Shown here: piece after piece, positions 1 to 64,000 of the stretch
How positions within the stretch are numbered: position 1 is the first letter of the stretch
How the letters are laid out: every line of letters begins with the position of its first letter
Source of the DNA: Roseithermus sacchariphilus
GTDB taxonomy: Bacteria > Bacteroidota > Rhodothermia > Rhodothermales > MEBIC09517
Length of the DNA: 64,000 bases
Assembly (NCBI GenBank): GCA_003285105.1
Contig: CP030158.1
Span: forward strand, 3,706,449-3,770,448
Direction of reading: 5' to 3'
Program-made: the position numbers and the translations under genes
The notes under the pieces: generated by a model
Database searches by the model: none
Told to the model about the DNA's origin: nothing
The model's input: the letters and a program-made list of their open reading frames with translations, nothing else

Positions 1-84
1 TATCACATGGAACTGGGCATGTTTCGCGTCGCGATGGTCCAGCCCCCGGGGGCTTCGATTCCCGATCGGTTCGTCTCCAGGTAA
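1..84 (+). CDS. Multicopper oxidase (CopA-like), 3' end only
   Basis: Only the last 27 codons lie in the window, ending in TAA at 82-84. They encode a tail beginning YHMELGMFRV, the C-terminal type 1 copper ligand segment (H-x-M-E-x-G-M) of multicopper oxidases of the CopA/CueO group. The next gene is copB, the usual partner of copA in periplasmic copper resistance, which supports the call. Most of the gene, including the other copper sites, lies upstream, so length and export signal cannot be judged. The 3' tail after the ligand motif is longer than in many CopA proteins, by about 18 residues. Confidence 0.75.
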   Translation, partial: YHMELGMFRVAMVQPPGASIPDRFVSR

Positions 85-116
85 GTTCCTATCCGACACG
101 CTATCTCCTCCACTCT

Positions 117-881
117 ATGCACCGTCTCCGTTTCTTCCTCGCGCTGCTACTCGCGGCATCCCCGGCGCTGGCTCAGGATGATCCCCCCTTCCCCGACTAC
201 CCCGACTTCGAACCGGGCATCTCCGTCAGGGCCGACCAGAAGCTTTACAGCCTGGCCCTCCTCGACCTCCTGGAGGTCGCCCCCGCGGCTTCAGGCGTTC
301 CGGCGCGCTTCGAAGGGCTCTACCGTTTCGGCAACGACTACACCCGTATCTGGCTCAAGAGTGAAGGGGAAGGAGTGTTCGCGGAACGTGAGGGTGAAGC
401 CGAGTTCCAGGCCCTCTACAGCCGCCTCATCAGCGCCTTCTTCGAGATCCAGGCTGGCCTCCGGCTCGATACCGAGGTCGGCGCCGGAGACATCCGCGCC
501 CGACCGCACCTCGTGGTCGGTCTGGAAGGGCTGGCGCCTTACTGGTTCGAACTGGAGCCGGCGCTCTTCCTCAGCGCCGCCGGTAAGGTTTCGGCGCGGT
601 TCACCGGCTCTTACGACCTGCTCCTCACGCAGCGGCTGGTGCTCCAGCCCCGGCTCGAAGTCAATGCCGCCCTCCAGGGAGTCGAGGACCGGGGCATCGG
701 CCGTGGGCTCAACGATGCGGAGATCGGCCTTCGGATCCGCTACGAGATCACGCGGGAAGTGGCCCCTTACGTTGGGGTAAACTGGCTGAGCCGCTTCGGG
801 GAAACGGCCGACCTCGCCCGTTCCGGCGGAGTCCCCCGTACCGAAGCCCGATTCATCGTTGGGGTTCGACTCTGGCGCTGA
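117..881 (+). CDS. copB: Copper resistance protein B, outer membrane
   Basis: A 254-residue protein with an N-terminal signal peptide (hydrophobic residues about 5-19, likely cleavage after ALA at about 19). The body alternates polar and hydrophobic residues as in an outer-membrane beta barrel. The C-terminal third carries the CopB family pattern: a GLNDAEIGLRIRYEITREVAPYVG-like segment (about 200-223), a W-S-x-x-F-G-E-T-A-D-L-A-R motif (about 227-239) and a final R-F-I-V-G-V-R-L-W. It lacks the long Met/His-rich N-terminal copper-binding stretch found in proteobacterial CopB. CopB proteins bind or pass copper at the outer membrane. The gene starts 32 bases after the copA-like stop and is probably cotranscribed with it. 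Confidence 0.88.
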   Translation: MHRLRFFLALLLAASPALAQDDPPFPDYPDFEPGISVRADQKLYSLALLDLLEVAPAASGVPARFEGLYRFGNDYTRIWLKSEGEGVFAEREGEAEFQALYSRLISAFFEIQAGLRLDTEVGAGDIRARPHLVVGLEGLAPYWFELEPALFLSAAGKVSARFTGSYDLLLTQRLVLQPRLEVNAALQGVEDRGIGRGLNDAEIGLRIRYEITREVAPYVGVNWLSRFGETADLARSGGVPRTEARFIVGVRLWR

Positions 882-1020
882 CACTCCTGCCCATGATGCC
901 TTCCCGATTTCGAATGCCGCCGCCCGGCATGCACGATGTCGGCCGCACAGGCCTTCTGTGTAGCCTCGCTGACACGCCACGCCAGCACCCTGATCAGGCA
1001 GACCGTCGCCCCGTAAAGTC

Positions 1021-1050
1021 TTTAAGCTCCTGTACCCCCAATCCTATACC
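1021..1050 (+). promoter_or_regulatory. Candidate promoter for the DUF302 gene
   Basis: TTTAAG at 1021-1026 and TATACC at 1045-1050 are separated by 18 bases, a sigma70-like arrangement. The -10 element ends only 9 bases before the ATG at 1060, so the transcript would have a very short leader or none. This is inferred from base pattern alone. Confidence 0.35.
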
Positions 1051-1059
1051 AGACACACC

Positions 1060-1461
1060 ATGTCTACACTCTCGAACGCCTACTACATTGCCCGGACCCT
1101 TGAATGTTCACCGGATGAAGCCGAAGCCCGCGTTCGCCAGGCCCTCTCCGAGGCAGGCTTCGGCATCCTGACGGAGATCGACGTGCAGGCCACGCTCAAA
1201 AAAAAACTGGACGTCGACTTCCGTCCTTACAAGATCCTGGGCGCCTGCAACCCCCCGTTTGCCCATCAAGCCCTGCAGGCCGAGGACAAGATCGGCACCA
1301 TGCTGCCGTGCAACGTCATCGTACAGGCGACCACGGACGGACATGCCGAGGTAGCCGCCGTGGATCCGGTCGCCTCGATGCAGGCCGTCGATAACGCCGC
1401 ACTGCGGCCCATCGCCGAGGAGATCCGCCAGCGGCTGCGCCGGGTGATCGACAGCCTGTGA
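1060..1461 (+). CDS. DUF302 domain protein
   Basis: A 133-residue soluble protein without signal peptide. It matches the DUF302 family across its length. The typical pattern is an initial strand and helix with S-P-D-E-A-E-A-R-V-R-Q-A-L-x-E-A-G-F-G-I-L-T-E-I-D-V (about 17-42), then K-x-L-x-x-x-x-x-P-Y-K-I-L-G-A-C-N-P (about 51-69), then a hydrophobic strand in the second half containing the LPCNVIVQ segment. The conserved Cys residues are in GACNPP and LPCNV. The function of the family is not established. DUF302 genes often sit in metal and redox stress clusters, in line with the copper genes on both sides. The next gene begins 52 bases downstream on the same strand. Confidence 0.85.
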   Translation: MSTLSNAYYIARTLECSPDEAEARVRQALSEAGFGILTEIDVQATLKKKLDVDFRPYKILGACNPPFAHQALQAEDKIGTMLPCNVIVQATTDGHAEVAAVDPVASMQAVDNAALRPIAEEIRQRLRRVIDSL

Positions 1462-1513
1462 GGCTCGCTCACCCCTATGCAGCCCCACTCCGAACCTACA
1501 CGCGAGGCCACAC

Positions 1514-2944
1514 ATGAACCGCCGCCACTTTCTTCGAGCAACCGGGCTGGGCACGGCCGGGTCGATGCTGGCCGTGACCGGCTGCCGCGACAGCCTCGAC
1601 GCCAATTCGACCGCATCGCCACCACCCGGGTACCGCCGGCGCGATCCCCAACAGACCGGGGCGACGCGGGAGGTCCATCTGGTTGCTGAAGAAGGTGAGG
1701 TGGAAGTGGCCACGGGAAAAATCTACCGCACCTGGCTCTACAACGGTCAGTTTCCTGGACCTGAGATCCGCCTGCAAGAAGGTGAGCGTCTGCGCGTGAC
1801 TCTCGAAAATCAACTCCCTGAAGGGACTACGATCCACTGGCATGGCCTCCCGGTCCCTAACGCCATGGACGGCGTGCCCGGCCTTACGCAACAGCCTGTC
1901 ATGCCGGGCACGACCTTCACCTACGACTTCGTAGCAGACCCGGCGGGCAGCTACCTGTACCACAGCCACGTCGGGCTCCAGATCGACCGGGGCCTCGTTG
2001 CTCCCCTGGTCGTCGAGGAGAAGCAGCCTCACGTGTCTTATGACCGCGACTACAGCCTCGTGCTGGACGACTACCTCCCGAACACTCCGGAGCCACTGCA
2101 GGCGAGCGGCGGCATGATGCGACGTGGTAGACGCGGGATGATGGGCCCTGGCATGATGCAAGGACAGACACCGCCCTACGAGGGGCTACTCATCAACGGC
2201 AAGCTGCCGAATGATCCAGCCGTGTTCGAAACGAAACGTGGCGAACAGGTGCGCCTGCGCCTGATGAACCCGTCTGGAGCAACCACCTTCCGCGTGGCTG
2301 TAGGGGGGCACCGGATGCTGGTAACCCACACCGACGGGCAGCCCATTGAGCCGGTTACTGTAGATGCGCTCCACATTGGCATGGGCGAGCGCTACGACGT
2401 GGTCCTGGCGGCACAGAACCCCGGCGTCTGGCCCATCATGGCGGCCCCGCTGGAGGTCCAGGCCCCGCCTGCGGAAGCCGTCCTGCGCTACACCGACGTC
2501 GCAGCGACGCAAGCCCCGCCGGAGGCCGTACCGGAGGGCATCCGGGGTGGACGTGTGCTGGAACTCTCCGACCTCCAGGCGCTGGAACGACCGGCGGAGC
2601 GGACGCCCACTCGCACCTTCGACCTTACCCTCTCCGGCGGGATGATGTCTGCAGCCTGGACCATCGTCGGGCAGGCGTACCCGGACGCCGACCCGCTGGA
2701 AATCCTTGAGGGAGATGTCATACGCCTGCGCATGGTCAACCACAGCATGATGCTCCACCCGATGCACCTGCACGGACACTTCTTCCAGGTGGGAGGAGCC
2801 CTGAAAGACACGGTGATCGTGCCGCCCCATATGGGCCGTGTGACGGTTGATTTCCTGGCCGATAATCCGGGTCGGTGGTTCTTTCACTGCCACAACATCT
2901 ACCACCTGGAAGCCGGCATGGCCCGGGAGATTCGTTACGTATGA
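1514..2944 (+). CDS. Tat-exported multicopper oxidase with Met-rich loop
   Basis: A 476-residue periplasmic multicopper oxidase. The N-terminus has a twin-arginine signal (RRHFLRATG, residues 3-11) and a possible lipobox ending at Cys24. All four copper-binding motifs are present: HWHGLP, YHSHVG, HPMHLHGH and the C-terminal HCHNIYHLEAGM, so type 1, 2 and 3 copper sites should all be occupied. A methionine-rich loop at about residues 199-215 (MM-R-R-G-R-R-G-MM-G-P-G-MM) resembles in character the Met-rich segment through which CueO takes up Cu(I). The likely role is oxidation of Cu(I), and possibly other substrates, in the periplasm. It is a second oxidase beside the copA-like gene at the window start. 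Its stop codon overlaps the next start (ATGA). Confidence 0.92.
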   Translation: MNRRHFLRATGLGTAGSMLAVTGCRDSLDANSTASPPPGYRRRDPQQTGATREVHLVAEEGEVEVATGKIYRTWLYNGQFPGPEIRLQEGERLRVTLENQLPEGTTIHWHGLPVPNAMDGVPGLTQQPVMPGTTFTYDFVADPAGSYLYHSHVGLQIDRGLVAPLVVEEKQPHVSYDRDYSLVLDDYLPNTPEPLQASGGMMRRGRRGMMGPGMMQGQTPPYEGLLINGKLPNDPAVFETKRGEQVRLRLMNPSGATTFRVAVGGHRMLVTHTDGQPIEPVTVDALHIGMGERYDVVLAAQNPGVWPIMAAPLEVQAPPAEAVLRYTDVAATQAPPEAVPEGIRGGRVLELSDLQALERPAERTPTRTFDLTLSGGMMSAAWTIVGQAYPDADPLEILEGDVIRLRMVNHSMMLHPMHLHGHFFQVGGALKDTVIVPPHMGRVTVDFLADNPGRWFFHCHNIYHLEAGMAREIRYV

Positions 2945-3405
2945 CAACCGCTCCAACGGACCTGCCCTGGAGGCGGATTGCGCTGTGGGGCTTTGCACTC
3001 AATGCATTCTGGGAATTTGCCCAGTGCACCGTCCTCTACGATATGTGGGACTGGGGTTTCTGGCGTGCAACGGTGTGGATGTGGGGAGCGATCTTCGGTG
3101 ACATCTTGATCGTGCTGAGCGTAGTGTCTCTGGCCCGTCTGCTTACTGGAACCCAACATGTCCTGCGAATGGATCGGCAGGCCTTCGGCGCCCTTCTGGG
3201 CGTCGGACTGGTAGCAGCGGTTCTCCTGGAATGGGCAGCGCAGGTGCTGGATCTTTGGAAATACTCGTCACGGATGCCTACCCTAGACGTGCTGGGGCGT
3301 GAAGTGGGGCTATCGCCCATTCTACAGGTAACCTTGCTCCCCTTGCTGAGCACGTATCTGGCCTGTAAAACATTCCAGACCACCGGGACATCCACCCTGT
3401 GGTAA
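2941..3405 (+). CDS. Small integral membrane protein coupled to the multicopper oxidase
   Basis: A 154-residue protein with about four hydrophobic segments (near residues 12-32, 38-58, 78-98 and 119-136). I do not recognise a named family. The ATG at 2941 overlaps the TGA of the oxidase gene (ATGA), a sign of translational coupling, and it fixes this start in preference to an in-frame ATG 66 bases upstream that lies inside the oxidase gene. Tightly packed Trp residues (NAFWEFAQC, YDMWDWGFWRATVWMWG) mark the first half. Context suggests a role linked to the oxidase or to copper, but that is inference. Confidence 0.72.
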   Translation: MTTAPTDLPWRRIALWGFALNAFWEFAQCTVLYDMWDWGFWRATVWMWGAIFGDILIVLSVVSLARLLTGTQHVLRMDRQAFGALLGVGLVAAVLLEWAAQVLDLWKYSSRMPTLDVLGREVGLSPILQVTLLPLLSTYLACKTFQTTGTSTLW

Positions 3406-3483
3406 AAGGGCCGGAGCAAAGTCGGCGCGGTGTCGTATGGCCTTCCCGCTCTGTGCCATCCTCCACCGCCGCGACCGTTCTCC

Positions 3484-4473
3484 ATGTCTGATGCCCCTGC
3501 CCGAACCGACCGGCGCCGCAGGGCGCCGGGGCCCACACCCTCCCTGGCCGTCCGTATGCAGCGCTTCGTCGAAGCCCTGCAACGGCGGATCTGTACGGTG
3601 CTGGAACGGGTCGACGGGGCGGCCACCTTCCGCAGCGACGTGTGGAAACGGCCCGGCGGAGGGGGCGGACTGACGCGCGTCATCGAAGACGGTGCCGTGT
3701 TCGAGAAAGGGGGCGTGAACACGTCGGCCGTCCACGGCGTGCTGCCGGACCGCATGGCCCGGGCCCTCGGCGTGGAACCCGCGCCCTTCTTCGCCACGGG
3801 CCTCTCGCTGGTCCTTCACCCCCGCTCCCCCTACGTGCCCACCGTCCACGCCAACTTTCGCTACTTCGCCCTCGGCGAGGACCGGGAGCATCCGACCGAT
3901 CAATGGTTCGGCGGAGGGGCCGACCTGACACCCTACTACCCGTATCTGGAGGATGCCCGCCACTTCCATCGCGTGTGGCAGGAGGTCTGCGCACGTTATC
4001 CACAGGTGGCGGACTACGAGGCCTTCAAACAGCAATGCGATGCGTACTTCTTCCTCCCACATCGGGGGGAGGCCCGTGGCGTCGGGGGCATCTTCTACGA
4101 TCACCTCCGCCACGACCCGGAGGCCACCTTCCGCTTCACCCGCGAGGCCGGCCGGGCTTTCCTCCGTGCCTACCTCCCCATCGTACACCGCCGCCGGGAC
4201 CAGCCCTACGGCGAGCGCGAGCGACGCTACCACGAGATCCGCCGCGGCCGGTACGCCGAGTTCAACCTGCTGCACGACCGGGGCACGCGCTTCGGCATCG
4301 AAACCCGGGGGCGCACCGAAAGCATCCTGATGAGCCTGCCGCCACGCGTGCAGTGGCGCTACGACTGGCAACCCGAGCCCGGATCCCCGGAAGCACACGC
4401 CTCCTGGTTCTTCCAGCCTCGCGACTGGCTCCGCCTCTCTCCCGGGGACGGGCCTCCTTCCCCGGCTTCCTGA
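3484..4473 (+). CDS. hemF: Oxygen-dependent coproporphyrinogen III oxidase
   Basis: HemF converts coproporphyrinogen III to protoporphyrinogen IX using O2. The 329-residue protein is slightly longer than E. coli HemF because of an Arg/Pro-rich N-terminus. Family signatures are continuous: GGVNTSAVHG, a PYVPTVHANFRYF segment, WFGGGADLTPYYPYLEDA, CDAYFFLPHRGEARGVGGIFYDH and RGRYAEFNLLHDRGTRFGI. The start at 3484 (MSDAPART) is preferred over an upstream in-frame ATG at 3430, because the added residues are proline-rich and unlike the family; a start further in, at MQRFVEAL, is also possible. It opens a haem cluster with hemH and hemL. The O2-dependent enzyme fits an aerobic organism with a haem-copper oxidase. 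Confidence 0.95.
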   Translation: MSDAPARTDRRRRAPGPTPSLAVRMQRFVEALQRRICTVLERVDGAATFRSDVWKRPGGGGGLTRVIEDGAVFEKGGVNTSAVHGVLPDRMARALGVEPAPFFATGLSLVLHPRSPYVPTVHANFRYFALGEDREHPTDQWFGGGADLTPYYPYLEDARHFHRVWQEVCARYPQVADYEAFKQQCDAYFFLPHRGEARGVGGIFYDHLRHDPEATFRFTREAGRAFLRAYLPIVHRRRDQPYGERERRYHEIRRGRYAEFNLLHDRGTRFGIETRGRTESILMSLPPRVQWRYDWQPEPGSPEAHASWFFQPRDWLRLSPGDGPPSPAS

Positions 4474-4610
4474 CGCCAGGGTACGGCTCCCCGCTCCGGC
4501 CCGGCCGGATTTGTGGAAACTTCAACGCATCGCAGGAACTGGACCGGCATCCTTTTCGCTAAACTCAATGTCGTCAGCCGTATCCCCCTGGGCCTAAGTT
4601 CATCCGTCCC

Positions 4611-5918
4611 ATGACGCCCCGCGAGTTCCTCCGCGTGTATTCGTATGACAAGCGCATGGTCACCGGCGGCCATGTCCCCTCGGATCCGCTGACCATCGAG
4701 CGCGGAGACAAGATCGGCGTGGTCCTGCTCAACCTGGGGGGGCCGGACCGCCTGGAGGACGTCGCGCCGTTCCTCTACAACCTGTTCATGGACCCGGCGA
4801 TCATCGACATTCCCGTGGGGCGGACGCTGCGGCACTGGCTCTCGCGCCTCATCGCGACGACGCGGGCCAAGAAGGTCGGCAAGGACTACGAGGTGATCGG
4901 CGGCGGCTCACCGATCAACCGGCTCACGCGCGAACAGGCCAAGGCGCTGGAAGCACGCCTCAACCGCACCTATGCGGCGGGTCAGGACGTTTCGTTCCAC
5001 ACGTACATCGCCATGCGCTACTGGCACCCCTTCACGGAGGAGGCCGCCGCGCAGATGCAACGGGACGGCATCACCAAGGTGGTGCTCCTGCCGCTCTACC
5101 CGCAGTATTCCAAGACCACCACGGGCGCCTCGTTCGTGTACTGGTGGGCGCTGGAGCAGGCCGGGGAGATCCCGCGGTGGCCGCTCACCAGCGTCTTCGA
5201 ATACGCGGCCAACCCCAAATACATCCAGGCCATCAGCGAGCGCATCGACGAGGCGTTGCAGCGCTTCCCGCACCGCGTCCGGGACAGGGTGCACCTGGTC
5301 TTCAGCGCCCACGGCACGCCGTTGAAGGAGATGAAAGAGCGCCGGGACCCCTACTGCTGCCTCGTCCACTCGACGGTCGACCGGGTGATGGCGCATCGCA
5401 GGCACGACCGCCCCTACCACGTCGCCTTCCAGAGCAAGGTCGGCCCGGCCGAATGGCTCACCCCGAGCACGCCGGATCAGTTGAAGACGCTGGCCGAGGA
5501 AGGGCATACGGCGGTGCTGATCGTTCCCGTGGCCTTCGTCACGGACCACATCGAGACGGCCTTCGAGCTGGACGTGGAGGTACGCGAGGAAGCCGCCGAG
5601 TTCGGCATCAAGCATTACGAAGTTACTTCGGGCCTGAACTGCCACCCGCTGTTCATCGAGGCCCTGGCCGAAGCCGTCGTCGCCCAGCTCCACCTGCCCG
5701 CGCCGTTCGAGGCCGCCGGCGGTGACGGCTCGCCCTCCCCCCATTCCTACCCGCTCAAGCCCCTCAACCGCCTCCCGCGCTTTCCCGCGCAACAGCGCTG
5801 CACCCGCTGCCACCAGTGCGAGCGCATCACGGAGGCCCGCTGCTGGACGCCCCCGGACGCCGCGCCGAATACCCCGGTGACGCCGCCGACGGCGACCCCG
5901 CAGTCCTCCAACACCTGA
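4611..5918 (+). CDS. hemH: Ferrochelatase with C-terminal Cys-rich tail
   Basis: HemH inserts Fe(II) into protoporphyrin IX, the last step of haem b synthesis. The 435-residue protein carries VVLLNLGGPDRLEDVAPFL near residues 37-56, GGGSPINRLT, the PLYPQYS-TT-G motif and the metal-binding S-A-H-G-T-P with His234. It is longer than the usual 310-360 residues, with about 30 extra residues at the N-terminus and a C-terminal extension of about 60. The extension contains Cys397, Cys400, Cys403 and Cys411 (C-x2-C-x2-C-x7-C). Some ferrochelatases bind a [2Fe-2S] cluster through Cys near the C-terminus, so this tail may hold a metal or Fe-S centre; that is inferred. An upstream in-frame start cannot be excluded, and the segment before GDKIGVV is not conserved. 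Confidence 0.95.
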   Translation: MTPREFLRVYSYDKRMVTGGHVPSDPLTIERGDKIGVVLLNLGGPDRLEDVAPFLYNLFMDPAIIDIPVGRTLRHWLSRLIATTRAKKVGKDYEVIGGGSPINRLTREQAKALEARLNRTYAAGQDVSFHTYIAMRYWHPFTEEAAAQMQRDGITKVVLLPLYPQYSKTTTGASFVYWWALEQAGEIPRWPLTSVFEYAANPKYIQAISERIDEALQRFPHRVRDRVHLVFSAHGTPLKEMKERRDPYCCLVHSTVDRVMAHRRHDRPYHVAFQSKVGPAEWLTPSTPDQLKTLAEEGHTAVLIVPVAFVTDHIETAFELDVEVREEAAEFGIKHYEVTSGLNCHPLFIEALAEAVVAQLHLPAPFEAAGGDGSPSPHSYPLKPLNRLPRFPAQQRCTRCHQCERITEARCWTPPDAAPNTPVTPPTATPQSSNT

Positions 5919-6496
5919 CCCCCGGCTCCCGCGCTCCGGTGGACCACCTCCTCCGCACCCTCGCCGCCGTCCCGCCGGGCTGTTGCATCCTGGACCTCGG
6001 CTGCGGCACCGGCCTCCGCGCCGAACCGCTGGCCCGGCTCGGCTTCGACCTCCATGCCTGCGACCTCGATGCGGACGCCGTGGCCCACGCCCGCCGGCGG
6101 CTGGCTCCCCTCCTGCCGGATGACGCCCCCGACCGCCGCATCACCCGGCTGAGCCGCCTCGATGCGCTGGACTATGAAGATGCGTCGTTCGACTGGGTCG
6201 TGGCCGGGGACCTCCTGGCCCACGCCCATCGTGACGGGGTGCTCCCGACCCTGTTGCACGAGATCCGCCGGGTGCTGAAACCGGGAGGCTGGCTCTATGC
6301 CGACGTCCCCGCCGGGGCAGACCCCGCCGGCGACGCGCTCCCGGACGCGCCCGGCCCCGGCTTCTCCCCGGCCTCGCTGGAGGCTGCCATGGCCGCGGCC
6401 AACCTCGCCGTGGCCGAGACACCGAGCCTCCTCGACATGCAGCCACCCCGCCTCCTGGCCATCTTCCGCCGCGTGGACCCGGACACACCCCGGTAA
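5816..6496 (+). CDS. Class I SAM-dependent methyltransferase
   Basis: A 226-residue protein with a Rossmann-fold methyltransferase core. Motif I is ILDLGCGTGLR, followed by an acidic ribose-binding segment (LHACDLDADAV), a DASFDWVVAGDLLAH segment equivalent to the F-D-x-V motif, and RRVLKPGGWLYAD as the post-motif strand. This is the UbiE/methyltransf_11 type; the substrate is unknown. The GTG start at 5816 overlaps hemH by 103 bases. A later GTG at 5939, 21 bases after the hemH stop and just before DHLLRTL, would remove the overlap and give 185 residues. I cannot decide between them. Its position between hemH and hemL suggests cotranscription but does not prove a role in tetrapyrrole metabolism. 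Confidence 0.75.
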   Translation: MRAHHGGPLLDAPGRRAEYPGDAADGDPAVLQHLTPGSRAPVDHLLRTLAAVPPGCCILDLGCGTGLRAEPLARLGFDLHACDLDADAVAHARRRLAPLLPDDAPDRRITRLSRLDALDYEDASFDWVVAGDLLAHAHRDGVLPTLLHEIRRVLKPGGWLYADVPAGADPAGDALPDAPGPGFSPASLEAAMAAANLAVAETPSLLDMQPPRLLAIFRRVDPDTPR

Positions 6497-6557
6497 TCCA
6501 GACGGGAATCCACGTCCTCGCCCCCCGATCCATCCGCTCCGCAACCCCTGTCCCACC

Positions 6558-7883
6558 ATGCCGGATGACCTCCCCACCCCCGCCCGCACCAACCGGAGCC
6601 GTGCCCTCTTCGACCGGGCCCGGCAGGTGATTCCCGGCGGCGTCAACTCCCCCGTGCGCGCCTTCAAGAGCGTCGGCGGCACCCCGCTCTTCATCGAGCG
6701 TGCCGAAGGCGCCTACCTCTACGATGCCGACGGCAACCGCTACATCGACTATATCGGCTCCTGGGGGCCGATGCTCTTCGGCCATGCCGACCCCGACGTC
6801 GTGCAGGCCGTCCGGGACGCCGCGGGCCGCTCGACGTCCTTCGGCGCACCCACCGAGATCGAGATCCGCGTCGCCGAGTTGATCTGCGAACTCGTGCCGT
6901 CCATCGAAAAGGTGCGCATGGTCAACTCCGGCACGGAAGCCACCATGAGCGTGGCACGGCTGGCGCGCGGCTACACCGGCCGCAACAAGATCATCAAGTT
7001 CGAGGGCAACTACCACGGCCACGCCGACTTCTTCCTGATCGCCGCCGGCAGCGGGGCGATGACCTTCGGCGAACCCAACTCCCCCGGCGTCACGCCGGGC
7101 ACCGCGCAGGACACCCTCCTGGCGCGCTACAACGACCTCGATCACGTCCGCTCGCTCGTCGAGGCCAACGCCGGGGACGTCGCCTGCATCATCGTCGAAC
7201 CCATCGCCGGCAACATGGGCTGCATCCCGCCCGAGCCGGGCTTCCTGGAAGGCCTCCGCCAGCTCTGCGACGCGCACGGCATCGTGCTGATCTTCGACGA
7301 GGTGATGACCGGCTTCCGCGTGGCACGCGGCGGGGCCCAGGAACGGCTCGGCGTCACGCCGGACCTGACCACCCTCGGCAAGATCATCGGCGGCGGGCTG
7401 CCCGTGGGGGCCTACGGCGGGCGGCGCGAGATCATGGACTACGTCTCCCCCTCCGGCCCCGTCTACCAGGCCGGCACGCTCTCGGGCAACCCACTGGCGA
7501 TGCAGGCCGGCTACACGGTCCTCCGCAAGATCGCCAATACCCCCGACCTCTACGACCGCCTGGAACAGACCGGCCGGGCGCTGGAAGACGGCACCGCGGA
7601 GAACCTGTCCGACCTCGGGCTCGACCTCTACCACACCCGCGTCGGCTCGATGGGCTGTCTGTTCTTCAGCCGCCGCAAGGTCGTCGACTACGAGACGGCG
7701 GCCGCGTGCGACACCGCCGCTTACGCCCGCTTCTTCCATGCGATGCTGGCCGAAGGCGTGTACCTGGCCCCGTCGCAGTTCGAAGCTTTCTTCCTCTCGA
7801 CGCGCCACGGGGACGACGAGATCGCGCACACGCTGGCCGCGCAGCGCCGGGCGCTGGAGCGGGCCATGACCCCGACGGCCTGA
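6558..7883 (+). CDS. hemL: Glutamate-1-semialdehyde 2,1-aminomutase
   Basis: HemL makes 5-aminolevulinate from glutamate-1-semialdehyde in the C5 pathway of tetrapyrrole synthesis. The 441-residue PLP enzyme (fold type I aminotransferase) begins with R-A-R-Q-V-I-P-G-G-V-N-S-P-V-R-A-F, a hallmark of the family. It contains MVNSGTEATMSV, NYHGHAD, the IFDEVMTGFRVA segment and Lys274 in TTLGKIIGGGLP as the PLP Schiff-base residue. The late HGDDEIAHTL segment is also typical. The ATG at 6558 matches the family N-terminus; the longer frame upstream lies inside the methyltransferase gene. This is the first committed haem enzyme placed at the end of the hemF-hemH cluster, 61 bases after the methyltransferase stop. 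Confidence 0.97.
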   Translation: MPDDLPTPARTNRSRALFDRARQVIPGGVNSPVRAFKSVGGTPLFIERAEGAYLYDADGNRYIDYIGSWGPMLFGHADPDVVQAVRDAAGRSTSFGAPTEIEIRVAELICELVPSIEKVRMVNSGTEATMSVARLARGYTGRNKIIKFEGNYHGHADFFLIAAGSGAMTFGEPNSPGVTPGTAQDTLLARYNDLDHVRSLVEANAGDVACIIVEPIAGNMGCIPPEPGFLEGLRQLCDAHGIVLIFDEVMTGFRVARGGAQERLGVTPDLTTLGKIIGGGLPVGAYGGRREIMDYVSPSGPVYQAGTLSGNPLAMQAGYTVLRKIANTPDLYDRLEQTGRALEDGTAENLSDLGLDLYHTRVGSMGCLFFSRRKVVDYETAAACDTAAYARFFHAMLAEGVYLAPSQFEAFFLSTRHGDDEIAHTLAAQRRALERAMTPTA

Positions 7884-7887
7884 CGCA

Positions 7888-8505
7888 TCACCGCCCCCCT
7901 TGCGCAGGAGCGGCGGCGAGCGGACGCAGCCGGGCCATGAGCACGTCCGCCCGCATCGCGGGGGCGACCGGCAGCCCGGCGGCCTGTAGCATCCGGGCCA
8001 CCCAGTGATTGCAATTGCTGAACAGGTGGTATCGCCCCCGCGCGGCGTAGAACCGACTCCGCCCGTAGAGCCCCGGTCCGAGCGGCCTGGCCCGCCCCGC
8101 TTCATCGACCTCCAGGGACGCCGCCATCGCCTTCAGCAGCCGGGTATGCGCCGCTGCCGAAAGCACCAGCCGCAACACCTCGCTCTCGCGGAAAAAGGCC
8201 ACGGGGTCGCCGGGAATCGCCACGAGGTGGACCACGCTCGCCGTCGGCCAGAGCCCGGCCCGGAGCGTCGTCACAGGCCCCGGCGAGGGATCCATGTAGT
8301 AGGCCCGATCTCCCCAGCCCACCTCCACGAAGCGCCCCGGCACGAAGGCCGGCAACTCCGGCCAGAGCCGCTCGGCGCGGTCCCACGCCACCACGATGCC
8401 CACGTGCCAGCCATGGTGCACCAGGTAGATCGCCACCGAGTCGGCACGGCTGCCGGAGCCCTGAGGCATCAGCCCCATCGCCAGCACGAGCGCCATCACG
8501 GCCAT
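7888..8505 (-). CDS. DUF2459 family protein
   Basis: A 205-residue protein with an N-terminal signal or anchor (MAVMALVLAMGLMP). The body matches DUF2459 (TIGR02117-like). Conserved blocks are VHHGWHVGIVV (about 29-39), VEVGWGDRAYYM (about 60-71) and GPGLYGRSRFYAARGRYHLFSNCNHWVARML (about 142-172). The invariant His of the first block and the Cys of SNCNHW suggest a papain-like Cys/His catalytic pair; that is inference, as the family has no established activity. The gene converges on hemL, with only 4 bases between the two stops. Confidence 0.82.
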   Translation of the reverse strand: MAVMALVLAMGLMPQGSGSRADSVAIYLVHHGWHVGIVVAWDRAERLWPELPAFVPGRFVEVGWGDRAYYMDPSPGPVTTLRAGLWPTASVVHLVAIPGDPVAFFRESEVLRLVLSAAAHTRLLKAMAASLEVDEAGRARPLGPGLYGRSRFYAARGRYHLFSNCNHWVARMLQAAGLPVAPAMRADVLMARLRPLAAAPAQGGR

Positions 8506-8556
8506 ACGCCGCCCCCGGATGGTCGAACGTCAGAGTCAGGGTCGGTCGGATCCGGG

Positions 8557-9729
8557 CTACGACCCGGCCGGGACGAGGCGAACGATGCGGCCCGGATTCT
8601 CCAGCGCCAGGTAGAGGTAGCCGTCCGGCCCGGTCTGGATGTCGCGGACACGCCCGCCCGCATTGAAGAGCACCTCCTGGTGCGTCACCCGCATCCCGTC
8701 GATCACGAGCCGGCGGACCTCCTGGAACTTGAGCGAGGAGACGAACAGATTGTTTTTCCAGTTCGGGAATCGATCTCCGGTGTAGAAGTCGATGCCACAG
8801 ACGGCGATGGACGGCGTCCAGTGCAGGATCGGTTGCTCCATCCCCTCCTTCTCCGTCAGCTCGGTGATGATGGTGCCGTTGTAATTGATGCCGTAGGTGA
8901 TGACGGGCCAGCCGTAGTTGAGGCCCTTGCGGATGTGGTTGAGTTCATCGCCGCCGCGCGGCCCGTGCTCGGTTTCCCAGAGGTCGCCCGTGACGGGATG
9001 GATGGCCAGCCCCTGAGGGTTGCGATGGCCGTACGACCAGATCGAGGCGACGGCATCGGGCTCATCGACGAACGGGTTGTCGGCCGGGATACGGCCGTCG
9101 TCGTGCAGCCGATGGATCTTGCCGTTGGGCACGGTGAGGTCCTGCGCCCGGTCGCGCTGCCCCCGGTCGCCGATGGAGAAATAGACGAATCCGTCGTCGT
9201 CGAACACGATCCGGGAGCCGAAGTGGACGCCGCGCGAGGTGTAGAGGTCCTGCGGTGCACGGAACAGCACGGTCGGCTCGGCGAGCCGCATGCCATCGAG
9301 CCGGGCGCGGAGCAGGGCCGTGAAGCCGGCATCGTCCCCGTCGGCCTTCGGGTCGGTGAAGGTGAGGTAGATCAGCCCGTTCGCGGCGAAGTTCGGGTGG
9401 AGTTGCACGTCCAGCAGTCCACCCTGCCCTGCATCGCGCACGGCCGGCACGCCGTCGATGGGGTCGGACAGGGACCCGTCCGTATCGACGTACCGCAGCC
9501 GCCCCTCTTTCTCCGTCACGAGCATCCGGCCGTCGGGCAGGAAGGCCATGCCCCACGGGGTTTCGAGGCCTTCGGCGAAGCGCTCCACCTGGAAGGCGTG
9601 TTCTTCGGACTCGTGCACGTCGTCATACACCGTTTCCTGCCGAACCAGCCGGCCGGCGGTCATGCCGGCGATGAGCAGCAGCGCCACCGGGGCGAGCCAC
9701 CGGAGCCATCGGGTCTTACCTGGGGTCAT
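8557..9729 (-). CDS. PQQ-dependent sugar (aldose) dehydrogenase, GSDH family
   Basis: A 390-residue secreted or membrane-anchored six-bladed beta propeller of the glucose/sorbosone dehydrogenase family. It has an N-terminal hydrophobic segment at about residues 11-27. Signatures are LETPWGMAFLPDGRMLVTEKEGRL, GQGGLLDVQLHPNF, GSRIVFDDDGFVYFSIGDRGQRDRAQDL, GHRNPQGLAIHP and WETEHGPRGGDELN, followed by NYGWP. These are the residues that bind PQQ and Ca2+ in the YliI-type aldose dehydrogenases. Members oxidise aldoses in the periplasm and pass electrons to the respiratory chain. No PQQ synthesis gene is in the window. Transcription is away from the reductase gene at 9852-10949, 122 bases upstream. 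Confidence 0.9.
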   Translation of the reverse strand: MTPGKTRWLRWLAPVALLLIAGMTAGRLVRQETVYDDVHESEEHAFQVERFAEGLETPWGMAFLPDGRMLVTEKEGRLRYVDTDGSLSDPIDGVPAVRDAGQGGLLDVQLHPNFAANGLIYLTFTDPKADGDDAGFTALLRARLDGMRLAEPTVLFRAPQDLYTSRGVHFGSRIVFDDDGFVYFSIGDRGQRDRAQDLTVPNGKIHRLHDDGRIPADNPFVDEPDAVASIWSYGHRNPQGLAIHPVTGDLWETEHGPRGGDELNHIRKGLNYGWPVITYGINYNGTIITELTEKEGMEQPILHWTPSIAVCGIDFYTGDRFPNWKNNLFVSSLKFQEVRRLVIDGMRVTHQEVLFNAGGRVRDIQTGPDGYLYLALENPGRIVRLVPAGS

Positions 9730-9851
9730 GATACAGATCCTCGTTGATGCGTGTGGGGTCCGGCAGGAGCCAGAGAACGGCCGGGATCCTCCTTACCGGC
9801 CGGCGCAGGACGGCGTTCCCGGCTTCGGCGATACCGCCCCGGCACGGGGCT

Positions 9852-10949
9852 TCAGTACATGGCGGCGGCGGGCACGTCCGGATGCGCCTGCACGTAGGCG
9901 ACCAGCGCGGGCAGGTAGTCGGCCAGCGCCGGGCACGCGATGCCGCTGCCGTCCAGGTCGCGGAGGGTGTTCGTGCAGGTATACCGCGTGGGATGGGAGA
10001 AATAGGGCAGCGCCTGCGGCTCGATGCCGGTCCAGCGGGCGAGGCCCGGCACGTGGGTCATGAGCGCCAGCGAGGGTCCCAGCGGCAGCCGGAGGCGCAG
10101 CAGCCGCCGCCCGGTGGCCTGCTGGATCCGCCGCAGGACGCCGTCCACCGTCTCGGGCCTGGGATCGGCGAGATGGTAGACGCGGCCGACCGTCTCGGGC
10201 CGCGCGCTGAGGTAGGCCAGCGCGTCGATGACATAGTCCGACGGCACCAGGTTGACCTCGACGCGGTGCGGATCGCCGAACAGCGGCATCGGGGCGACGC
10301 GCTGCCAGCGCAGCACCCATCGGATGAGGTAATACGGCCCGTCGTACTTCTGCGTGGCCCCCGTCCGGCTGTCTCCGACGACGATGGCGGGGCGATAGAC
10401 GGTCGCCGGCAGGCTCTGCCGCATGGCTTCCTGCACGGCCACCTCGGCCAGGTACTTGGTCTCCTCGTAGTGGTTGTTGAAGCGCTGCCCGACGTCGAGG
10501 TCGTCCTCGGAGAAGACGCCGTCGTAGCGACCGCTCACGTAGCAGGTGCTCACGTAATGCAGGCGTTGCAACGCGCCACACCCGGCCGCCATGTTCAGGA
10601 TGTGGCGCGTGCCGTCGACGTTCACCCGCATCCCGACCTCCCGCCGAACGCCCAGGTCGTACACGGCGGCCAGGTGGTAGATGGCCTCGGTGTCCGCCTG
10701 CAGGGCTGCACGGTCGGAGGCCTCCAGCCCCAGATCGGGCCGGGTGATGTCGCCCTCGACGAGACGGAGGCGGCCCTGTGCGGCGGGGCGGTCTGCCTCC
10801 AGCGCGGCCACGCGGGCCGCCGCGACGTCGCGAAAGCGGGGCTGCACCAGACACGTCACCGTCGTCCCGGCTCCGGCACGTTCGAGCAGGCGCTCGACCA
10901 GCGCGCTCCCGAGAAAGCCGGGAAATCCGGTGACGAACCAGGTGGGCAT
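9852..10949 (-). CDS. Extended SDR NAD(P)-dependent reductase (thioester-reductase-like)
   Basis: A 365-residue extended short-chain dehydrogenase. The N-terminal VTGFPGFLGSALVERLL (about 5-22) is the TGxxGxxG dinucleotide-binding motif of the NAD_binding_4 or fatty acyl-CoA/thioester reductase-like group. YHLAAVYDLG (about 91-100) is the NNAG-equivalent strand, and YVSTCYVSG with HYEETKYLAE supplies the catalytic Ser/Tyr-x-x-x-Lys arrangement (Y-E-E-T-K). Members reduce acyl-thioesters or act on sterol-like or sugar substrates; the substrate here is unknown. A 60-codon ORF ends 13 bases upstream and may be cotranscribed with it. Confidence 0.85.
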   Translation of the reverse strand: MPTWFVTGFPGFLGSALVERLLERAGAGTTVTCLVQPRFRDVAAARVAALEADRPAAQGRLRLVEGDITRPDLGLEASDRAALQADTEAIYHLAAVYDLGVRREVGMRVNVDGTRHILNMAAGCGALQRLHYVSTCYVSGRYDGVFSEDDLDVGQRFNNHYEETKYLAEVAVQEAMRQSLPATVYRPAIVVGDSRTGATQKYDGPYYLIRWVLRWQRVAPMPLFGDPHRVEVNLVPSDYVIDALAYLSARPETVGRVYHLADPRPETVDGVLRRIQQATGRRLLRLRLPLGPSLALMTHVPGLARWTGIEPQALPYFSHPTRYTCTNTLRDLDGSGIACPALADYLPALVAYVQAHPDVPAAAMY

Positions 10950-10962
10950 GGGAACCTCTTGC

Positions 10963-11145
10963 TCAACGCAGACGGACGCCGACGTCCTCGGCCCCGTCCT
11001 GCCAGAGGCGTTCGAGCGCCCGTACCTGCTCGGGATAGCGCTCGGCCAGATCTCGCAGCGACGCGGGGCGGCTCCGGTAGACGTCCGGAGGCATCGGGAC
11101 AGGCGGATTCTCCGCGAAGGTAGCCGCCCCGGCCGGGAAGGTCAA
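10963..11145 (-). CDS. Small hypothetical protein
   Basis: A 60-residue ORF on the same strand as the reductase and 13 bases upstream of it. The C-terminal half (SLRDLAERYPEQVRALERLW) looks like a natural amphipathic helix, and residue composition is ordinary, unlike the Arg/Pro-rich overlapping frames. No family is recognised. It could be a real small partner of the reductase or the leftover end of a larger gene. An ORF in another frame at 10856-11182 is rejected in its favour. Confidence 0.45.
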   Translation of the reverse strand: MTFPAGAATFAENPPVPMPPDVYRSRPASLRDLAERYPEQVRALERLWQDGAEDVGVRLR

Positions 11146-11197
11146 CGGCCACGGGCGCGCGCAGAAGCCCGCCGTCGGGCATCCGGTCGACGCGTCG

Positions 11198-11818
11198 TCA
11201 GGGACTCCCGGTACGGACGGGCCACAGCGGGATCAGCACCCCGACGGCGGCACTCGACGCCGCAAAGCGCGCATCATACCCGAGCGAGATCAGATAGGCG
11301 ATCAGCGCCATCCCGAACAGAAAGAGCACGATGAACAGCAGCGTCAGCCCCAGCGGGGTGTGGCCCGTCTGGAACGGTGCGGCGACCTCCTCCGGACGAT
11401 CCGCCACCGGGGTGCCACTCCGGGATGCCGTGCGCGTCGTTGCGGCGCGGCGCGGGGCCGGCGCCACGGCATCGGCGTCCGAGACGGCGGTCAACGTCTC
11501 CGCTGCGCTCCAGTCCCACCAGGCCGCGTCCGTACCGGCCTGCACGCGCCAGTAGTAGGTGGCCCCGTCCTCGGGCAAGAGGCTGTAGAGGGTCAGCGAG
11601 GTGGTGTCCGGCAGGGGCAGATCCACGGCCACCGACTGAAACGCCGCGTCGGCGCTGACCTGGATCCGATAGCGGGTCGCCCCCTCGACGGGCTCCCAGG
11701 TGAACGTGACGGCACCGCCTTCGACCGGCTCCCCGCCGGTCGGTGCCAGCAGGTGCGGAACCGTGGCCGTCGACGCGGCCATGACGCTGGAAGGGGTAGT
11801 AGTCGTTGTAGCGGCCAT
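11198..11818 (-). CDS. Fibronectin type III domain protein with C-terminal membrane anchor
   Basis: A 206-residue protein. After a Thr/Ser-rich start, residues about 22-95 form an FN3-like beta sandwich. Its key pattern is LAPTGGEPVEGGAVTFTW and E-G-A-T-R-Y-R-I-Q-V-S-A-D, then Y-Y-W-R-V-Q-A-G as the late strand. An Ala/Thr/Arg linker follows, then one or two membrane segments at about residues 150-195 (LGLTLLFIVLFLFGMALIAYL and a second weaker one). It lies directly downstream of ccoS, so it is probably the last gene of the cbb3 oxidase cluster. No role in oxidase assembly is known for such a protein. The ATG at 11818 is used because the upstream frame runs into ccoS in another phase. Confidence 0.7.
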   Translation of the reverse strand: MAATTTTTPSSVMAASTATVPHLLAPTGGEPVEGGAVTFTWEPVEGATRYRIQVSADAAFQSVAVDLPLPDTTSLTLYSLLPEDGATYYWRVQAGTDAAWWDWSAAETLTAVSDADAVAPAPRRAATTRTASRSGTPVADRPEEVAAPFQTGHTPLGLTLLFIVLFLFGMALIAYLISLGYDARFAASSAAVGVLIPLWPVRTGSP

Positions 11819-11865
11819 GATCGGGTGAGGGGTCTGTTGAAGGAAAACGAAAGGCGTCTCAGGGT

Positions 11866-12048
11866 TCAGGCCGGCGAGGTGCGCTCGTCCTGCTCCTCGC
11901 CGGGCGGGAGGTCCTCGTCGAGCAGGATCCGGATGGCCGGCGTCTCGACGTCGTCGAACTGCCCGCTGCGAACGGCCCAGTAGAAGGCACCGACACCGGC
12001 GGCGGCCAGCAAGAGGGCCAGGGGAACCAGGAAGTACAGGATCGACAT
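11866..12048 (-). CDS. ccoS: cbb3 oxidase maturation protein CcoS
   Basis: A 60-residue single-pass membrane protein. It matches CcoS/FixS: M-S-I-L-Y-F-L-V-P-L-A-L-L-L-A-A as the membrane helix, then the conserved short segment F-Y-W-A-V-R-S-G-Q-F-D-D-V-E-T-P-A, then an acidic tail. The W-A-x-x-S-G-Q-F-D-D motif is diagnostic. CcoS is needed for insertion of cofactors (haem and copper) into the CcoN subunit. It starts 11 bases after the ccoI stop, so the two are cotranscribed. The ATG at 12048 is the only sensible start; a much longer frame runs through ccoI in another phase and is an artefact. Confidence 0.93.
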   Translation of the reverse strand: MSILYFLVPLALLLAAAGVGAFYWAVRSGQFDDVETPAIRILLDEDLPPGEEQDERTSPA

Positions 12049-12059
12049 GGCGGCAGGGG

Positions 12060-14633
12060 TCAGGCAGCCGGACGGACGGCGGCGGCGGGCGGAGACGCCA
12101 CGGCGGCCTCGTCGGCGTCCGGCGCATGGGGCCGGAAGGTGGGCTGGAGGATGGAGGACGTCACGACGATCAGGGAGCTGATCGGCATGGCCACGGCGGC
12201 CACCAGCGGGCTGACGAGGCCGGCCATGGCGGCGGCGGCTCCGGAGAGGTTGTAGGCCAGCGAGAAGGCGAGATTCCGCCGGATGAGGCGCATGCTCCGG
12301 TCGGCCCCGCGGAGCAGATCCAGCACCGGCTGCAAGCCGGCCCGGGTCAGGAACACGTCGGCCGCCACGAGGCTGGCGGTGCTGCCCCCCTGCACGGCGA
12401 TGCCCACGTCGGCCGCCTGCAGGGCGATGGCATCGTTGACCCCATCCCCCACCATCGCGATGGTCTGCGCCCGCGCTCGCCGCAGCTCCTCCACGAACGC
12501 TTTCTTGCCTTCGGGGTTGACGTGCCCGTGTACCTGCGACCGCGGCACGCCCAGCTCGTCCGCCACGGCCTGCACGACCTGCGGGTGGTCGCCGGAGAGG
12601 ATGTAGACGGCTTTCCCACGGGCCTGCAACGAGGCCACGAGGCGGCGGGAATCGACCCGCAGACGATCCCCGAACGCCAGGACGGCCACCACGCGCCCGT
12701 CGACCGCGACGGCGACCGGGGTGTAGCCCTGTTCGGCGAAACGGGCCACGGCCGACGCACGGGCCGCCGGCATGAGCTTCGTCTGAGCCACCACCCACGG
12801 CGGCCGCCCCACGCACACCGGCCGGCCGTCGACCTCCCCGCGGACGCCCTGACCGAGCACGTGCTCCCGCCGCGTCACCCGGGGCGTCGCCGGCGGCGTT
12901 CCGGGCACCGCACACGCCCCGGCGGCCCGCACCAGCGCCTGCGCAATCGGGTGGGCACTCTCCGCCTCCAGCGCCGCGGCCAGATCCAGCACCCCCGCAT
13001 CACCGTCGACGTCCACCAGCGCCAGCGTCCCCTCGGTGAGCGTCCCGGTCTTGTCCAGGATGATCGTGTCGAGCCGAGCGAGGTGCTCGAGGGCGGCGTC
13101 GGTCTTGATGAAGATGCCGATGCGGGCGGCGCGCCCCGCGGCCACCGCCATCGCCAGCGGCGTCGCCATGCCGAGGGCACAGGGGCAGGTGATGACCAGC
13201 AGCGCCACCACGTGGGGGACGATCTCGGACGGCGCGAGGGCGGCCCAGAGCAACGCCGTCAGCCCGGCCAGGGCCAGGACCGCCAGCACGAAGTAGCCTC
13301 CGAGGCGGTCGGCCAGGAGCACGACGGGGGCTTCGCGGCCGGCGGCGTCGCGCACCCACGCCAGGAGCCGCCCCACGCGGGTATCGTCGCCGGCGGCGTC
13401 CACGCGCACCCTGAGCGGCGCGCTGAGGTTCGTGGCGCCGGCCTGCACGGCATCGCCCGGCCCCACCGGCACGGGGCGGCTCTCGCCCGTGAGCACCGCG
13501 TTGTTCACCGTCGATGCCCCCTCGTCGACGACGCCGTCGACCGGCAGCACCTCGCCGGCGGGGACCACCACCCGGTCGCCCGCCGCCAGGTCTTCGACCC
13601 GCACCGTCTCCGCCGCGCCGTCGGGCCGGAGGCGGCGGGCCATCGACGGCATCAGCGCCAGCAGCCGCTCGGTCGCATCCCCGGCCAACCGCCGGCTGCG
13701 CACCTGGAGCCATCGCGCCGTGAGCAGCGCCGCCACGAGCACCGTGATCGAGTCGAACCAGACCTCGCCCTGCCCCGTGACGGTGGCCACGGTGCTGTCG
13801 GCAAAGCCCACGAGGATGCCCAGCGCAATGGGCGTGTCCATGTGGAGGCGGCGCCAGTCCCGGCTGCGGGCAGCCCGCCGCACCGAGGCCCAGGCCCGGC
13901 GGAAGAACTCGCTCCCTCCGTAGAGCACGGCCGGCACGGCCAGCAGCAGGCTCAGCCACCGGGCCGCCCCGGCCAGCGCCGGGTCACGCACGACGTCCAG
14001 CCCCGCGTAGAGCGCAAAGGCGATCAGCATGACGTTGCCCGCCAGCGCCCAGCACACGCCGACCTTGACGAGCAGCCGCCGCTCGGCTTCGCTTCGCCGG
14101 GCCGAGGCATCACGCCGTACCGGATGCGCCACGTAGCCGAACCCGGCCAGCCAGCGCACCACGTCGGACAGGCGCACCGCTTCCGGTCGCCACGTCACGT
14201 CCAGCCGCGCCCGCGGCAGATCCAGCCGCGCCTCCAGCACCCCGGGCACCTCCTGCGGCATCCGCTCGACCAGCCACACGCAGGCGGCACAATGCACCCC
14301 GTCCAGGTAGAGCTGTACGCGGCGCACGCCGGGCGTGACGACCTGCGTATCCTCCTCCAGGAAGGCGGCGCTGTCCACCTCGGACAGCACCAGCGCGTCC
14401 ACATCCGTCCGCGCCGGCTGCGGGTCCGGGCGGCGCTCCGCGACTCCGCGAAGGCGGTAATACGCCTCGTCGAAGCCGGCCGCACGCAGCGTCTCGAAGA
14501 CCGTCCGGCACCCGGTACAGCAGAACCACGGATCCCCGCCCACGGGATGCCGCCCCACGGGCAACCCGCAATGCGCGCAGGGCGTCTGCGGATCCGGGGG
14601 ATCGAGCGGGCGATGAGAAGCGGACGTGGTCAT
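12060..14633 (-). CDS. ccoI: Copper-transporting P1B-type ATPase for cbb3 assembly
   Basis: An 857-residue CcoI/FixI ATPase that moves copper across the inner membrane for the cbb3 CuB site. The N-terminus has the FixI-specific Cys-rich domain (CAHCGLPVG, then WFCCTGC), followed by a heavy-metal-associated domain with C-A-A-C. Eight membrane helices are expected. The transport motif is C-P-C in VITCPCALGMATPLAM, the phosphorylation site is DKTGTLTEG, and the hinge is MVGDGVNDAIAL. The start at 14633 (MTTSASHRP) is preferred; the frame stays open further upstream but that part is Arg/Ala-rich and overlaps ccoH. It lies between ccoH and ccoS, the standard order. Confidence 0.96.
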   Translation of the reverse strand: MTTSASHRPLDPPDPQTPCAHCGLPVGRHPVGGDPWFCCTGCRTVFETLRAAGFDEAYYRLRGVAERRPDPQPARTDVDALVLSEVDSAAFLEEDTQVVTPGVRRVQLYLDGVHCAACVWLVERMPQEVPGVLEARLDLPRARLDVTWRPEAVRLSDVVRWLAGFGYVAHPVRRDASARRSEAERRLLVKVGVCWALAGNVMLIAFALYAGLDVVRDPALAGAARWLSLLLAVPAVLYGGSEFFRRAWASVRRAARSRDWRRLHMDTPIALGILVGFADSTVATVTGQGEVWFDSITVLVAALLTARWLQVRSRRLAGDATERLLALMPSMARRLRPDGAAETVRVEDLAAGDRVVVPAGEVLPVDGVVDEGASTVNNAVLTGESRPVPVGPGDAVQAGATNLSAPLRVRVDAAGDDTRVGRLLAWVRDAAGREAPVVLLADRLGGYFVLAVLALAGLTALLWAALAPSEIVPHVVALLVITCPCALGMATPLAMAVAAGRAARIGIFIKTDAALEHLARLDTIILDKTGTLTEGTLALVDVDGDAGVLDLAAALEAESAHPIAQALVRAAGACAVPGTPPATPRVTRREHVLGQGVRGEVDGRPVCVGRPPWVVAQTKLMPAARASAVARFAEQGYTPVAVAVDGRVVAVLAFGDRLRVDSRRLVASLQARGKAVYILSGDHPQVVQAVADELGVPRSQVHGHVNPEGKKAFVEELRRARAQTIAMVGDGVNDAIALQAADVGIAVQGGSTASLVAADVFLTRAGLQPVLDLLRGADRSMRLIRRNLAFSLAYNLSGAAAAMAGLVSPLVAAVAMPISSLIVVTSSILQPTFRPHAPDADEAAVASPPAAAVRPAA

Positions 14634-14656
14634 GGGACACAGAACCGGCCGAGATG

Positions 14657-15154
14657 CTAGCGGGGGACGTCCCGCCGGAGGCTGATTTCGTAGACATCCT
14701 CGCCGCGCCGGGCGAGCAGGTCGAAGTCCCACAGCCCCGGCCTCAACACCGGCAGCATCGCTTCGTAGCGGCCGGGCACCTCGTCGACCGGAACGAGCGG
14801 GGCCTCGCCGACGACGCCGGCCCGCTCGGGGCGGCGCGCCTGCACCGTCCCCGTCAGCCCCGTCACCGGCGCCCCGTCGGCATCGTGCACGGTGAACTGC
14901 ACCGCCCGGAGGGAAGCCGAGGGGGCGCGATCCAGCACCTGCACCGCCGTCGTCCACCCCAGCGCCCGGCTCGCCGCCCGCCGCGCCGCGATGGCGTCCC
15001 AGTTGGACGCCTTCTCGTAATAATCCTCGATCACCTGCGCCCCCCCGTCCGAGTGCGCCGCGATCATCGTCACCACCGCGCTGGTGATGCCGGTCAGCAG
15101 GATCGCCACGATGAACAGCGGCCAGGCAATGTGGGGCGGAAGACGGTATCTCAT
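14657..15154 (-). CDS. ccoH: cbb3 oxidase maturation protein FixH/CcoH
   Basis: A 165-residue protein with an N-terminal membrane helix (about residues 8-30) and a periplasmic domain. It fits the FixH family: W-P-L-F-I-V-A-I-L-L-T-G-I, then a segment with V-I-E-D-Y-Y-E-K-A-S-N-W-D (the Y-Y-x-K motif is diagnostic), then a beta-rich domain ending in GLWDFDLLARRGEDVYE. CcoH is required for stable cbb3 oxidase assembly and interacts with the complex. The ATG at 15154 is chosen; a GTG at 15172 is an alternative. It is followed by ccoI after 23 bases. Confidence 0.88.
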   Translation of the reverse strand: MRYRLPPHIAWPLFIVAILLTGITSAVVTMIAAHSDGGAQVIEDYYEKASNWDAIAARRAASRALGWTTAVQVLDRAPSASLRAVQFTVHDADGAPVTGLTGTVQARRPERAGVVGEAPLVPVDEVPGRYEAMLPVLRPGLWDFDLLARRGEDVYEISLRRDVPR

Positions 15155-15322
15155 GGTCCAGCTACCTGACACGTTGAGAGCGTGCGCTCGGAGAACGCGA
15201 AATCGGGCGTTTCGTCATCCCCGACTCCGATCGAGGATTCGGGAAAAAGGCTCATCCGGCCTGAAGCCGTCCTGGATGCCCGCCTGCGCGGGGATGACGG
15301 CGAGAACACAGAGAGCCACGAT

Positions 15323-16738
15323 TCAGGATGACGGACCGAGCAGCGGGAAGGTCATCTCCTCGACCGTGCCGTCGTCGAACGAGACGACGAGGGTGCTCTC
15401 GACGGTGCCGTTCGTGAAGGCCTCCGGCGGGACGATGATCCAGGCTTCGAAGCGGCTCATCTGCTGTGCCTCCAGCGGCACGGGCATCACCCCGACGGGC
15501 TGCACGCGCGCGCCGGCGGGGGCCGTCACGTCGATCGTGAAGGCGGTGGCCTTCGGCGTCTGGTTGCGGACGCGAAAGCGCAGGCGGTTGGCGATCTGTC
15601 CGTCCGGCAACACCACGAACGGCTCGCCCGGTGCGCGGACGACGTTGACGTCGTACTGGCCCCGAGACACCAGCGCCACGGTGAACAGCGTGCCCACGAC
15701 GAGCATCAGCAGGGTGTAGATGACCGTGCGCGGGCGGACGATGCGCGTCGGCTCCCCGGCCAGCGCCCGCTCGGAGGTGTAGCGGATCAGCCCGCGGGGC
15801 TTGCCCACCCGGTCCATGATCTCGTCGCAGGCATCGATGCACTGCGTGCAGGCGATGCACTCCATCTGGAGGCCGTCCCGGATGTCGATGCCGGTGGGGC
15901 AGGTGCGGACACAGGCCAGGCAGTCGATGCAATCACCCAGGCCGTCCCGCTTTTTGCCCTTGCCGCGCGGCTCGCCCCGGTGCTCGTCGTAGGAGACGAT
16001 GAGCGAATCCGGATCCAGCAGCACCGACTGGAAGCGGGCATAGGGGCAGGTGATGGTGCACATCTGCTCCCGGAAGTACCCGAAGTCGAACAGGATGAGG
16101 GCCGTCGTGAAGGCCATCATCACGAAAAACCCCCAGTGCTCGAACGGCGACCCCTGCATCCACGTCAGCAGGCGGTCCCAGCCCACGAAGTAGGCGACGA
16201 AGACGTGCGCCAGCGCCAGCGAGATCACCAGAAAGATGGCCAGCTTCAGCCCTTTCCGCCAGAGCTTGTCGAAGGTCCAGGGGCCCTCGTCCCGTCGCTT
16301 GCGGACGTGCTCCTTGCCCTCGATGAGCCGTTCGATGGGGCGAAAGACGAACTCCAGGTAGACCGTCTGCGGGCAGGCCCATCCGCACCACACGCGCCCG
16401 AGCAGGGCGGTGAAGAGCACGATGCCCAGCCCCAGCCCGACGGCCAGCAGCAGCAGCAGGAACGTGTCGGTCGGGTAGAAGGCGGCCCCGAACAGGTAGA
16501 ACTCCCGGCGCACGACGTCCAGTAGCACCGCCGGGTGGCCGCCGATCCGAAGGAGGGGCAGCGCCACGAACAGAGCGATCAGCGCCCATCCCACCACCAG
16601 GCGCCGGCGGTAGAACCGTCCTTTGCTCGGCACGGGGTAGATCCACCGGCGGTTCCCCTCCCGGTCCAGCGTCGAGAGCACCGCCTCGGGCGACTCCAGC
16701 ACTCCGACGTCGTCGGCATCGATGAAGGACGTGCTCAT
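15323..16738 (-). CDS. ccoG: cbb3 oxidase accessory ferredoxin-type protein CcoG
   Basis: A 471-residue membrane protein. It has membrane segments in the first half, the CGWACPQTVYLEFVFRPIER signature, and a ferredoxin-like region with two Cys clusters (CIDCLACVRTCP and CIACTQCIDAC) for two [4Fe-4S] centres. An extra membrane helix (about 343-363) and an Ig-like C-terminal domain follow, as in the FixG/RdxA family. CcoG acts as a cupric reductase that supplies Cu(I) for cbb3 assembly. It is placed between ccoP and ccoH, 51 bases after ccoP, with 168 bases before ccoH, so a separate ccoH promoter is possible though none is evident. Confidence 0.95.
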   Translation of the reverse strand: MSTSFIDADDVGVLESPEAVLSTLDREGNRRWIYPVPSKGRFYRRRLVVGWALIALFVALPLLRIGGHPAVLLDVVRREFYLFGAAFYPTDTFLLLLLAVGLGLGIVLFTALLGRVWCGWACPQTVYLEFVFRPIERLIEGKEHVRKRRDEGPWTFDKLWRKGLKLAIFLVISLALAHVFVAYFVGWDRLLTWMQGSPFEHWGFFVMMAFTTALILFDFGYFREQMCTITCPYARFQSVLLDPDSLIVSYDEHRGEPRGKGKKRDGLGDCIDCLACVRTCPTGIDIRDGLQMECIACTQCIDACDEIMDRVGKPRGLIRYTSERALAGEPTRIVRPRTVIYTLLMLVVGTLFTVALVSRGQYDVNVVRAPGEPFVVLPDGQIANRLRFRVRNQTPKATAFTIDVTAPAGARVQPVGVMPVPLEAQQMSRFEAWIIVPPEAFTNGTVESTLVVSFDDGTVEEMTFPLLGPSS

Positions 16739-16789
16739 GATTCCTCCGCGTTGAGTCTCCGGCCTCCTCCGTCTACCTGCGTGCCCGCG

Positions 16790-17407
16790 TCAGGATTCCG
16801 CATCCACGACGCGCTCGCCCTGGGGCTCTTTCGGGTTCGGCGGATTCGTCCCCTTCAGCGACGCCACGTAGGCCGTCAACTGCGCGATCTCCTGTGGCGA
16901 GAACTGCACGCTCCAGGCGGGCATGCCTTTGGCCGGCACCCCCTCGGCGATCACCGTGTAGATGTCCGTCAGCGTACCGCCGTGGAGCCAGTATTCGTCC
17001 GTCAGGTTGGGGCCGATGAGGCCCTGCCCCTGATCCCCGTGGCAGGCGGCACAGACGGTGGCGTAGTGTCCGGCGCCGGCTTCCACCATGGCCGGATCGC
17101 CGGCGTACCCGGCCAGCGTGGCGGCATCGGCTTCGAAGGTCGGGTTCGCCGCGGCATAGGTGGCGCGCATCGTCTCCAGCTCGGCCAGTCCCTCCGCCAG
17201 ATCCTCCTCGTAGGTGTCGATGAACCCGGTATTGATACCGATGAGGTAGATCGGCGCAAAGACGACGGTGATCCAGAACAGCCAGAGCCACCAGCCCGGC
17301 ATCGGGTTGTCATACTCCCGGATGCCGTCGTACGTGTGGCCTTTGATGACTCTGTCGCGCTCCCCGCCGGACGGGGCGGGTGCTTCGTGATGCGGTTGGG
17401 TGCTCAT
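16790..17407 (-). CDS. ccoP: cbb3 oxidase subunit III, mono-haem CcoP
   Basis: A 205-residue membrane-anchored cytochrome c subunit. Residues 28-36 (GIREYDNPM) and the following P-G-W-W-L-W-L-F-W helix (about 37-58) are the CcoP N-terminal domain, with I-K-G-H-T-Y-D as usual. A single haem c site C-A-A-C-H (Cys119, Cys122, His123) follows, with M in G-M-P-A-W as the likely sixth ligand. Classical CcoP has two haem domains and about 290-310 residues; here the first domain is replaced by an acidic helical stretch. The ATG at 17407 overlaps the stop of ccoQ (ATGA). Confidence 0.93.
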   Translation of the reverse strand: MSTQPHHEAPAPSGGERDRVIKGHTYDGIREYDNPMPGWWLWLFWITVVFAPIYLIGINTGFIDTYEEDLAEGLAELETMRATYAAANPTFEADAATLAGYAGDPAMVEAGAGHYATVCAACHGDQGQGLIGPNLTDEYWLHGGTLTDIYTVIAEGVPAKGMPAWSVQFSPQEIAQLTAYVASLKGTNPPNPKEPQGERVVDAES

Positions 17408-17607
17408 AGGGGTCGGTGATTCCGTGCATCGAGGTGGACGGGACGTTCCAGATCGTCGTCCAGGGGCATGTGCCGGGCGGCCTCGCACTCCTGCCGGGTC
17501 ATCAGGAAGACGCGAATCAGGATCAGCACGAAGGCGAAGAAGAAGGCCAGGAGCCCGATCTCGGCCAGGGCGCCGGTCTCCATCGCGTGGAGCGTTTCTT
17601 TCATCAT
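17404..17607 (-). CDS. ccoQ: cbb3 oxidase small subunit CcoQ-like
   Basis: A 67-residue protein with one membrane helix (about residues 18-36, LLAFFFAFVLILIRVFL) and a charged C-terminal tail containing CEAARHMPLDDD. This is the size and topology of CcoQ/FixQ, which stabilises the interaction of CcoP with the CcoNO core. The family is weakly conserved, so the call rests on position between ccoO and ccoP as well as the tail pattern. Its TGA overlaps the ccoP ATG. Two adjacent ATGs (17607 and 17604) are possible starts. Confidence 0.85.
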   Translation of the reverse strand: MMKETLHAMETGALAEIGLLAFFFAFVLILIRVFLMTRQECEAARHMPLDDDLERPVHLDARNHRPL

Positions 17608-17651
17608 GGCAGGAGCAGGGTCACGTGGTCAGGACGGCGAGCCGGGCGAGG

Positions 17652-18428
17652 TCACTCCCCGGCGGCGAGGGCCGGGCCGGACGGAGCCGGGGCGGACGGG
17701 GCCGGGCCGGACGGAGCCGGGGCGGACGGGGCCGGGGCCGTCTCGGCCGTCCGGATGTCCGTCCCGAGGCGTTGCAGGTAGGCGACGAGGGCGACGATCT
17801 CGCGGTCGGCCAGCCCGGCCGGCCCGCCCTGGGCCTCCACCTCGGCGGCGATCTCCCGGGCCTGCCGGCGGGCATCGTCCACGGCCTGCGCGATCTCGAC
17901 CTCGCTGTAGGGCGTTCCCAGGCGCTGCAACACCCGCAGCTTGCGCGGCAGGTCGTCCAGCTTCAGCGGCTTCTCCAGGAGCCACGGATACGGCGGCATG
18001 ATCGAGCGCGGGCTCGTCGACCGCGGATCTTCCATGTGGCGGACGTGCCACAGGTGCGGGTACTTGCCGCCGACGCGGTAGAGGTCGGGGCCGGTCCGCT
18101 TGGAGCCCCACAGGAAGGGCCGCTCATAGACCGTCTCCCCGGCCTTCGTGTACTCGCCGTAGCGCTCCAGTTCGTGCCGGAAGGGGCGCACCGTCTGCGA
18201 ATGGCAGTTGTTGCACCCTTCGCGGATGTAGATGTCCCGCCCGGCTAGCTCCAGCGGCGTAAAGGGCCGGACGGATTCGATGCGCTGCACGCTGTCGTCG
18301 ATGAGCACCATCGGCAGGTATTCGACGAGCCCGCCGACGAGGATGGAGATGGTGACCAGCACCGTGAAGACCAGGGGCCACCCCTCCAGCCGCCGGTGCA
18401 AGCCGTTGGGTTTGATGAATCGAGCCAT
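17652..18428 (-). CDS. ccoO: cbb3 oxidase subunit II, mono-haem cytochrome c
   Basis: A 258-residue membrane-anchored cytochrome c (CcoO). It has an N-terminal membrane helix (about 18-40) and haem site C-N-N-C-H (Cys72, Cys75, His76) inside the diagnostic Y-I-R-E-G-C-N-N-C-H-S-Q-T-V-R-P-F. Also present are R-T-G-P-D-L-x-R-V-G-G-K-Y-P and the M-P-P-Y-P-W-L segment carrying the Met ligand. The subunit passes electrons from CcoP to CcoN. The C-terminus ends in a low-complexity Ala/Pro/Ser tail encoded by two perfect 30-base tandem copies (17671-17730), unusual for this subunit. It lies between ccoN and ccoQ. Confidence 0.96.
   Translation of the reverse strand: MARFIKPNGLHRRLEGWPLVFTVLVTISILVGGLVEYLPMVLIDDSVQRIESVRPFTPLELAGRDIYIREGCNNCHSQTVRPFRHELERYGEYTKAGETVYERPFLWGSKRTGPDLYRVGGKYPHLWHVRHMEDPRSTSPRSIMPPYPWLLEKPLKLDDLPRKLRVLQRLGTPYSEVEIAQAVDDARRQAREIAAEVEAQGGPAGLADREIVALVAYLQRLGTDIRTAETAPAPSAPAPSGPAPSAPAPSGPALAAGE
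17671..17730. repeat. 30-base tandem repeat inside ccoO
   Basis: Two identical adjacent 30-base units, 17671-17700 and 17701-17730, each starting GCCGGGCCGGACGG. A partial third unit follows. On the minus strand they encode alternating Ala-Pro-Ala-Pro-Ser-Gly units in the CcoO tail. The unit length is a multiple of three, so copy-number change would keep the frame. Confidence 0.95.
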
Positions 18429-18471
18429 GACGCAGGGTTGGCAATCGGTTGGATGCAGGAGGAAGGACGGC

Positions 18472-19974
18472 TCAGGCCGCGGCGGGCTGAGCGGCGGCGG
18501 CCGGTGCCGGTGCGGCGAACGTCGGATCCGGCAACGACTTCGGCGCCTGGCGGATGGTCATGTACACGTTCACCATCAGCATCACCACGCCGCTCAGGTA
18601 GAGCAGCCCGCCGATCAGGCGGACCCAGTACATGGGCACGATCTGCACGACGGTCTCCATGAAGTCGGGGTACATCAGCCGCCCGGCTTCGTCGAAGGCC
18701 CGCCACATGAGGCCCTGGGTGATGCCGGAGGCATACATCGCCAGCACGTAGAGGAGGATGCCCAGCGTGCCCGTCCAGAAGTGCGCGTTGGCCAGGCGCT
18801 CGCTCCAGAGCTTCGTGCGCCACAGCCGCGGCAGCAGCCAGTAGATCATCCCGAACGTCATGAAGCCGTTCCAGCCGAGCGCCCCGCTATGCACGTGCCC
18901 GATCGTCCAGTCCGTGAAGTGGCTCAGCGCGTTGACCGACTTGACCGAGAGCATCGGCCCTTCGAAGGTCGACATGCCGTAGAAGGTGATGCCGATCACG
19001 AACATCTTGAGCACCACGCTGTCGCGCAGCTTGTGCCAGGCGCCGCGCAGGGTGAACAACCCGTTGATCATCCCGCCCCAGCTCGGCATCCACAGCATCA
19101 CGGAGAACAGCATGCCCAGCGTCACGGCCCACTCCGGCACGGCGGTGTAGTTCAGATGGTGCGGCCCGGCCCAGATGTAGATGAAGACGAGGCTCCAGAA
19201 GTGGACGATGGAGAGGCGGTAGGAGAACACCGGCCGCTCGGCCGCCTTCGGCAGGAAGTAGTACATCAGCCCCAGGAAGGGCGTCGTCAGGAAGAAGGCC
19301 ACGGCGTTGTGTCCGTACCACCACTGCACCAGGGCGTCTTGCACCCCGGCGTAGATCGGGTAGCTCTTCATGAAGCTCACCGGCAGCGCCAGGCTGTTGC
19401 CCACGTGCAGCACGGCCACGGTGATGATGGTGGCAATGTAGAACCAGAGCGCCACGTACATGTGCCGCTCCCGCCGCCGCTGGAGCGTGGCGAAGAAGTT
19501 GACGGCGAAGACGATCCACACGACGGCGATGGCGACATCGATGGGCCACTCCAGCTCTGCATACTCCTTGCTCGTGGTCAGGCCCAGCGGCAACGTGATC
19601 GCCGCCGCCACGATGATCGCCTGCCATCCCCAGAAGTGGATGCGGCTCATCAGGTCGCTGTACATTCGCGCCTTGCAGAGCCGCTGCGTGGAGTAGTAGA
19701 TGGCAGCAAAGATGGCATTGCCCGCGAAGGCGAAGATCACCGCGTTGGTGTGCAACGGCCGCAGCCGGCCGAAGGTCAGGTACTCGCCCAGGTTGGCCGG
19801 CCAGAACGGCAACTGCAACGCGATGAGGACCCCGACGAGCATGCCCACGAAGCCCCAGATGACCGTCGCGAGCACGAACAGCCGGACGATCTGCTCGTCG
19901 TACGAGAAAAGCTGGACATTCGACGATCCCGGGGCCGCGGTCGTCGAGGCCGGCGTGGTACGGGTCTGCTCCAT
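18472..19974 (-). CDS. ccoN: cbb3 oxidase subunit I
   Basis: A 500-residue haem-copper oxidase catalytic subunit with about twelve membrane helices. It belongs to the C (cbb3) family. Recognisable parts are WGFVGMLVGVLIALQ, LRPLHTNAVIFAFAGNAIFA (His ligand of the low-spin haem in RPLHTNA), WWYGHNAVAFFLTTPFLGLMYYFLPK (CuB and active site), FIYIWAGPHHLNYTAVPEW (His pair) and H-V-H-S-G-A-L-G-W-N-G. The organism therefore carries a high-affinity terminal oxidase suited to low oxygen. It begins the ccoNOQPGHIS cluster, transcribed on the minus strand. A 272-base gap separates it from the next gene upstream and should hold its promoter. No clear FNR-type site was found there. Confidence 0.98.
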   Translation of the reverse strand: MEQTRTTPASTTAAPGSSNVQLFSYDEQIVRLFVLATVIWGFVGMLVGVLIALQLPFWPANLGEYLTFGRLRPLHTNAVIFAFAGNAIFAAIYYSTQRLCKARMYSDLMSRIHFWGWQAIIVAAAITLPLGLTTSKEYAELEWPIDVAIAVVWIVFAVNFFATLQRRRERHMYVALWFYIATIITVAVLHVGNSLALPVSFMKSYPIYAGVQDALVQWWYGHNAVAFFLTTPFLGLMYYFLPKAAERPVFSYRLSIVHFWSLVFIYIWAGPHHLNYTAVPEWAVTLGMLFSVMLWMPSWGGMINGLFTLRGAWHKLRDSVVLKMFVIGITFYGMSTFEGPMLSVKSVNALSHFTDWTIGHVHSGALGWNGFMTFGMIYWLLPRLWRTKLWSERLANAHFWTGTLGILLYVLAMYASGITQGLMWRAFDEAGRLMYPDFMETVVQIVPMYWVRLIGGLLYLSGVVMLMVNVYMTIRQAPKSLPDPTFAAPAPAAAAQPAAA

Positions 19975-20150
19975 AAAGCGTAGGGGATTGTCCGCGAGGG
20001 AGGCCGTGAAAACGATGGCGCAATTAACCGCTCGCGGACCCGCAACCGTGACGGAGCTTGCGCCCCCGCCTGCGTAAGCAAATCCTTGCCCGACATGTGG
20101 GGGATCGACCTACACGCATGCGGGGGATCCCGGCCTGTCACCCCCCCTCC

Positions 20151-20180
20151 ATGCGGACACCGAGGATGCGGACACCGAGG
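20151..20180. repeat. 15-base tandem duplication upstream of ccoN
   Basis: ATGCGGACACCGAGG occurs twice without a break (20151-20165 and 20166-20180). It lies in the 272-base gap between ccoN and the B2-like gene. The rest of this gap holds no supported gene. Confidence 0.9.
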
Positions 20181-20246
20181 CCCCGGCTCCACGTCGCTCC
20201 CCTCCCTGGACAGCCCGCGTGCCGACCAGGCCCTCCAATGGGCTGC

Positions 20247-20711
20247 TCAAGCCGCCGGATAGGTGTAGGTGATCCGGTAGGCCTGCCGCGGATCGGACCC
20301 CTCGGCGAAGGGATGACCGGCCAGATCGACCCAGGCGTGCCCTTTCAGCTTCCCGTTCTCCTTGGCCACCCCGAAGTGGATGTGCACGGGGTAGCCCCAC
20401 TTCCGCATGTAATGGAAGAGGATGAGCGAGCGCTTCATGCAGAAGTCGGAGCCGTAGATCAGGCTCAGCAGCCCGGTGACGAGAACGTTGAGCCGGCGCA
20501 GGGACACCGCGGGCCGCACCCGATCTGCCGGGGGGGTGTCGAAGCGACGCACCAGGTCGTCGAGCGGCATGCGTCGCTGGAGCAGCAGAATCTGTCCCAG
20601 CAGCCCGCTCATCTGCACCAGCAGCCACACATCCAGGGGGCGCAGCTTCCGGGCGCGCGACAGCAGCCGTACGTAGCGGTTTCGATACAGAGCCAAGGGA
20701 AGGGTCGCCAT
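20247..20711 (-). CDS. Transglutaminase-like protein, lasso peptide B2-like
   Basis: A 154-residue protein whose C-terminal half fits the Transglut_core3 fold of lasso-peptide maturation protease B2. The catalytic-type residues are in place: Cys91 in DFCMKRSLILFHYMRKWG, His125 in KGHAWVDL and Asp129. B2 proteins cleave leader peptides, usually with a B1 recognition protein, a cyclase and a precursor; none of these is adjacent. It could therefore be an orphan peptidase of unknown target. Note K-R-S where many B2 proteins have R-S; the helix is otherwise typical. The ATG at 20711 is preferred; a GTG at 20774 would add 21 residues. Confidence 0.72.
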   Translation of the reverse strand: MATLPLALYRNRYVRLLSRARKLRPLDVWLLVQMSGLLGQILLLQRRMPLDDLVRRFDTPPADRVRPAVSLRRLNVLVTGLLSLIYGSDFCMKRSLILFHYMRKWGYPVHIHFGVAKENGKLKGHAWVDLAGHPFAEGSDPRQAYRITYTYPAA

Positions 20712-21097
20712 CCGGGTTCGCTGGTGGGCCGCTAGCCCTGCGGCCGAGGGCGCCTCCGGGACGCCGGCCGCCACGGGCTGCGTGGTGTCATATACGCTCG
20801 ATCAGGGATACGATCCCCCTTCGTTGCCGGCACGCAACCTACATACCCGGCGGCGCCGACGGCGTGTAGCTTTCACCCCCGGCGGATGCGCCTCTGGCGC
20901 GGCTCTCCGAAGACGCCATTTGCTCTCCTCTCTTTCCGTCCCGTGTCGAGGCCTTCATCCCATGCGCAATACGGAAATCAATTCGATACCATCCCTTCAT
21001 CTTATTCATTTTTTGACGAACATCTTAACAATCAACTAATTTTATTACGATCACTACGTAAGATCTTCTGTGACGAACCAGCCACCAGGCCAGTCAG
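20712..21097. other. 386-base gap with AT-rich promoter region
   Basis: There is no supported gene. The right half (about 20965-21090) is much richer in A and T than its surroundings and carries the candidate promoter of the HTH gene. A short frame at 20782-21039 has Arg runs and no protein-like pattern and is not accepted. Confidence 0.7.
21013..21042 (+). promoter_or_regulatory. Candidate sigma70-like promoter for the HTH gene
   Basis: TTGACG at 21013-21018 and TAATTT at 21037-21042, spaced by 18 bases. They sit in an AT-rich island 55 bases upstream of the ATG at 21098. The match to a consensus -35 is strong for this GC-rich window. Confidence 0.5.
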
Positions 21098-21358
21098 ATG
21101 AGACGTACCGAACTCGGCATTCAGGAGGGAGATTACATTTCCCTGCGTGATATAGCTCGCATCGTACGCCGGGCCCGCAGCGAGCAGGGCCTGTCCGAAA
21201 ACCAGGCGGCGCAGGCGCTCGGCGTCCATGTCCACTCCGTCAAGCAAGCCGAAGGCCAGCCCCACCGGGACCTGCTGCGGCTCCGCCGGCGCATCCTGGA
21301 ACGCTTCACCGGCTACACGCTGGACGGGCCATACTACCAGATCCGCCGCAAGGACTGA
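21098..21358 (+). CDS. Small helix-turn-helix (XRE-type) DNA-binding protein
   Basis: An 86-residue protein. Residues about 15-55 read as an XRE/Cro-like helix-turn-helix: IARIVRRARSEQGLSENQAAQALGVHVHSVKQAEG, with the L-S-E-N-Q-A-A-Q-A-L-G-V turn. The C-terminal part is basic and ends in YTLDGPYYQIRRKD. There is no sensor domain. It is probably a small regulator or DNA-binding component; its target is unknown. It lies between the B2-like gene (divergent) and the CYTH gene (convergent, 6 bases between stops). It has its own candidate promoter in an AT-rich stretch. Confidence 0.75.
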   Translation: MRRTELGIQEGDYISLRDIARIVRRARSEQGLSENQAAQALGVHVHSVKQAEGQPHRDLLRLRRRILERFTGYTLDGPYYQIRRKD

Positions 21359-21364
21359 CGCGGA

Positions 21365-21850
21365 TCAGCCGGGATCGTGCGCATCGGCCGGCAGGCCCTC
21401 CAGCGCGAGGCGGGCGTTCTGATAGGCCGGGTCGTCCGTCACCTCTCGTCCAAACCAGGCCGGCGGCCGGAAGCGCTGTGCCGCCTCGGGCGTCGGAAAC
21501 TCCACCTCGACGGTTCGCAGCCCGGCCAGCTCGCCGTGGTACACGTCGAGCTCTGCCGTCCCCCCCGGCACCGGCACGCGGTAGCGGGTCTTCTCGACGC
21601 GGCGCCCGTGGGTATGCGGCCAGAGGGCCTCGAACTGGGTCCGGGACAGCGGCAGCTCCACTTCGGTCCGCATGAGCCCCCGCCCGGCCTTGACGGCGAG
21701 CACGTACCGCTCGCCCTCCTCGCGCACGCGCACGACGACGGGGTCGTCCGTCACGGCCAGATACCCCTGCCGGAGGACGACGCCCGGACGGCGCTCCAGG
21801 TCGTCCGGCAGCGTGCGTACGAGGTACTTCCGCTCGATCTCGGTGTGCAT
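21365..21850 (-). CDS. CYTH domain protein (triphosphate tunnel metalloenzyme)
   Basis: A 161-residue protein that starts with the signature E-I-E-R-K-Y-L-V (residues 4-11) of the CYTH superfamily. Charged strands follow that line the triphosphate tunnel: RQGYLAV, VVRVREEGERYVLAVKAG and RTEVELPL, then KTRYRVPVPGGTAELDVY and LRTVEVEFP. Bacterial members hydrolyse inorganic triphosphate or thiamine triphosphate or act as class IV adenylate cyclases; this short single-domain type is most often a triphosphatase. The length is normal for the family. The gene converges on the HTH gene. Confidence 0.9.
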   Translation of the reverse strand: MHTEIERKYLVRTLPDDLERRPGVVLRQGYLAVTDDPVVVRVREEGERYVLAVKAGRGLMRTEVELPLSRTQFEALWPHTHGRRVEKTRYRVPVPGGTAELDVYHGELAGLRTVEVEFPTPEAAQRFRPPAWFGREVTDDPAYQNARLALEGLPADAHDPG

Positions 21851-21884
21851 GGTTCCGGGGAGATACCGACCCGCCGGCGCAGGG

Positions 21885-23267
21885 TCAGGCCCGCCGCCAC
21901 GGGCCGCTGATGGCCAGCGTCACGCCGGCCGTCTGGATGTTGACGAACAGCGTCGTGCCGTCCGGTGAAAACGTGGCGCCGGCGAATTCCGAGTCGTTGA
22001 CGGCATTTCGAGCGAACTTGTAGATCTCTCCGGCCGGCGTGATCCCCACGAGGAACTGTTCGCCGGAGCCATCCTCACACACGATGAGATCACCCCAGGG
22101 GGCGACCGTGAGGTTGTCGGCGTTGTCGATCAGGCCGCCGTCGTTGGGCTCGACGAACAGCTGCAGGCGGCCGGGGCGCTGCGTCTCGCCGGGCCGGCCT
22201 TCGTCCGGGGAAGGCACATACCGCCAGATCTGTCCTTTGCGGGCAGAGCCGCCGTTGGTGCAGGCAAAGTAGATGGCATCGCGGCCGTACCACATCCCTT
22301 CGCCACGGGCGAAGCGGGCCGCCCCGGCCTCGTAGCCCCGAAGGCGCAGGTCGTCCTCCGGCGCCTCGATGTCCTCCAGGTCGATCCAGCGGACTTCCAA
22401 CGTCGTACCGGCCGGCACGAGGCGTTCGTCCCAGTTGCGCGTGTCCAGGCTGGGCCGGTCGAGCACGGCCAGAGCCTGCAATCGTCCGCCGGCAGCCAGC
22501 CGCCCGGGTTCATTCGGAATGTAGCGATACAGCAGCCCGTCGTGGCGGTCCTCGGTCTGATAGACGATGCCGCTGGCGGGATCGACGGCGACGGCTTCGT
22601 GATTGAAACGCCCCATGGCGGTGAGCGGAACGGGATCGGCCAGGGCGGGCGTGGCCGTGGCCGGCACCTCGAAGTTGTACCCGTGATCCCGGAGGCAATG
22701 CTCGTCGGCGCGCTGCACGGTTTCCTCGCAGGTGATCCAGGTGTTCCAGGGGGTCGGCCCGCCGGCGCAGTTGCGCAGGGTGCCGGCCAGGCTGAGGAAC
22801 TGCCGCTCGACGCGGCCGGTGCGCGTGTCGAAGACCAGCGTGGTGGTTCCCCCGAGGCACGTGACCTCGCCTCGCGCCCGGTCGTAGAGCTTCTCCGCCG
22901 GCACCCGGTCGAGCAGCCGGTTGCCCGGCCCGAAGGCCCCGTCGCCGGCGCCCACGTTGGTTTCATGGTTTCGGACGAGGACCGTGAGGCCGTTCGGGCC
23001 TTCGAATGCGGCCATGCCGTCGGGGCGGCCCGGCACGAAGAGGCCATCGTCCATGGGGTCCCCCGCCCGCGAGAGGATGCGGTAGGTGAAGCCGTCGGGC
23101 AGATCCAGGATCTTCTCGGGATCGGGGCGCAGCGGCCCGAAGCCGTAGGGAATGGCATCTGTCCGCGGGGAGGAGGCACATCCCATCCCGAAGAGGGTGT
23201 GCAGGCCGGTGAAACCGAGGGCAACGGCGCCGGCCTGTCGGAGAAATTGGCGTCGCGTGGGGATCAT
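21885..23267 (-). CDS. PhoX-like (DUF839) Tat-exported phosphatase family protein
   Basis: The start at 23267 gives 460 residues and puts the twin-arginine motif T-R-R-Q-F-L-R at residues 4-10; an ATG at 23285 adds six residues. A Cys in LFGMGCASS (about residue 30) may be a lipid attachment site. The body is a beta-propeller-like DUF839/PhoX protein: LVRNHETN, CLGGTTTLVFD, CAGGPTPWNTWITCEET, GRFNHEAVAVDP and YQTEDRHDGLLYRYIPN. It also has an N-A-D-N-L-T-V-A-P-W-G-D-L-I-V-C-E-D segment, typical of Ca2+-binding PhoX proteins. PhoX enzymes are periplasmic alkaline phosphatases using Ca and Fe; some family members have no proven activity. The gene is divergent from the Aim6-like gene. Confidence 0.88.
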   Translation of the reverse strand: MIPTRRQFLRQAGAVALGFTGLHTLFGMGCASSPRTDAIPYGFGPLRPDPEKILDLPDGFTYRILSRAGDPMDDGLFVPGRPDGMAAFEGPNGLTVLVRNHETNVGAGDGAFGPGNRLLDRVPAEKLYDRARGEVTCLGGTTTLVFDTRTGRVERQFLSLAGTLRNCAGGPTPWNTWITCEETVQRADEHCLRDHGYNFEVPATATPALADPVPLTAMGRFNHEAVAVDPASGIVYQTEDRHDGLLYRYIPNEPGRLAAGGRLQALAVLDRPSLDTRNWDERLVPAGTTLEVRWIDLEDIEAPEDDLRLRGYEAGAARFARGEGMWYGRDAIYFACTNGGSARKGQIWRYVPSPDEGRPGETQRPGRLQLFVEPNDGGLIDNADNLTVAPWGDLIVCEDGSGEQFLVGITPAGEIYKFARNAVNDSEFAGATFSPDGTTLFVNIQTAGVTLAISGPWRRA

Positions 23268-23403
23268 CGTGGGGACGAAGGGCATCGGAGGTGAAACGAA
23301 GACGGGGGCCGGGGCACGCCGGCCCCGCCATGATACACCACGGTTGGATCAATCGCGTTAACCGTACATTACGACGCCCCGACACGCCCTGACGAAGACA
23401 CGC

Positions 23404-24231
23404 ATGCGGAAGACACGTCTCTCCGGCCGGCGAGGCAGCTGGCTGGCCGGATTCATCCTGCTGGCCTGCGGCTCCCTCCAGGCGCAACCGGCCCCCCTGC
23501 CCCGCGCCCACGCCCACAACGACTACGAGCACCCCCGCCCGCTCCTGGATGCCCTGGCCCACGGGTTCTGCAGCGTCGAGGCGGACGTCCACCTGGTCGA
23601 CGGGCAGCTCCTGGTGGCCCACGACCCGGAGGACGTGCAGCCGGGGCGGACGCTCCAGCGCCTGTATCTCGACCCGCTGCGGGAACGCGCGCTGCAACAC
23701 GGCGGACGCATCTATCCGAACAGCGACGTTCCCTTCTATCTGCTGATCGACATCAAAACCGAGGCCGAAGCCACGTATGCCGTCCTCCGGGACGTCCTCC
23801 GGCGCTACGCCGACCTGCTCACCATCTTCACCCCCACGGCTCGCGCCGAGGGGGCGGTCACGGCCATCATATCCGGCAACCGTCCCCGCGCCACGATGGC
23901 CGCCGAACCTATCCGCTACGCCGCGTACGACGGTCGCCTGGAGGATCTGAGCGCGTCCCGTCAGGAACCGCCGACCTTCATTCCCCTCATCAGCAGCCAC
24001 TGGTTCAGCGTCTCGCGCTGGTCCGGTGACGGGCCGATGCCGCCGGCCGATCGGGCCGAGCTCGAGCGCATCGTGTCCACGGCGCACGCCCAGGGCCGCC
24101 TCGTCCGCTTCTGGGCCACCCCGGACGATCCGGTCGTCTGGCTGACGCTCTACGAGGCGGGCGTCGACCTGCTGAACACGGACGACCTGCGGGGCCTACA
24201 GGCGTTCCTCCTGGCGGCCTCGCCACGATGA
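23404..24231 (+). CDS. Secreted PI-PLC/GDPD-like (Aim6 family) protein
   Basis: A 275-residue protein with a signal peptide (hydrophobic about 13-27). After it comes R-A-H-A-H-N-D-Y-E-H-P-R-P-L-L-D-A-L-A-H-G-F, then S-V-E-A-D-V-H-L-V-D-G-Q-L-L-V-A-H-D. These are the His, Glu and Asp positions of a phosphodiesterase TIM barrel related to glycerophosphodiester phosphodiesterase. The family is close to yeast Aim6. LIDIKTEAE and FWATPDDPVVW further on are also characteristic. The likely activity is hydrolysis of a phosphodiester outside the cytoplasm, substrate unknown. It is divergent from the PhoX-like gene (136 bases between starts), an interesting pair of phosphate-related exported proteins. 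Confidence 0.83.
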   Translation: MRKTRLSGRRGSWLAGFILLACGSLQAQPAPLPRAHAHNDYEHPRPLLDALAHGFCSVEADVHLVDGQLLVAHDPEDVQPGRTLQRLYLDPLRERALQHGGRIYPNSDVPFYLLIDIKTEAEATYAVLRDVLRRYADLLTIFTPTARAEGAVTAIISGNRPRATMAAEPIRYAAYDGRLEDLSASRQEPPTFIPLISSHWFSVSRWSGDGPMPPADRAELERIVSTAHAQGRLVRFWATPDDPVVWLTLYEAGVDLLNTDDLRGLQAFLLAASPR

Positions 24232-24282
24232 GCGCGGCGGAAGACGGGGTGGCCGGCACGCTCCGGGCCGACCGGCCCCGCC

Positions 24283-25068
24283 TCAGCGGCGGCCGTCGAG
24301 GGGCAGGGCCTGACGGACCCGCCCGAAGTTGGCGCGGTCCGGATCCATGGCGAGGACCTCGATCTCGTAGCCGTCGCCCTCCGGGACCCTCAAGCGGCCC
24401 TCGTAGACGCTCGTCTCGCCGGCATAGGCCAGCGGCGTCTCGGCGACGACCTCATCGCCAGCCATGAGGCGCGCCACGATGGTCATGGCACGGCTATCCC
24501 ACAGCCCGCCCGGCTCCGTGGGGCAGCCGCAGGTCATCCGCACGCGGGCGCGAACCCGCATGTCCTGGCCGGTGATCTCCCCCGGCGACGTCGGCTCCAG
24601 CAGTTCCACGATGAAGCCGTGAAGGGTCAATAGCACCCCCTCGCCGAGCACGTCCTGGCCCGGCACCAGCAGCAGCGTCTTCGAGGCACGTTGCAGCGCC
24701 TGCGGATAGCCCAGCGGCCCTTCGGCGGTGATCTCGACCCGTGTGGGGCGCTCCAGCATCAGTGTGGCCAGGAAGTGGGCGGCGCCCGGGGTGTCGTAGA
24801 TCGTGGCCCCGCGGACGTGCGGCGTGCGCATGATCGCCTCGGTGCTGCCGGAGTTTCCCGTCTGCCGCCCCTCGGCCAGCACCGCCCCCGTCTCGGCGTC
24901 ACGGATCACGATGTGCGCCCCGCCGACGGCATCCTGGATGATCTTGGCATCCTGCGAGATGGCGCGCACGAGCACGCGGGTGGGGGTCTGAGCCAGGCTC
25001 TGAGGCAGCCAACCGCCCGGCAGCCCTGCGGCACCGATCAACAGGAGAAGGAGGATCTTTACACGCAT
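24283..25068 (-). CDS. Secreted protein of unknown function
   Basis: A 261-residue protein with a clear signal peptide (about residues 1-26, ending SLAQ). No known domain is recognised. The mature part looks beta-rich, with a segment VGGAHIVIRDAETGAVLAEG that resembles a carboxypeptidase-regulatory-like or Ig-like strand pair, and a distinctive T-C-G-C-P-T-E-P-G-G-L-W-D-S motif at about 180-193 with two Cys. A putative extracytoplasmic structural or sensory protein; no function is proposed. It is downstream of arsR (39 bases) on the same strand and could be cotranscribed with it. Confidence 0.65.
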   Translation of the reverse strand: MRVKILLLLLIGAAGLPGGWLPQSLAQTPTRVLVRAISQDAKIIQDAVGGAHIVIRDAETGAVLAEGRQTGNSGSTEAIMRTPHVRGATIYDTPGAAHFLATLMLERPTRVEITAEGPLGYPQALQRASKTLLLVPGQDVLGEGVLLTLHGFIVELLEPTSPGEITGQDMRVRARVRMTCGCPTEPGGLWDSRAMTIVARLMAGDEVVAETPLAYAGETSVYEGRLRVPEGDGYEIEVLAMDPDRANFGRVRQALPLDGRR

Positions 25069-25107
25069 GGTCAGGGGATCACCACGATCCGGGTAGGTGA
25101 AACAGCG

Positions 25108-25428
25108 TTACGAGAGGGGTTGCTGCTGAAGCTGGCCGCAGACCAGCATACACAGCGCCGAGAGGGTCGGGTCGGCGATGGAGTAGATGGCATAGAGCCC
25201 GTCCTGGCGGCGTTGCACCAGGCCTTCCCGGGCCATGAGGCCGAGGTGTTTGCTCACGTTGGCCTGCTGCTGCCCGGTGGCCTCCACGAGCTCCTGCACG
25301 GTCATCTCGCCGTGGACGTGCAACTGGTTGAGCAGGAGCAACCGGGTCGGTTCGCCGAGCAGCTTGAACCGCCGCGCGGCCCGCTCCAGCATGGGCTGTG
25401 GGACGAGCTGATGCTTCATGGTCGTCAT
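25108..25428 (-). CDS. ArsR/SmtB family transcriptional regulator
   Basis: A 106-residue winged-helix repressor. RRFKLLGEPTRLLLLNQL (about 19-36) and VQELVEATGQQQANVSKHLGLMAREGLVQRRQDG (about 45-78) are the ArsR core, including the recognition helix Q-Q-Q-A-N-V-S-K-H. The only cysteines are Cys93 and Cys97 in the last helix (ALCMLVCGQ), which may sense a reactive sulfur or metal ligand. The metal motif of SmtB helix 3 (ELCVCDL) is absent. It is divergent from the YeeE/YedE pair, which it likely controls. A perfect 18-base palindrome stands in front of that pair (25740-25757). Confidence 0.9.
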   Translation of the reverse strand: MTTMKHQLVPQPMLERAARRFKLLGEPTRLLLLNQLHVHGEMTVQELVEATGQQQANVSKHLGLMAREGLVQRRQDGLYAIYSIADPTLSALCMLVCGQLQQQPLS

Positions 25429-25790
25429 GGTACGTGAGCGGGGAAGGTCGTTAGATGACTCTGTTCACATTCAACCGATCCGTTATATTCCATCGCATGC
25501 CTCAGGATCCCTGCCTCGTCCTGCACGTACTCGTCCGAGCGATGTGCCACGGGCCGGAACCGGCACGACACATCCCCCCCGACCCGGAACTTCGCCTGCA
25601 CCTGCGTAGAAAAAGGGCGTATCCCTGTACCGCCCCTCCGCCGCACCCCCAGAAGCCCGGCCGCAGGACGACGCCGCATCGACACCGAAGCATCGCACCG
25701 GAACCAGAACACCACACAGGAATATATACGCCGTTCCCGCGCCTGTCATGACAGGCGAGGACGACCATCCACCCTCCATCCGATAGACCC
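25429..25790. other. 362-base divergent regulatory region, arsR to yeeE
   Basis: No gene is accepted here, although several short frames exist. The region contains the palindrome 25740-25757, a TATATA at 25723-25728 and an AT-rich stretch around 25464-25490 that may hold the arsR promoter on the minus strand, although spacing is not convincing. Confidence 0.6.
25740..25757. promoter_or_regulatory. Perfect 18-base palindrome, candidate operator of the ArsR protein
   Basis: CGCCTGTCATGACAGGCG is identical to its reverse complement. It ends 33 bases before the yeeE ATG at 25791 and begins 11 bases after a TATATA element (25723-25728), a position where a bound repressor would block transcription. 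No other such palindrome was seen in the gap. Confidence 0.55.
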
Positions 25791-26351
25791 ATGAGCGAGT
25801 TTCTGACCCAACCCTGGCCCTGGTACGTTGCCGGGCCGCTGATCGGCCTTTTGGTGCCGATGTTGTTGCTCTATGGCGGCAAGCAGTTCGGCATCTCGTC
25901 CAACCTGCGCCATCTGTGCGCGGCCACCTATCCGGGCCGGTTCGACTTCCTGAAGTACGACTGGCGCAGATCGGGGCTGTGGAACCTCACGTTTCTGGGA
26001 GGCATCCTGATCGGCGGCTTCATCGGAGGCGTGCTCCTGCGCAACCCGGACCCCATCGCCATTTCCCAGGCCACGGTAGCGGACCTGCAGGCGCTCGGCA
26101 TTCAGGATTTCACCGGCTACGTGCCGGAGGACATTTTCTCCTGGAGCAACCTGCTCACCCCTTCCGGCCTCATCATCATCCTGGGCGGCGGCTTCCTGGT
26201 GGGCTTCGGAGCCCGCTACGCCGGCGGCTGCACCTCCGGCCACGCCATCTCCGGCCTGGCAGACCTGCAACTCCCCTCGCTGATCGCCGTCATCGGCTTC
26301 TTCGCCGGCGGTCTGATCGCGACGCACCTGCTCCTTCCGCTGATCCTGTAA
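25791..26351 (+). CDS. YeeE/YedE family transporter subunit (first half)
   Basis: A 186-residue membrane protein of the sulf_transp (DUF395) family. It has helices near the N-terminus, at about 63-83, 130-146 and 163-186. The diagnostic segment is [19 protein letters not shown] with Cys147; in the related TsuA thiosulfate importer the equivalent Cys relays the substrate. The family splits into two adjacent half-length genes in many Bacteroidota, as here. The likely substrate is thiosulfate or another sulfane compound. It is followed after 43 bases by the second half. Confidence 0.9.
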
Positions 26352-26394
26352 CCCCGCACCGCATACCGTGCCACAGCATACCGTGTATAGATCC

Positions 26395-26871
26395 ATGAGC
26401 ACACCCACCGGTACCGTCGCGGCGCCCGACCGGGGCACGACCAACCTCACGACGATGGACTTCGTCGTCTACCTCCTCCTCGGGATCTACCTCGGGGTGG
26501 TCTTCATGAAAAGCGAAGTGGTAGCCTGGTTTCGCATCCAGGAAATGTTCCGCTTCCAGGCGTTCCACATGTACGGCATCATCGGCTCGGCCGTGATCGT
26601 GGCGGCGGCCTCGGTCGCGGCCATCAAGAAGCTGGGCGTGAAAGATGCCCACGGCAACCCGATCACGATCCCCCCGAAAGAGATGGGGAAAGGCTATCGC
26701 TACTGGATCGGCGGGACGATCTTCGGGCTGGGCTGGGGTCTGCTGGGCGCCTGTCCGGGCCCCATCTTCGCGCTGCTGGGCAGCGGGGTCAGCGTGATGA
26801 TCGTGGCCATCGTCGGCGCCATGCTCGGCACGTGGACGTACGCGGCCCTGCGCCCGCGGCTGCCGCATTGA
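26395..26871 (+). CDS. YeeE/YedE family transporter subunit (second half, DUF6691)
   Basis: A 158-residue membrane protein with four hydrophobic segments. The key motif is [16 protein letters not shown] with Cys120, the second Cys site of the YeeE fold. The first segment ([30 protein letters not shown]) is typical of the DUF6691 half. Together with the preceding gene it would form a complete sulfur-compound transporter, regulated by the divergent ArsR protein. The ATG at 26395 is chosen; an ATG at 26368 would add nine unconserved residues. Confidence 0.88.
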
Positions 26872-26956
26872 GATCGACGTCGGGGCGGGTCCCGGTAGCG
26901 ACGGCCATCGCGAAGGGACCCGCCCGTCGCCCACGGTTCCTCTGCGGGGCGGGCGT

Positions 26957-27769
26957 CTAGGGTTCCTCCGCGGGGCGGGATCGGAAGACCGGCTCGAACT
27001 CCTGCAGGGGCATCCCGTGGGCGGTGGACGGCTGCCCCGGGTCCCGCTCCAGCTCCATCTCGTAGGTGACGCGATCCGTCCGGTAGTAGCGACGCTGGAA
27101 GTAGATGCGGCGGCCGAGCTCCCCGAACGAGGTGCGTTCGATCAGGAGCAGCGCACGTCCGGGAGGCACCTGGAGCACCTCGGCCACCTCTGCAGGGGCA
27201 TTGACGGCATCGAAGCGGTAGCGTCCACGCTCGATACGGAGGCCGTATTCTCGCTCCAGGATGCCGTAGATCGTGTCGCGGGCCAGATCGCGCCCCTCGA
27301 TGAGCCGGGCATAGGTCACCGGCAGCCAGGTCTGGTCGAAGGCCATCGGCTCGCCGTCGCCCAAGCGCAGCCGGTCCAGCCGGAGCACCCGGGTGCCGGG
27401 TTCGACCTCCAGGGCTTCGGCCACGTGGGCCCCGGCCTCGACGAGGCCCTGATGCAGGACCCGTGAGGTGCCCTCGATGCCGGCCTGCTGCATATCCTCC
27501 AGGAAATCCGTCAGACGTACGAGGCCCTGCCGCACGCGGGTATCCTGCACGAAGGAGCCCAGGCCCTGCCGGCGATAGATGAGGTGCTCGTGTTCGAGGG
27601 TCTGGAGCGCCCGGCGAACGGTGATGCGGCTGACGCCGAACTGCTCGACGAGCTGGCTCTCGGAGGGAAGGCGGTCGTTCGGCTGGAAGGCGCCGGATGC
27701 GATGCGCTCGCGCAGCCAGTCGCTGAGTTGTTCGTGACGCGGGCGGCCGGACTTCAACGGACGGGACAT
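26957..27769 (-). CDS. GntR family regulator with UTRA domain
   Basis: A 270-residue HutC-type regulator. The N-terminal winged helix covers residues about 10-78: LSDWLRERIASGAFQPNDRLPSESQLVEQFGVSRITVRRALQTLEHEHLIYRRQGLGSFV. The UTRA effector domain follows (about 95-240) with R-V-L-R-L-D-R-L-R and P-M-A-F-D-Q-T-W-L-P. Such proteins respond to sugar phosphates, histidine pathway compounds or phosphonates. The effector is not deducible and there is no obvious catabolic operon next to it. The ATG at 27769 fits the family; a longer upstream frame is not used. It converges on the YeeE pair (85 bases between). Confidence 0.92.
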   Translation of the reverse strand: MSRPLKSGRPRHEQLSDWLRERIASGAFQPNDRLPSESQLVEQFGVSRITVRRALQTLEHEHLIYRRQGLGSFVQDTRVRQGLVRLTDFLEDMQQAGIEGTSRVLHQGLVEAGAHVAEALEVEPGTRVLRLDRLRLGDGEPMAFDQTWLPVTYARLIEGRDLARDTIYGILEREYGLRIERGRYRFDAVNAPAEVAEVLQVPPGRALLLIERTSFGELGRRIYFQRRYYRTDRVTYEMELERDPGQPSTAHGMPLQEFEPVFRSRPAEEP

Positions 27770-27843
27770 GGTGTGGGGCGGACACGTTACGGAAAGACAG
27801 CGCCAAGATACGCGCTTTCGACCGGAAAGGATCACACCCCGGG

Positions 27844-30246
27844 TTACGGCTCGGCCGGGAAGAAGGCCGCCCACCGATCCCGGACGGCCTGCCGCTCGGC
27901 CGGTGACATCAGTAGCGTGAAGCGCCCGAGCGCCCGCTGCACCGCCATCAGATCGGAAAGGGCGTCGTACACGGCCTGTGCTTCCTGCACGCGGGCCGTC
28001 TCCAGGGTATGCTGGGCGTCGAGCAGGTCCAGCGTGGTCGCGGTGCCGAGGGCATAGGCTTCGCGAACGAGTGCCAGCGTCTGCTCGGCGGCGCGCACGG
28101 CCGTGCGGACCTCGGCGACGGCGGCCCGGGAAGCTCCGGCACGAAGGAGGCGGGCGCGCACGTCCTGCTCGATCTGCCGCCGTATGCGTTCGTCTTCCAG
28201 CTGGAGGCGGTGCAACGTCTCGGCGGCGCGACTCCGCTCGGCGGTTCGGGCGCCCCCCTGGAACAGCGGGAAGGAGAGGGTCAACCCGAGGTTCCAGAAG
28301 GTCCGACCCGGCTGGGGAAATTGCGTGAGCAAGTCGGCGGGAAGAGGGGTCTCGCCCGGCACGGTCAGTACCGGCGGATCGACGCCGGCACCGCCCTCGA
28401 TCAGGCGGCTGATGACCTCCCCCTGCAGGGCGAGCGTGGGCTGCCAGAAGGCCTGCCGCCGCCCCTGCAGCACCCTGAGTTGTGCCGTCCGAGCGGCGGC
28501 CAGCCGCCGGACCTCCGGGGCCTGCCGGAGGGCTTCGGCGACGAGAAACGTCCTGAAGGCGTCAAACCGTTCGGGGGACTGCAGCACGGCCTTGAACGGC
28601 ACCGGGCCGAAGGCCAGCAGCGAGTCATCCAGTCCCACGGCCTGGAGATGGACGGGCGCTTCGAGGGGGCGGTTGAGGAGCTGGTTCAGCGCCATCTCCG
28701 CGGTGCGGCGGGCGGCGTCGGCTTCGATCCGGGCCCGGCGGCGCTGCGCCATGGCGCCTTCCCAGCGCAGCACCTCCCCCGGCGCGGCCTGTCCGGCTTC
28801 CTCCCGGATGCGAGCCAGTTCCAGATGCGCCCGGGTCCGCCGCAGGTTTTCCTCCTCCAGCCGGTCCACACTCTGAGCGCGGAGCACGTTCAGGTACGCC
28901 TCGGCGGCCTGCAAGGCCAGATCCAGCCGCTCGGCTTCGTAGCCGTACGTCTGGGCCTCCTGCCGGGATCGTTGCGCCTCCAGGTGGGCACGGGCCTCGG
29001 GCGCATGCAGAAGCTGAGACACCCGCGCCCCCCCGGTCAGCGTACGTTCGGCCTGGCTGCCGAAGCTGGCCTCGGCGCGATCCCGGTCGATCATCGTCGC
29101 CCCCCCGGTGAGGTCGAGCTGCGGCCGCAGCGCCGACCGGGCCAGACGAACCTCCTGCCGGCTTGCTTCGAGCGCCCGGCGCCCGGCGGCCAGCGCCAGG
29201 CTCGCCTGCATCCCCTCGCGCATCACCGCCGCCAGGGTCATCGGCTCGGCCACCCGATCCTCGCCGTCCCGAACCCGCTCGGCTTCCAGCCAGACCCCGT
29301 AGGGCAGCGCGATCCCCAGGGCCCGCACGGTGGCCATGTTTAACGTCCATTGCTCCCCGACGCCGAAAACGACGGGCAGCGACGCCGGGGCATCGCCCAG
29401 CACAAGCCGATGGACGTGCAGGGCCACCCGCCGCACCAGGCGAGACGCGAGATCCGGGCGCAGCGTCGCCATGAGCCCGTGCTCCAGCGGCGCCGCCCCG
29501 CCGTAAGCCAGGCTCGGCACACCGGCCTCGATCAGCACCGCGGCAAGACGGTCGCGCTCCGCAGGGGCCAGCGGCCACAACGGAAGCACGTAAGCCGCAT
29601 CCACCTCGGCCGGCAGCACCGGCTCCCCCCCACCCAGCGGCACGATCGTCGCGCGCAGGCCGGCCTCGTTCGCCGCGCCGATGAGCGCCTCCGCCAGCCC
29701 GGGCAGGCCGTCGAGGTACACCCGGGGCACGGCAACGGCCAGATGCTCGACCGGCACCAGATCCCGTAACGCGTGCACGTCCCGCCGCACCGGGTCGGGA
29801 AGGGCGAGGCAGGTCCGGTTCGGGAGGCCACTACGGCCCTCCACCATGGGCACATCCTGCAGCGTCGCATCCAGCAGCGCGGCACCGAGCACCGGCACCT
29901 CCAGCGCATCGCGCCGGAGCACGAGCCCCGTGCCCAGGTAGCCGGTCGCCACCAGGAGATCGACCTCCGGGTCGGCGAGGAGCGCGTCCAGGTCCTGCGT
30001 CACTCCCCGCGGCGTCCCGTCCGAGACGCGGTCGTGCACGTCGATGAGCGGACCGCTGAGCCGGTGGCGTGTCAGCGCGCGGATCTCACGGTGCAGACGC
30101 GCCCGCAACGTATCGGTGTCCGCGCCGGGTCCGTCGAAGTGCAACACCACGTGCCATGCGGTTGGCGTGGAGCCCGGCTGAGCCCGTACGCCCGGCGGGA
30201 CGGCCAGCCACAGCACGAGCACCGCCCATGAGATCCAGCGTAGCAT
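27844..30246 (-). CDS. Fusion: periplasmic ABC-type binding domain plus TolC family protein
   Basis: An 800-residue exported protein. Residues 1-22 are a signal peptide. Residues about 24-300 look like the ABC_sub_bind type periplasmic binding fold: a VDLLVATGYLGTGLVLRRD segment, PVLGAALLDATLQDVP, LAVAVPRVYLDGLPGLAEALIGAANEAGL, VDAAYVLPLWPL and VPSLAYGGAAPLEHGLMATLRPD. Residues about 340-790 are a TolC/outer-membrane efflux protein with two helical hairpin repeats, including A-A-E-A-Y-L-N-V-L-R-A-Q and R-E-A-Y-A-L-G-T-A-T-T-L-D-L-L-D-A-Q-H-T-L. No inner-membrane pump gene is adjacent. The start at 30246 (MLRWISWAVLVLWLA) gives a good signal peptide; an in-frame ATG at 30360 would add a GGLY repeat and is less likely. 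Confidence 0.85.
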   Translation of the reverse strand: MLRWISWAVLVLWLAVPPGVRAQPGSTPTAWHVVLHFDGPGADTDTLRARLHREIRALTRHRLSGPLIDVHDRVSDGTPRGVTQDLDALLADPEVDLLVATGYLGTGLVLRRDALEVPVLGAALLDATLQDVPMVEGRSGLPNRTCLALPDPVRRDVHALRDLVPVEHLAVAVPRVYLDGLPGLAEALIGAANEAGLRATIVPLGGGEPVLPAEVDAAYVLPLWPLAPAERDRLAAVLIEAGVPSLAYGGAAPLEHGLMATLRPDLASRLVRRVALHVHRLVLGDAPASLPVVFGVGEQWTLNMATVRALGIALPYGVWLEAERVRDGEDRVAEPMTLAAVMREGMQASLALAAGRRALEASRQEVRLARSALRPQLDLTGGATMIDRDRAEASFGSQAERTLTGGARVSQLLHAPEARAHLEAQRSRQEAQTYGYEAERLDLALQAAEAYLNVLRAQSVDRLEEENLRRTRAHLELARIREEAGQAAPGEVLRWEGAMAQRRRARIEADAARRTAEMALNQLLNRPLEAPVHLQAVGLDDSLLAFGPVPFKAVLQSPERFDAFRTFLVAEALRQAPEVRRLAAARTAQLRVLQGRRQAFWQPTLALQGEVISRLIEGGAGVDPPVLTVPGETPLPADLLTQFPQPGRTFWNLGLTLSFPLFQGGARTAERSRAAETLHRLQLEDERIRRQIEQDVRARLLRAGASRAAVAEVRTAVRAAEQTLALVREAYALGTATTLDLLDAQHTLETARVQEAQAVYDALSDLMAVQRALGRFTLLMSPAERQAVRDRWAAFFPAEP

Positions 30247-30300
30247 GGGATAGTGAGGGGTTGGGTATCGGGGGTACGCGCTCCGGAGGGCACCACACAG

Positions 30301-30360
30301 GCCGCCGTACAGGCCGCCGTACAGGCCGCCGTACAGGCCGCCGTACAGGCCGCCGTTCAT
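30301..30360. repeat. 12-base tandem repeat between the TolC fusion and sixA
   Basis: Four perfect copies of GCCGCCGTACAG (30301-30348) and a fifth diverged copy. On the minus strand the units read as Gly-Gly-Leu-Tyr repeats in the frame of the downstream TolC-fusion gene, starting at an ATG (30360-30358) that overlaps the sixA stop codon. The 12-base unit preserves that frame. Confidence 0.93.
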
Positions 30361-30848
30361 TCGAAAAAGCGCGGGATGAGAAACCAGATCAGCGTGCCGC
30401 GTCCGGCGGCCGCATCCGACCAGGCCGTCACGTCCAGGTCGATACGGGCGATGGCAGCCGTCGGGAAGCGCACCGAGCCGCCCCCAATGAGGAGCCGCAC
30501 CAGGGCCGACCACGTCGGTTCGTGCCCGACGAGCATCAGCGAGCGCGCTTCGTCCGGCGCGGCGCGGACCACGTCCAGGACCGTTTCCGGGGACGCCTCG
30601 TAGAGCGCCCGCGACACCTGCACCGGGGCCGTCCACCCGCCGGCGCGGGCGGCCGCTTCCAGCGTCTGTCGTGCCCGCAGCGCCGAGGACGTCACGATGC
30701 GCTCCGGCACCTCACCGGCCTCGGCCAGCAGGCGCCCCATCCGCGCTGCTGCCGTCCGCCCCCGCTTCTTCAGGGGACGGTCGTGGTCCTGACCGTACGA
30801 CGCCTGCCAGTCGGATTTGCCATGACGAAACAGGAGCAGGGTTTTCAT
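30357..30848 (-). CDS. sixA: SixA-type histidine phosphatase
   Basis: A 163-residue single-domain protein of the histidine phosphatase superfamily. The catalytic R-H-G-K-S-D-W is at residues 8-14 (His9), with SSALRARQTLEAA as the second block and L-V-G-H-E-P-T-W-S as the conserved His/Glu motif. SixA removes phosphate from phosphohistidine on phosphotransfer proteins in E. coli; other members act on small molecules, so function by homology is moderate. It lies upstream of the TolC-fusion gene with a 12-base tandem repeat between them. Confidence 0.9.
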   Translation of the reverse strand: MKTLLLFRHGKSDWQASYGQDHDRPLKKRGRTAAARMGRLLAEAGEVPERIVTSSALRARQTLEAAARAGGWTAPVQVSRALYEASPETVLDVVRAAPDEARSLMLVGHEPTWSALVRLLIGGGSVRFPTAAIARIDLDVTAWSDAAAGRGTLIWFLIPRFFE

Positions 30849-30900
30849 GGCAGGATGCGCGCAGGCACCGAACGGCTTCGCGGGTCAGATCCGAGCAATT

Positions 30901-30943
30901 GCGCCGCCCCACCTCCCCGGGAAGGGGAACGGCGAGGCGGCGC
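30901..30943. other. GC-rich hairpin between sixA and pckA
   Basis: GCGCCGCC at 30901-30908 and GGCGGCGC at 30936-30943 are inverted copies, with an inner CCCC/GGGG pair. On the minus strand the hairpin stands 49 bases after the pckA stop and 53 bases before the sixA start. It lacks a U-run, so its role as terminator is unproved. Confidence 0.45.
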
Positions 30944-30991
30944 ACGGATGATACACCGTCGACACAGACCGCGTACGGGATCAGGGGAAGA

Positions 30992-32584
<1,593 letters not shown>

Positions 32585-32831
32585 GATGATCCTCGGTCGT
32601 CGGTTTCGTCGATAGCGATGTCATGATGTCGGTACGCGCCCTGCACACCATCGGGAACGCCTCCCGGGAACGCCTCCGAAGGCGTGACACGCCCGGAAGG
32701 GCCCGATCCGCCCTGAAGAACGGGGCGGCTCCGACGGGATCCTGCCGGACGCAGCCGACCCTCGCCGTAGGTCCCACCCCTTACGCACGTACCGGGGCAT
32801 CCCCCACACCGTGATCGCTCCGACCGATCCG

Positions 32832-34397
32832 TCAGCGCGCCCAGGACGGCACCGTACCAAGATCCATATCAAAGACCACCCCCGCAAGGGTATAGGTGAC
32901 CCCGACGGCCAGAAGCACGAAAAGCACGTTGAGCCAGATGCCGGCCCGGGCCATCTGCGGGACGGTCAGGACCCCGCTGCCGTAGACGATGGCGTTGGGC
33001 GGGGTGGCGACGGGCAGCATGAAGGCGCAACTCGACGCGATGGCCGCCGGCACGACGAACAGCAACGGGTTCTCGCCCAGTCCGGTCGCCGCCGAGGCCA
33101 GGATCGGCAGGAAGGCCGCGGCGGTGGCGACGTTGCTCGTCAGCTCGGTCAGGAAGATGACGACGCTCGTGATGACCAGCAGCACCAGCCAGGCCGGCCA
33201 CGACCCGATGCCGCCGAGCGCGGCTCCAATCCACGCGGCCAGGCCGGTGTCGTTGATCGCCGCCGCCAGCGACAACCCGCCGCCGAAGAGGATCAGCACG
33301 CCCCAGGGCAGTTCCTCGGCGGTGCGCCAGTTCAGCACGAACACGCCCCGCGGCAGATCGACCGGCAACAGGAACAGCAGCACTGCCCCCAGCATGGCGA
33401 TGCCGGCATCGGAGAGCCCGGGCACCAGGCCGGCCAGCAGCGGCCGGGTGATCCACAGCAGCGCCACCGCACCGAACACCCCGGCCACGAGCGCCTCGCC
33501 CCGGCCGATCGGGCCGAGCTGTTCCAGTTCGGCCTCGATCAGACGGCGTCCGCCCGGCAGGGTGTCGATCTTCACCGGAAAGACGAGGCGCGTCAGGACC
33601 CAGAACGCCAGCGGGATCCCGACCAGCACGATGGGCAGCCCCACCAGCATCCACTGCGCAAAGCCGATCTGGTAGCCGTAGGCCTCGTCCATGAACCCCA
33701 CCATGAAGGCATTGGTGGGGGTGCCGATGGTCGTCCCCAGCCCCCCGATGCTGGCCGCGTAGGCGATGCCCAGCATCAGCGCCACCGCGAACGGCTGTCC
33801 GTCCGCCACCGCCTCGGCCGCGGTGCGTCCGGGCCGCACGAGTTCGATCACGGAAAGGCCGATGGGCAGCATCATCATGGCCGTAGCCGTGTTGCTGACC
33901 CACATGCTCAGCAGCGCCGTAGCGATCATGAAACCCGCCACGATGGAACGCGGCCGGGTGCCGATCCGGCGGATGATGTTGAGCGCGATGCGCCGGTGCA
34001 AGCCCCATCGCTGCATCCCCAGCGCCAGCATGAATCCGCCCATGAACAGGAACACGAGGGGATTGGCGTACGGGGCGGCCGCCTCGCGGATGCCGCCGAT
34101 CCCCAGCACCGGGAACAGGACCAGCGGCAGCAGGGCCGTGGCCGGGATCGGGATGGCCTCGGTGATCCACCACACCGCCATCAGCGCACCCACGGCCGCC
34201 GTCCGCCAGGCCGCCGCCTCCAGCCCCGCCGGCACCGGCAGCGCCCACAGCAGCAGAAACAGCGCCGGCCCCAGCACCAGCCCGATCCATTGCCGGCGCT
34301 CGAACCGCCCGGCCGGCTCCGTGCCGATGGGCTGCTCGTCGAAGGGAACGTCCGGCACCGCCGGGGTCGGGCCGGACGAAGTCGTGGGGTCGCTCAT
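32832..34397 (-). CDS. DASS/SLC13 family anion:sodium symporter
   Basis: A 521-residue membrane protein with about eleven hydrophobic segments. The SLC13 signature S-N-T-A-T-A-M-M-M-L-P-I is present, together with the matching second-half segment E-L-T-S-N-V-A-T-A-A-A-F-L-P and C-A-F-M-L-P-V-A-T-P-P-N-A-I-V-Y. These S-N-T/S-N-V motifs bind sodium and the carboxylate group in the divalent-anion symporter family. The substrate is likely a dicarboxylate such as succinate or malate, but sulfate and phosphate are possible. The ATG at 34397 is chosen (MSDPTTSS); a GTG at 34427 is also possible. It follows pckA-type central carbon genes on the same strand. Confidence 0.9.
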   Translation of the reverse strand: MSDPTTSSGPTPAVPDVPFDEQPIGTEPAGRFERRQWIGLVLGPALFLLLWALPVPAGLEAAAWRTAAVGALMAVWWITEAIPIPATALLPLVLFPVLGIGGIREAAAPYANPLVFLFMGGFMLALGMQRWGLHRRIALNIIRRIGTRPRSIVAGFMIATALLSMWVSNTATAMMMLPIGLSVIELVRPGRTAAEAVADGQPFAVALMLGIAYAASIGGLGTTIGTPTNAFMVGFMDEAYGYQIGFAQWMLVGLPIVLVGIPLAFWVLTRLVFPVKIDTLPGGRRLIEAELEQLGPIGRGEALVAGVFGAVALLWITRPLLAGLVPGLSDAGIAMLGAVLLFLLPVDLPRGVFVLNWRTAEELPWGVLILFGGGLSLAAAINDTGLAAWIGAALGGIGSWPAWLVLLVITSVVIFLTELTSNVATAAAFLPILASAATGLGENPLLFVVPAAIASSCAFMLPVATPPNAIVYGSGVLTVPQMARAGIWLNVLFVLLAVGVTYTLAGVVFDMDLGTVPSWAR

Positions 34398-34506
34398 GGG
34401 CGGATCGATCGGGACACAGGGGGGCAACAGCGAACGGCTCGCTCCTTGCAGCTCGGAGGCCCTGTGTGTTTATTCATGGGCGGCCCACAATGTCAACGCC
34501 CCTGCC

Positions 34507-35517
34507 ATGAAGACCGTCATCCTCGAAGAGCCCGGCCGGTTCCGGCTGACCGAGACGCCGGACCCCCCGCGCCCGGGCCCCGGTGAGGCGCTGGTGCGCG
34601 TCCGCCACGTCGGCGTGTGCGGGACCGACCTGCATTGCTTCCGGGGCACGCAGCCGGTGATCATCTACCCCCGCGTCATCGGCCACGAACTCTGCGTCGA
34701 GGTCGTCGAGACGGACCCCGGCGCCACCGACCTGCGCCCGTGCGACCTCTGCGCCGTGGAGCCGTACCTGAACTGCGGCACCTGCCTCGCCTGTCGGCGG
34801 GGACGGCCCAACTGCTGCGCCTCGCTCCAGGTGCTGGGCCTGCACGTGGATGGCGGCATGCGGGAAGCCTTCACGGTCCCCGTACACAAGTTGCACCGAT
34901 CCACGCTCCCGCCCGAATACCTGGCAATGGTGGAAATGCTGAGCATCGGTGCCCATGCCGTGCGCCGGGCGGCGCCGGACGTGGGCGAGCACGTGCTCGT
35001 CGTCGGAGCCGGGCCGATCGGGCTGGGCGTGGCGCACTTCGCGCGGATCGCCGGGGCGCGCGTCAGCGTCGCCGAAATCAGCCCGCATCGCCTGGACTTC
35101 TGCGCCAGGCACCTCCACCCCGATCACCTCCTCGATGCCCGATCGAGCATGACCGAGCAGATTGCCGCCCTCGACGATCCCCCCACGATCGTCTTCGAGG
35201 CCACCGGCAACATCCGCTCGATGACCCGGGCCTTTGACTACCTCCCGCCCACGGGCACGCTGGTCTTCGTCGGGCTCGTGCAGGACGCCGTCACCTTCAG
35301 CGACCCCGACTTCCACCGCCGCGAGCTGTCCATCCTGAGCAGCCGCAACGCCACCCCGGCCGACTTCGCATGGGTTCTCCGAAGCCTGGAGGACGGGCGG
35401 ATCGACCTCTCGCCGTGGATCACGCACCGGCTGGCCCTGACCGACGTTCCGGAAGCCTTCCCGCGTCTGCTGGATCCCGAAGCCGACGTCGTCAAAGCCG
35501 TCGTGGATGTGGCCTGA
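34507..35517 (+). CDS. Zinc-dependent alcohol/polyol dehydrogenase
   Basis: A 336-residue medium-chain dehydrogenase. Catalytic zinc ligands are Cys38 (VCGTDLH), His60 and Glu61 (GHE). Structural zinc Cys residues are at 90, 93, 96 and 104 (N-C-G-T-C-L-A-C and N-C-C). The cofactor-binding motif is V-L-V-V-G-A-G-P-I-G-L-G-V. The nearest groups by pattern are sorbitol/L-threonine/L-idonate-type dehydrogenases; the substrate is not decided. The start at 34507 gives the usual N-terminus. It is divergent from the symporter gene, with a 109-base gap. Confidence 0.88.
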   Translation: MKTVILEEPGRFRLTETPDPPRPGPGEALVRVRHVGVCGTDLHCFRGTQPVIIYPRVIGHELCVEVVETDPGATDLRPCDLCAVEPYLNCGTCLACRRGRPNCCASLQVLGLHVDGGMREAFTVPVHKLHRSTLPPEYLAMVEMLSIGAHAVRRAAPDVGEHVLVVGAGPIGLGVAHFARIAGARVSVAEISPHRLDFCARHLHPDHLLDARSSMTEQIAALDDPPTIVFEATGNIRSMTRAFDYLPPTGTLVFVGLVQDAVTFSDPDFHRRELSILSSRNATPADFAWVLRSLEDGRIDLSPWITHRLALTDVPEAFPRLLDPEADVVKAVVDVA

Positions 35518-35524
35518 CGGCATG

Positions 35525-35554
35525 AAAAAAGCCCCGACGCGAGCGCGCCGGGGC
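35525..35554 (-). terminator. Intrinsic terminator of the tRNA-Gly gene
   Basis: On the minus strand GCCCCG and CGGGGC arms (35531-35554) enclose a GC-rich loop and are followed by a run of six T (complement of 35525-35530). It stands 7 bases after the tRNA end, and could also serve the opposite-strand dehydrogenase gene less well. Confidence 0.85.
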
Positions 35555-35561
35555 CTGGCTG

Positions 35562-35634
35562 AGCGGAAGACGGGATTCGAACCCGCGACCTTTTGCATGG
35601 CAAGCAAATGCTCTACCAGCTGAGCTACTTCCGC
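35562..35634 (-). tRNA. tRNA-Gly (anticodon GCC)
   Basis: A 73-base cloverleaf on the minus strand. The acceptor arms are GCGGAAG and CTTCCGC, the D-arm starts AGCTCAG, and the anticodon stem-loop has TTGCCAT in the loop (anticodon GCC, reading GGC and GGT). The T-arm is GCGGG-TTCGAAT-CCCGT with one mismatch-tolerant pair. The 3' CCA is not encoded. A terminator follows directly. No integrase or attachment-site duplication was seen next to it. Confidence 0.97.
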
Positions 35635-35780
35635 CAGTATTTCGTCAGGGGCCCTGATGATACGAACGTGATTGCACGCTTGTCAAGAGGTACCCCGGCC
35701 TTCACACGAACCTAAAACGATCCGTGGCAGCGGCCGTTCGGTGGTACCGCAGCGGGGTCATGGGGTTCCCTGCCGGAGGC

Positions 35781-36296
35781 CTATGACCCCGCCCGGCGGA
35801 GGGGCGCCGCCTCCGCCGGGCGCGGTCGTTCCAGCGTCATCGTCACGGTCAACGGCCGGGCGCCCAGGTGCTCCCAGAAGGCCCGTCCGTCGGCATGGGC
35901 CGCCAGCACGCCCACGCGCACCCGCACGGCATCCAGGGTCCCGGCCCAGTCCTGCACGGCCGCGACCAGCCGGCGCCCCAGGCCCCGCCCCCGCCAGTCC
36001 GGCCGGACGTACAGCTCGTTGAGGTAGACCTCGTTCGAGGCGCGATAGACCGGAGGCGGCACCCAGCGCTGGGCCGTCGCAAACCCGACCAGCGTGCCCG
36101 AGGCCTCGGCGACCACCAGATACCAGGCGGGATCGCGAAGCCACTCGGGGTAATCGTTTCGCCACCGGGCGGCGGCATCGTCGGCCGGAGTGAAGCGGGG
36201 ATCCCGCCCGGCCTGATCCTCCAGCAGCGCCAGCCAGAGGGCCAGCACCTCCGGGCCGTCGTGGAGCCGGGCCGGGCGCAGGCAGATCGCGTCCAC
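35781..36296 (-). CDS. GNAT family N-acetyltransferase
   Basis: A 171-residue acetyltransferase. The acetyl-CoA site is Y-V-R-P-D-W-R-G-R-G-L-G-R-R-L (about 95-109, the R/Q-x-x-G-x-G/A motif), preceded by a V-Y-L-N-E-L strand, with A-F-W-E-H-L-G-A as the final helix motif. N-terminal I-C-L-R-P-A-R-L-H-D is typical. The substrate is unknown. It lies 6 bases downstream of asd, so it is likely the last gene of the aspartate/methionine cluster. Confidence 0.88.
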   Translation of the reverse strand: MDAICLRPARLHDGPEVLALWLALLEDQAGRDPRFTPADDAAARWRNDYPEWLRDPAWYLVVAEASGTLVGFATAQRWVPPPVYRASNEVYLNELYVRPDWRGRGLGRRLVAAVQDWAGTLDAVRVRVGVLAAHADGRAFWEHLGARPLTVTMTLERPRPAEAAPLRRAGS

Positions 36297-36302
36297 GGCG
36301 CC

Positions 36303-37379
36303 TCAGACCGTCGCCACCGTCGCCGCGTCGCGCTGCGTGAGGTAGCCCTGCTGCACGAGCAACTCGGCATTCAGGATGGCCCCGCCGGCCGCCCCGCGGA
36401 TCGTGTTGTGCGAGAGCACGACGAACTTCACGTCCAGCACCTCGCACGGACGGATGCGGCCGACGGCCACGGTCATTCCGCCGCCCAGTTCGCTGTGCCG
36501 CCGCGGCTGCGGGAAGTCGGGCTCATCGAAGACCTGCAGGAAGCGCTCGGGCGCGGTCGGCAGGTTCAATGCGGCGATGGGGCTGCGGAACGACGTCAGC
36601 ACCTCACGCACCTGGGCCGGGGTCGCCGGCTGCTCGAACTGGACCGAAACGCATTCGAGGTGCCCTTCCAGGACGGGCACGCGGGTGCATTGCGCGCTGA
36701 CCACGATGTCCGAGGGCACCACGCGGCCGTCGGAGAGCGTGCCCAGCAGCTTGCGCGGCTCCGTAGCCAGCTTGTCCTCCTCCCCGCCGATGTAGGGCAC
36801 CACGTTGCCGAGGGCGTCCAGCGACGCGACGCCGGGGTAGCCCGCGCCCGAGAGGGCTTGCAGCGTCGTGACCTGCACCTGTGCCACCCCGAAGGCGTCG
36901 TGCAGCGGCCGGAGCGCACAGACCAGCCCGACGGTCGAGCAGTTCGGGTTGGTCACGATGAAGCCGCCCTGCGGCCATTGCTGCCGTTCGATCAGCGCGG
37001 TGTGGTCCGGGTTGACCTCCGGGATCAGCAGCGGCACCGTCTCGTCCATCCGGTAGTTGCGGGCGTTCGAGATCACGGGATAGCCGGCTTCCGCGAACTG
37101 CCGTTCCAGCGACCCGGCCACGCTGGCGTCCAGCCCGGAGAACACGAAGTCGCAATCGAGATCCGGCGTCGCTTCCACGACCGCCATGTCCGCGATGGCG
37201 TCCGGGATGGGGCGGGCGCCGATCCAGCGAGCGGCCTCCCGGTACGGCTTACCGGCCGAGCGCTCCGAGGCCGCCAGCGCCGTGATGGTGAACCAGGGGT
37301 GCCCGTCGAGCAATTCGACGAATTTCTGCCCTACGGCGCCGGTGGCGCCGAGGATTCCGACCTTGAACGAAGGCTTCAT
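36303..37379 (-). CDS. asd: Aspartate-semialdehyde dehydrogenase
   Basis: A 358-residue enzyme that reduces aspartyl-4-phosphate to aspartate semialdehyde with NADPH. It begins VGILGATGAVGQKF (Rossmann motif), has the catalytic Cys147 in T-N-P-N-C-S-T-V-G-L and a later H-S-E-L-G-G-G-M segment. The sequence is of the longer archaeal/fungal-like type, not the short E. coli type. It lies 53 bases downstream of the aspartokinase gene, so the first two steps of the aspartate pathway are adjacent. The start at 37379 (MKPSFKVGILG) is clear. Confidence 0.95.
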   Translation of the reverse strand: MKPSFKVGILGATGAVGQKFVELLDGHPWFTITALAASERSAGKPYREAARWIGARPIPDAIADMAVVEATPDLDCDFVFSGLDASVAGSLERQFAEAGYPVISNARNYRMDETVPLLIPEVNPDHTALIERQQWPQGGFIVTNPNCSTVGLVCALRPLHDAFGVAQVQVTTLQALSGAGYPGVASLDALGNVVPYIGGEEDKLATEPRKLLGTLSDGRVVPSDIVVSAQCTRVPVLEGHLECVSVQFEQPATPAQVREVLTSFRSPIAALNLPTAPERFLQVFDEPDFPQPRRHSELGGGMTVAVGRIRPCEVLDVKFVVLSHNTIRGAAGGAILNAELLVQQGYLTQRDAATVATV

Positions 37380-37432
37380 GGGATACGATGAAACGATGAC
37401 GTCAGTCTGAGTGAACGAAACGCCGGCACCGG

Positions 37433-38371
37433 TCAGGACGCGGTGGCGACGGCACGGAGGGGATGGCCGGCCGGCAGGATCAGCGTGCCGGGCCGCTCCG
37501 GGGCCAGCGTGGAACGCACCTGCACCGGCACCTGCGCCTCGACGAGGGGGTCGAGCGCCTTGCGGTGCATGCCGAGCCGGCCGGCGTGGTTCCACGCCCA
37601 GGCTTCTTCCAGCACGAGGAAGGCCAGGCGCGTGGCCTGGCGGTTCGTCCGGGGGTCGTCGGTGTAGAGTCCGTCCACGTCCGTCCAGCGTTCCAGCCGC
37701 TCGGCGTGCAGGGCGCTGGCGAAGAGCGCGGCGGAGTAGTCGCTTCCTCCCCGGCCGAGCGTCGTCGTACGCCCGTCCGCCGTCGAACCGATGAAGCCCG
37801 TGACCACCGGCACGTGCCCGGCGGGCAGGAGGCGGTGCCAGGCCTGGATGAGCCGGCGCGTGGCCGCCAGGTCGACCCCGGCCTCGCCGAAGCGCTCATC
37901 GGTGCGGACCAGCGGCGCGGCGTCGACGGGGGAGGCGGCAAGGCCGGCATCGCCCAGCAGCAGGGCCACCAGGGGCACCGAGAGCCGCTCGCCCACGGCC
38001 AGCAGCTCGTCCATCAGCGCCTCCGACGGCCCGGCCCGCTCGATGGTGTGCAGCAGGCGCTCCAGCGCGGCACAGCCCGCATCCAGCACCCGCTCGTAGC
38101 GGGACTGCGAGGCCTCCGCCAACACGGCGGACGCCAGCTCCTGATGCCGCCGGCGGACCCACGCGACGAACGCCGGCACGTCCAGGTCGTGCGTGGACAG
38201 CCTCTCCCCGGCGGCGACGAGCCGGTCCGTGACCCCGCCCACCGCCGAGGCGATGACGACCACGCGGTGCGTGCCCGCCGCATCACAGACGATCCGGGCC
38301 ACCCGGCGCAGGCTCTCGGCCGTGCCGACCGAGGTGCCGCCGAACTTCATGACGAGCACGGGAGGCGTCAC
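37433..38371 (-). CDS. Aspartate kinase lacking ACT domains
   Basis: A 312-residue protein containing only the amino-acid kinase domain of aspartokinase: M-K-F-G-G-T-S-V-G at the start, V-V-I-A-S-A-V-G-G-V-T-D, F-I-G-S, T-T-T-L-G-R-G-G-S-D-Y-S-A and W-T-D-V-D-G-L-Y-T-D-D-P-R. It stops soon after R-S-T-L-A-P-E-R-P-G-T-L-I, where normal aspartokinases continue into two ACT domains that bind lysine or threonine. The GTG at 38371 overlaps the metX stop (GTGA), which suggests translational coupling; an ATG at 38350 or a longer frame to 38443 are alternatives. Feedback control is probably lost at the protein level and replaced by the SAM riboswitch upstream of metY. Confidence 0.9.
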   Translation of the reverse strand: MTPPVLVMKFGGTSVGTAESLRRVARIVCDAAGTHRVVVIASAVGGVTDRLVAAGERLSTHDLDVPAFVAWVRRRHQELASAVLAEASQSRYERVLDAGCAALERLLHTIERAGPSEALMDELLAVGERLSVPLVALLLGDAGLAASPVDAAPLVRTDERFGEAGVDLAATRRLIQAWHRLLPAGHVPVVTGFIGSTADGRTTTLGRGGSDYSAALFASALHAERLERWTDVDGLYTDDPRTNRQATRLAFLVLEEAWAWNHAGRLGMHRKALDPLVEAQVPVQVRSTLAPERPGTLILPAGHPLRAVATAS

Positions 38372-39465
38372 GGGCAGAGCGTCTCGGGGGTCGATCTGGA
38401 GGGAGAGGTGGACGGGTTCGAGTCCACCTGAGCTTCGATCCATGGGTGAAGGAGGTGATGAAGTTGGTCGAATTCGATGAGGAAGGCGTCATGCCCGTGG
38501 GGCGAGTGCAGCACGGCCAGCTCGCCGGCCGGCAGGTGCGCGGCCAGCTCCCGCTGCTCCTCCAGCGGATAGAGGATGTCCGAGTCGATCCCGATGACGA
38601 GCGCAGGCTGCTCGATGGAGCCGAGCACGTCCGGATAGGCCCCGCGGCCCCGCGCCACGTCGTGCGTGTCCATCTGCTGCGTCAGGTGCACATAGCAGTT
38701 GGCATCGAAGCGCTGCACGAGTTTCTCCCCCTGATACCGGAGGTAACTCTCCACGGAGAACGGCGCGTCCTCCGCGGCGAGGCCATTGGAGGACGGCGCC
38801 ATACGGTCCCGCCCGAAGCGGTCCTCGAACGACGTCCGGGAGCGATAGGAGATCATGGCCGCCATGCGGGCGGCGGCCAGGCCGGCCGCCGGCGGGTCGT
38901 CCGGGTCGTAGTGCCCGCCCTGCCACCGGGCGTCGGCATAGATGGCCTGCCGCTGCGCCTCACTCCAGCCGATGCACCAGGCCGAGTGGCGCCCGCCCAC
39001 GGCGATGGGGACGAGCGCCCGCACGAAGTCGCGGTGGAAGGCCCATTCCAGCACCTGCATCCCCCCCATCGAGCCGCCGATGGCGACGGCCACCTGCCGC
39101 ACCCCGAGCGCGTCGAGCGCCCGACGATGCAGGGCCACCGTGTCCCGGATGGTGACCCGCGGAAACGCCGGACCATAGGGGCGGCCCGTCTCCGGGTTGA
39201 CCGTCAGCGGCGAAGCCGTCCCGTAGGGCGACCCCAGCACGTTGAGGCAGATAACGAAGAACCGGTCCGTGTCGAGCGTGCGTCCGGGGCCGATCAGCGG
39301 GCCCCACCAGTCGGCGGCGTCCGCGTTGCCGGTGAGGGCATGGCAGACCACGACGGCATTGTCCGCCGCCGCGTTGAGCCGGCCCCAGGCCTGGTAGGCC
39401 ACGGGCACGTCCCGCAGCACGGCGCCCGATTCCAGCGTGAGGGTATCGATCGTCAGGATGGGCAT
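38368..39465 (-). CDS. metX: Homoserine O-acetyltransferase
   Basis: A 365-residue alpha/beta hydrolase-fold acyltransferase of the MetX family. It converts homoserine and acetyl-CoA (some members use succinyl-CoA) to O-acylhomoserine. Motifs are V-V-V-C-H-A-L-T-G-N-A-D-A-A-D-W-W, the L-N-V-L-G-S-P-Y-G-T segment, nucleophile Ser132 in I-G-G-S-M-G-G-M-Q, the Asp in I-G-I-D-S-D-I-L-Y-P and the His in H-G-H-D-A-F-L. The ATG at 39465 fits the family. It is placed between metY and aspartokinase, with a 71-base gap to metY. Confidence 0.95.
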   Translation of the reverse strand: MPILTIDTLTLESGAVLRDVPVAYQAWGRLNAAADNAVVVCHALTGNADAADWWGPLIGPGRTLDTDRFFVICLNVLGSPYGTASPLTVNPETGRPYGPAFPRVTIRDTVALHRRALDALGVRQVAVAIGGSMGGMQVLEWAFHRDFVRALVPIAVGGRHSAWCIGWSEAQRQAIYADARWQGGHYDPDDPPAAGLAAARMAAMISYRSRTSFEDRFGRDRMAPSSNGLAAEDAPFSVESYLRYQGEKLVQRFDANCYVHLTQQMDTHDVARGRGAYPDVLGSIEQPALVIGIDSDILYPLEEQRELAAHLPAGELAVLHSPHGHDAFLIEFDQLHHLLHPWIEAQVDSNPSTSPSRSTPETLCP

Positions 39466-39536
39466 GGTACCGATCAGGGGCCCGGAGCGGGGCCGGGGCC
39501 GGCCCGACCCCGCCGGGTCCCTGTCCACAGACTGCG

Positions 39537-41094
<1,558 letters not shown>

Positions 41095-41220
41095 GCTCAT
41101 CTTTCTCTCGATACCGGATCGGTCCGATACCGGAGTAGGATTTGGCACCTTTCCTCGCCGGAGGCGAAGGCGGTTGCCAGGGCTTCGCAGGGCCTAGTCC
41201 CTCCACCCTTCTAGATGAGC
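41095..41220 (-). ncRNA. SAM-I (S-box) riboswitch aptamer upstream of metY
   Basis: On the minus strand the leader opens with GCTCATCT and closes with AGATGAGC (P1, 8 pairs). Inside are the conserved S-box blocks G-G-T-G-G-A-G-G-G-A-C-T, G-C-G-A-A-G-C-C-C, T-G-G-C-A-A-C-C, A-A-G-G-T-G-C-C-A-A-A-T-C-C and G-A-G-A-G-A-A-A-G. Two further stems fill the space. SAM binding stabilises P1 and frees the terminator at 41030-41068. It controls metY, and through the tight gene order probably metX, aspartokinase and asd. Confidence 0.97.
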
Positions 41221-41468
41221 TGTCAGAAACATCGTTTCATGCGGCGTCCTACACGAGCCATCGGTGCGTGTTCCATCGACCCGCATTTTTTTTGACGACC
41301 GGCGCGGAAGACCGGGAGCGAGGCGCGGAGGGCCGGGTCGAAAGCCCTCTGCTCGGGATACGACGGCTCTTTCCGTGATACGACGGTGGCCTGGTTTGCG
41401 ATAGAGGATGCAGACCGTCCCCCGCACGGCGTCTCGTCCACCCCAGGTCCACTCGCTCCCTGCCTGCC

Positions 41469-44400
41469 ATGCCACCCGCTCTCCCGCGTGCCCGGCGCGG
41501 CTGCCTCAGCGTCTCCGCGCTGCTGCTCTTCGCGCTGCTGCCGTTCCTTCCCGCCCCGGCCGACGCCCAGCCGTCCCGGATCCCGGCGGCCCCGGCGCTC
41601 GATCAGCAGCAACTGCCGATCCTCTACCACCATGGTTTCAACGACGACGGCCGCCTCTGGGCCCTCAACGCCGAGGGCACCGGCAGCGGCACGGCCGCCG
41701 AGTACTGGGCCACGCTGGAGGTCCGTGCCCCCAACGGCGCACTGCTGCAAAACGGCCTGGAGACCTACGTCGTCCAGTACTGGGCCACGAGCGACGACCC
41801 GAACGTCCCCGACGGCAACCCCGACGCGACGGCCGCCGAGGGGTGGGCCGCGCTGAAAACGCCCGCGCAGATCCGCACCCCCGGCCAGAACTACAACTCG
41901 CCCGACCCGGTCGGCTACCTCCTCGACAACGCCGACCAGCTTCTGCAGGTCGTCCCGGAATGCACGCTGACGATCACGGGATTTCAGTGCACCTTTCCCG
42001 CCACCGAAGTCCTCAAAGGGGCGCGGGACCGGTTCATCACCAGCAACTACAACCGCAACGGCGTCGCAGAACACCACTCGCAGGACCTGGCCGAGTTGCT
42101 GGAAGGGCTCTTCGCCACGGATAGCCGCTTCGCCGGGCTGCGCCAGGTGAACGTGATCACCCACAGCGCCGGCGGTGTGGACGTCCGCGCCACACTCCAC
42201 CGGCTCAACCAGTCGGACGCCCAGGACGTCCGCGAGACCATCGCCAACGTGATCTACACCGCCCCGCCCTTCGGCGGAAGCACCGCGGCGGTCTTCGCCG
42301 GGCTGTTCTACGAGGAGACGATCGACGCGTCGGTCTTCCAGGACCCGTGGCTCCTCAACGGAGCCGGCGCACTCACCCTCCGCGAGCTGTTCCTGGCCCT
42401 CGCCCGCTCGTTCGTCGACCCCCGCGCCGAGCAGGTCATGGCGCTTCTCTTCGACGCCGTTCCGAAGCCGCTCGGCCTCGACCCCAGCGCCGTCACCATC
42501 GACCAGCTCGCCACGAATCCGGCCCTGGCGACGCTGGCCGTCCCGTTCGTCTACGCGCTGCGCGATCTTGTGACGGGCTTCCTCGGCTTTCCCGGCACGC
42601 CGAAGGTCCTCACGGATCTGACCCCCCGGGGCGCCGTCGAGAACCTGAACCGCTATCAGCCCAACTTCAACACGTCCCAGTTCGTGACCTGGGCCGAAGG
42701 CGGCGGCGCCATCAACCTGTCGCCTTCCCTCAGCGCCGCGCAGGCAGCCTACGACGCCTCGGGGACGTGTTGCGAAGCATTTCTCGACCCGGAAGCCCTC
42801 ACGCGCCCGCCGGACGACTGGGCCCTCTCCAACGTCAGCGCGCGCATGCTGGCCACCGAAGCGGGCGGCATGCAGGAACTGGCCGGGTACCCGACGCTCT
42901 GGCACGGCAACATCACCACCGAGCTGGAGCTCGTCGGGCTGGACTGGGCCAGGACGCTCGTGACGCCGGTCACGGACCTGCTCGTGTCCGGGCCGATCTT
43001 CGCCGAGTCCGCGGAGGACCGCTACTACCTGGCCGGGCCGACGACGACGCTCCAGTTCGTGCCGGAGGCCCGCGAGGTCCGCGACCGCTTCGGCCAGACG
43101 GCGACCATCGCGGCGCAGGCCGTCGAATACCGTGTGGTGACGTACTCGGCAGACCAGGAGCCGACGTACCACCCGTGGGTTACGGTCCCCCCCAACGCTT
43201 CCGTGCAACTGGCCGACCTGGAGCGGGGCGCCATCGACCTGTCCGGCGAGCAACTGTTCCGGCTCGACTGGCGGGCCGTCAGCCAGAGCGGCGCCCGCGA
43301 GGCCATCCGCTCGGCCTCGTTCCGCATGGACACCACCGCGCCGTCCGTGGTGCTGATCGACGTGTTCACCCCCGGCGTCGAAGACAACCCCGAGATCGTC
43401 GGAGCCGCGACGCGCACCGTCGGCCGGCGCTTCCGGCGGGGCTCGCTCCTGACCGGCCGCACCGACCTCACCAACCTCGCCCGGCTCACCGGCCAGCCGG
43501 AGTCCAACTGGATCATCAGCAACCCGTCCAACAAGCTCCTGCGCATCGACTTCGACGAGCCCGGCGCCCGCGTACGCTACCAGTGGGACGACTTCTTCAC
43601 CGACCCCACCACCATGACGCTCCCGAACGTCTCGCTCGCCCTCCCCCTGTCCGATCTCACCCCCGGACCGCACACGCTCTACTTCGAGGTGTCCGACGCC
43701 CTCGGCAACGTCACCAACGCCGTGCAGTCCATCCGCATCCTCGTCGATGACCAGCCGCCGGTGGTGGGGCTGAACTACACCCCGGCGGGCGCGCTCGGCA
43801 TCGTCGTCGGGCCGGAGACGCCGCTGGAGTTCGTGGCCGAGGACGTCGAGACGGGCGTCGTCACGGGCGGGCTCACGGTGCCCGGCCTCGGCACCATCGG
43901 CGTGAACCAGAGCGTCCGGCTCGGCGAGACGTCGATCGCCGACGCCGCCGAGGGCACCGGCATCCTCGGCACCTTCGTCAGCCTCCAGGCCGACGTGCGC
44001 GACGCGGTCAACAACCGGCAGACGCAGCGCTTCGACGTCTACTACGACTTCTCGCCGCCCCGCCTGGACCTGCAACACGTCGGCGAGAGCGTGCTGACCA
44101 CCGAGGGCATCTACCGCACCACCGAGCACGCGGTCCGCGTGGAAGTGCTCGTGCGCGACAACGCGGGCTTCGAGCCCCCGACGTGGACGGCCAGCAAGCC
44201 CGGCACGGACCAGCTCCGCGGCGGACTCCCCTTCCGCCTCGAAAGCGCCGGCGGACGGCGCGAGGCGTACGGCGGCACGGTGCCCCTGTTCGACGGGCTC
44301 AACGTGATCGTCGTCACCGCCCGCGACCTCGTCGGCAACACCGCCTCGCTGTCGCTCACCGTCGAGAAGGTCGAAACGCTGATCGAAGACGACCCCGACC

Positions 44401-46601
44401 GGCCCATCGAGCTGCTCTCGCGCCGCATCGAGGGCGGGCTGATCGGCCGCAACGGGCCGGCCAACGTCGCCATGAGCGACGACGGCAGCGTCTTCGCCTT
44501 CGACTCCAGCCGCCGCGACCATGTAGCCGACGATACCAACGACCAGCGCGACGTCTTCGTCTGGCGAAACAGCACGGTCCTCCAGGCCAACACCAGCGCC
44601 GACGGGACGCCCGCCGCCGACGGCGAGTCCCGCAGTCCGGCCGTCAGCGGCGACGGGCGATACGTCTTCTTCGCCAGCGAGGCGACCAACCTCGTCGACA
44701 CCCCGACCGCCGGCTGGAACCTCTACGTGAAGGACCTCCGCACCGGCCGCATCGCGCTCGTCTCGCGGCGCCTCGACGGCACGCCCGCCAACCTGAGCGA
44801 CGGATTCGCCCGGCTCTCGTGGCTCCGCATGAGTGCCACCTCTTCGGGCCGGTACCTGTTCTTCGCCGACCGCTTCGCCGGCTACGTGGCGGACGATACC
44901 AACGGCAACCTGGATGTCTTCGTGGCCGATCTCGACCCGGACGTGAACGGCGATTTCTTCGACACGGTGCCGGTCATCACCCGCGTGAGCCGCGGCTTCG
45001 ATGGAAGTGAGGCGACGGGCGGCGGCCTCACGGGCGGCTCGCGCTACCCGTCGGCGTCCCGCGATGGGCTGTTCGTCACCTTCCAGACCTCGCACACCAA
45101 CCTCGTCCCCGGCGACACCAATGACCGCACCGACGCGGTACTGGTCCGCTTCGGCGGGGTCGATGCCGAGGGCACGATCGACCTGAGCTCGATCACGGCG
45201 ATTCCACTCGCTACCGCCCCCGATGGCACGACGGCGGAATGGGGCAGCGAGCACCCGACGATCGACCGAACGGGCCGGACGGTGGCCTTCATCACCGCGC
45301 AAAACCTGCTTCTGGAGGACACCAACAACGAGGGGGTCGACACCGATGTCTACCTCTCGACGGGCTTCCTCGAAAACTGGCAGAACCGGGTCCTGACGCT
45401 GGCGAGCAAGAGCACCAGCGGCGCCGCCGTGGGCGGCCGCCTGGCCCCCAACCACGCGCCGACGGTGGCCGATTACACGGCCGAGGGCACGCCCCGCGTA
45501 GCCTACCTGGCCGACAAGAGCACCCTCGTCGAGGGCGACAACAACGACGCCCTCGACCTGTTCGTCCACACCAAAGGCGCCGGCACGTCACCCGAGGCGA
45601 TCAACTGGCTCGGCGCCACCGTGCCCTCCACCCTCAGCGTCCGCGAGGGCGGTATCACGCCGGACGGCGCCTACGCCTGGTGGGTCACGCTCGAAGAGTA
45701 CTCGACGGTGGTGGGCGCCGGGACGGGACTGGACCTCTACCGCCGCCGCCTCGACCCCGAAGCCGCCATGGAGGCCCCGCAGATCGTGCAGCAGCCGGCG
45801 GACGTCGCGGCGTTCGCGGGCGAGAACGTGGCGCTGAGCGTGCAGGCCACCGGCCGCCCCGCTCCCACCTATCAATGGTTCCGCAACGGGGAGCCCCTCT
45901 CCGGCGCCACGAACGCGACGCTCTTCCTGTCCAACATCGGCTTTGCCGACGCAGGGCGCTACACCGTGCGCGTCTCGAACGAGGCGGGTGAAGTCTCGTC
46001 GGCCCCGGCCACCCTGACGATCACGTCGCTGACACCCGTCTTCCTGACCCAGCCCACGCCCGTCGAGGTGCGGGTGGGCGAGGAGGCTGTGCTGACCGCG
46101 GAGACGGCGGGCCTGGCCCCGCTGGCGCGGCAATGGCTGCGCAACGGCGTCCCGCTGGCCGACGATGGGCGCATCCAGGGCGCGACGACCGACACGCTGC
46201 GCATCGCCCCGGCCCAGGTAGCCGATGGCGGGACGTACGCGCTCCAGCTCTCGAACCCCCGCGGCACCCTCACCAGCGAGGCCGTGCTCCTGACCGTGAC
46301 GCCCTCCACGGCCACCACGGACGAGGCCACGCTGCCAACGACCTTCACCCTCGACCAGAACTACCCCAACCCGTTCAACCCGATCACCACAATCCGCTAC
46401 GGCCTGCCCGAGCCCACGCACGTCCGCCTGGAGCTGTACACCCTCCTCGGCCAGCGCGTGGCCGTCCTGGCCGACACCGACCAGGCGGCCGGCTGGCACA
46501 CGGTGACGGTAGACGGCCGGCACCTGGCCAGCGGTGCCTACCTGTACGTCCTCCACGCCGGAGACCACACGTCCTCGCGGACGCTGGTGCTGCTGAAGTA
46601 G
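41469..46601 (+). CDS. Large T9SS-secreted protein: lipase-like domain, propeller, two Ig domains
   Basis: A 1,710-residue protein. Residues 1-34 are a signal peptide. An alpha/beta hydrolase-like domain follows: L-Y-H-H-G-F-N-D-D at about 53 and V-I-T-H-S-A-G-G-V at about 230 (nucleophile candidate Ser233). The middle (about 600-990) has repeated Ig-like or FN3-like segments with D-T-T-A-P-S and D-D-Q-P-P-V. Residues about 990-1420 show repeated S-D-D-G-S-V-F-A-F and V-A-D-D-T-N units, like a Ca2+-binding TolB/PD40 propeller. Two Ig-like domains follow (Y-Q-W-F-R-N-G-E-P-L and A-R-Q-W-L-R-N-G-V-P-L). The end is the T9SS sorting tail with FTLDQNYPNPFNPITTIRYG. The likely location is the cell surface or outside; the enzyme activity is inferred. 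Confidence 0.9.
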   Translation: MPPALPRARRGCLSVSALLLFALLPFLPAPADAQPSRIPAAPALDQQQLPILYHHGFNDDGRLWALNAEGTGSGTAAEYWATLEVRAPNGALLQNGLETYVVQYWATSDDPNVPDGNPDATAAEGWAALKTPAQIRTPGQNYNSPDPVGYLLDNADQLLQVVPECTLTITGFQCTFPATEVLKGARDRFITSNYNRNGVAEHHSQDLAELLEGLFATDSRFAGLRQVNVITHSAGGVDVRATLHRLNQSDAQDVRETIANVIYTAPPFGGSTAAVFAGLFYEETIDASVFQDPWLLNGAGALTLRELFLALARSFVDPRAEQVMALLFDAVPKPLGLDPSAVTIDQLATNPALATLAVPFVYALRDLVTGFLGFPGTPKVLTDLTPRGAVENLNRYQPNFNTSQFVTWAEGGGAINLSPSLSAAQAAYDASGTCCEAFLDPEALTRPPDDWALSNVSARMLATEAGGMQELAGYPTLWHGNITTELELVGLDWARTLVTPVTDLLVSGPIFAESAEDRYYLAGPTTTLQFVPEAREVRDRFGQTATIAAQAVEYRVVTYSADQEPTYHPWVTVPPNASVQLADLERGAIDLSGEQLFRLDWRAVSQSGAREAIRSASFRMDTTAPSVVLIDVFTPGVEDNPEIVGAATRTVGRRFRRGSLLTGRTDLTNLARLTGQPESNWIISNPSNKLLRIDFDEPGARVRYQWDDFFTDPTTMTLPNVSLALPLSDLTPGPHTLYFEVSDALGNVTNAVQSIRILVDDQPPVVGLNYTPAGALGIVVGPETPLEFVAEDVETGVVTGGLTVPGLGTIGVNQSVRLGETSIADAAEGTGILGTFVSLQADVRDAVNNRQTQRFDVYYDFSPPRLDLQHVGESVLTTEGIYRTTEHAVRVEVLVRDNAGFEPPTWTASKPGTDQLRGGLPFRLESAGGRREAYGGTVPLFDGLNVIVVTARDLVGNTASLSLTVEKVETLIEDDPDRPIELLSRRIEGGLIGRNGPANVAMSDDGSVFAFDSSRRDHVADDTNDQRDVFVWRNSTVLQANTSADGTPAADGESRSPAVSGDGRYVFFASEATNLVDTPTAGWNLYVKDLRTGRIALVSRRLDGTPANLSDGFARLSWLRMSATSSGRYLFFADRFAGYVADDTNGNLDVFVADLDPDVNGDFFDTVPVITRVSRGFDGSEATGGGLTGGSRYPSASRDGLFVTFQTSHTNLVPGDTNDRTDAVLVRFGGVDAEGTIDLSSITAIPLATAPDGTTAEWGSEHPTIDRTGRTVAFITAQNLLLEDTNNEGVDTDVYLSTGFLENWQNRVLTLASKSTSGAAVGGRLAPNHAPTVADYTAEGTPRVAYLADKSTLVEGDNNDALDLFVHTKGAGTSPEAINWLGATVPSTLSVREGGITPDGAYAWWVTLEEYSTVVGAGTGLDLYRRRLDPEAAMEAPQIVQQPADVAAFAGENVALSVQATGRPAPTYQWFRNGEPLSGATNATLFLSNIGFADAGRYTVRVSNEAGEVSSAPATLTITSLTPVFLTQPTPVEVRVGEEAVLTAETAGLAPLARQWLRNGVPLADDGRIQGATTDTLRIAPAQVADGGTYALQLSNPRGTLTSEAVLLTVTPSTATTDEATLPTTFTLDQNYPNPFNPITTIRYGLPEPTHVRLELYTLLGQRVAVLADTDQAAGWHTVTVDGRHLASGAYLYVLHAGDHTSSRTLVLLK

Positions 46602-46660
46602 CGATCGAAGGCATTCCCGGGTGCTGGGAAGGATGCCGTCCTGGCCCTCCGGGCTCCATC

Positions 46661-46685
46661 GGCCCCCGTACCGGCGGCCTTTTTT
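46661..46685 (+). terminator. Intrinsic terminator after the T9SS protein gene
   Basis: GGCCCCCG and CGGCGGCC arms (46661-46679, one mismatch) are followed by six T. The hairpin stands 59 bases after the stop codon. Confidence 0.75.
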
Positions 46686-46727
46686 CAAAGCTTCACGCCC
46701 GTTGAGGGGGTGGGGGCAGGATCGGGG

Positions 46728-46759
46728 TTTCGGACGACCTCGATCCTGCCGTACCTTTT
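46728..46759 (+). promoter_or_regulatory. Possible Bacteroidota-type promoter for folD
   Basis: TTTC at 46728-46731 and TACCTTTT at 46752-46759, 20 bases apart, resemble the TTTG / TAnnTTTG promoter elements of Bacteroidota. It lies 39 bases before the folD start, after the previous gene's terminator. The match is imperfect. Confidence 0.3.
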
Positions 46760-46798
46760 CAGCCCCATCCGCTCCCCCTCACCTTTGATCCCGGAACG

Positions 46799-47692
46799 TT
46801 GGCACACCTCATCGACGGAAACGCCATTGCCGCCCAGGTGCGGGCGGACGTCCAGGCCGAGGTAGCCGCCTGGACGGCCGCCGGGCACCGCCCCCCCTAC
46901 CTCGCCGTCGTCCTCGTGGGGGACGATCCGGCCTCGGCCTCGTACGTGCGGGGGAAGACCCGCGACGCCGCCGAGGTGGGCATCCTCAGCGATACCCTCA
47001 CCTACGACGCCCGCTTCTCGGAAACCGAACTCCTCGACCTCATCGCCGACCTGAATGCCGACGACGGCGTCGACGGGATCCTCGTGCAACTCCCGCTGCC
47101 CGACCACATCGACGAGCAGAAGGTCATCTACGCCATCGACCCGGCCAAGGACGTCGACGGGTTCCACCCGGCCAGCATTGGCAAGCTGGTGCTGGGCCAG
47201 CCGGGCTTTCAGCCCGCCACCCCGGCCGGCATCATGGAGATGCTCCGGCGGTCCGGCATCTCCCCGCGGGGCCAGCACGCCGTGGTCGTGGGCCGCTCCA
47301 ACATCGTCGGAAAGCCGATGGCCAACCTGCTGCTGCAGAAAGGCGTCGACGCCACGGTGACCGTCTGCCACAGCCGCACGCCGGACCTGCCTTCGATGAC
47401 GCGCCAGGCGGACATCCTGGTGGCCGCCATCGGACGCGCCCACTTCATCACGGCCGACATGGTCAAGCCCGGGGCGGTGGTGATCGACGTGGGCATCAAC
47501 CGGGTGGAAGACGCCACGCGCCCCCGGGGCTACCGCCTCGTGGGGGACGTCGACTTCGAGGCGGTACGGGAGAAGGCCGGCTGGATCACGCCGGTGCCGG
47601 GGGGCGTAGGCCCGATGACCCGCGCCATGCTGCTGCGCAACACGATGCTGGCGGCCCGGAACCGCCTGGAGCGCCGCGCCGGCAGCCGGTAG
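46799..47692 (+). CDS. folD: Methylenetetrahydrofolate dehydrogenase/cyclohydrolase
   Basis: A 297-residue bifunctional FolD that interconverts 5,10-methylene-THF, 5,10-methenyl-THF and 10-formyl-THF with NADP. Signatures are [14 protein letters not shown] (catalytic Lys and Tyr), [31 protein letters not shown] and [11 protein letters not shown]. The start is TTG at 46799; no ATG or GTG gives the conserved H-L-I-D-G N-terminus. It follows a terminator, so it has its own promoter. Confidence 0.97.
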
Positions 47693-47785
47693 CCGGCCGT
47701 CCCACCGGACCCGCGCGGCCCGTTCGTCGGATGCCCTGCCTCCCTTCCCTGCCTCCCTCCGCTTCGTCATCCCGCTTCGTCCTCC

Positions 47786-48895
47786 GTGGTGCCTGCCCTC
47801 TCTCCCTCCCCCCTGCAGGAGGCCTCCCCGGCCCCCTCGGCCCCTCAGCAGGTAGCAGACAGCCTCGCCGCCGCCGTCGACTCGGCCGCCGCCGGTCTCG
47901 ACTCCGCCACGGCGGACACGAGCCTGAACGCGATCGACCACATCGGGCGGGAGGTGGGCGAAGCCGGGCGCCTGCTCATCAGCGGCGAGTGGGAGCTCTT
48001 CTGGACGCGCCTCTACGAAGGCCTGGCGGGGCTGGTCGTCAGCTTCATCCCCCGCCTGCTGACGGCGCTCTTCGTCCTGGTCCTGTTCTACAGCCTCTAT
48101 CGGGCCGTGGACTCGCTGCTGCACCGGGTCCTGCATCGCAGCCGTCGCGTGGATCGGGGGCTGGAAAACCTGCTCGTGAAGACCTACCGCATCGTGGCCT
48201 GGATCTTCATCAGCATTCTGGTGCTCGACCAGTTCGGGGTGAATGTGACGGCGCTGCTGGCCGGGCTCAGCATCGCCGGCATCGCCGTGGGCTTTGCGGC
48301 GCGGGACACGCTGGAGAACTTCATCTCGGGCATCACCATCCTCATGGACAAGCCGTTTCGCATCAACGACTTCATCGAGGTGGCGGACACCTACGGCCAG
48401 GTCGAGGAGATCACGCTGCGTTCGACGCGCATCCGCACGCTCAACAACCAGCTCATGGTGATGCCGAACATCCAGATGATCAACCAGAAGCTGATCAACC
48501 ACACGATCCTGGGCATCCTGCGGGTGGAGGTGCCCTTCGGCATTGCCTACAAAGAATATCCGCAGGAGGCCCGCGAGGTGGTGCTCAAGCTGACGGAAGG
48601 GGACGACCGGCTGCACCCGGATTACCCGCCGCAGGTGGTGGTGACGGCCCTCAACGATTCGAGCGTGGACCTCTGCCTGCGCCTCTACCTGGCGGACCCG
48701 TCCAAGGCCGTCCCGGTCCGTTTCGAATACATCGAAAAGATCCGGGAGGCCCTCCGCGAGGCGGACATCGAGATCCCCTTCCCGCACCTGCAGGTGTTCA
48801 TCGACGAGGCGAAGGCCTTCGAGCGCTCCTTCCTGATGCAACCGCACCTGCCCGTTTCCCGCGCCTCCGACGCGCCTCCGAACGCCGAAGCCTGA
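47786..48895 (+). CDS. MscS family mechanosensitive channel
   Basis: A 369-residue membrane protein. A Pro/Ala-rich N-terminus and a hydrophobic segment (about 85-106) precede the MscS core: I-F-I-S-I-L-V-L-D-Q-F-G-V-N-V-T-A-L-L-A-G-L-S-I-A-G-I-A-V-G-F-A-A-R-D-T. That is the pore-lining helix with Gly/Ala packing, followed by N-F-I-S-G-I-T-I-L-M-D-K-P-F-R-I-N-D-F-I. It is similar in size to E. coli MscS plus an N-terminal extension. It releases solutes at hypo-osmotic shock. A GTG start at 47786 is used; the true start may be later, since residues 1-60 are low complexity. Confidence 0.9.
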   Translation: MVPALSPSPLQEASPAPSAPQQVADSLAAAVDSAAAGLDSATADTSLNAIDHIGREVGEAGRLLISGEWELFWTRLYEGLAGLVVSFIPRLLTALFVLVLFYSLYRAVDSLLHRVLHRSRRVDRGLENLLVKTYRIVAWIFISILVLDQFGVNVTALLAGLSIAGIAVGFAARDTLENFISGITILMDKPFRINDFIEVADTYGQVEEITLRSTRIRTLNNQLMVMPNIQMINQKLINHTILGILRVEVPFGIAYKEYPQEAREVVLKLTEGDDRLHPDYPPQVVVTALNDSSVDLCLRLYLADPSKAVPVRFEYIEKIREALREADIEIPFPHLQVFIDEAKAFERSFLMQPHLPVSRASDAPPNAEA

Positions 48896-48923
48896 CCCCC
48901 ACGCCCGCGCCCTCCACCGCCCC

Positions 48924-49769
48924 ATGCAGATCGGACTCATCGGCCTTCGCCCGCCGGGGCGGCGCGTCGCTCGCCGCCTGCTCGCCCACGCGCACGAGGT
49001 CCGTGGCTACGACCGGGACCCCGGCGCCGTCGAGGCGGCCGCGGAAGACGGCATCGCGGTGGCGGAAACGCTGGAAGCCCTGCTCCAACGCCTGGAGCCG
49101 CCCCGCGTGCTCTGGGTGATGGTCCCCTCGCACGGGGGCACGCGGGCCGTGCTGGACGCCCTGGCCGAACGACTCGCCCCGGGCGACATCGTGGTCGACG
49201 CCGGACCGAGCGCCTTAGCGGACACCCGCCGCCGCGCCACCATGCTGCACCGCCGCAGCCTGCTGTTCCTCGACGCCAGCCTGCATCCGGCGGCCCCGGA
49301 CGGATTCACGCTTCTGGTGGGCGGCCCCGAGCCGGCCGTCGACCGGCTGCGACCGGTCTTCGAGGCGCTGGCCCCGCCGGCGGCCGGTGGCTGGCACCAC
49401 GTCGGGCCGAACGGCGCGGCGCATTACGTCCGCATGGTGCGCGAGGGCGTCCTCGCGGCCGTACGGCAGGCGACCGCCGAGGGCCGGCGGCTGCTGCGCC
49501 ACGCCCGGGACGCCGGCCTGGACCTGACAGCCGACGCCATCGAGGCCGCGCCGGTGCTGCTCCCCGAGGACCTGGCGACCGCCTCTGAGGCCGGCAACGC
49601 CGACGGGACGGGCCGCAGCGAGACGGACGGCATCTCCGTGCCGGAGGATCTGCAGCGGCTCGTCGAGCACGCCCTGTCGCTCGGCGTTGCCGCCCCGCTG
49701 CTGACGCTCGCGCTCGTGGAGCGCCTGCGAACGCCTCCCGAGCCTGAGGCCTCCGAACGGCCGGCTTGA
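48924..49769 (+). CDS. 6-phosphogluconate dehydrogenase-like pseudoenzyme
   Basis: A 281-residue homologue of the decarboxylating 6PGDH family (Gnd/YqeC type). The overall pattern is kept: M-Q-I-G-L-I-G-L, V-D-A-G, L-L-V-G-G-P-E-P-A-V-D-R-L-R-P-V-F-E-A-L-A, H-Y-V-R-M-V. The catalytic parts are changed. The dinucleotide loop reads L-R-P-P-G (residues 8-12) where G-x-x-G is normal. The S-G-G-x-x-G substrate loop is replaced by S-L-H-P-A-A-P-D-G (119-127). In the K-M-V-H-N-G motif Lys, His and Asn are Arg170, Arg173 and Glu174. A working dehydrogenase is therefore unlikely. It is followed by zwf (33 bases) and pgl, so a regulatory or structural role in the pentose phosphate pathway is inferred. 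Confidence 0.85.
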   Translation: MQIGLIGLRPPGRRVARRLLAHAHEVRGYDRDPGAVEAAAEDGIAVAETLEALLQRLEPPRVLWVMVPSHGGTRAVLDALAERLAPGDIVVDAGPSALADTRRRATMLHRRSLLFLDASLHPAAPDGFTLLVGGPEPAVDRLRPVFEALAPPAAGGWHHVGPNGAAHYVRMVREGVLAAVRQATAEGRRLLRHARDAGLDLTADAIEAAPVLLPEDLATASEAGNADGTGRSETDGISVPEDLQRLVEHALSLGVAAPLLTLALVERLRTPPEPEASERPA

Positions 49770-49802
49770 TCCCCTCCATCCCATCACGCCACCACACTCG
49801 TC

Positions 49803-51239
49803 ATGCTCGACTCCCACCTCTTCATCGTCTTCGGGGCTACCGGCGACCTCATGCACCGCAAGCTGCTGCCGGCCCTCTACGACCTCCTCCTCCAGGACGC
49901 GGCCTCCGGCCAGTATGCCATCCTGGGCACCTCGCGCTCTCAGCTCAGCGACGAGGAGTTCCGTGCCCAGGCCCGGGAGGCCATGCGCGAACACGGGCTG
50001 ACCAAGAAAGAGGCCGAGCGCTGGTGCTCCGCGCATCTTCACTTCCAGTCCCTCGGCGAGCAATCCGAAGCCGACTACCAGGCCCTTGCCGACCGCATCG
50101 AGGCGCTGGAGAAAGAATATGACCTGGCCGGCAACCGCGTCTTTTACCTGGCGCTGCCTCCCCAGGCCTTCGAGGACACCCTGACCAAGCTCGGGCAGGT
50201 GGGCCTGAACCGGTCCGAAAAGGGCTGGACGCGGATCGTGGTGGAGAAGCCCTTCGGGCACGACCTCGCCTCCGCCCGGGAGCTGAACGACCTCATCCAT
50301 CGCTACTTCGCGGAAGATCAGGTCTACCGGATCGACCATTACCTGGGGAAGGAGACGGTCCAGAACCTGATGGTCTTTCGGTTCGGGAATGCCATTTTCG
50401 AATCCCTCTGGAATCGTGAACACGTCGAGCGCGTGGATATTCTCGTGGCTGAGGATCTGGGCGTGGGCAGCCGGGCCGGGTACTACGACCGCTCCGGGGC
50501 GTTGCGGGACATGATCCAGAACCACCTGACGCAGCTCCTGACGCTGATCGCCATGGAAGCCCCGGCCACGGCGGAAGCCGATGCCATCCGGCACGAGAAG
50601 ATCAAGGTGCTGCAGAGCATCCAGCCGATCCAGGCCGAGGACGTCGTGCTGGGCCAGTATACCCGCGGGGTGCTCAACGGCCAGCCCATACCGGGCTATC
50701 GCGAGGAAAAGGGGGTCGCGTCGGACTCCAACACGGAGACGTACGTCGCCCTTCGCCTGCAGATCGCCAACTGGCGCTGGCAGGGCGTGCCGTTCGTGCT
50801 GCGCACGGGCAAATGCCTGCCCCGTCAGATCACCCGCATCGCGGTGACCTTCCGCCGCCCGCCGGTGATGCTGTTCCGCTCGTTCAACGGGTGCGAACTG
50901 ACCCGCAACGTCCTCACCATCACCCTTCAGCCGGATGAGGGCTTCGACCTCAGCTTCGAGGTGAAATCGCCGGCCAAGGGGTTCCAGGTCAAGACGGAGC
51001 ACCTGAGCTTCCGCTACGAGGATGCCTTCGGGCCGCTGCCGGACGCCTACCGCACGCTGCTGGAGGACATCGTCAACGGCGACCAGACCCTGTTCGTCCA
51101 TGCCCAGGAGGTCGAGGCTTCCTGGAAGCTCTATACCCCGATCATCGAACAGCGGCTGCCGGTGTACTTCTACTCGGCCGGCACCTGGGGTCCCACCGAA
51201 GCCCAGCGCCTCCTGACCGATGCCCCCCCGGATGCCTGA
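49803..51239 (+). CDS. zwf: Glucose-6-phosphate 1-dehydrogenase
   Basis: A 478-residue enzyme that oxidises glucose-6-phosphate to 6-phosphogluconolactone with NADP. It has F-G-A-T-G-D-L-M-H-R-K-L-L-P-A-L at residues 11-26 (cofactor binding), E-K-P-F-G-H-D, the active-site signature R-I-D-H-Y-L-G-K-E-T-V-Q-N, and R-T-G-K-C-L-P near residue 337. The length is normal. The stop codon overlaps the first possible start of pgl by a few bases. Confidence 0.98.
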   Translation: MLDSHLFIVFGATGDLMHRKLLPALYDLLLQDAASGQYAILGTSRSQLSDEEFRAQAREAMREHGLTKKEAERWCSAHLHFQSLGEQSEADYQALADRIEALEKEYDLAGNRVFYLALPPQAFEDTLTKLGQVGLNRSEKGWTRIVVEKPFGHDLASARELNDLIHRYFAEDQVYRIDHYLGKETVQNLMVFRFGNAIFESLWNREHVERVDILVAEDLGVGSRAGYYDRSGALRDMIQNHLTQLLTLIAMEAPATAEADAIRHEKIKVLQSIQPIQAEDVVLGQYTRGVLNGQPIPGYREEKGVASDSNTETYVALRLQIANWRWQGVPFVLRTGKCLPRQITRIAVTFRRPPVMLFRSFNGCELTRNVLTITLQPDEGFDLSFEVKSPAKGFQVKTEHLSFRYEDAFGPLPDAYRTLLEDIVNGDQTLFVHAQEVEASWKLYTPIIEQRLPVYFYSAGTWGPTEAQRLLTDAPPDA

Positions 51240-51252
51240 CCCTACCCCCCGG

Positions 51253-51975
51253 ATGCCTGACCCCACCCTCCACGTTCATCCCGACCCGGAAGCCCTGGGC
51301 CGGGCCGCTGCCGGGCAGATCGTGCAGTGGTTGCACGAGGCCCCGGCGGACCGGCCGCTGAGCCTCGTCCTGGCCGGCGGCTCCACCCCGGCCCCGTGCT
51401 ACCGCCACCTGGCGACGACCTTCCGCGATGCCGTCCCCTGGCACCGGCTCTACCTGTTCTGGGGCGACGAACGCGTCGTCCCCCGGGACGACCCGGCGAG
51501 CAACTTTCGCATGGCGCTGCACACGCTGATCCAGCACGTCCCCATCCCCCCTGAGCACGTGCATCGGATGCCGACGGACGGCGCTCCTCCGACGGTGGCG
51601 GCGCGCGCCTATGAGGCGACCCTCCGCGCCTTCTTCGATGCGCAGAGCGACGACCGCTTCGACGTGACGCTGCTCGGCATGGGAGCGGACGGACACACCG
51701 CCTCGCTCTTCCCGAACGATCCGATCCTGCAGGAACGCGAGGCCTGGGTGTGCCCTGTGGAGGCGCCCTCGTACATGACCCCCACCCGGCGCCTGACCCT
51801 CACCGTACCCCGCCTCAACCGAAGCCGGCACGTGCTCTTTCTGGTGGCGGGCGAAGCCAAACGCGCGCCCCTGCGACGCATCCTCACCGAGCCCCCCACC
51901 GACGCCCTGCCCGCCAGCCGCATCCAGGCCACCGACACGCTGGCCTGGTTCGTAGATGCCGCAGCCCGCCCTTGA
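51253..51975 (+). CDS. pgl: 6-phosphogluconolactonase
   Basis: A 240-residue enzyme of the DevB/SOL type, hydrolysing 6-phosphogluconolactone. S-L-V-L-A-G-G-S-T-P is at about residues 37-46, then L-F-W-G-D-E-R-V-V-P and L-G-M-G-A-D-G-H-T-A-S-L-F-P, all family signatures. Starts at 51232 and 51220 are also possible: the region has a 21-base tandem duplication including ATG-CCT-GAC, so ATG occurs at 51232 and 51253. The second is chosen because it lies after the zwf stop. Zwf, Pgl and the 6PGDH-like protein form one operon. Confidence 0.93.
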   Translation: MPDPTLHVHPDPEALGRAAAGQIVQWLHEAPADRPLSLVLAGGSTPAPCYRHLATTFRDAVPWHRLYLFWGDERVVPRDDPASNFRMALHTLIQHVPIPPEHVHRMPTDGAPPTVAARAYEATLRAFFDAQSDDRFDVTLLGMGADGHTASLFPNDPILQEREAWVCPVEAPSYMTPTRRLTLTVPRLNRSRHVLFLVAGEAKRAPLRRILTEPPTDALPASRIQATDTLAWFVDAAARP

Positions 51976-51990
51976 ATTTTTCGTTTCCGC

Positions 51991-52019
51991 TTGATCTTTC
52001 TGGCAACGGCCCCTATCGT
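51991..52019 (+). promoter_or_regulatory. Promoter of the arginine leader and argGCDF'B operon
   Basis: TTGATC at 51991-51996 and TATCGT at 52014-52019 are separated by exactly 17 bases, a good sigma70-like promoter. The -10 element ends 15 bases before the ATG of the leader ORF, so transcription would begin at about 52026. It starts 15 bases after the pgl stop. Confidence 0.6.
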
Positions 52020-52034
52020 TTCACCCCTGCAACC

Positions 52035-52139
52035 ATGACCTGCTCCCCGCTGCATATCGCCCGCATCACCAGCCGACGCCGCCGACGTGCGGCGTCCACG
52101 CCCGCGCTGGAATCGGCGGCTGCCCGGGGTCTTCGCTAG
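52035..52139 (+). CDS. Arginine-rich leader peptide of a putative attenuator
   Basis: A 34-codon ORF (ATG 52035, TAG 52137-52139). Codons 14-18 (52074-52088) are five successive Arg codons (CGA CGC CGC CGA CGT), and Arg also occurs at codons 10, 31 and 34, so eight of 34 residues are Arg. It lies between a promoter and an intrinsic terminator, directly in front of argG, the first gene of the arginine cluster. Ribosome stalling at the Arg codons when Arg-tRNA is scarce would be the signal. Arg runs also occur in non-coding frames of GC-rich DNA, so the peptide needs proof. Confidence 0.6.
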   Translation: MTCSPLHIARITSRRRRRAASTPALESAAARGLR

Positions 52140-52189
52140 CCCCTCCCATCGGCTGGCGTTTACGTTACCCGTTGCAAAAGGCGCTGATT
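52110..52189 (+). promoter_or_regulatory. Alternative pairing region of the arginine attenuator
   Basis: Region 2 (GAATCGGCGGCTG, 52110-52121) can pair back with region 1, the Arg-codon segment (C-A-G-C-C-G and C-G-C-C-G-A, 52070-52085). It can also pair forward: AATCGGCG (52111-52118) is complementary to CGCTGATT (52182-52189), eight pairs including one G-U. The latter covers most of the 5' arm of the terminator at 52176-52211, so the two structures exclude each other. This is derived by hand pairing, not by energy calculation. Confidence 0.5.
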
Positions 52190-52211
52190 CGACCCGGATC
52201 AGCGCCTTTTT
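52176..52211 (+). terminator. Intrinsic terminator (attenuator) before argG
   Basis: AAAAGGCGCTGAT (52176-52188) and ATCAGCGCCTTTT (52198-52210) form a perfect 13-pair hairpin with a 9-base loop, ending in five T. It ends 42 bases upstream of the argG ATG and 200 bases after the pgl stop. It is the strongest terminator in the window; its location inside the argG leader points to attenuation, not simple end of pgl. Confidence 0.93.
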
Positions 52212-52253
52212 GACGCTATACCATCCCCTGCATCCACTCAACCCGCTCGTTTC

Positions 52254-53465
52254 ATGGCTATCGTTCTCGCCTTCAGCGGAGGCCTCGACACATCGTTCTG
52301 CGTCCCCTACCTGATCGAAACTTATGGCGAACCCGTCCACACCGTCACGGTCAATACCGGCGGGTTGGCCGACGGCGAGGCCGACGCCCTGGCGGCTAAG
52401 TCCCGCCGGCTCGGCGCTGCCAGCCACCTCACCATCGACGCACGGCGGGATCTCTTCGACGACCACCTGAGCTACCTCATCAAAGGCAACGTCCTGCGCG
52501 GAGGGGTCTACCCCCTGTGCGTCGGCCCCGAGCGGGTCGTGCAGGCGCGCAAGGTGGTCGAAGCGGCCCGGCAACTCGGCGCGCGTGCGGTGGCCCACGG
52601 CTCGACCGGCGCGGGCAACGATCAGGTCCGCTTCGACGTGGCCCTGCGGATGCTGGCCAGCGATCTGGACGTCCTCGCTCCGATCCGCGAACTCGGATAC
52701 AGCCGCGAGCAATCGTCCGCCTACCTCGCCGAGCGCGGGCTGCCGGTCCCGCAGAAGACGACGACCTACTCCATCAACAAGGGCCTCTGGGGGACCACCA
52801 TCGGCGGCAAGGAAACGCACACGACGGACACGCCGCTGCCCGACGAAGCCTACCCGGATACCGTCCCCCCGGCCGCCAGCCCGGACGCCCCCCGCACGGT
52901 GACGCTGGGCTTCGAGGCCGGCCTCCCGACCCACCTCGACGGCGAAGCCATGGACCCGGTGACCCTCATCGAGACGCTCAACGATCTCGGTGCCGCCTAC
53001 GGCGTGGGGCGGGACATCCACGTGGGGGACACGATCCTGGGCATCAAGGGCCGCGTCGGCTTCGAGGCCCCGGCCGCGCTGATCCTCATCCAGGCCCACC
53101 GGGAGCTGGAGAAGATCGTGCTCACGCGCTGGCAGCAGTATCAGAAAAGCCACCTGGCCGACTTCTACGGGATGCTGCTGCACGAGGGGCAGTACTTCGA
53201 TCCGGTGATGCGCGACATCGAGGCGTTCCTGGATTCCTCGCAGGAGGTCGTCACCGGGACGGTCACCGTACGCCTCTTCAAAGGGCACATCGCCGTGCAG
53301 GGCTGCCAGAGTCCGTTCTCGATGTTCAACACGGGCGTGGCGACCTACGGCGAGGAGAATGAGCTGTGGAACGGCCGCGACGCCCAGGGCTTCACCCGGA
53401 TCTACGGGCTCCAGGGGCTCCTCGCCGCCCGCGCCCGCGAACACGCGGCCTCCGAAACCACCTGA
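52254..53465 (+). CDS. argG: Argininosuccinate synthase
   Basis: A 403-residue enzyme that joins citrulline and aspartate using ATP. The N-terminus L-A-F-S-G-G-L-D-T-S (residues 5-14) is the nucleotide-binding loop. H-G-S-T-G-A-G-N-D-Q-V-R-F is the second signature and Y-S-I-N-K-G-L-W-G-T-T-I-G-G-K is typical of the Bacteroidota variant. It opens the arginine cluster and lies 42 bases after the attenuator-like terminator. In this type of pathway free citrulline is made by deacylation of acylcitrulline by argE. Confidence 0.97.
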   Translation: MAIVLAFSGGLDTSFCVPYLIETYGEPVHTVTVNTGGLADGEADALAAKSRRLGAASHLTIDARRDLFDDHLSYLIKGNVLRGGVYPLCVGPERVVQARKVVEAARQLGARAVAHGSTGAGNDQVRFDVALRMLASDLDVLAPIRELGYSREQSSAYLAERGLPVPQKTTTYSINKGLWGTTIGGKETHTTDTPLPDEAYPDTVPPAASPDAPRTVTLGFEAGLPTHLDGEAMDPVTLIETLNDLGAAYGVGRDIHVGDTILGIKGRVGFEAPAALILIQAHRELEKIVLTRWQQYQKSHLADFYGMLLHEGQYFDPVMRDIEAFLDSSQEVVTGTVTVRLFKGHIAVQGCQSPFSMFNTGVATYGEENELWNGRDAQGFTRIYGLQGLLAARAREHAASETT

Positions 53466-53476
53466 CCCGTCCCGCC

Positions 53477-54511
<1,035 letters not shown>

Positions 54512-54534
54512 CCCTCCCTTTCCCTGCCAGACCC

Positions 54535-55716
54535 ATGACCACGGCCGAGATCCAGCGGCTGGAAGATGCCTTCCAGTTGCCCACGTACAAGAAAATGCCC
54601 ATCGCGCTCGTGCGCGGCGAAGGCTGCCGCGTGTGGGACGCCGACGGAAACGCCTACTATGACTTCTACGGCGGCCATTGCGTCGCACTGCTCGGCCATT
54701 GCCCGCCGCGCGTCGTAGCGGCGGTGCAGGAGCAACTGGGCCGGCTCCTGTTCTACTCGAACGTGGTCTACAGCCCCGTGCGCGCCCGCGCTGCCGCGCT
54801 CCTGGCCGAGATGGCCCCCGACGGCCTCGGGCATGCCTTCTTCTGCAACTCCGGCACCGAGGCCAACGAGACGGCCCTGAAGCTGGCCCGCACGTGGACG
54901 GGCAAGACGGCCGTGATCGCCATGGAAGGGGACTTCCACGGCCGTACGCTGGGTAGCCTCGCGACGACCTGGGGCGAGCACTACCGCGCTCCTTACCGCG
55001 CCATCCTGCCCGAGACGATCTTCGTGCCCTTCGGAGAGGCCGACGCCGTGGCCCGCGTCCTGGCCGAACGCGACGACGTGGCCGCGATCATCCTGGAGCC
55101 CATCCAGAGCATGGCCGGCATCTTCGAGGCGCCGCCGGCCTTCTACCAGGCCCTCCGCCGGCTGTGCGACGCGCACGGCGTCGCGCTCATCTTCGACGAA
55201 GTGCAGACCGGCGTGGGCCGCACCGGGACGTTCTCCATCGCCGAGCAGTACGGCATCACCCCGGACCTCATCACGCTGGCCAAGAGTCTCGGCGCCGGGG
55301 TCCCCGTCGGGGCGGTGCTGGCCTCGGACGCCATCGCCGCCTCGGTCGGCTACGGCGACCAGGGGACGACCTTCGGCGGAGGCATGCTGGCCATGGCCGC
55401 CGTGACGGCCACGCTGGAGACGCTCCGCGACGAACGCCTCATGGAGCGGGCCGCTCACATCCATGCCCGCATCCGGGACGGCCTGCGCCCGCTCGTCTGC
55501 GACGTGCGCGGGCGGGGCTGCCTGATCGGGGTGGAACTGGACGGCCCGGCGGCCCCGGTGCTGGCCGCGCTGCGCGCCGAAGGCATCCTGGCGGGCGGCG
55601 CCTCCCATCCCCGTGTGATCCGTCTGATGCCGCCGCTGAACACCCCGGACGACGCCATCGACGCCCTCATCGCGGCCTTCCAGACCGTGCTGGCCTCGAA
55701 CCCCACCACCGCCTGA
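54535..55716 (+). CDS. argD: Acetylornithine aminotransferase
   Basis: A 393-residue PLP-dependent class III aminotransferase that makes N-acetylornithine from the semialdehyde. F-F-C-N-S-G-T-E-A-N-E-T-A-L-K-L (about 102-117), D-F-H-G-R-T-L-G, I-I-L-E-P-I-Q, L-I-F-D-E-V-Q-T-G-V-G-R-T-G and Lys250 in I-T-L-A-K-S-L-G are diagnostic. It is 23 bases after argC. In other pathways the same family uses N-succinyl or acetyl-lysine substrates; position fixes it here as argD. Confidence 0.95.
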   Translation: MTTAEIQRLEDAFQLPTYKKMPIALVRGEGCRVWDADGNAYYDFYGGHCVALLGHCPPRVVAAVQEQLGRLLFYSNVVYSPVRARAAALLAEMAPDGLGHAFFCNSGTEANETALKLARTWTGKTAVIAMEGDFHGRTLGSLATTWGEHYRAPYRAILPETIFVPFGEADAVARVLAERDDVAAIILEPIQSMAGIFEAPPAFYQALRRLCDAHGVALIFDEVQTGVGRTGTFSIAEQYGITPDLITLAKSLGAGVPVGAVLASDAIAASVGYGDQGTTFGGGMLAMAAVTATLETLRDERLMERAAHIHARIRDGLRPLVCDVRGRGCLIGVELDGPAAPVLAALRAEGILAGGASHPRVIRLMPPLNTPDDAIDALIAAFQTVLASNPTTA

Positions 55717-55759
55717 CCCCCTCTGCCATCCCCCGCTGACCGCCATCCCCCGCTGACCT

Positions 55760-56788
55760 GTGTCTGCCTCCACCGCTTCGCTCCATCACCTCCTCGACTG
55801 GCACGAACTCGACGACGCGCTCTGGTTCGACCGTATCGACGCGGCGCTGCGCCACCATCGCGATCGCACCTGGTCGCAGAAAGCCCGGGGCAAGAGCCTC
55901 GGCCTGGTCTTCTTCAACCCCTCGCTCCGCACCCGGACGTCGATGGAGCTGGCCGGCGTCGAACTCGGAGCCCACGTCACCACGATCAACGTCGGGCAGG
56001 GGACGTGGGGCTTCGCCTGGGAAGACGGCGTCGTCATGGACGGAACGGAGGCCGAGCACATCCGTGAGGCCGTCGGCGTGCTCTCGCGCTACTACGACGC
56101 CCTCGGCGTGCGCGTCTTCGCCTCCGGGACGGACTACGAGCGGGACCGCGACGACGTGTTGCTCAAGACGTTTGCCGGGGCCGCCTCCGTGCCCGTCATC
56201 AACCTCGAATCGGCCTTCTACCATCCCTGCCAGGCCCTCGGGGACGCCGCCACGCTGATGACCCGCTTCGACGGACAGGTGGCCGGCAAGCGGTTCGTGC
56301 TGGCCTGGGCCACGCACCCCCGCCCCCTGCCGATGGCCGTCCCCAACTCGGCCCTGCTGGCGGCAGCCCGCCTCGGGATGCACGTGACCGTGGCCCGGCC
56401 CGACGCGTACGCGCTCGACCCGGGCATCATGGAGCAGGCCCGCCGGCATGCCGCCTCGCTGGGCGGGTCCGTCGAGGAGACGAACGACCTCGATGCCGCC
56501 TGCGAGGGGGCCGACGTGATCTATGCCAAGGCGTGGGCCGGCCCGCTGCGCTACACCGACCCGGAGCGAGAAGCGTCCCTGCGCACGGAAACCTACCGCG
56601 ACTGGCGCATCACGGCCGACCGGATGGCCCGCACCCGCAACGGGGCCTTCATGCATTGCCTGCCCGTGCGCCGCAACGTCGTGGTGGACGATGCCGTGCT
56701 CGACGGCCCCCACGCCATCCACTTGCTCCAGGCCGAGTTCCGCCTCCACGCGCAGAAGGCGATCCTGGAATACGTCTGGCAGCTCTGA
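55760..56788 (+). CDS. argF': N-acyl-L-ornithine carbamoyltransferase
   Basis: A 342-residue carbamoyltransferase. F-F-N-P-S-L-R-T-R-T-S (residues 51-61) is the carbamoyl phosphate loop, H-P-C-Q-A-L the second, and H-C-L-P-V-R-R-N the catalytic segment. W-A-T-H-P-R-P-L-P-M-A-V-P-N-S-A replaces the ornithine-specific loop and is typical of the acetyl- or succinylornithine carbamoyltransferases. Citrulline is thus made in acylated form. Which acyl group is used cannot be read with confidence. The start is GTG at 55760. It lies between argD and argB. Confidence 0.93.
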   Translation: MSASTASLHHLLDWHELDDALWFDRIDAALRHHRDRTWSQKARGKSLGLVFFNPSLRTRTSMELAGVELGAHVTTINVGQGTWGFAWEDGVVMDGTEAEHIREAVGVLSRYYDALGVRVFASGTDYERDRDDVLLKTFAGAASVPVINLESAFYHPCQALGDAATLMTRFDGQVAGKRFVLAWATHPRPLPMAVPNSALLAAARLGMHVTVARPDAYALDPGIMEQARRHAASLGGSVEETNDLDAACEGADVIYAKAWAGPLRYTDPEREASLRTETYRDWRITADRMARTRNGAFMHCLPVRRNVVVDDAVLDGPHAIHLLQAEFRLHAQKAILEYVWQL

Positions 56789-56799
56789 CGCCCCCCACG

Positions 56800-57594
56800 A
56801 TGTCCACCCTCCCCCCACCGACCCTGCTCAAGCTCGGCGGCACGCTGCTGGCCGACGAGGCGCTGCTCGACGCCATCTGGACGGCCGTGGCGACGCTGCG
56901 CCATGAAGGCCCCGTGCTGATCGTACACGGCGGCGGCCAGCAGGCTACCGCCCTCGCCCACCGCCTCGGCCACCAGCCCCGCATCGTCCGGGGCCGCCGC
57001 GTCACCTCGGACCTCGACCTGCAGATCGTGCAATGGACGATGCGGGGCGAGTTGAACAGCCACCTCGCGGCCGTGGCCGGACGCTACGGCATCCCGGCCG
57101 TCGGGCTCTGCGGCGTCGACGGCGGCACGCTCCAGGTGCACCGCCGCCCCCCCTGGTCCGTCGACGGCGAAACGGTCGACTTCGGCTGGGTGGGCGACGT
57201 GGACGGGGTCCGGCCGGACCTGCTCCGGCATCTGCTGGCCGGCGGCTTCGTCCCGGTCGTGGCACCCCTCGGCGTGGATGCGGACGGGCACATCTACAAC
57301 GTCAATGCGGACACGGTGGCCCTCGCTCTGGCCCGCGCCCTCGGCGCCGCCACCCTGCTGCTCGTCACCGACCGGAGCGGCGTGCAGCGCGACCTCGCCC
57401 GGCCGGATTCACTCCTGCCCACCATCGACCCGGCCACCTACGAAGCCGGTGTCGCCGAGGGCTGGATCGAGGGCGGGATGCAGGTGAAGCTGAAGGTTGC
57501 CTTCGACGCGCTCGATGCCGGCATCCCCGACGTGCGCATCGTCGGCGCCCACGACCTGCTCGCCCGGCGGCACGGCACCCGCATCGTGCGATAG
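56800..57594 (+). CDS. argB: Acetylglutamate kinase
   Basis: A 264-residue amino-acid kinase. L-L-K-L-G-G-T-L-L (residues 8-16) and V-L-I-V-H-G-G-G-Q-Q (about 39-48) bind ATP and substrate. N-V-N-A-D-T-V-A-L-A-L-A, L-L-L-V-T-D-R-S-G-V and G-G-M-Q-V-K-L-K-V-A-F-D-A-L complete the family pattern. The kinase phosphorylates N-acylglutamate, second step of the pathway. It lacks the N-terminal helix linked to arginine feedback in some hexameric NAGKs, in keeping with control by attenuation; this is only suggestive. The ATG at 56800 is used. It ends the first arginine operon. Confidence 0.94.
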   Translation: MSTLPPPTLLKLGGTLLADEALLDAIWTAVATLRHEGPVLIVHGGGQQATALAHRLGHQPRIVRGRRVTSDLDLQIVQWTMRGELNSHLAAVAGRYGIPAVGLCGVDGGTLQVHRRPPWSVDGETVDFGWVGDVDGVRPDLLRHLLAGGFVPVVAPLGVDADGHIYNVNADTVALALARALGAATLLLVTDRSGVQRDLARPDSLLPTIDPATYEAGVAEGWIEGGMQVKLKVAFDALDAGIPDVRIVGAHDLLARRHGTRIVR

Positions 57595-57598
57595 GCCG

Positions 57599-58651
57599 TC
57601 AGCCGTCCGAAGCGGAAGGCGTGGAGCCCCGGGGCGTCGACCGGCCGTTGCGGCGCGGGGCGACGGCCGGCGGGGCATCTGCGGCCGCGGTGCCGTCTCC
57701 ACCCGGCGCTCCGTAGCGCGCGGCCATGCGGTGCCAGAGCAGCGCGATCTGCTCGGGCGTGAGCCGCTCGAGATCGGACACCCCGCAGTAGTGCCGGGCC
57801 GCCACGTTCAGGCTTGCCCGAGACAGCCCGTACGCTTCCGCCTGCCGCAGCAGATCGTCCAGCCCCGGACCGGTCGGCTCCGGCGCGGCCTCATCCGCGA
57901 GCACGGCCGGCACTTCCGGCGCTTCCTCCGGCTCCGGCGGGGCGTCCAGCCGGCCGAGGAAGTCGGCAAACGTGGGGTTCACCAGCTCCAGGCCGATCGG
58001 GAAGGCGGGGCTGTTCGATTTGATGACCCGGGCCACCCGCACCGTCTCGAACCCGTCGACCCGGAGACTCAGTTCAACCATTACATCCACAAAATACTCC
58101 AGTCCCCCCACCGTCATGGGCAGCACCCGGCCCATCTCGTTCTCTTCCCGATCGTCTTTGCCCTTCGCCGGAATCTGATCGGTGATGACCACACAGGCCC
58201 CGCTGTCGATGCAGAGCCGGCGGAGCACCTCCTGGAAGACGACCTGGTCGTTCGCCAGATCCTCCGCGCTGAGCTGGGCCAGCGGGTCCGCCGTACGCTC
58301 GCGGACGGCCAGCAGGCTCTCGCGGTGCTTGCGGGCAAAGTACATGGCCCACGAGTCGAGCGCGTAGCAGCCGTACTCCTGCGCACGGCCCTCGCCTTCG
58401 AGCGCCCACTCGATGAACTCCGGCAACTCGTCGGGATGCCGGATCTCGATGGCGTCGAAGCGGCTGCCGTTGCTTCCCGGCAGCAGGCGGGCCTTGCGCT
58501 CGGTGTCGAAGAAGCAGAGCCGCCCGAGCCCGGCGTCCGCCAGCGACGCGGCGAAGACGCTCTTGCCGGTACCGGCCGCCCCGCGTACGGCGACGACCAG
58601 CCGGTGCCCGCGCGGGCGACGACTCAGGGGATTGATGCGTGTGCGTTCCAT
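57599..58651 (-). CDS. P-loop ATPase of the AAA_24 (phage Sak4-like) family
   Basis: A 350-residue protein on the minus strand, between argB and argE. Walker A is G-A-A-G-T-G-K-S (residues 24-31) and C-Y-A-L-D-S-W (about 95-101) fits Walker B. F-F-D-T-E-R-K-A-R and a region with I-T-D-Q-I-P-A-K-G match the AAA_24 family, which includes RecA-like phage single-strand annealing proteins (Sak4). The C-terminal third (about 220-350) is Pro/Glu/Ala-rich with an added helical segment (VAARHYCGVSDLERLTPEQIALLWHR) of unknown use. The start at 58651 is chosen. Its presence inside the arginine cluster is unexplained. Confidence 0.75.
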   Translation of the reverse strand: MERTRINPLSRRPRGHRLVVAVRGAAGTGKSVFAASLADAGLGRLCFFDTERKARLLPGSNGSRFDAIEIRHPDELPEFIEWALEGEGRAQEYGCYALDSWAMYFARKHRESLLAVRERTADPLAQLSAEDLANDQVVFQEVLRRLCIDSGACVVITDQIPAKGKDDREENEMGRVLPMTVGGLEYFVDVMVELSLRVDGFETVRVARVIKSNSPAFPIGLELVNPTFADFLGRLDAPPEPEEAPEVPAVLADEAAPEPTGPGLDDLLRQAEAYGLSRASLNVAARHYCGVSDLERLTPEQIALLWHRMAARYGAPGGDGTAAADAPPAVAPRRNGRSTPRGSTPSASDG

Positions 58652-58746
58652 GATGTCCCTCTCACGGTTGTTCAACCATCCCGGCCGTCGACGGCCTGCG
58701 TGGCCCTGCTCCGGCCGGGTCTGTGCTCCCCAACATACCCGACCGA

Positions 58747-58766
58747 GGTGACATCTCTATGTCACC
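58747..58766. promoter_or_regulatory. Perfect inverted repeat, candidate operator
   Basis: GGTGACAT and ATGTCACC are exact inverted copies separated by four bases. It lies in the divergent gap, 96 bases from the ATPase start and 125 bases from the argE start. The TGACAT-N4-ATGTCA core resembles sites of CRP/FNR-type regulators in form. Confidence 0.6.
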
Positions 58767-58890
58767 CCCTGACCCGTTGCTTTTTCAAGAGAATTCGACG
58801 GCTTTCGATGGCGCACGCCGGTATCATACAGGATCGTGCGGCATTCGCCTTCTCTCCCTCCATCCGGCCTTCTATCCGACCTTCGCGCCC

Positions 58891-59952
58891 GTGCTTCCCG
58901 TCCTCGATCTGCTGAAACACCTCGTGCGGTTTCCCTCGTTGAGCCGGCAAGAAGGCCCGTTGGCGGACTTCGTGGAGCACTACCTGCAGGAGGCCGGGCT
59001 GCCGACGGGACGGCTCGGAGACAACGTCTACGGCTGGCTGGGTGAGGGCGAGGATCGGTTGCTGCTCAACAGCCACCTGGACGTGGTTCCTCCCTCGGAG
59101 GATCATCCCTTCGACCCGTTCGAGCCGGTCGAGCGGGACGGGCAGGTGTACGGGCGCGGGACGGTCGATGCCAAGGCCAGCGGGGCGGCGATGCTCACGG
59201 CGGTGCTGGATCTGGCGCGGCAGGGCTGGCGACCTCCGGGCGGGCAGGTCATCGTGGCGCTGACGGCCTGCGAGGAAACCGGCGGGGCCGACAACGGCCT
59301 GCAGAACCTGCGCCCGCACCTGCCGCCGCTTCGCGCGGCCCTGGTGGGTGAACCCACACAGATGCGCCCCTGCGTGTCGCAGGGCGGGCTGTTGATCCTG
59401 CGCCTGGAGGCCCACGGCCGGAGCGCTCACGCTGCCCGCTCCCACCTGGGCGAGAATGCCATCTACAAGGCCATGCGCGACCTCCAGCGGCTGGAGGCGT
59501 TCCGGTTCGACCGCGCCGATCCCTACCTCGGTCCGCCCACCGTCACCCCTACCGTCATCGAAGGCGGCTCCGCCCGGAACATGGTCCCCGACCGATGCAC
59601 CGTGTACCTCGACGTCCGCACCAACGCCTCCTACACGCACGACGAACTGACCGCCCTGCTCAGCGACATCCTGGAGTCCGAGGTGCACGTGCACAGCAAG
59701 CGGCTGATCCCCGTGGCCACCGACCCGTCCGAACGCATCGTCCAGGCCTGCCTGGCCGCCCTCCCCGGCGTCGAGCCGATCGGATCGCCCACGATGTCCG
59801 ACTGGCTCTTTCTGCACGACATCCCGACCGTCAAGATCGGGCCGGGGCTCAGCGAACGTTCCCACACGGCCCACGAACACATCGCCGTGGCCGACCTCGA
59901 AGCCGCGGTCCCCGTCTACCAGCGCATCATCCGCCACTACTTCGAGGGATAA
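58891..59952 (+). CDS. argE: Acetylornithine/acetylcitrulline deacetylase (M20 peptidase)
   Basis: From the GTG at 58891 a 353-residue M20 metallopeptidase. H-L-D-V-V-P (His62, Asp64), G-R-G-T-V-D-A-K (Asp93) and T-A-C-E-E-T-G-G (about 124-131) are the two-zinc site residues. The lid domain follows (H-G-R-S-A-H-A-A-R). In an acylornithine carbamoyltransferase pathway this enzyme removes the acyl group from acylcitrulline, so it links argF' to argG. An ATG at 58759, in the same frame, is possible but adds 44 residues with no family match. It is followed by argH after 61 bases. Confidence 0.9.
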   Translation: MLPVLDLLKHLVRFPSLSRQEGPLADFVEHYLQEAGLPTGRLGDNVYGWLGEGEDRLLLNSHLDVVPPSEDHPFDPFEPVERDGQVYGRGTVDAKASGAAMLTAVLDLARQGWRPPGGQVIVALTACEETGGADNGLQNLRPHLPPLRAALVGEPTQMRPCVSQGGLLILRLEAHGRSAHAARSHLGENAIYKAMRDLQRLEAFRFDRADPYLGPPTVTPTVIEGGSARNMVPDRCTVYLDVRTNASYTHDELTALLSDILESEVHVHSKRLIPVATDPSERIVQACLAALPGVEPIGSPTMSDWLFLHDIPTVKIGPGLSERSHTAHEHIAVADLEAAVPVYQRIIRHYFEG

Positions 59953-60013
59953 GGCACGTGTAACGCCTCCCCCGGCACACCCGCCCTTCGACCTTCCATC
60001 TTCGACCTTCGAC

Positions 60014-61324
60014 ATGCTCTGGCAAAAAGGCACTCGCGTTCAGGACTGGGTCACCCGGTTCACGGTCGGTGACGACTACCGGTGGGACACGTTTCTGCTG
60101 CCGTACGACATCACCGGAACACGCGCCCAGGCCTGGGCCCTCCAGCAGATCGGCATCCTCACGGACGAGGAAGTCGCCCGGATCGACCGCGCGCTGGACC
60201 AGCTGGCAGGGGAGGTCGAGGCCGGCGCCGTGGTGGTGCATCCAGAGGACGAGGACTGCCACACGGTGATCGAGCAGTACCTGACGCACCACCTGGGCGA
60301 CGTCGGCAAGAAGATCCACACCGGCCGCTCGCGCAACGATCAGGTGCTCGTGGCCTTGCGGCTGTTTCTGCGGGAGCAGGTCCGCCGGGCGGCCGAGCAG
60401 GTCGTCACGCTCGCCGAGGAGCTGTGCCGGCTGGGGGAGGCCTACGACGATGCCCTGATGCCGGGCTACACCCACTTCCAGCGCGCCATGCCGACGACGG
60501 CCGGGCTGTGGGCGATGGGGTATGCCGAACTGTTGACGAGCGACCTGGAGGTGCTGCATCAGGCGCACGAGCAGATCAACGTGTCCCCGCTGGGGAGCGC
60601 GGCGGGCTACGGCGTGCCGTTCCTGGCGCTGCCCCGCGATGCCGTCGCCGAGCGACTCGGCTTCCGGGGGGTACAGCGCCACGTGCCGGCCGTGCAACTC
60701 TCCCGGGGCAAGCTCGAGCTCCAGGTCGTCCATGCCTTCGTGCAGGTCGCGGCCACCCTGAACCGCATGGCCTCCGACCTGGTGCTCTATAATACCGCCG
60801 AGTTTGGCTTCGTCGAACTGCCGGCCGCGTATTGCACGGGCAGCAGCATCATGCCACAGAAACAGAACCCGGACGTCCTCGAACTGGCCCGGGCCACGTA
60901 CCATCGCCTCCTGGCCGAGATGCAGGTCCTGCTGACGCTGCCCGCCAATCTGCCCTCCGGCTACCACCGCGACCTCCAGCTGACCAAGGAAGCCGCGATG
61001 CGCAGCGCCTTCGTGACGCAGGACGTGCTGACGGCCATGCGGCATCTGCTGCCGGGCATCACCTTCCGCCGGGACCGGATGCGGGAGGCCTGCTCGCCCG
61101 ACCTCTTCGCCACGGCCGAGGCGCTGCGGCAGGTGCAGGCCGGCGTGCCCTTCCGCGAAGCCTACCGCGCCGCCGCGGCCTCCGTCGACGCGCTCGACGC
61201 CCCGGATCCGCAGGAAGCCCTGGCCGCCTATCACGTCGCCGGCTATCCGGGGCAGGTGCGCCCGGACGAGGTCCGCCACGCCCTGCAACGGCACCGCCAC
61301 TGGATCAGCGAGGCGGCGGAGTGA
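60014..61324 (+). CDS. argH: Argininosuccinate lyase
   Basis: A 436-residue enzyme of the fumarase/aspartase superfamily that splits argininosuccinate to arginine and fumarate. The signature G-S-S-I-M-P-Q-K-Q-N-P is at about residues 275-285. T-G-R-S-R-N-D-Q-V (about 103-111) and M-P-G-Y-T-H-F-Q-R-A-M are also diagnostic. The protein is slightly shorter than the E. coli enzyme. It completes the pathway in this window: argG, C, D, F', B, E and H; the acetylglutamate-forming step (argA or argJ) is not present. Confidence 0.96.
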   Translation: MLWQKGTRVQDWVTRFTVGDDYRWDTFLLPYDITGTRAQAWALQQIGILTDEEVARIDRALDQLAGEVEAGAVVVHPEDEDCHTVIEQYLTHHLGDVGKKIHTGRSRNDQVLVALRLFLREQVRRAAEQVVTLAEELCRLGEAYDDALMPGYTHFQRAMPTTAGLWAMGYAELLTSDLEVLHQAHEQINVSPLGSAAGYGVPFLALPRDAVAERLGFRGVQRHVPAVQLSRGKLELQVVHAFVQVAATLNRMASDLVLYNTAEFGFVELPAAYCTGSSIMPQKQNPDVLELARATYHRLLAEMQVLLTLPANLPSGYHRDLQLTKEAAMRSAFVTQDVLTAMRHLLPGITFRRDRMREACSPDLFATAEALRQVQAGVPFREAYRAAAASVDALDAPDPQEALAAYHVAGYPGQVRPDEVRHALQRHRHWISEAAE

Positions 61325-61348
61325 CGACGCCAGGCCGGATGGCCGGCG

Positions 61349-61765
61349 TCACTCCCCCTGCACCGTGACCACCAGCGTCCGCCGGCGTGGCTTGACGTCA
61401 CATTCCAGGAAGAAGATCTGCTGCCACGTGCCCAGCAACAGCCGCCCCGCATCGACCGGCACCGAGAGCGACGGCCCGAGCATCGTCGCCTGCAGGTGCG
61501 AGTGGCCGTTGCCGTCGTGCCACATCTGCTCGTGGCCGTAGGAGCGCCCGGGGGGAATGAGGCGATCCAGCGTCTCCGGCAGGTCGCGTTGCAGGCCGGG
61601 CTCGAACTCGATCGTCCCGACGGCCCCGGTGCTGCCGATGACGTGCACGTGCGCCAGGCCAGTCTGGACGCCCGAGGCCGCCACGACCCGCGCCACGCGG
61701 TCCGTCACGTCGTGCATGTCCCCATGCCCGCTCGTCGAGAGAGAGATCTGATCCTGATACACCAT
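61349..61765 (-). CDS. YjbQ/UPF0047 family protein
   Basis: A 138-residue protein of the YjbQ family. Conserved blocks are D-V-T-D-R-V, V-H-V-I-G-S-T-G-A-V-G-T-I-E-F-E-P-G (about 41-58), H-D-G-N-G-H-S-H-L-Q-A-T-M-L-G-P-S and L-G-T-W-Q-Q-I-F-F-L-E-C-D. The His-rich segment is thought to be the active site; a YjbQ protein has thiamine-phosphate synthase-like side activity, and the true function is unknown. The start at 61765 is the one matching the family. It faces argH (convergent, 24 bases). Confidence 0.9.
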   Translation of the reverse strand: MVYQDQISLSTSGHGDMHDVTDRVARVVAASGVQTGLAHVHVIGSTGAVGTIEFEPGLQRDLPETLDRLIPPGRSYGHEQMWHDGNGHSHLQATMLGPSLSVPVDAGRLLLGTWQQIFFLECDVKPRRRTLVVTVQGE

Positions 61766-61800
61766 GGAAGACACCGGACAGGCAGGGGCCGGCGCGCGCC

Positions 61801-62610
61801 TCACTCCGGCACGGCGTCCCACGACCAGCTACGGAAGGCGTCCAGGTGCTGGTGGGCCGTGAGGTCGTACTGGATCGGCGTCACCGAGACGTAGCCCTCC
61901 TCGATGGCATCGAGGTCGGTATCGCCGCCATCGTCGAGGTTGACGAACTGGCCGGTGAGCCAGTAGTACGGCCGGTTGAAGGGGTCGACGCGCTCGTGGA
62001 AGGATTCCTCCCAGCGGGAGCGGGCCTGCCGCGTGATGCGGATGCCGGCGATCTGGTCGGACGGCAGCGGGGGGATGTTGACGTTGAGCAGGATGCCCGG
62101 CGGCAACCCGCGCCGGAGCACCTGTTCGGCGATGAACCGGGCCACACGGCCGGCCGGCTCAAAGTCGCCCCCCTGCCATTGACACAGGGAAAACGCCACG
62201 GCGTCGATGCCCAGGATGGACGCCTCCGTCGCCGCGCTGACCGTCCCGGAGTAGATGATGTTGACGGCCGTATTCGGCCCCTGGTTGATGCCGCTGACGA
62301 CGAGGTCCGGCCGGCGCGGCAGGAGTTGATTGACCGCCAGCTTGACACAGTCGGCCGGCGTGCCGCTGACGCTGTAGGCCCGGACCTCGCCCGAGGGGAC
62401 GGAAAAGGCCCAGGGATGCGCCCGGACCGGGTCTCTGACGGTGATGGCATGACCGACGGCACTCTGCTCCGAGGCAGGGGCAACGACGAACAGCTCGCCC
62501 AGGCCGTCGAGCGCGGCGGCCAGCGCGGCAATGCCGGGCGCCGTGATGCCGTCGTCGTTGCAGATGAGGATGAGCGGCGCTGTGGCCGCTCCGTTGCGGG
62601 TATCGCTCAC
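61801..62610 (-). CDS. surE: 5'-nucleotidase SurE
   Basis: A 269-residue metal-dependent nucleoside monophosphatase. [15 protein letters not shown] (Asp19 and Asp20 bind the metal), [16 protein letters not shown] and V-S-G-I-N-Q-G-P-N are the family motifs. SurE dephosphorylates 5'- and 3'-nucleotides, with a role in stationary-phase survival. The length is typical. It lies in the same direction as YjbQ and panB. Confidence 0.97.
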
Positions 62611-62706
62611 GCAGATCGCTGGGTTTCCTGAAGGGGAAGCGATTCGAGAAAAGGGGCGGGATCACCTGCCCGGCTCCGGCCCCACGCCGGGCGGGTTCCG
62701 CCGCGT

Positions 62707-63540
62707 TCAGTAGCTCTCGTCGGGGCCGGGGAACTGCCGCGTCCGCACGTCCCGGATGTAGGCCTGTACGGCGTCGGTGATCGTGTCGGCCAGATGGGCG
62801 TAGTGCCGGACGAAGCGGGGGTTGAAGTCCGTCGTCAGCCCCAGGGCATCGTGCGTCACCAGCACCTGCCCGTCGCAATGCGGCCCGGCCCCGATCCCGA
62901 TGGTCGGAATGCGAACAGACGCCGTGACCTGCTGCGCCAGCTGTGCCGGGATCTTCTCCAGGACGATGGCAAAACACCCCGCCTGTTCCAGCCGCACGGC
63001 ATCCCGGGCCAGCTCCTCCGCCTCCTGCTCCTCGCGGGCGCGCACCTTGTACGTCCCGAACTTGTAAATGCTCTGCGGCGTCAGACCCAGGTGTCCCATC
63101 ACCGGGATGCCGGCCGTGATGATCCGCTCGATCATGGGCACGATGGGCCGGCCGCCCTCGAGCTTGACCGCATGGGCACCGGCTTCCTTCATCACCCGGA
63201 TGGCCGACACCAGCGCCTTCTTCGAGTTGCCCTGATAGGAGCCGAAGGGAAGATCCACTACGACCAGCGCCCGGCGCACGGCCCGCACCACACACTGGGC
63301 ATGATAGATCATGTGCTCCAGCGTGATCGGCAACGTCGTCTCGTGCCCGGCCATCACGTTCGAGGCGGAATCTCCCACGAGAAGCACATCCACCCCGGCC
63401 TGGTCCAGGATCCGCGCCGAGGTGTAGTCATACGCCGTCAGCATCGCGATGGGCGTCTGCTCGGCCTTCATCTGCTGCAGCGTTTGCGTCGTGACACGCC
63501 GGGCGTTCTGGACGGCGGACGAGCGGATCTGCGTGCTCAT
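62707..63540 (-). CDS. panB: 3-methyl-2-oxobutanoate hydroxymethyltransferase
   Basis: A 277-residue enzyme of pantothenate/CoA synthesis that adds a hydroxymethyl group from methylene-THF to ketoisovalerate. [41 protein letters not shown] and G-H-L-G-L-T-P-Q are the standard motifs. The methylene-THF it needs is linked to folD elsewhere in the window. It is 97 bases upstream of surE. Confidence 0.97.
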
Positions 63541-63735
63541 GGGGCAATCGTTCCCCTACGATCATTCGTGCTACGGGCGGGGACAGCCATCGGCTGGCTC
63601 GGAGAAGATACGGGATACCCCGGACCGACGATGTGATGGTTTGAGGAAGTGATACGCCGCAGCACGTATCCGTTCCGACCCGAAGCAGCCGGCAAGAGGA
63701 CATGGAGATCCCCGGAACGACCGGAGCGCCGGGCT

Positions 63736-64000
63736 TCAGGCGGCCATCGGCATGCCGCGACGCTGCATCTCCGCGGCGATGCGTTCCACGCGGTGTTCGA
63801 TCTCGTCGAGGCGGTGCTGCATGTGGCGGCGTTTCGGGCCGGAGGCATGATCCAGCAGCGCCCGCACGGTGGCTCGCGTGTGTTGCTGCTCCAGATAGAC
63901 GGCCCGCAGCTGCCGGTCGGGCAGCAACGTCAGGTGGCACATCCACACGTCGGGTTCATGCACGAGCGACATCAGGACCTCGTCGAGTCTGGGCCGATGC
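63736..64000 (-). CDS. Hypothetical protein, 5' end outside window
   Basis: The minus-strand frame is open to the window edge; the visible part ends at 63736 and has 87 codons. An ATG at 63972 would give 78 residues, but the codons before it (R-L-D-E-V-L) look like continued protein, so the start is probably beyond the edge. The C-terminal half is a likely coiled coil (about 50 residues, R-R-H-M-Q-H-R-L-D-E-I-E-H-R-V). No family is recognised. The 195-base gap between panB and this gene holds no supported feature. Confidence 0.55.
   Translation of the reverse strand, partial: HRPRLDEVLMSLVHEPDVWMCHLTLLPDRQLRAVYLEQQHTRATVRALLDHASGPKRRHMQHRLDEIEHRVERIAAEMQRRGMPMAA

Follow-up and report, generated by a model that had tools for sequence, protein, structure and literature searches.

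An apparently inactive 6-phosphogluconate dehydrogenase homolog in the zwf-pgl gene cluster of Roseithermus sacchariphilus and its possible non-catalytic role

Results

Gene Order at the gndX Locus

The 64,000-nucleotide stretch of DNA that we analyzed (the window) carries on its forward strand the gene cluster folD-mscS-gndX-zwf-pgl (Table 1). An earlier note, made from the DNA letters, had read the third of these open reading frames as a degenerate homolog of 6-phosphogluconate dehydrogenase (6PGDH, Gnd), and our analysis confirmed this: the frame begins and ends exactly where it was placed, and its 281-residue product, GndX, matches the short-6PGDH model NF007161, albeit below the cut-off. 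The gene lies 28 bases 3′ of mscS and 33 bases 5′ of zwf. The first two genes of the cluster, folD and mscS, are not pentose phosphate genes. All five genes may form one transcript, because a terminator-like hairpin precedes folD and no further forward-strand site of this kind was found past 46750 up to 52300 by the consensus scan, which returned three sites against 1.6 expected. The flanks of the cluster encode a secreted protein of 1710 amino acids (41469-46601) with repeat and Ig-like stretches and, by eye, an NYPNPFNP tail like those of type IX secretion and, directly 3′ of pgl (52254-56788), an arginine synthesis cluster named by eye as argG, argC, argD and a carbamoyltransferase gene. 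The sole tRNA of the window is tRNA-Gly (gcc) at 35561-35634 on the reverse strand.

The same gene order, folD-mscS-gndA-zwf-pgl, is found in G021, a relative from the same order (Rhodothermales), in which GndA is intact. At most other loci in the order gndA adjoins zwf, and contigs of Aquificaceae have the gndA-zwf-pgl neighborhood too. Homologs of GndX, mostly short GndA, were matched in 45 of the first 60 order relatives, and 51 of 114 order genomes had a match at E < 1e-20. By alignment and gene order, gndX is the syntenic orthologue of short NAD-type GndA, and the colinearity with relatives indicates that it is the ancestral gene at its ancestral locus and not an acquired relative. At another locus of the order (G005:C524:1026-2445) zwf occupies two frames and adjoins an end fragment of GndA where the contig begins; a frameshift or an assembly error may be the cause.

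Table 1. Features of the gndX cluster and of the gndX gene (window positions).
Feature	Position	Strand	Evidence or remark
Terminator-like hairpin	46715..46750	+	Upstream of folD; consensus scan
folD	46799..47692	+	tblastn 74% vs G021 folD; colinear
mscS-type mechanosensitive channel	47786..48895	+	PF00924, PF21082; colinear in G021
gndX, degenerate GndA, 281 aa	48924..49769	+	Pfam, NF007161, alignment, site-class tests
N-terminal Rossmann domain and inter-domain helix, residues 1-199	48924..49520	+	Constrained outside ligand sites
Cofactor turn L8-R9-P10-P11-G12 replacing LGKMG	48945..48959	+	Alignment
D92-A-G-P95-S replacing DGGNS, Asn102 lost	49197..49211	+	Alignment
S119-LHPAAPD-G127 replacing SGG substrate loop, three-residue deletion	49278..49304	+	Alignment
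R170-MVREGVL-A178 replacing KMVHNGIEY; catalytic Lys, His, Asn, Glu, Tyr lost	49431..49457	+	Alignment
Eroded C-terminal helical domain	49521..49766	+	Alignment, retention ratios, pLDDT; partner-reaching R..FGGH tail deleted
zwf, glucose-6-phosphate dehydrogenase, intact	49803..51239	+	TIGR00871, 574 bits (cut-off 400.6); branch length ordinary
pgl, 6-phosphogluconolactonase, intact	51220..51975	+	TIGR01198, 208 bits (cut-off 124); overlaps zwf

GndX Has Lost the 6PGDH Active Site

The only Pfam family to match GndX above its cut-off was PF03446, the NAD-binding domain; PF00393 had no match in GndX, whereas all short orthologues listed for the order have one. NF007161 was the best curated model (E=9.7e-53 over residues 1-271), yet the score of 179 bits falls short of both the cut-off of 271 and the 358-468 bits of complete short orthologues in the phylum, and TIGR00872 gave 141 bits against a cut-off of 297. 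There were also partial matches to models of HIBADH and tartronate semialdehyde reductase. GndX shares ancestry and locus with the short 6PGDHs but not their model score, catalytic residues or dinucleotide turn. The protein search of the order (in which the window genome is the sole member of its family in our comparison set), of the phylum sample and of genome contigs found no relative with the altered residues of GndX; a Zwf-based search of the genome contigs returned distant loci only, and no other degenerate GndA of the phylum was present among the NF007161 matches listed (down to about 247 bits).

The residues of 6PGDH that touch 6-phosphogluconate or act in catalysis are Asn102, Ser128, Gly129, Gly130, Lys183, His186, Asn187, Glu190, Tyr191, Lys260, Thr262 and Arg287, together with Arg446 and His452 from the partner subunit (PMC2675582, PMC8900737). 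None of the 14 is kept in GndX. In the alignment the sites from Asn102 to Tyr191 are occupied by P95, H121, P122, A123, R170, R173, E174, L177 and A178. Those of Lys260, Thr262 and Arg287 correspond to Q244, L246 and L213, although the mapping within residues 200-250 is uncertain because this region is so diverged, and the tail that carries the Arg446/His452 positions is deleted. (Sheep Lys260, Thr262, Arg287, Arg446 and His452 were mapped to the short form via the motifs GKWT/GRWT, RS and R..FG.H.) Also missing are the elements VVRSW, GEGRWT and, at the C terminus, R..FGGH. The dinucleotide turn, GxGxxG in the family, reads GLRPPG versus GLGKMG, with Arg in place of the middle Gly. Overall, GndX retains 39 of 87 near-invariant family columns, versus at least 93% in each of 41 relatives.

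The residues quoted in the earlier note (L8-R-P-P-G12, S119-L-H-P-A-A-P-D-G127 and R170/R173/E174) are all right, and the loss of catalytic sites turned out to be larger than claimed, as it extends to Pro95 (AGPS for GGNS), Leu177, Ala178 and the tail. Judging from sequence, GndX is almost certainly dead as a 6PGDH. The suggestion that it might instead bind 6-phosphogluconate does not fare well for the ancestral site: none of the phosphate and carboxylate ligands remains there, those of the partner-subunit tail included, and such binding is therefore unlikely.

An Intact Gnd Is Encoded Elsewhere in the Genome

A search of the genome (one contig of 4,807,988 bases) for a second, intact gnd was successful. 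A long Gnd of 486 amino acids is encoded at C1:2946982-2948439, 0.8 Mb from gndX; it is the sole PF00393 match in the genome, has all the expected motifs (SGG, KMVHNGIEYGD, GTGKWT, RSV and RDYFGAH), and its gene is followed by a phosphofructokinase gene. The NRT motif after strand 2 presumably reflects NADP use; most GndA orthologues have Asp at this position. Since the genome encodes this intact enzyme, gndX is not needed for catalysis.

In one family of the order (f12: G011, G032, G039, G046 and G072) a second zwf lies directly beside the long gnd, apart from the first zwf. In another (f15, e.g., G014, G025 and G061) nearly all listed genomes have an intact long Gnd without a zwf match, and Gnd in these genomes may therefore serve without the standard oxidative branch. 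Short GndAs also occur on viral contigs (L081-L160, e.g., L081:1501-2529), where VVGSW replaces the cellular VVRSW at the position of Arg287 and the Asp after strand 2 gives way to YRRN. These differences suggest that phosphate is bound differently and that NADP is preferred.

Constraint on the N-Terminal Domain

Is gndX simply a redundant gndA that has been decaying since the long Gnd replaced it, its frame open by chance with help from high G+C and its position in an operon? We consider this improbable, although several observations are in its favor: the intact Gnd elsewhere in the genome, a GC-rich amino acid composition (GARP fraction 0.45, no lysine), a protein branch of 3.04 changes per site for GndX, where the genome's own Zwf has 0.44, and a C-terminal domain whose erosion could be ongoing. 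The pattern of loss, however, is uneven. Within residues 1-199 only 1 of 13 invariant ligand sites is kept versus 32 of 42 other invariant sites (p=1.5e-5 by Fisher's test, an approximation in that it takes sites as independent). Four of these 13 (G9, A69, G70 and G94) are cofactor-loop sites of our own assignment, and with the literature list alone the count is 0 of 9. For the whole protein the corresponding figures are 1 of 23 and 38 of 64 (p=1.8e-6). Relative to distant relatives, the consensus-match ratio of the non-ligand classes in the N-terminal domain is 0.77-1.09, so that these sites are about as conserved as those of the relatives, whereas the ratio for ligand sites is 0.08; in the C-terminal domain it is 0.35-0.6 in most classes. 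In a gene that was merely unselected, ligand sites should fare no worse than the others, and such patterned loss therefore speaks against decay. Nor does gndX have the uniform loss of constraint or the stops and frameshifts of a decaying pseudogene: its frame is open and its indels are all in-frame. As in a pseudoenzyme, the ancestral active site is lost and the fold is retained under selection, in this case in the N-terminal domain only.

The predicted structure has the same division. AlphaFold2 was given nine sequences, including GndAs from Aquificaceae and viral contigs. The pLDDT of the GndX model was mostly 76-95 up to residue 170, stood at about 62-68 over residues 171-200 and dropped to 27-50 in residues 201-281. 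Its best Foldseek matches were the short 6PGDHs 4e21, 6vpb and 8ihe. The model backs the fold of the N-terminal domain only. The claim of the earlier note that the Gnd fold pattern is kept stands for that domain and the inter-domain helix, but not for the C-terminal all-helix domain, which is largely eroded.

Codon Composition and Neutral Simulations

The GC content of gndX at codon positions 1, 2 and 3 is 0.85, 0.535 and 0.90, and its neighbors range from 0.67 to 0.74 at position 1 and from 0.40 to 0.54 at position 2. Of 6000 neutral simulations, none reached GC1 >= 0.851 with GC2 <= 0.535; these runs started from five orthologues, whose use as the ancestral composition is an assumption of the comparison. 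Codon position 2 mostly sets hydrophobicity. That GC2 stays low at so high a GC1 consequently points to a fold constrained under strong GC pressure, and this continued constraint on second codon positions is a further argument against decay. We dropped the open frame itself as proof of selection, because as many as 40% of the neutral runs with substitutions alone kept the frame open; the lack of stops is, by the same token, weak evidence against decay. The absence of lysine from all 281 residues of GndX is probably due mostly to GC pressure (the adjoining pgl product has about one).

Expression in the Sister Strain RA

R. sacchariphilus strain RA (reported ANI 96.2%) has two xylanases (PMC6539836); the window genome has two GH10 genes. 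Strain RA has the gene order of the window (AWN76_002240 pgl, 002245 zwf, 002250 6PGDH and 002260 folD), and its phosphofructokinase gene AWN76_005345 adjoins a second 6PGDH gene, AWN76_005350, as at the intact Gnd described here (PMC7409140). RNA-seq on xylan found AWN76_002250 to be up 2.72-fold, AWN76_005350 to be down to 0.47, pgl (AWN76_002240) to be up 2.36-fold and zwf (AWN76_002245) to be unchanged (PMC7409140, Table 7). With zwf unchanged, regulation is not uniform across the operon. The RA genes are equated with gndX and the long Gnd by gene order, not by sequence; if the match holds, gndX in strain RA is whole enough for annotation, is transcribed and responds to xylan in the opposite direction to the true Gnd, which would speak against decay. 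The gene is probably still transcribed in the window genome as well. It also follows that the label "6-phosphogluconate dehydrogenase" at the gndX locus, carried into a published pathway transcriptome table, is probably wrong, and that the true Gnd of strain RA appears to go down on xylan, not up.

Discussion

The view that gndX has lost 6PGDH catalysis but is retained under selection is supported by the replacement or deletion of all 14 ligand residues, by the intact second Gnd, by site-class retention in the N-terminal domain and by the reported differential expression of the syntenic gene in the sister strain, and we are fairly confident that the gene is selected and not decaying. What, then, is being selected? 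As the active site is lost while the folded front half is kept, the function is probably one of binding or regulation instead of chemistry, and on balance we favor the interpretation that gndX encodes a selected pseudoenzyme with a non-catalytic binding role of some kind. We envisage that, once catalysis had passed to the long NADP-type Gnd, the short GndA copy retained a task other than catalysis, performed by its N-terminal domain. The Rossmann domain would then be a binding surface within the oxidative pentose phosphate pathway, where contact with a neighboring protein (in the first place Zwf, failing that Pgl or the intact Gnd) might scaffold or tune the pathway. That GndX acts via a pentose phosphate protein partner is close to an even bet in our estimation, with Zwf as the first candidate because gndA-zwf linkage is conserved across phyla. 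A bolder version, in which the retired third enzyme of the pathway became a dedicated regulator of Zwf or the intact Gnd, OpcA-like but of a different fold and switched opposite to the active Gnd on xylan, is speculative and rather unlikely.

Alternatively, GndX could be a ligand sensor that takes up a different anion in the old cofactor and substrate cleft, which now has Arg9, Arg13/14, Arg170, Arg173 and His121, and signals through it. Several arginines have been gained at former cofactor and substrate positions and the Rossmann fold is predicted to be kept, but the arginine enrichment partly follows GC pressure and the cleft would have to be closed by a domain that is eroded, so we regard a sensor as a doubtful explanation, somewhat below decay in plausibility. 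A working oxidoreductase with a new substrate within the beta-hydroxyacid dehydrogenase superfamily would account for the fold and for the partial matches to HIBADH and tartronate semialdehyde reductase; it is nevertheless highly improbable, given that the SGG loop, Lys and Asn common to the whole superfamily (PMC8900737) are replaced and that Arg occupies the middle of the dinucleotide turn. We rejected as virtually without prospect the notion that sequencing or assembly frameshifts make an intact gndA look degenerate, because no off-frame family remnant in gndX scored above chance (matches <= 14.7 versus maxima of 15-19 for shuffled nulls), the genome is a complete single contig and the changes are spread along the whole gene.

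If a selected pseudoenzyme is the right interpretation, gndX would be a case in which a 6PGDH pseudoenzyme can be set beside its active replacement in one genome, beside intact orthologues at the corresponding locus of relatives and beside expression data for a sister strain; we found no 6PGDH pseudoenzyme in the open-license papers searched. It would also make a broader question testable: does the widespread gndA-zwf-pgl linkage reflect a non-catalytic contact that selection keeps once catalysis is lost?

Of the known systems, the closest to GndX in fold and sequence is the short GndA (TIGR00872, NF007161; 4e21, 6vpb and 8ihe), which at about 280-300 amino acids is of similar length and has the same locus, gene order and N-terminal Rossmann domain. 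Unlike it, GndX is without the substrate and catalytic residues, its cofactor turn is broken, its C-terminal domain is eroded and the swapped tail is absent. The long-chain NADP-type Gnd (TIGR00873) has a homologous N-terminal domain, but it is the product of a separate gene and has the PF00393 domain that GndX lacks. A possible functional parallel, offered as an idea only, is the OpcA-type regulator of cyanobacteria, a non-enzymatic protein that controls glucose-6-phosphate dehydrogenase (PMC13071761); the likeness would be one of function alone, and no homology is claimed. More generally, GndX resembles metabolic pseudoenzymes as a class, in which the fold is kept and the catalytic residues are lost while an active paralogue is encoded elsewhere.

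Follow-up and report, generated by a model that had tools for sequence, protein, structure and literature searches.

Arginine synthesis is usually under ArgR control, and the argG locus of Roseithermus sacchariphilus (class Rhodothermia) raises the question of how the pathway could be regulated where this repressor is missing. The window, i.e. the whole 64,000-nucleotide stretch of DNA that was analysed, carries a spacer between pgl and argG in which an earlier note, made from the letters alone, had placed a ribosome-mediated transcription attenuator. Its premise, that ArgR-type repressors normally control arginine synthesis, stands as a general rule and sharpens the case here, as ArgR itself is absent: none of the 147 class genomes has the ArgR C-terminal domain (PF02863), for which eight control genomes were positive, and the N-terminal domain (PF01316) was found only in G036, on a probable contaminant contig, and in a five-copy element of G010. 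G036 was rejected as an ArgR-containing member, its argG being only 50% identical and outside the clade, and its genome having 4% contamination.

The promoter, the 34-codon ORF with five Arg codons, the terminator and the argG start all lie at the coordinates that had been claimed for them (Table 1). The promoter scored best of its shuffles (p 0.02) and predicts a transcription start at about 52026; no Shine-Dalgarno sequence is visible in the leader. The terminator has an energy z of −4.75, with no shuffle equally stable, and the distal part of the leader alone folds as the terminator. In a promoter and terminator scan under strict rules, neither of these two elements was called, and an Rfam scan of the window at gathering thresholds yielded no T-box, the only matches being a SAM riboswitch and a tRNA, both elsewhere. 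In the ribosome-free minimum-energy fold of the leader, the Arg codons pair with segment 2, a putative protector helix. The alternative pairing of segment 2 with the terminator 5′ arm is present as proposed, with nine pairs (one of them G-U) formed by GAATCGGCG with CGCTGATTC instead of the eight pairs given before, and its hybridisation was better than that of shuffled leaders (p 0.025). When the span 52092-52193, reaching from the edge of a stalled ribosome to the end of the terminator 5′ arm, was folded, the minimum-energy structure paired GAAUCGGCG (52110-52118) to CGCUGAUUC (52182-52190).

Table 1. Features of the argG leader and arg operon in the window, and example leader peptides of relatives
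Feature	Positions	Strand	Description
Leader promoter	51991-52019	+	−35 TTGATC 51991-51996, 17-nt spacer, −10 TATCGT 52014-52019
Leader ORF	52035-52139	+	MTCSPLHIARITSRRRRRAASTPALESAAARGLR; ATG at 52035, 34 codons, TAG 52137-52139
Regulatory codons, segment 1	52074-52088	+	Five consecutive Arg codons, CGA CGC CGC CGA CGT
Segment 2, antiterminator strand	52110-52118	+	GAATCGGCG; inside the 3′ part of the leader ORF
Segment 3, terminator 5′ arm	52182-52190	+	CGCTGATTC; partner is segment 2 or segment 4
Intrinsic terminator	52176-52211	+	AAAAGGCGCTGATTCG..CGGATCAGCGCCTTTTT; segments 3 and 4, then a five-U run
argG	52254-53465	+	Argininosuccinate synthase, first structural gene; TIGR00032, 334.6 bits (cut-off 268.2)
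argC	53477-54511	+	TIGR01850, 318 bits (cut-off 234)
argD-like	54535-55716	+	Acetylornithine aminotransferase; best NCBIfam matches acetylornithine transaminase, below cut-offs
argF′	55760-56788	+	N-acetylornithine carbamoyltransferase; NF003384, 447 bits (cut-off 288)
argB	56800-57594	+	TIGR00761, 183 bits (cut-off 151)
Leader peptide, L002			MQPVRPIRPVRRPRRPRGGGTGASCPVAVW
Leader peptide, L012			MKTLRRRRRFIAHFARHN
Leader peptide, L111			MTRQPTLIAPTTRRRARRVRRLHIASTARPASQASDE
Leader peptide, L161			MAKHTAHIARVRRSRRGGAPRRVNGRCVARKAV; another order of the class

The Arg run by itself is weak evidence, because, of the 20 terminator-like sites of the window, 4 (the leader's own site among them) have an ORF with at least five Arg in eight codons in front of them. 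The earlier note had warned that Arg runs are common in GC-rich non-coding frames and that conservation is the key test. The single-genome significance of the run was accordingly rejected as evidence, and the significance of the leader comes from its conservation across relatives. There, the same layout, namely an Arg-rich ORF of about 32 codons, a U-tailed hairpin and then argG, recurs in 59 of the 77 class genomes with an argG locus, or 59 of 63 outside the family f15, and spans 14 families and 28 genus groups (58 curated loci and additionally L017, which is nearly identical to L014). The comparison proposed in the earlier note thus comes out in favour of the attenuator. The geometry is near-constant, with medians of 32 residues for the ORF, 79 nt from the last Arg codon to the terminator and 40 nt from the terminator to argG, and the U-run hairpin sits at a constant position in nearly all members. 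A promoter shape just before the ORF was detected in 19 of the 28 genus groups (p ≤0.05), and the promoter scores of the relatives exceeded those of the adjacent upstream DNA (Wilcoxon p 5.5e-6). The distance from the end of the −10 box to the ORF start is short (15 nt in the window and 7-12 nt in most loci), so that the leader mRNA probably has almost no untranslated 5′ region.

The layout was absent from all 93 argG loci outside the clade, comprising other phyla and other Bacteroidota. Within the class it was absent from the 14 loci of f15, from L128 and L129, and from L021 and L136, where a PadR-like ORF abuts argG. Four changes suffice to explain the distribution of the layout on the ArgG tree, versus 23.8 with shuffled labels, which fits one gain and three losses. 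Family f15 lacks both the leader and ArgR, which is a point against reading the leader as an attenuator; the sister order (Balneola-type) likewise lacks both, so that ArgR loss by itself did not require an attenuator. Three f15 loci (L145, L155 and L158) retain a GC-rich hairpin like that of the leader, lacking a proper U-run, and several argG upstream regions of this family (among L145, L155, L158, L028 and L118) share a TGATCCA-type motif near argG.

Arg was the only one of the 20 amino acids that was clustered beyond dinucleotide shuffles among 40 leaders (p ≤0.05 in 27 of 40 loci; Fisher over families 4e-9; other residues ≥0.25), a result flattered by the picking of these leaders by eye for Arg content before the test. 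An unselected detector, which called a terminator wherever five or more Arg in eight codons occurred in an ORF before it, is free of this bias and fired at 40 of 77 argG loci, versus 2 of 28 hisG and 0 of 25 ilvB loci in the same clade. A comparable examination of the carA upstream regions gave 1 of 29 loci, and no conserved Arg leader was found in the carA, hisG and ilvB control regions. The leaders hold a median of 7 Arg among 32 residues. Within genus groups, 69 of 78 Arg columns were conserved versus 123 of 290 other columns, and the ratio of synonymous to other changes was 28:29 at Arg columns versus 135:679 elsewhere (odds ratio 4.9; the counts are pairwise and hence not independent). 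This excess of synonymous change at conserved Arg columns points to an Arg run that is translated, and not just to an RNA motif.

The choice of codons is likewise biased. Among leader Arg codons CGA, CGT and CGC are favoured (together 91% versus 65% in argG), CGG and AGR are avoided, and CGA alone accounts for 46% versus 9% in argG, a preference that agrees in 27 of the 28 genus groups (p 4e-6). The tRNA-Arg anticodons of the genome are ACG, CCG, CCT and TCT, with no TCG anticodon gene among the tRNA loci scanned (several long Ser/Leu-type loci lay outside the scan); CGA, CGT and CGC thus probably share a single inosine-bearing tRNA, tRNA-Arg(ACG). The bias fits the theory of selective charging, which expects control codons to be those of the most starvation-sensitive isoacceptor (PMC1183508). 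A CGACG-type sequence may also be favoured by the need to pair with segment 2.

These data bear on whether the nascent peptide, rather than the charging of tRNA, could be the sensor, either as an arrest peptide binding free arginine in the ribosome tunnel or as a polybasic run slowing ribosomes regardless of tRNA charging, with the terminator or argG translation as the target. Precedents are the arginine attenuator peptide of fungi and the SpeFL-type sensors (PMC6386406 for speF), the Arg runs are polybasic, and a loose pattern, H-I-x-x-T-R-R-R-x-R-R-V, recurs in the leader peptides. However, the peptides hardly align between families beyond the Arg cluster, what is conserved is how many Arg codons there are and how far they lie from segment 2, and the strong CGA bias points to decoding. 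We therefore regard sensing by the peptide as unlikely, and attenuation through charged tRNA-Arg as the preferred reading.

Directly downstream of the leader lies the operon argG-argC-argD-argF′-argB, and upstream of it in the window are the zwf-pgl genes, with pgl ending at 51975. In the relatives checked, argG heads an argG-C-D-F-B(-E-H) operon, with argE and argH in the row in several, and neither pgl nor zwf was found upstream of argG, so the element travels with argG. The position of the hairpin between pgl and argG and the commonness of Arg-rich chance ORFs in the window would suit a plain terminator of the zwf-pgl genes next to a chance ORF in a GC-rich spacer. But the element stays with argG in relatives that have no upstream pgl, a promoter lies between pgl and the leader ORF, and such a terminator would leave the Arg-specific enrichment, the preferential synonymous change and the co-variation described below unaccounted for; this explanation is very improbable and is largely refuted by the conservation.

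Some neighbouring genes differ among the relatives. Between argB and argE of the window, an ORF for a RecA/AAA-like ATPase is encoded on the opposite strand (57599-58675, −), with no NCBIfam match and only weak Pfam AAA matches; it looks inserted, because argE directly follows argB in relatives. Rhodothermus-type genomes carry a gene for a 364-aa P-loop protein between argG and argC (L243 6089-7183, −) that is absent in the window. As argJ was not found in G000 and 29 relatives and the carbamoyltransferase is of the N-acetylornithine type, a linear arginine route via N-acetylcitrulline is suggested.

Hybridisation to the terminator 5′ arm was computed, locus by locus, for the strand that links the Arg codons to the terminator. 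The combined family score reached a z of −4.9, with −31 to −35 kcal/mol in the Rhodothermus-type family f3 versus about −18 for shuffles; no good antiterminator was found by hybridisation in L010, L015, L025 and L130. After correction for composition, exchanging antiterminator strands between genera cost 2.6-2.8 kcal/mol relative to the pairing of each strand with the arm of its own locus. None of 4000 permutations equalled the native pairing, and the result held without f3 and without f10, versus p 0.23 for the same swap test on shuffled strands. The antiterminator and terminator strands therefore evolve together. The terminator 5′ arm was paired upstream at 0.76 with the ribosome stalled versus 0.37 with the ribosome at the stop codon, and the shuffled control gave 0.60 (p 6e-6); for the leader of the window itself the difference between the two ribosome states was modest (0.75 versus 0.61). 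Even when a stalled ribosome was included, equilibrium folding favoured the terminator in most leaders (median 0.93), and the choice of fold must therefore be kinetic, as holds in known attenuators too. Termination by Rho or mRNA decay under control of leader translation and with no intrinsic terminator, as for Salmonella speF orf34, which senses arginine via two Arg codons (PMC6386406), has very little probability here, given that nearly all members have a strong U-run hairpin in the same position, that its 5′ arm co-varies with the antiterminator, and that the eight leader peptides sampled had no Pfam match (E ≤1) and hence none to DUF2618 (PF10940).

The Arg enrichment, the synonymous change, the co-variation of antiterminator and terminator and the dedicated promoter all support the attenuator put forward in the earlier note, and the leader is very probably a ribosome-mediated attenuator through which the level of charged tRNA-Arg controls transcription of the arg operon. 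The elements, their conservation, their Arg specificity and the co-varying alternative pairing are read from compared sequences; that the leader is translated, that ribosomes stall on it, that the fold is chosen kinetically and that the cell responds accordingly is inferred, as follows. Polymerase would start at about 52026 and, judging from the promoter, produce a short leader with the ORF almost at its 5′ end. With ample Arg-tRNA, the ribosome would clear the Arg codons and continue to the stop codon, where it would cover segment 2, or segment 2 would re-pair behind it with the Arg-codon segment; with segment 2 unavailable, the hairpin 52176-52210 would form and transcription would end at about 52211. 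Under a shortage of Arg-tRNA, the ribosome would stall at the Arg codons with segment 2 just past its leading edge, and the free segment 2 would capture the emerging terminator 5′ arm, allowing read-through into argG-argC-argD-argF′-argB.

A broader proposal, which we favour by a narrow margin over its negation, is that an order that lost ArgR has, from its common ancestor onwards, governed arginine biosynthesis through a leader-peptide attenuator which is tuned to tRNA-Arg(ICG) via the rare codon CGA and whose leader mRNA is (nearly) leaderless, and that this would be the first arginine-specific member of its kind, with a protein repressor replaced by ribosome-based sensing. The attenuator as such would be an established mechanism, new in the amino acid that it senses and in its lineage, a clade without ArgR. 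Ribosome-mediated attenuators control the trp, his, leu, ilv, thr and pheST operons of enterobacteria. Those of trp are also present in Actinobacteria, where a survey reported none for arginine (PMC1262725). With trp/his-type attenuators the leader shares a short ORF with codons for the product, a putative protector, an antiterminator, a terminator, a U-run and a biosynthetic operon, but it differs in sensing arginine, in its occurrence in the class Rhodothermia with no sequence relation, in an ORF predicted to lie a few nucleotides from the 5′ end with no Shine-Dalgarno sequence visible, and in the absence of ArgR. The nearest precedent for sensing by Arg codons is the Salmonella/E. coli speF leader (orf34/SpeFL), in which consecutive Arg codons sense arginine by ribosome pausing (PMC6386406); unlike the leader here, it has only two Arg codons in a DUF2618 peptide upstream of speF instead of argG, and its target, ornithine decarboxylase, is regulated through decay by RNase G and termination by Rho. 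T-box leaders of Firmicutes, cited for arginine genes by PMC1262725, also control arginine genes at the RNA level via tRNA charging, but bind tRNA directly and have no ORF, and the ArgR/AhrC repressor, which controls the same genes in most bacteria, is a protein that binds DNA and is missing from this genome as from the class. In the open full-text literature searched, no attenuator of arginine biosynthesis is described, in agreement with the earlier note, which knew of no Arg-codon attenuator of this kind in this group; a prior prediction is possible in Lopatovskaya et al. 2010 (Mol Biol 44:128), a wide-ranging comparison of attenuators cited in PMC4833913 and lying outside that scope. The attenuator would add arginine to the short list of amino acids sensed by leader-peptide attenuation and explain arginine regulation without a repressor in a clade lacking ArgR, and its approximately 59 natural variants offer material for testing which synonymous codons make good sensors under selective charging (PMC1183508).

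Other candidate control elements were observed as well. The SAM riboswitch of the window (RF00162, 75.7 bits; 41036-41221, −) has a terminator-like hairpin and is followed downstream by an O-acetylhomoserine sulfhydrylase-like ORF (39537-40961) and a homoserine acetyltransferase-like ORF, both named from sequence, and is an ordinary methionine control element. Upstream of carA (L210-L237), a terminator-like hairpin before or overlapping the carA start was found without an Arg leader in 20 of 29 relatives and is possibly another attenuator. In L259 (G004), a short ORF, MLHFHHHSRPTPSDL, followed by a terminator lies about 96 bases before the hisG match, a possible His attenuator seen in G004 only.
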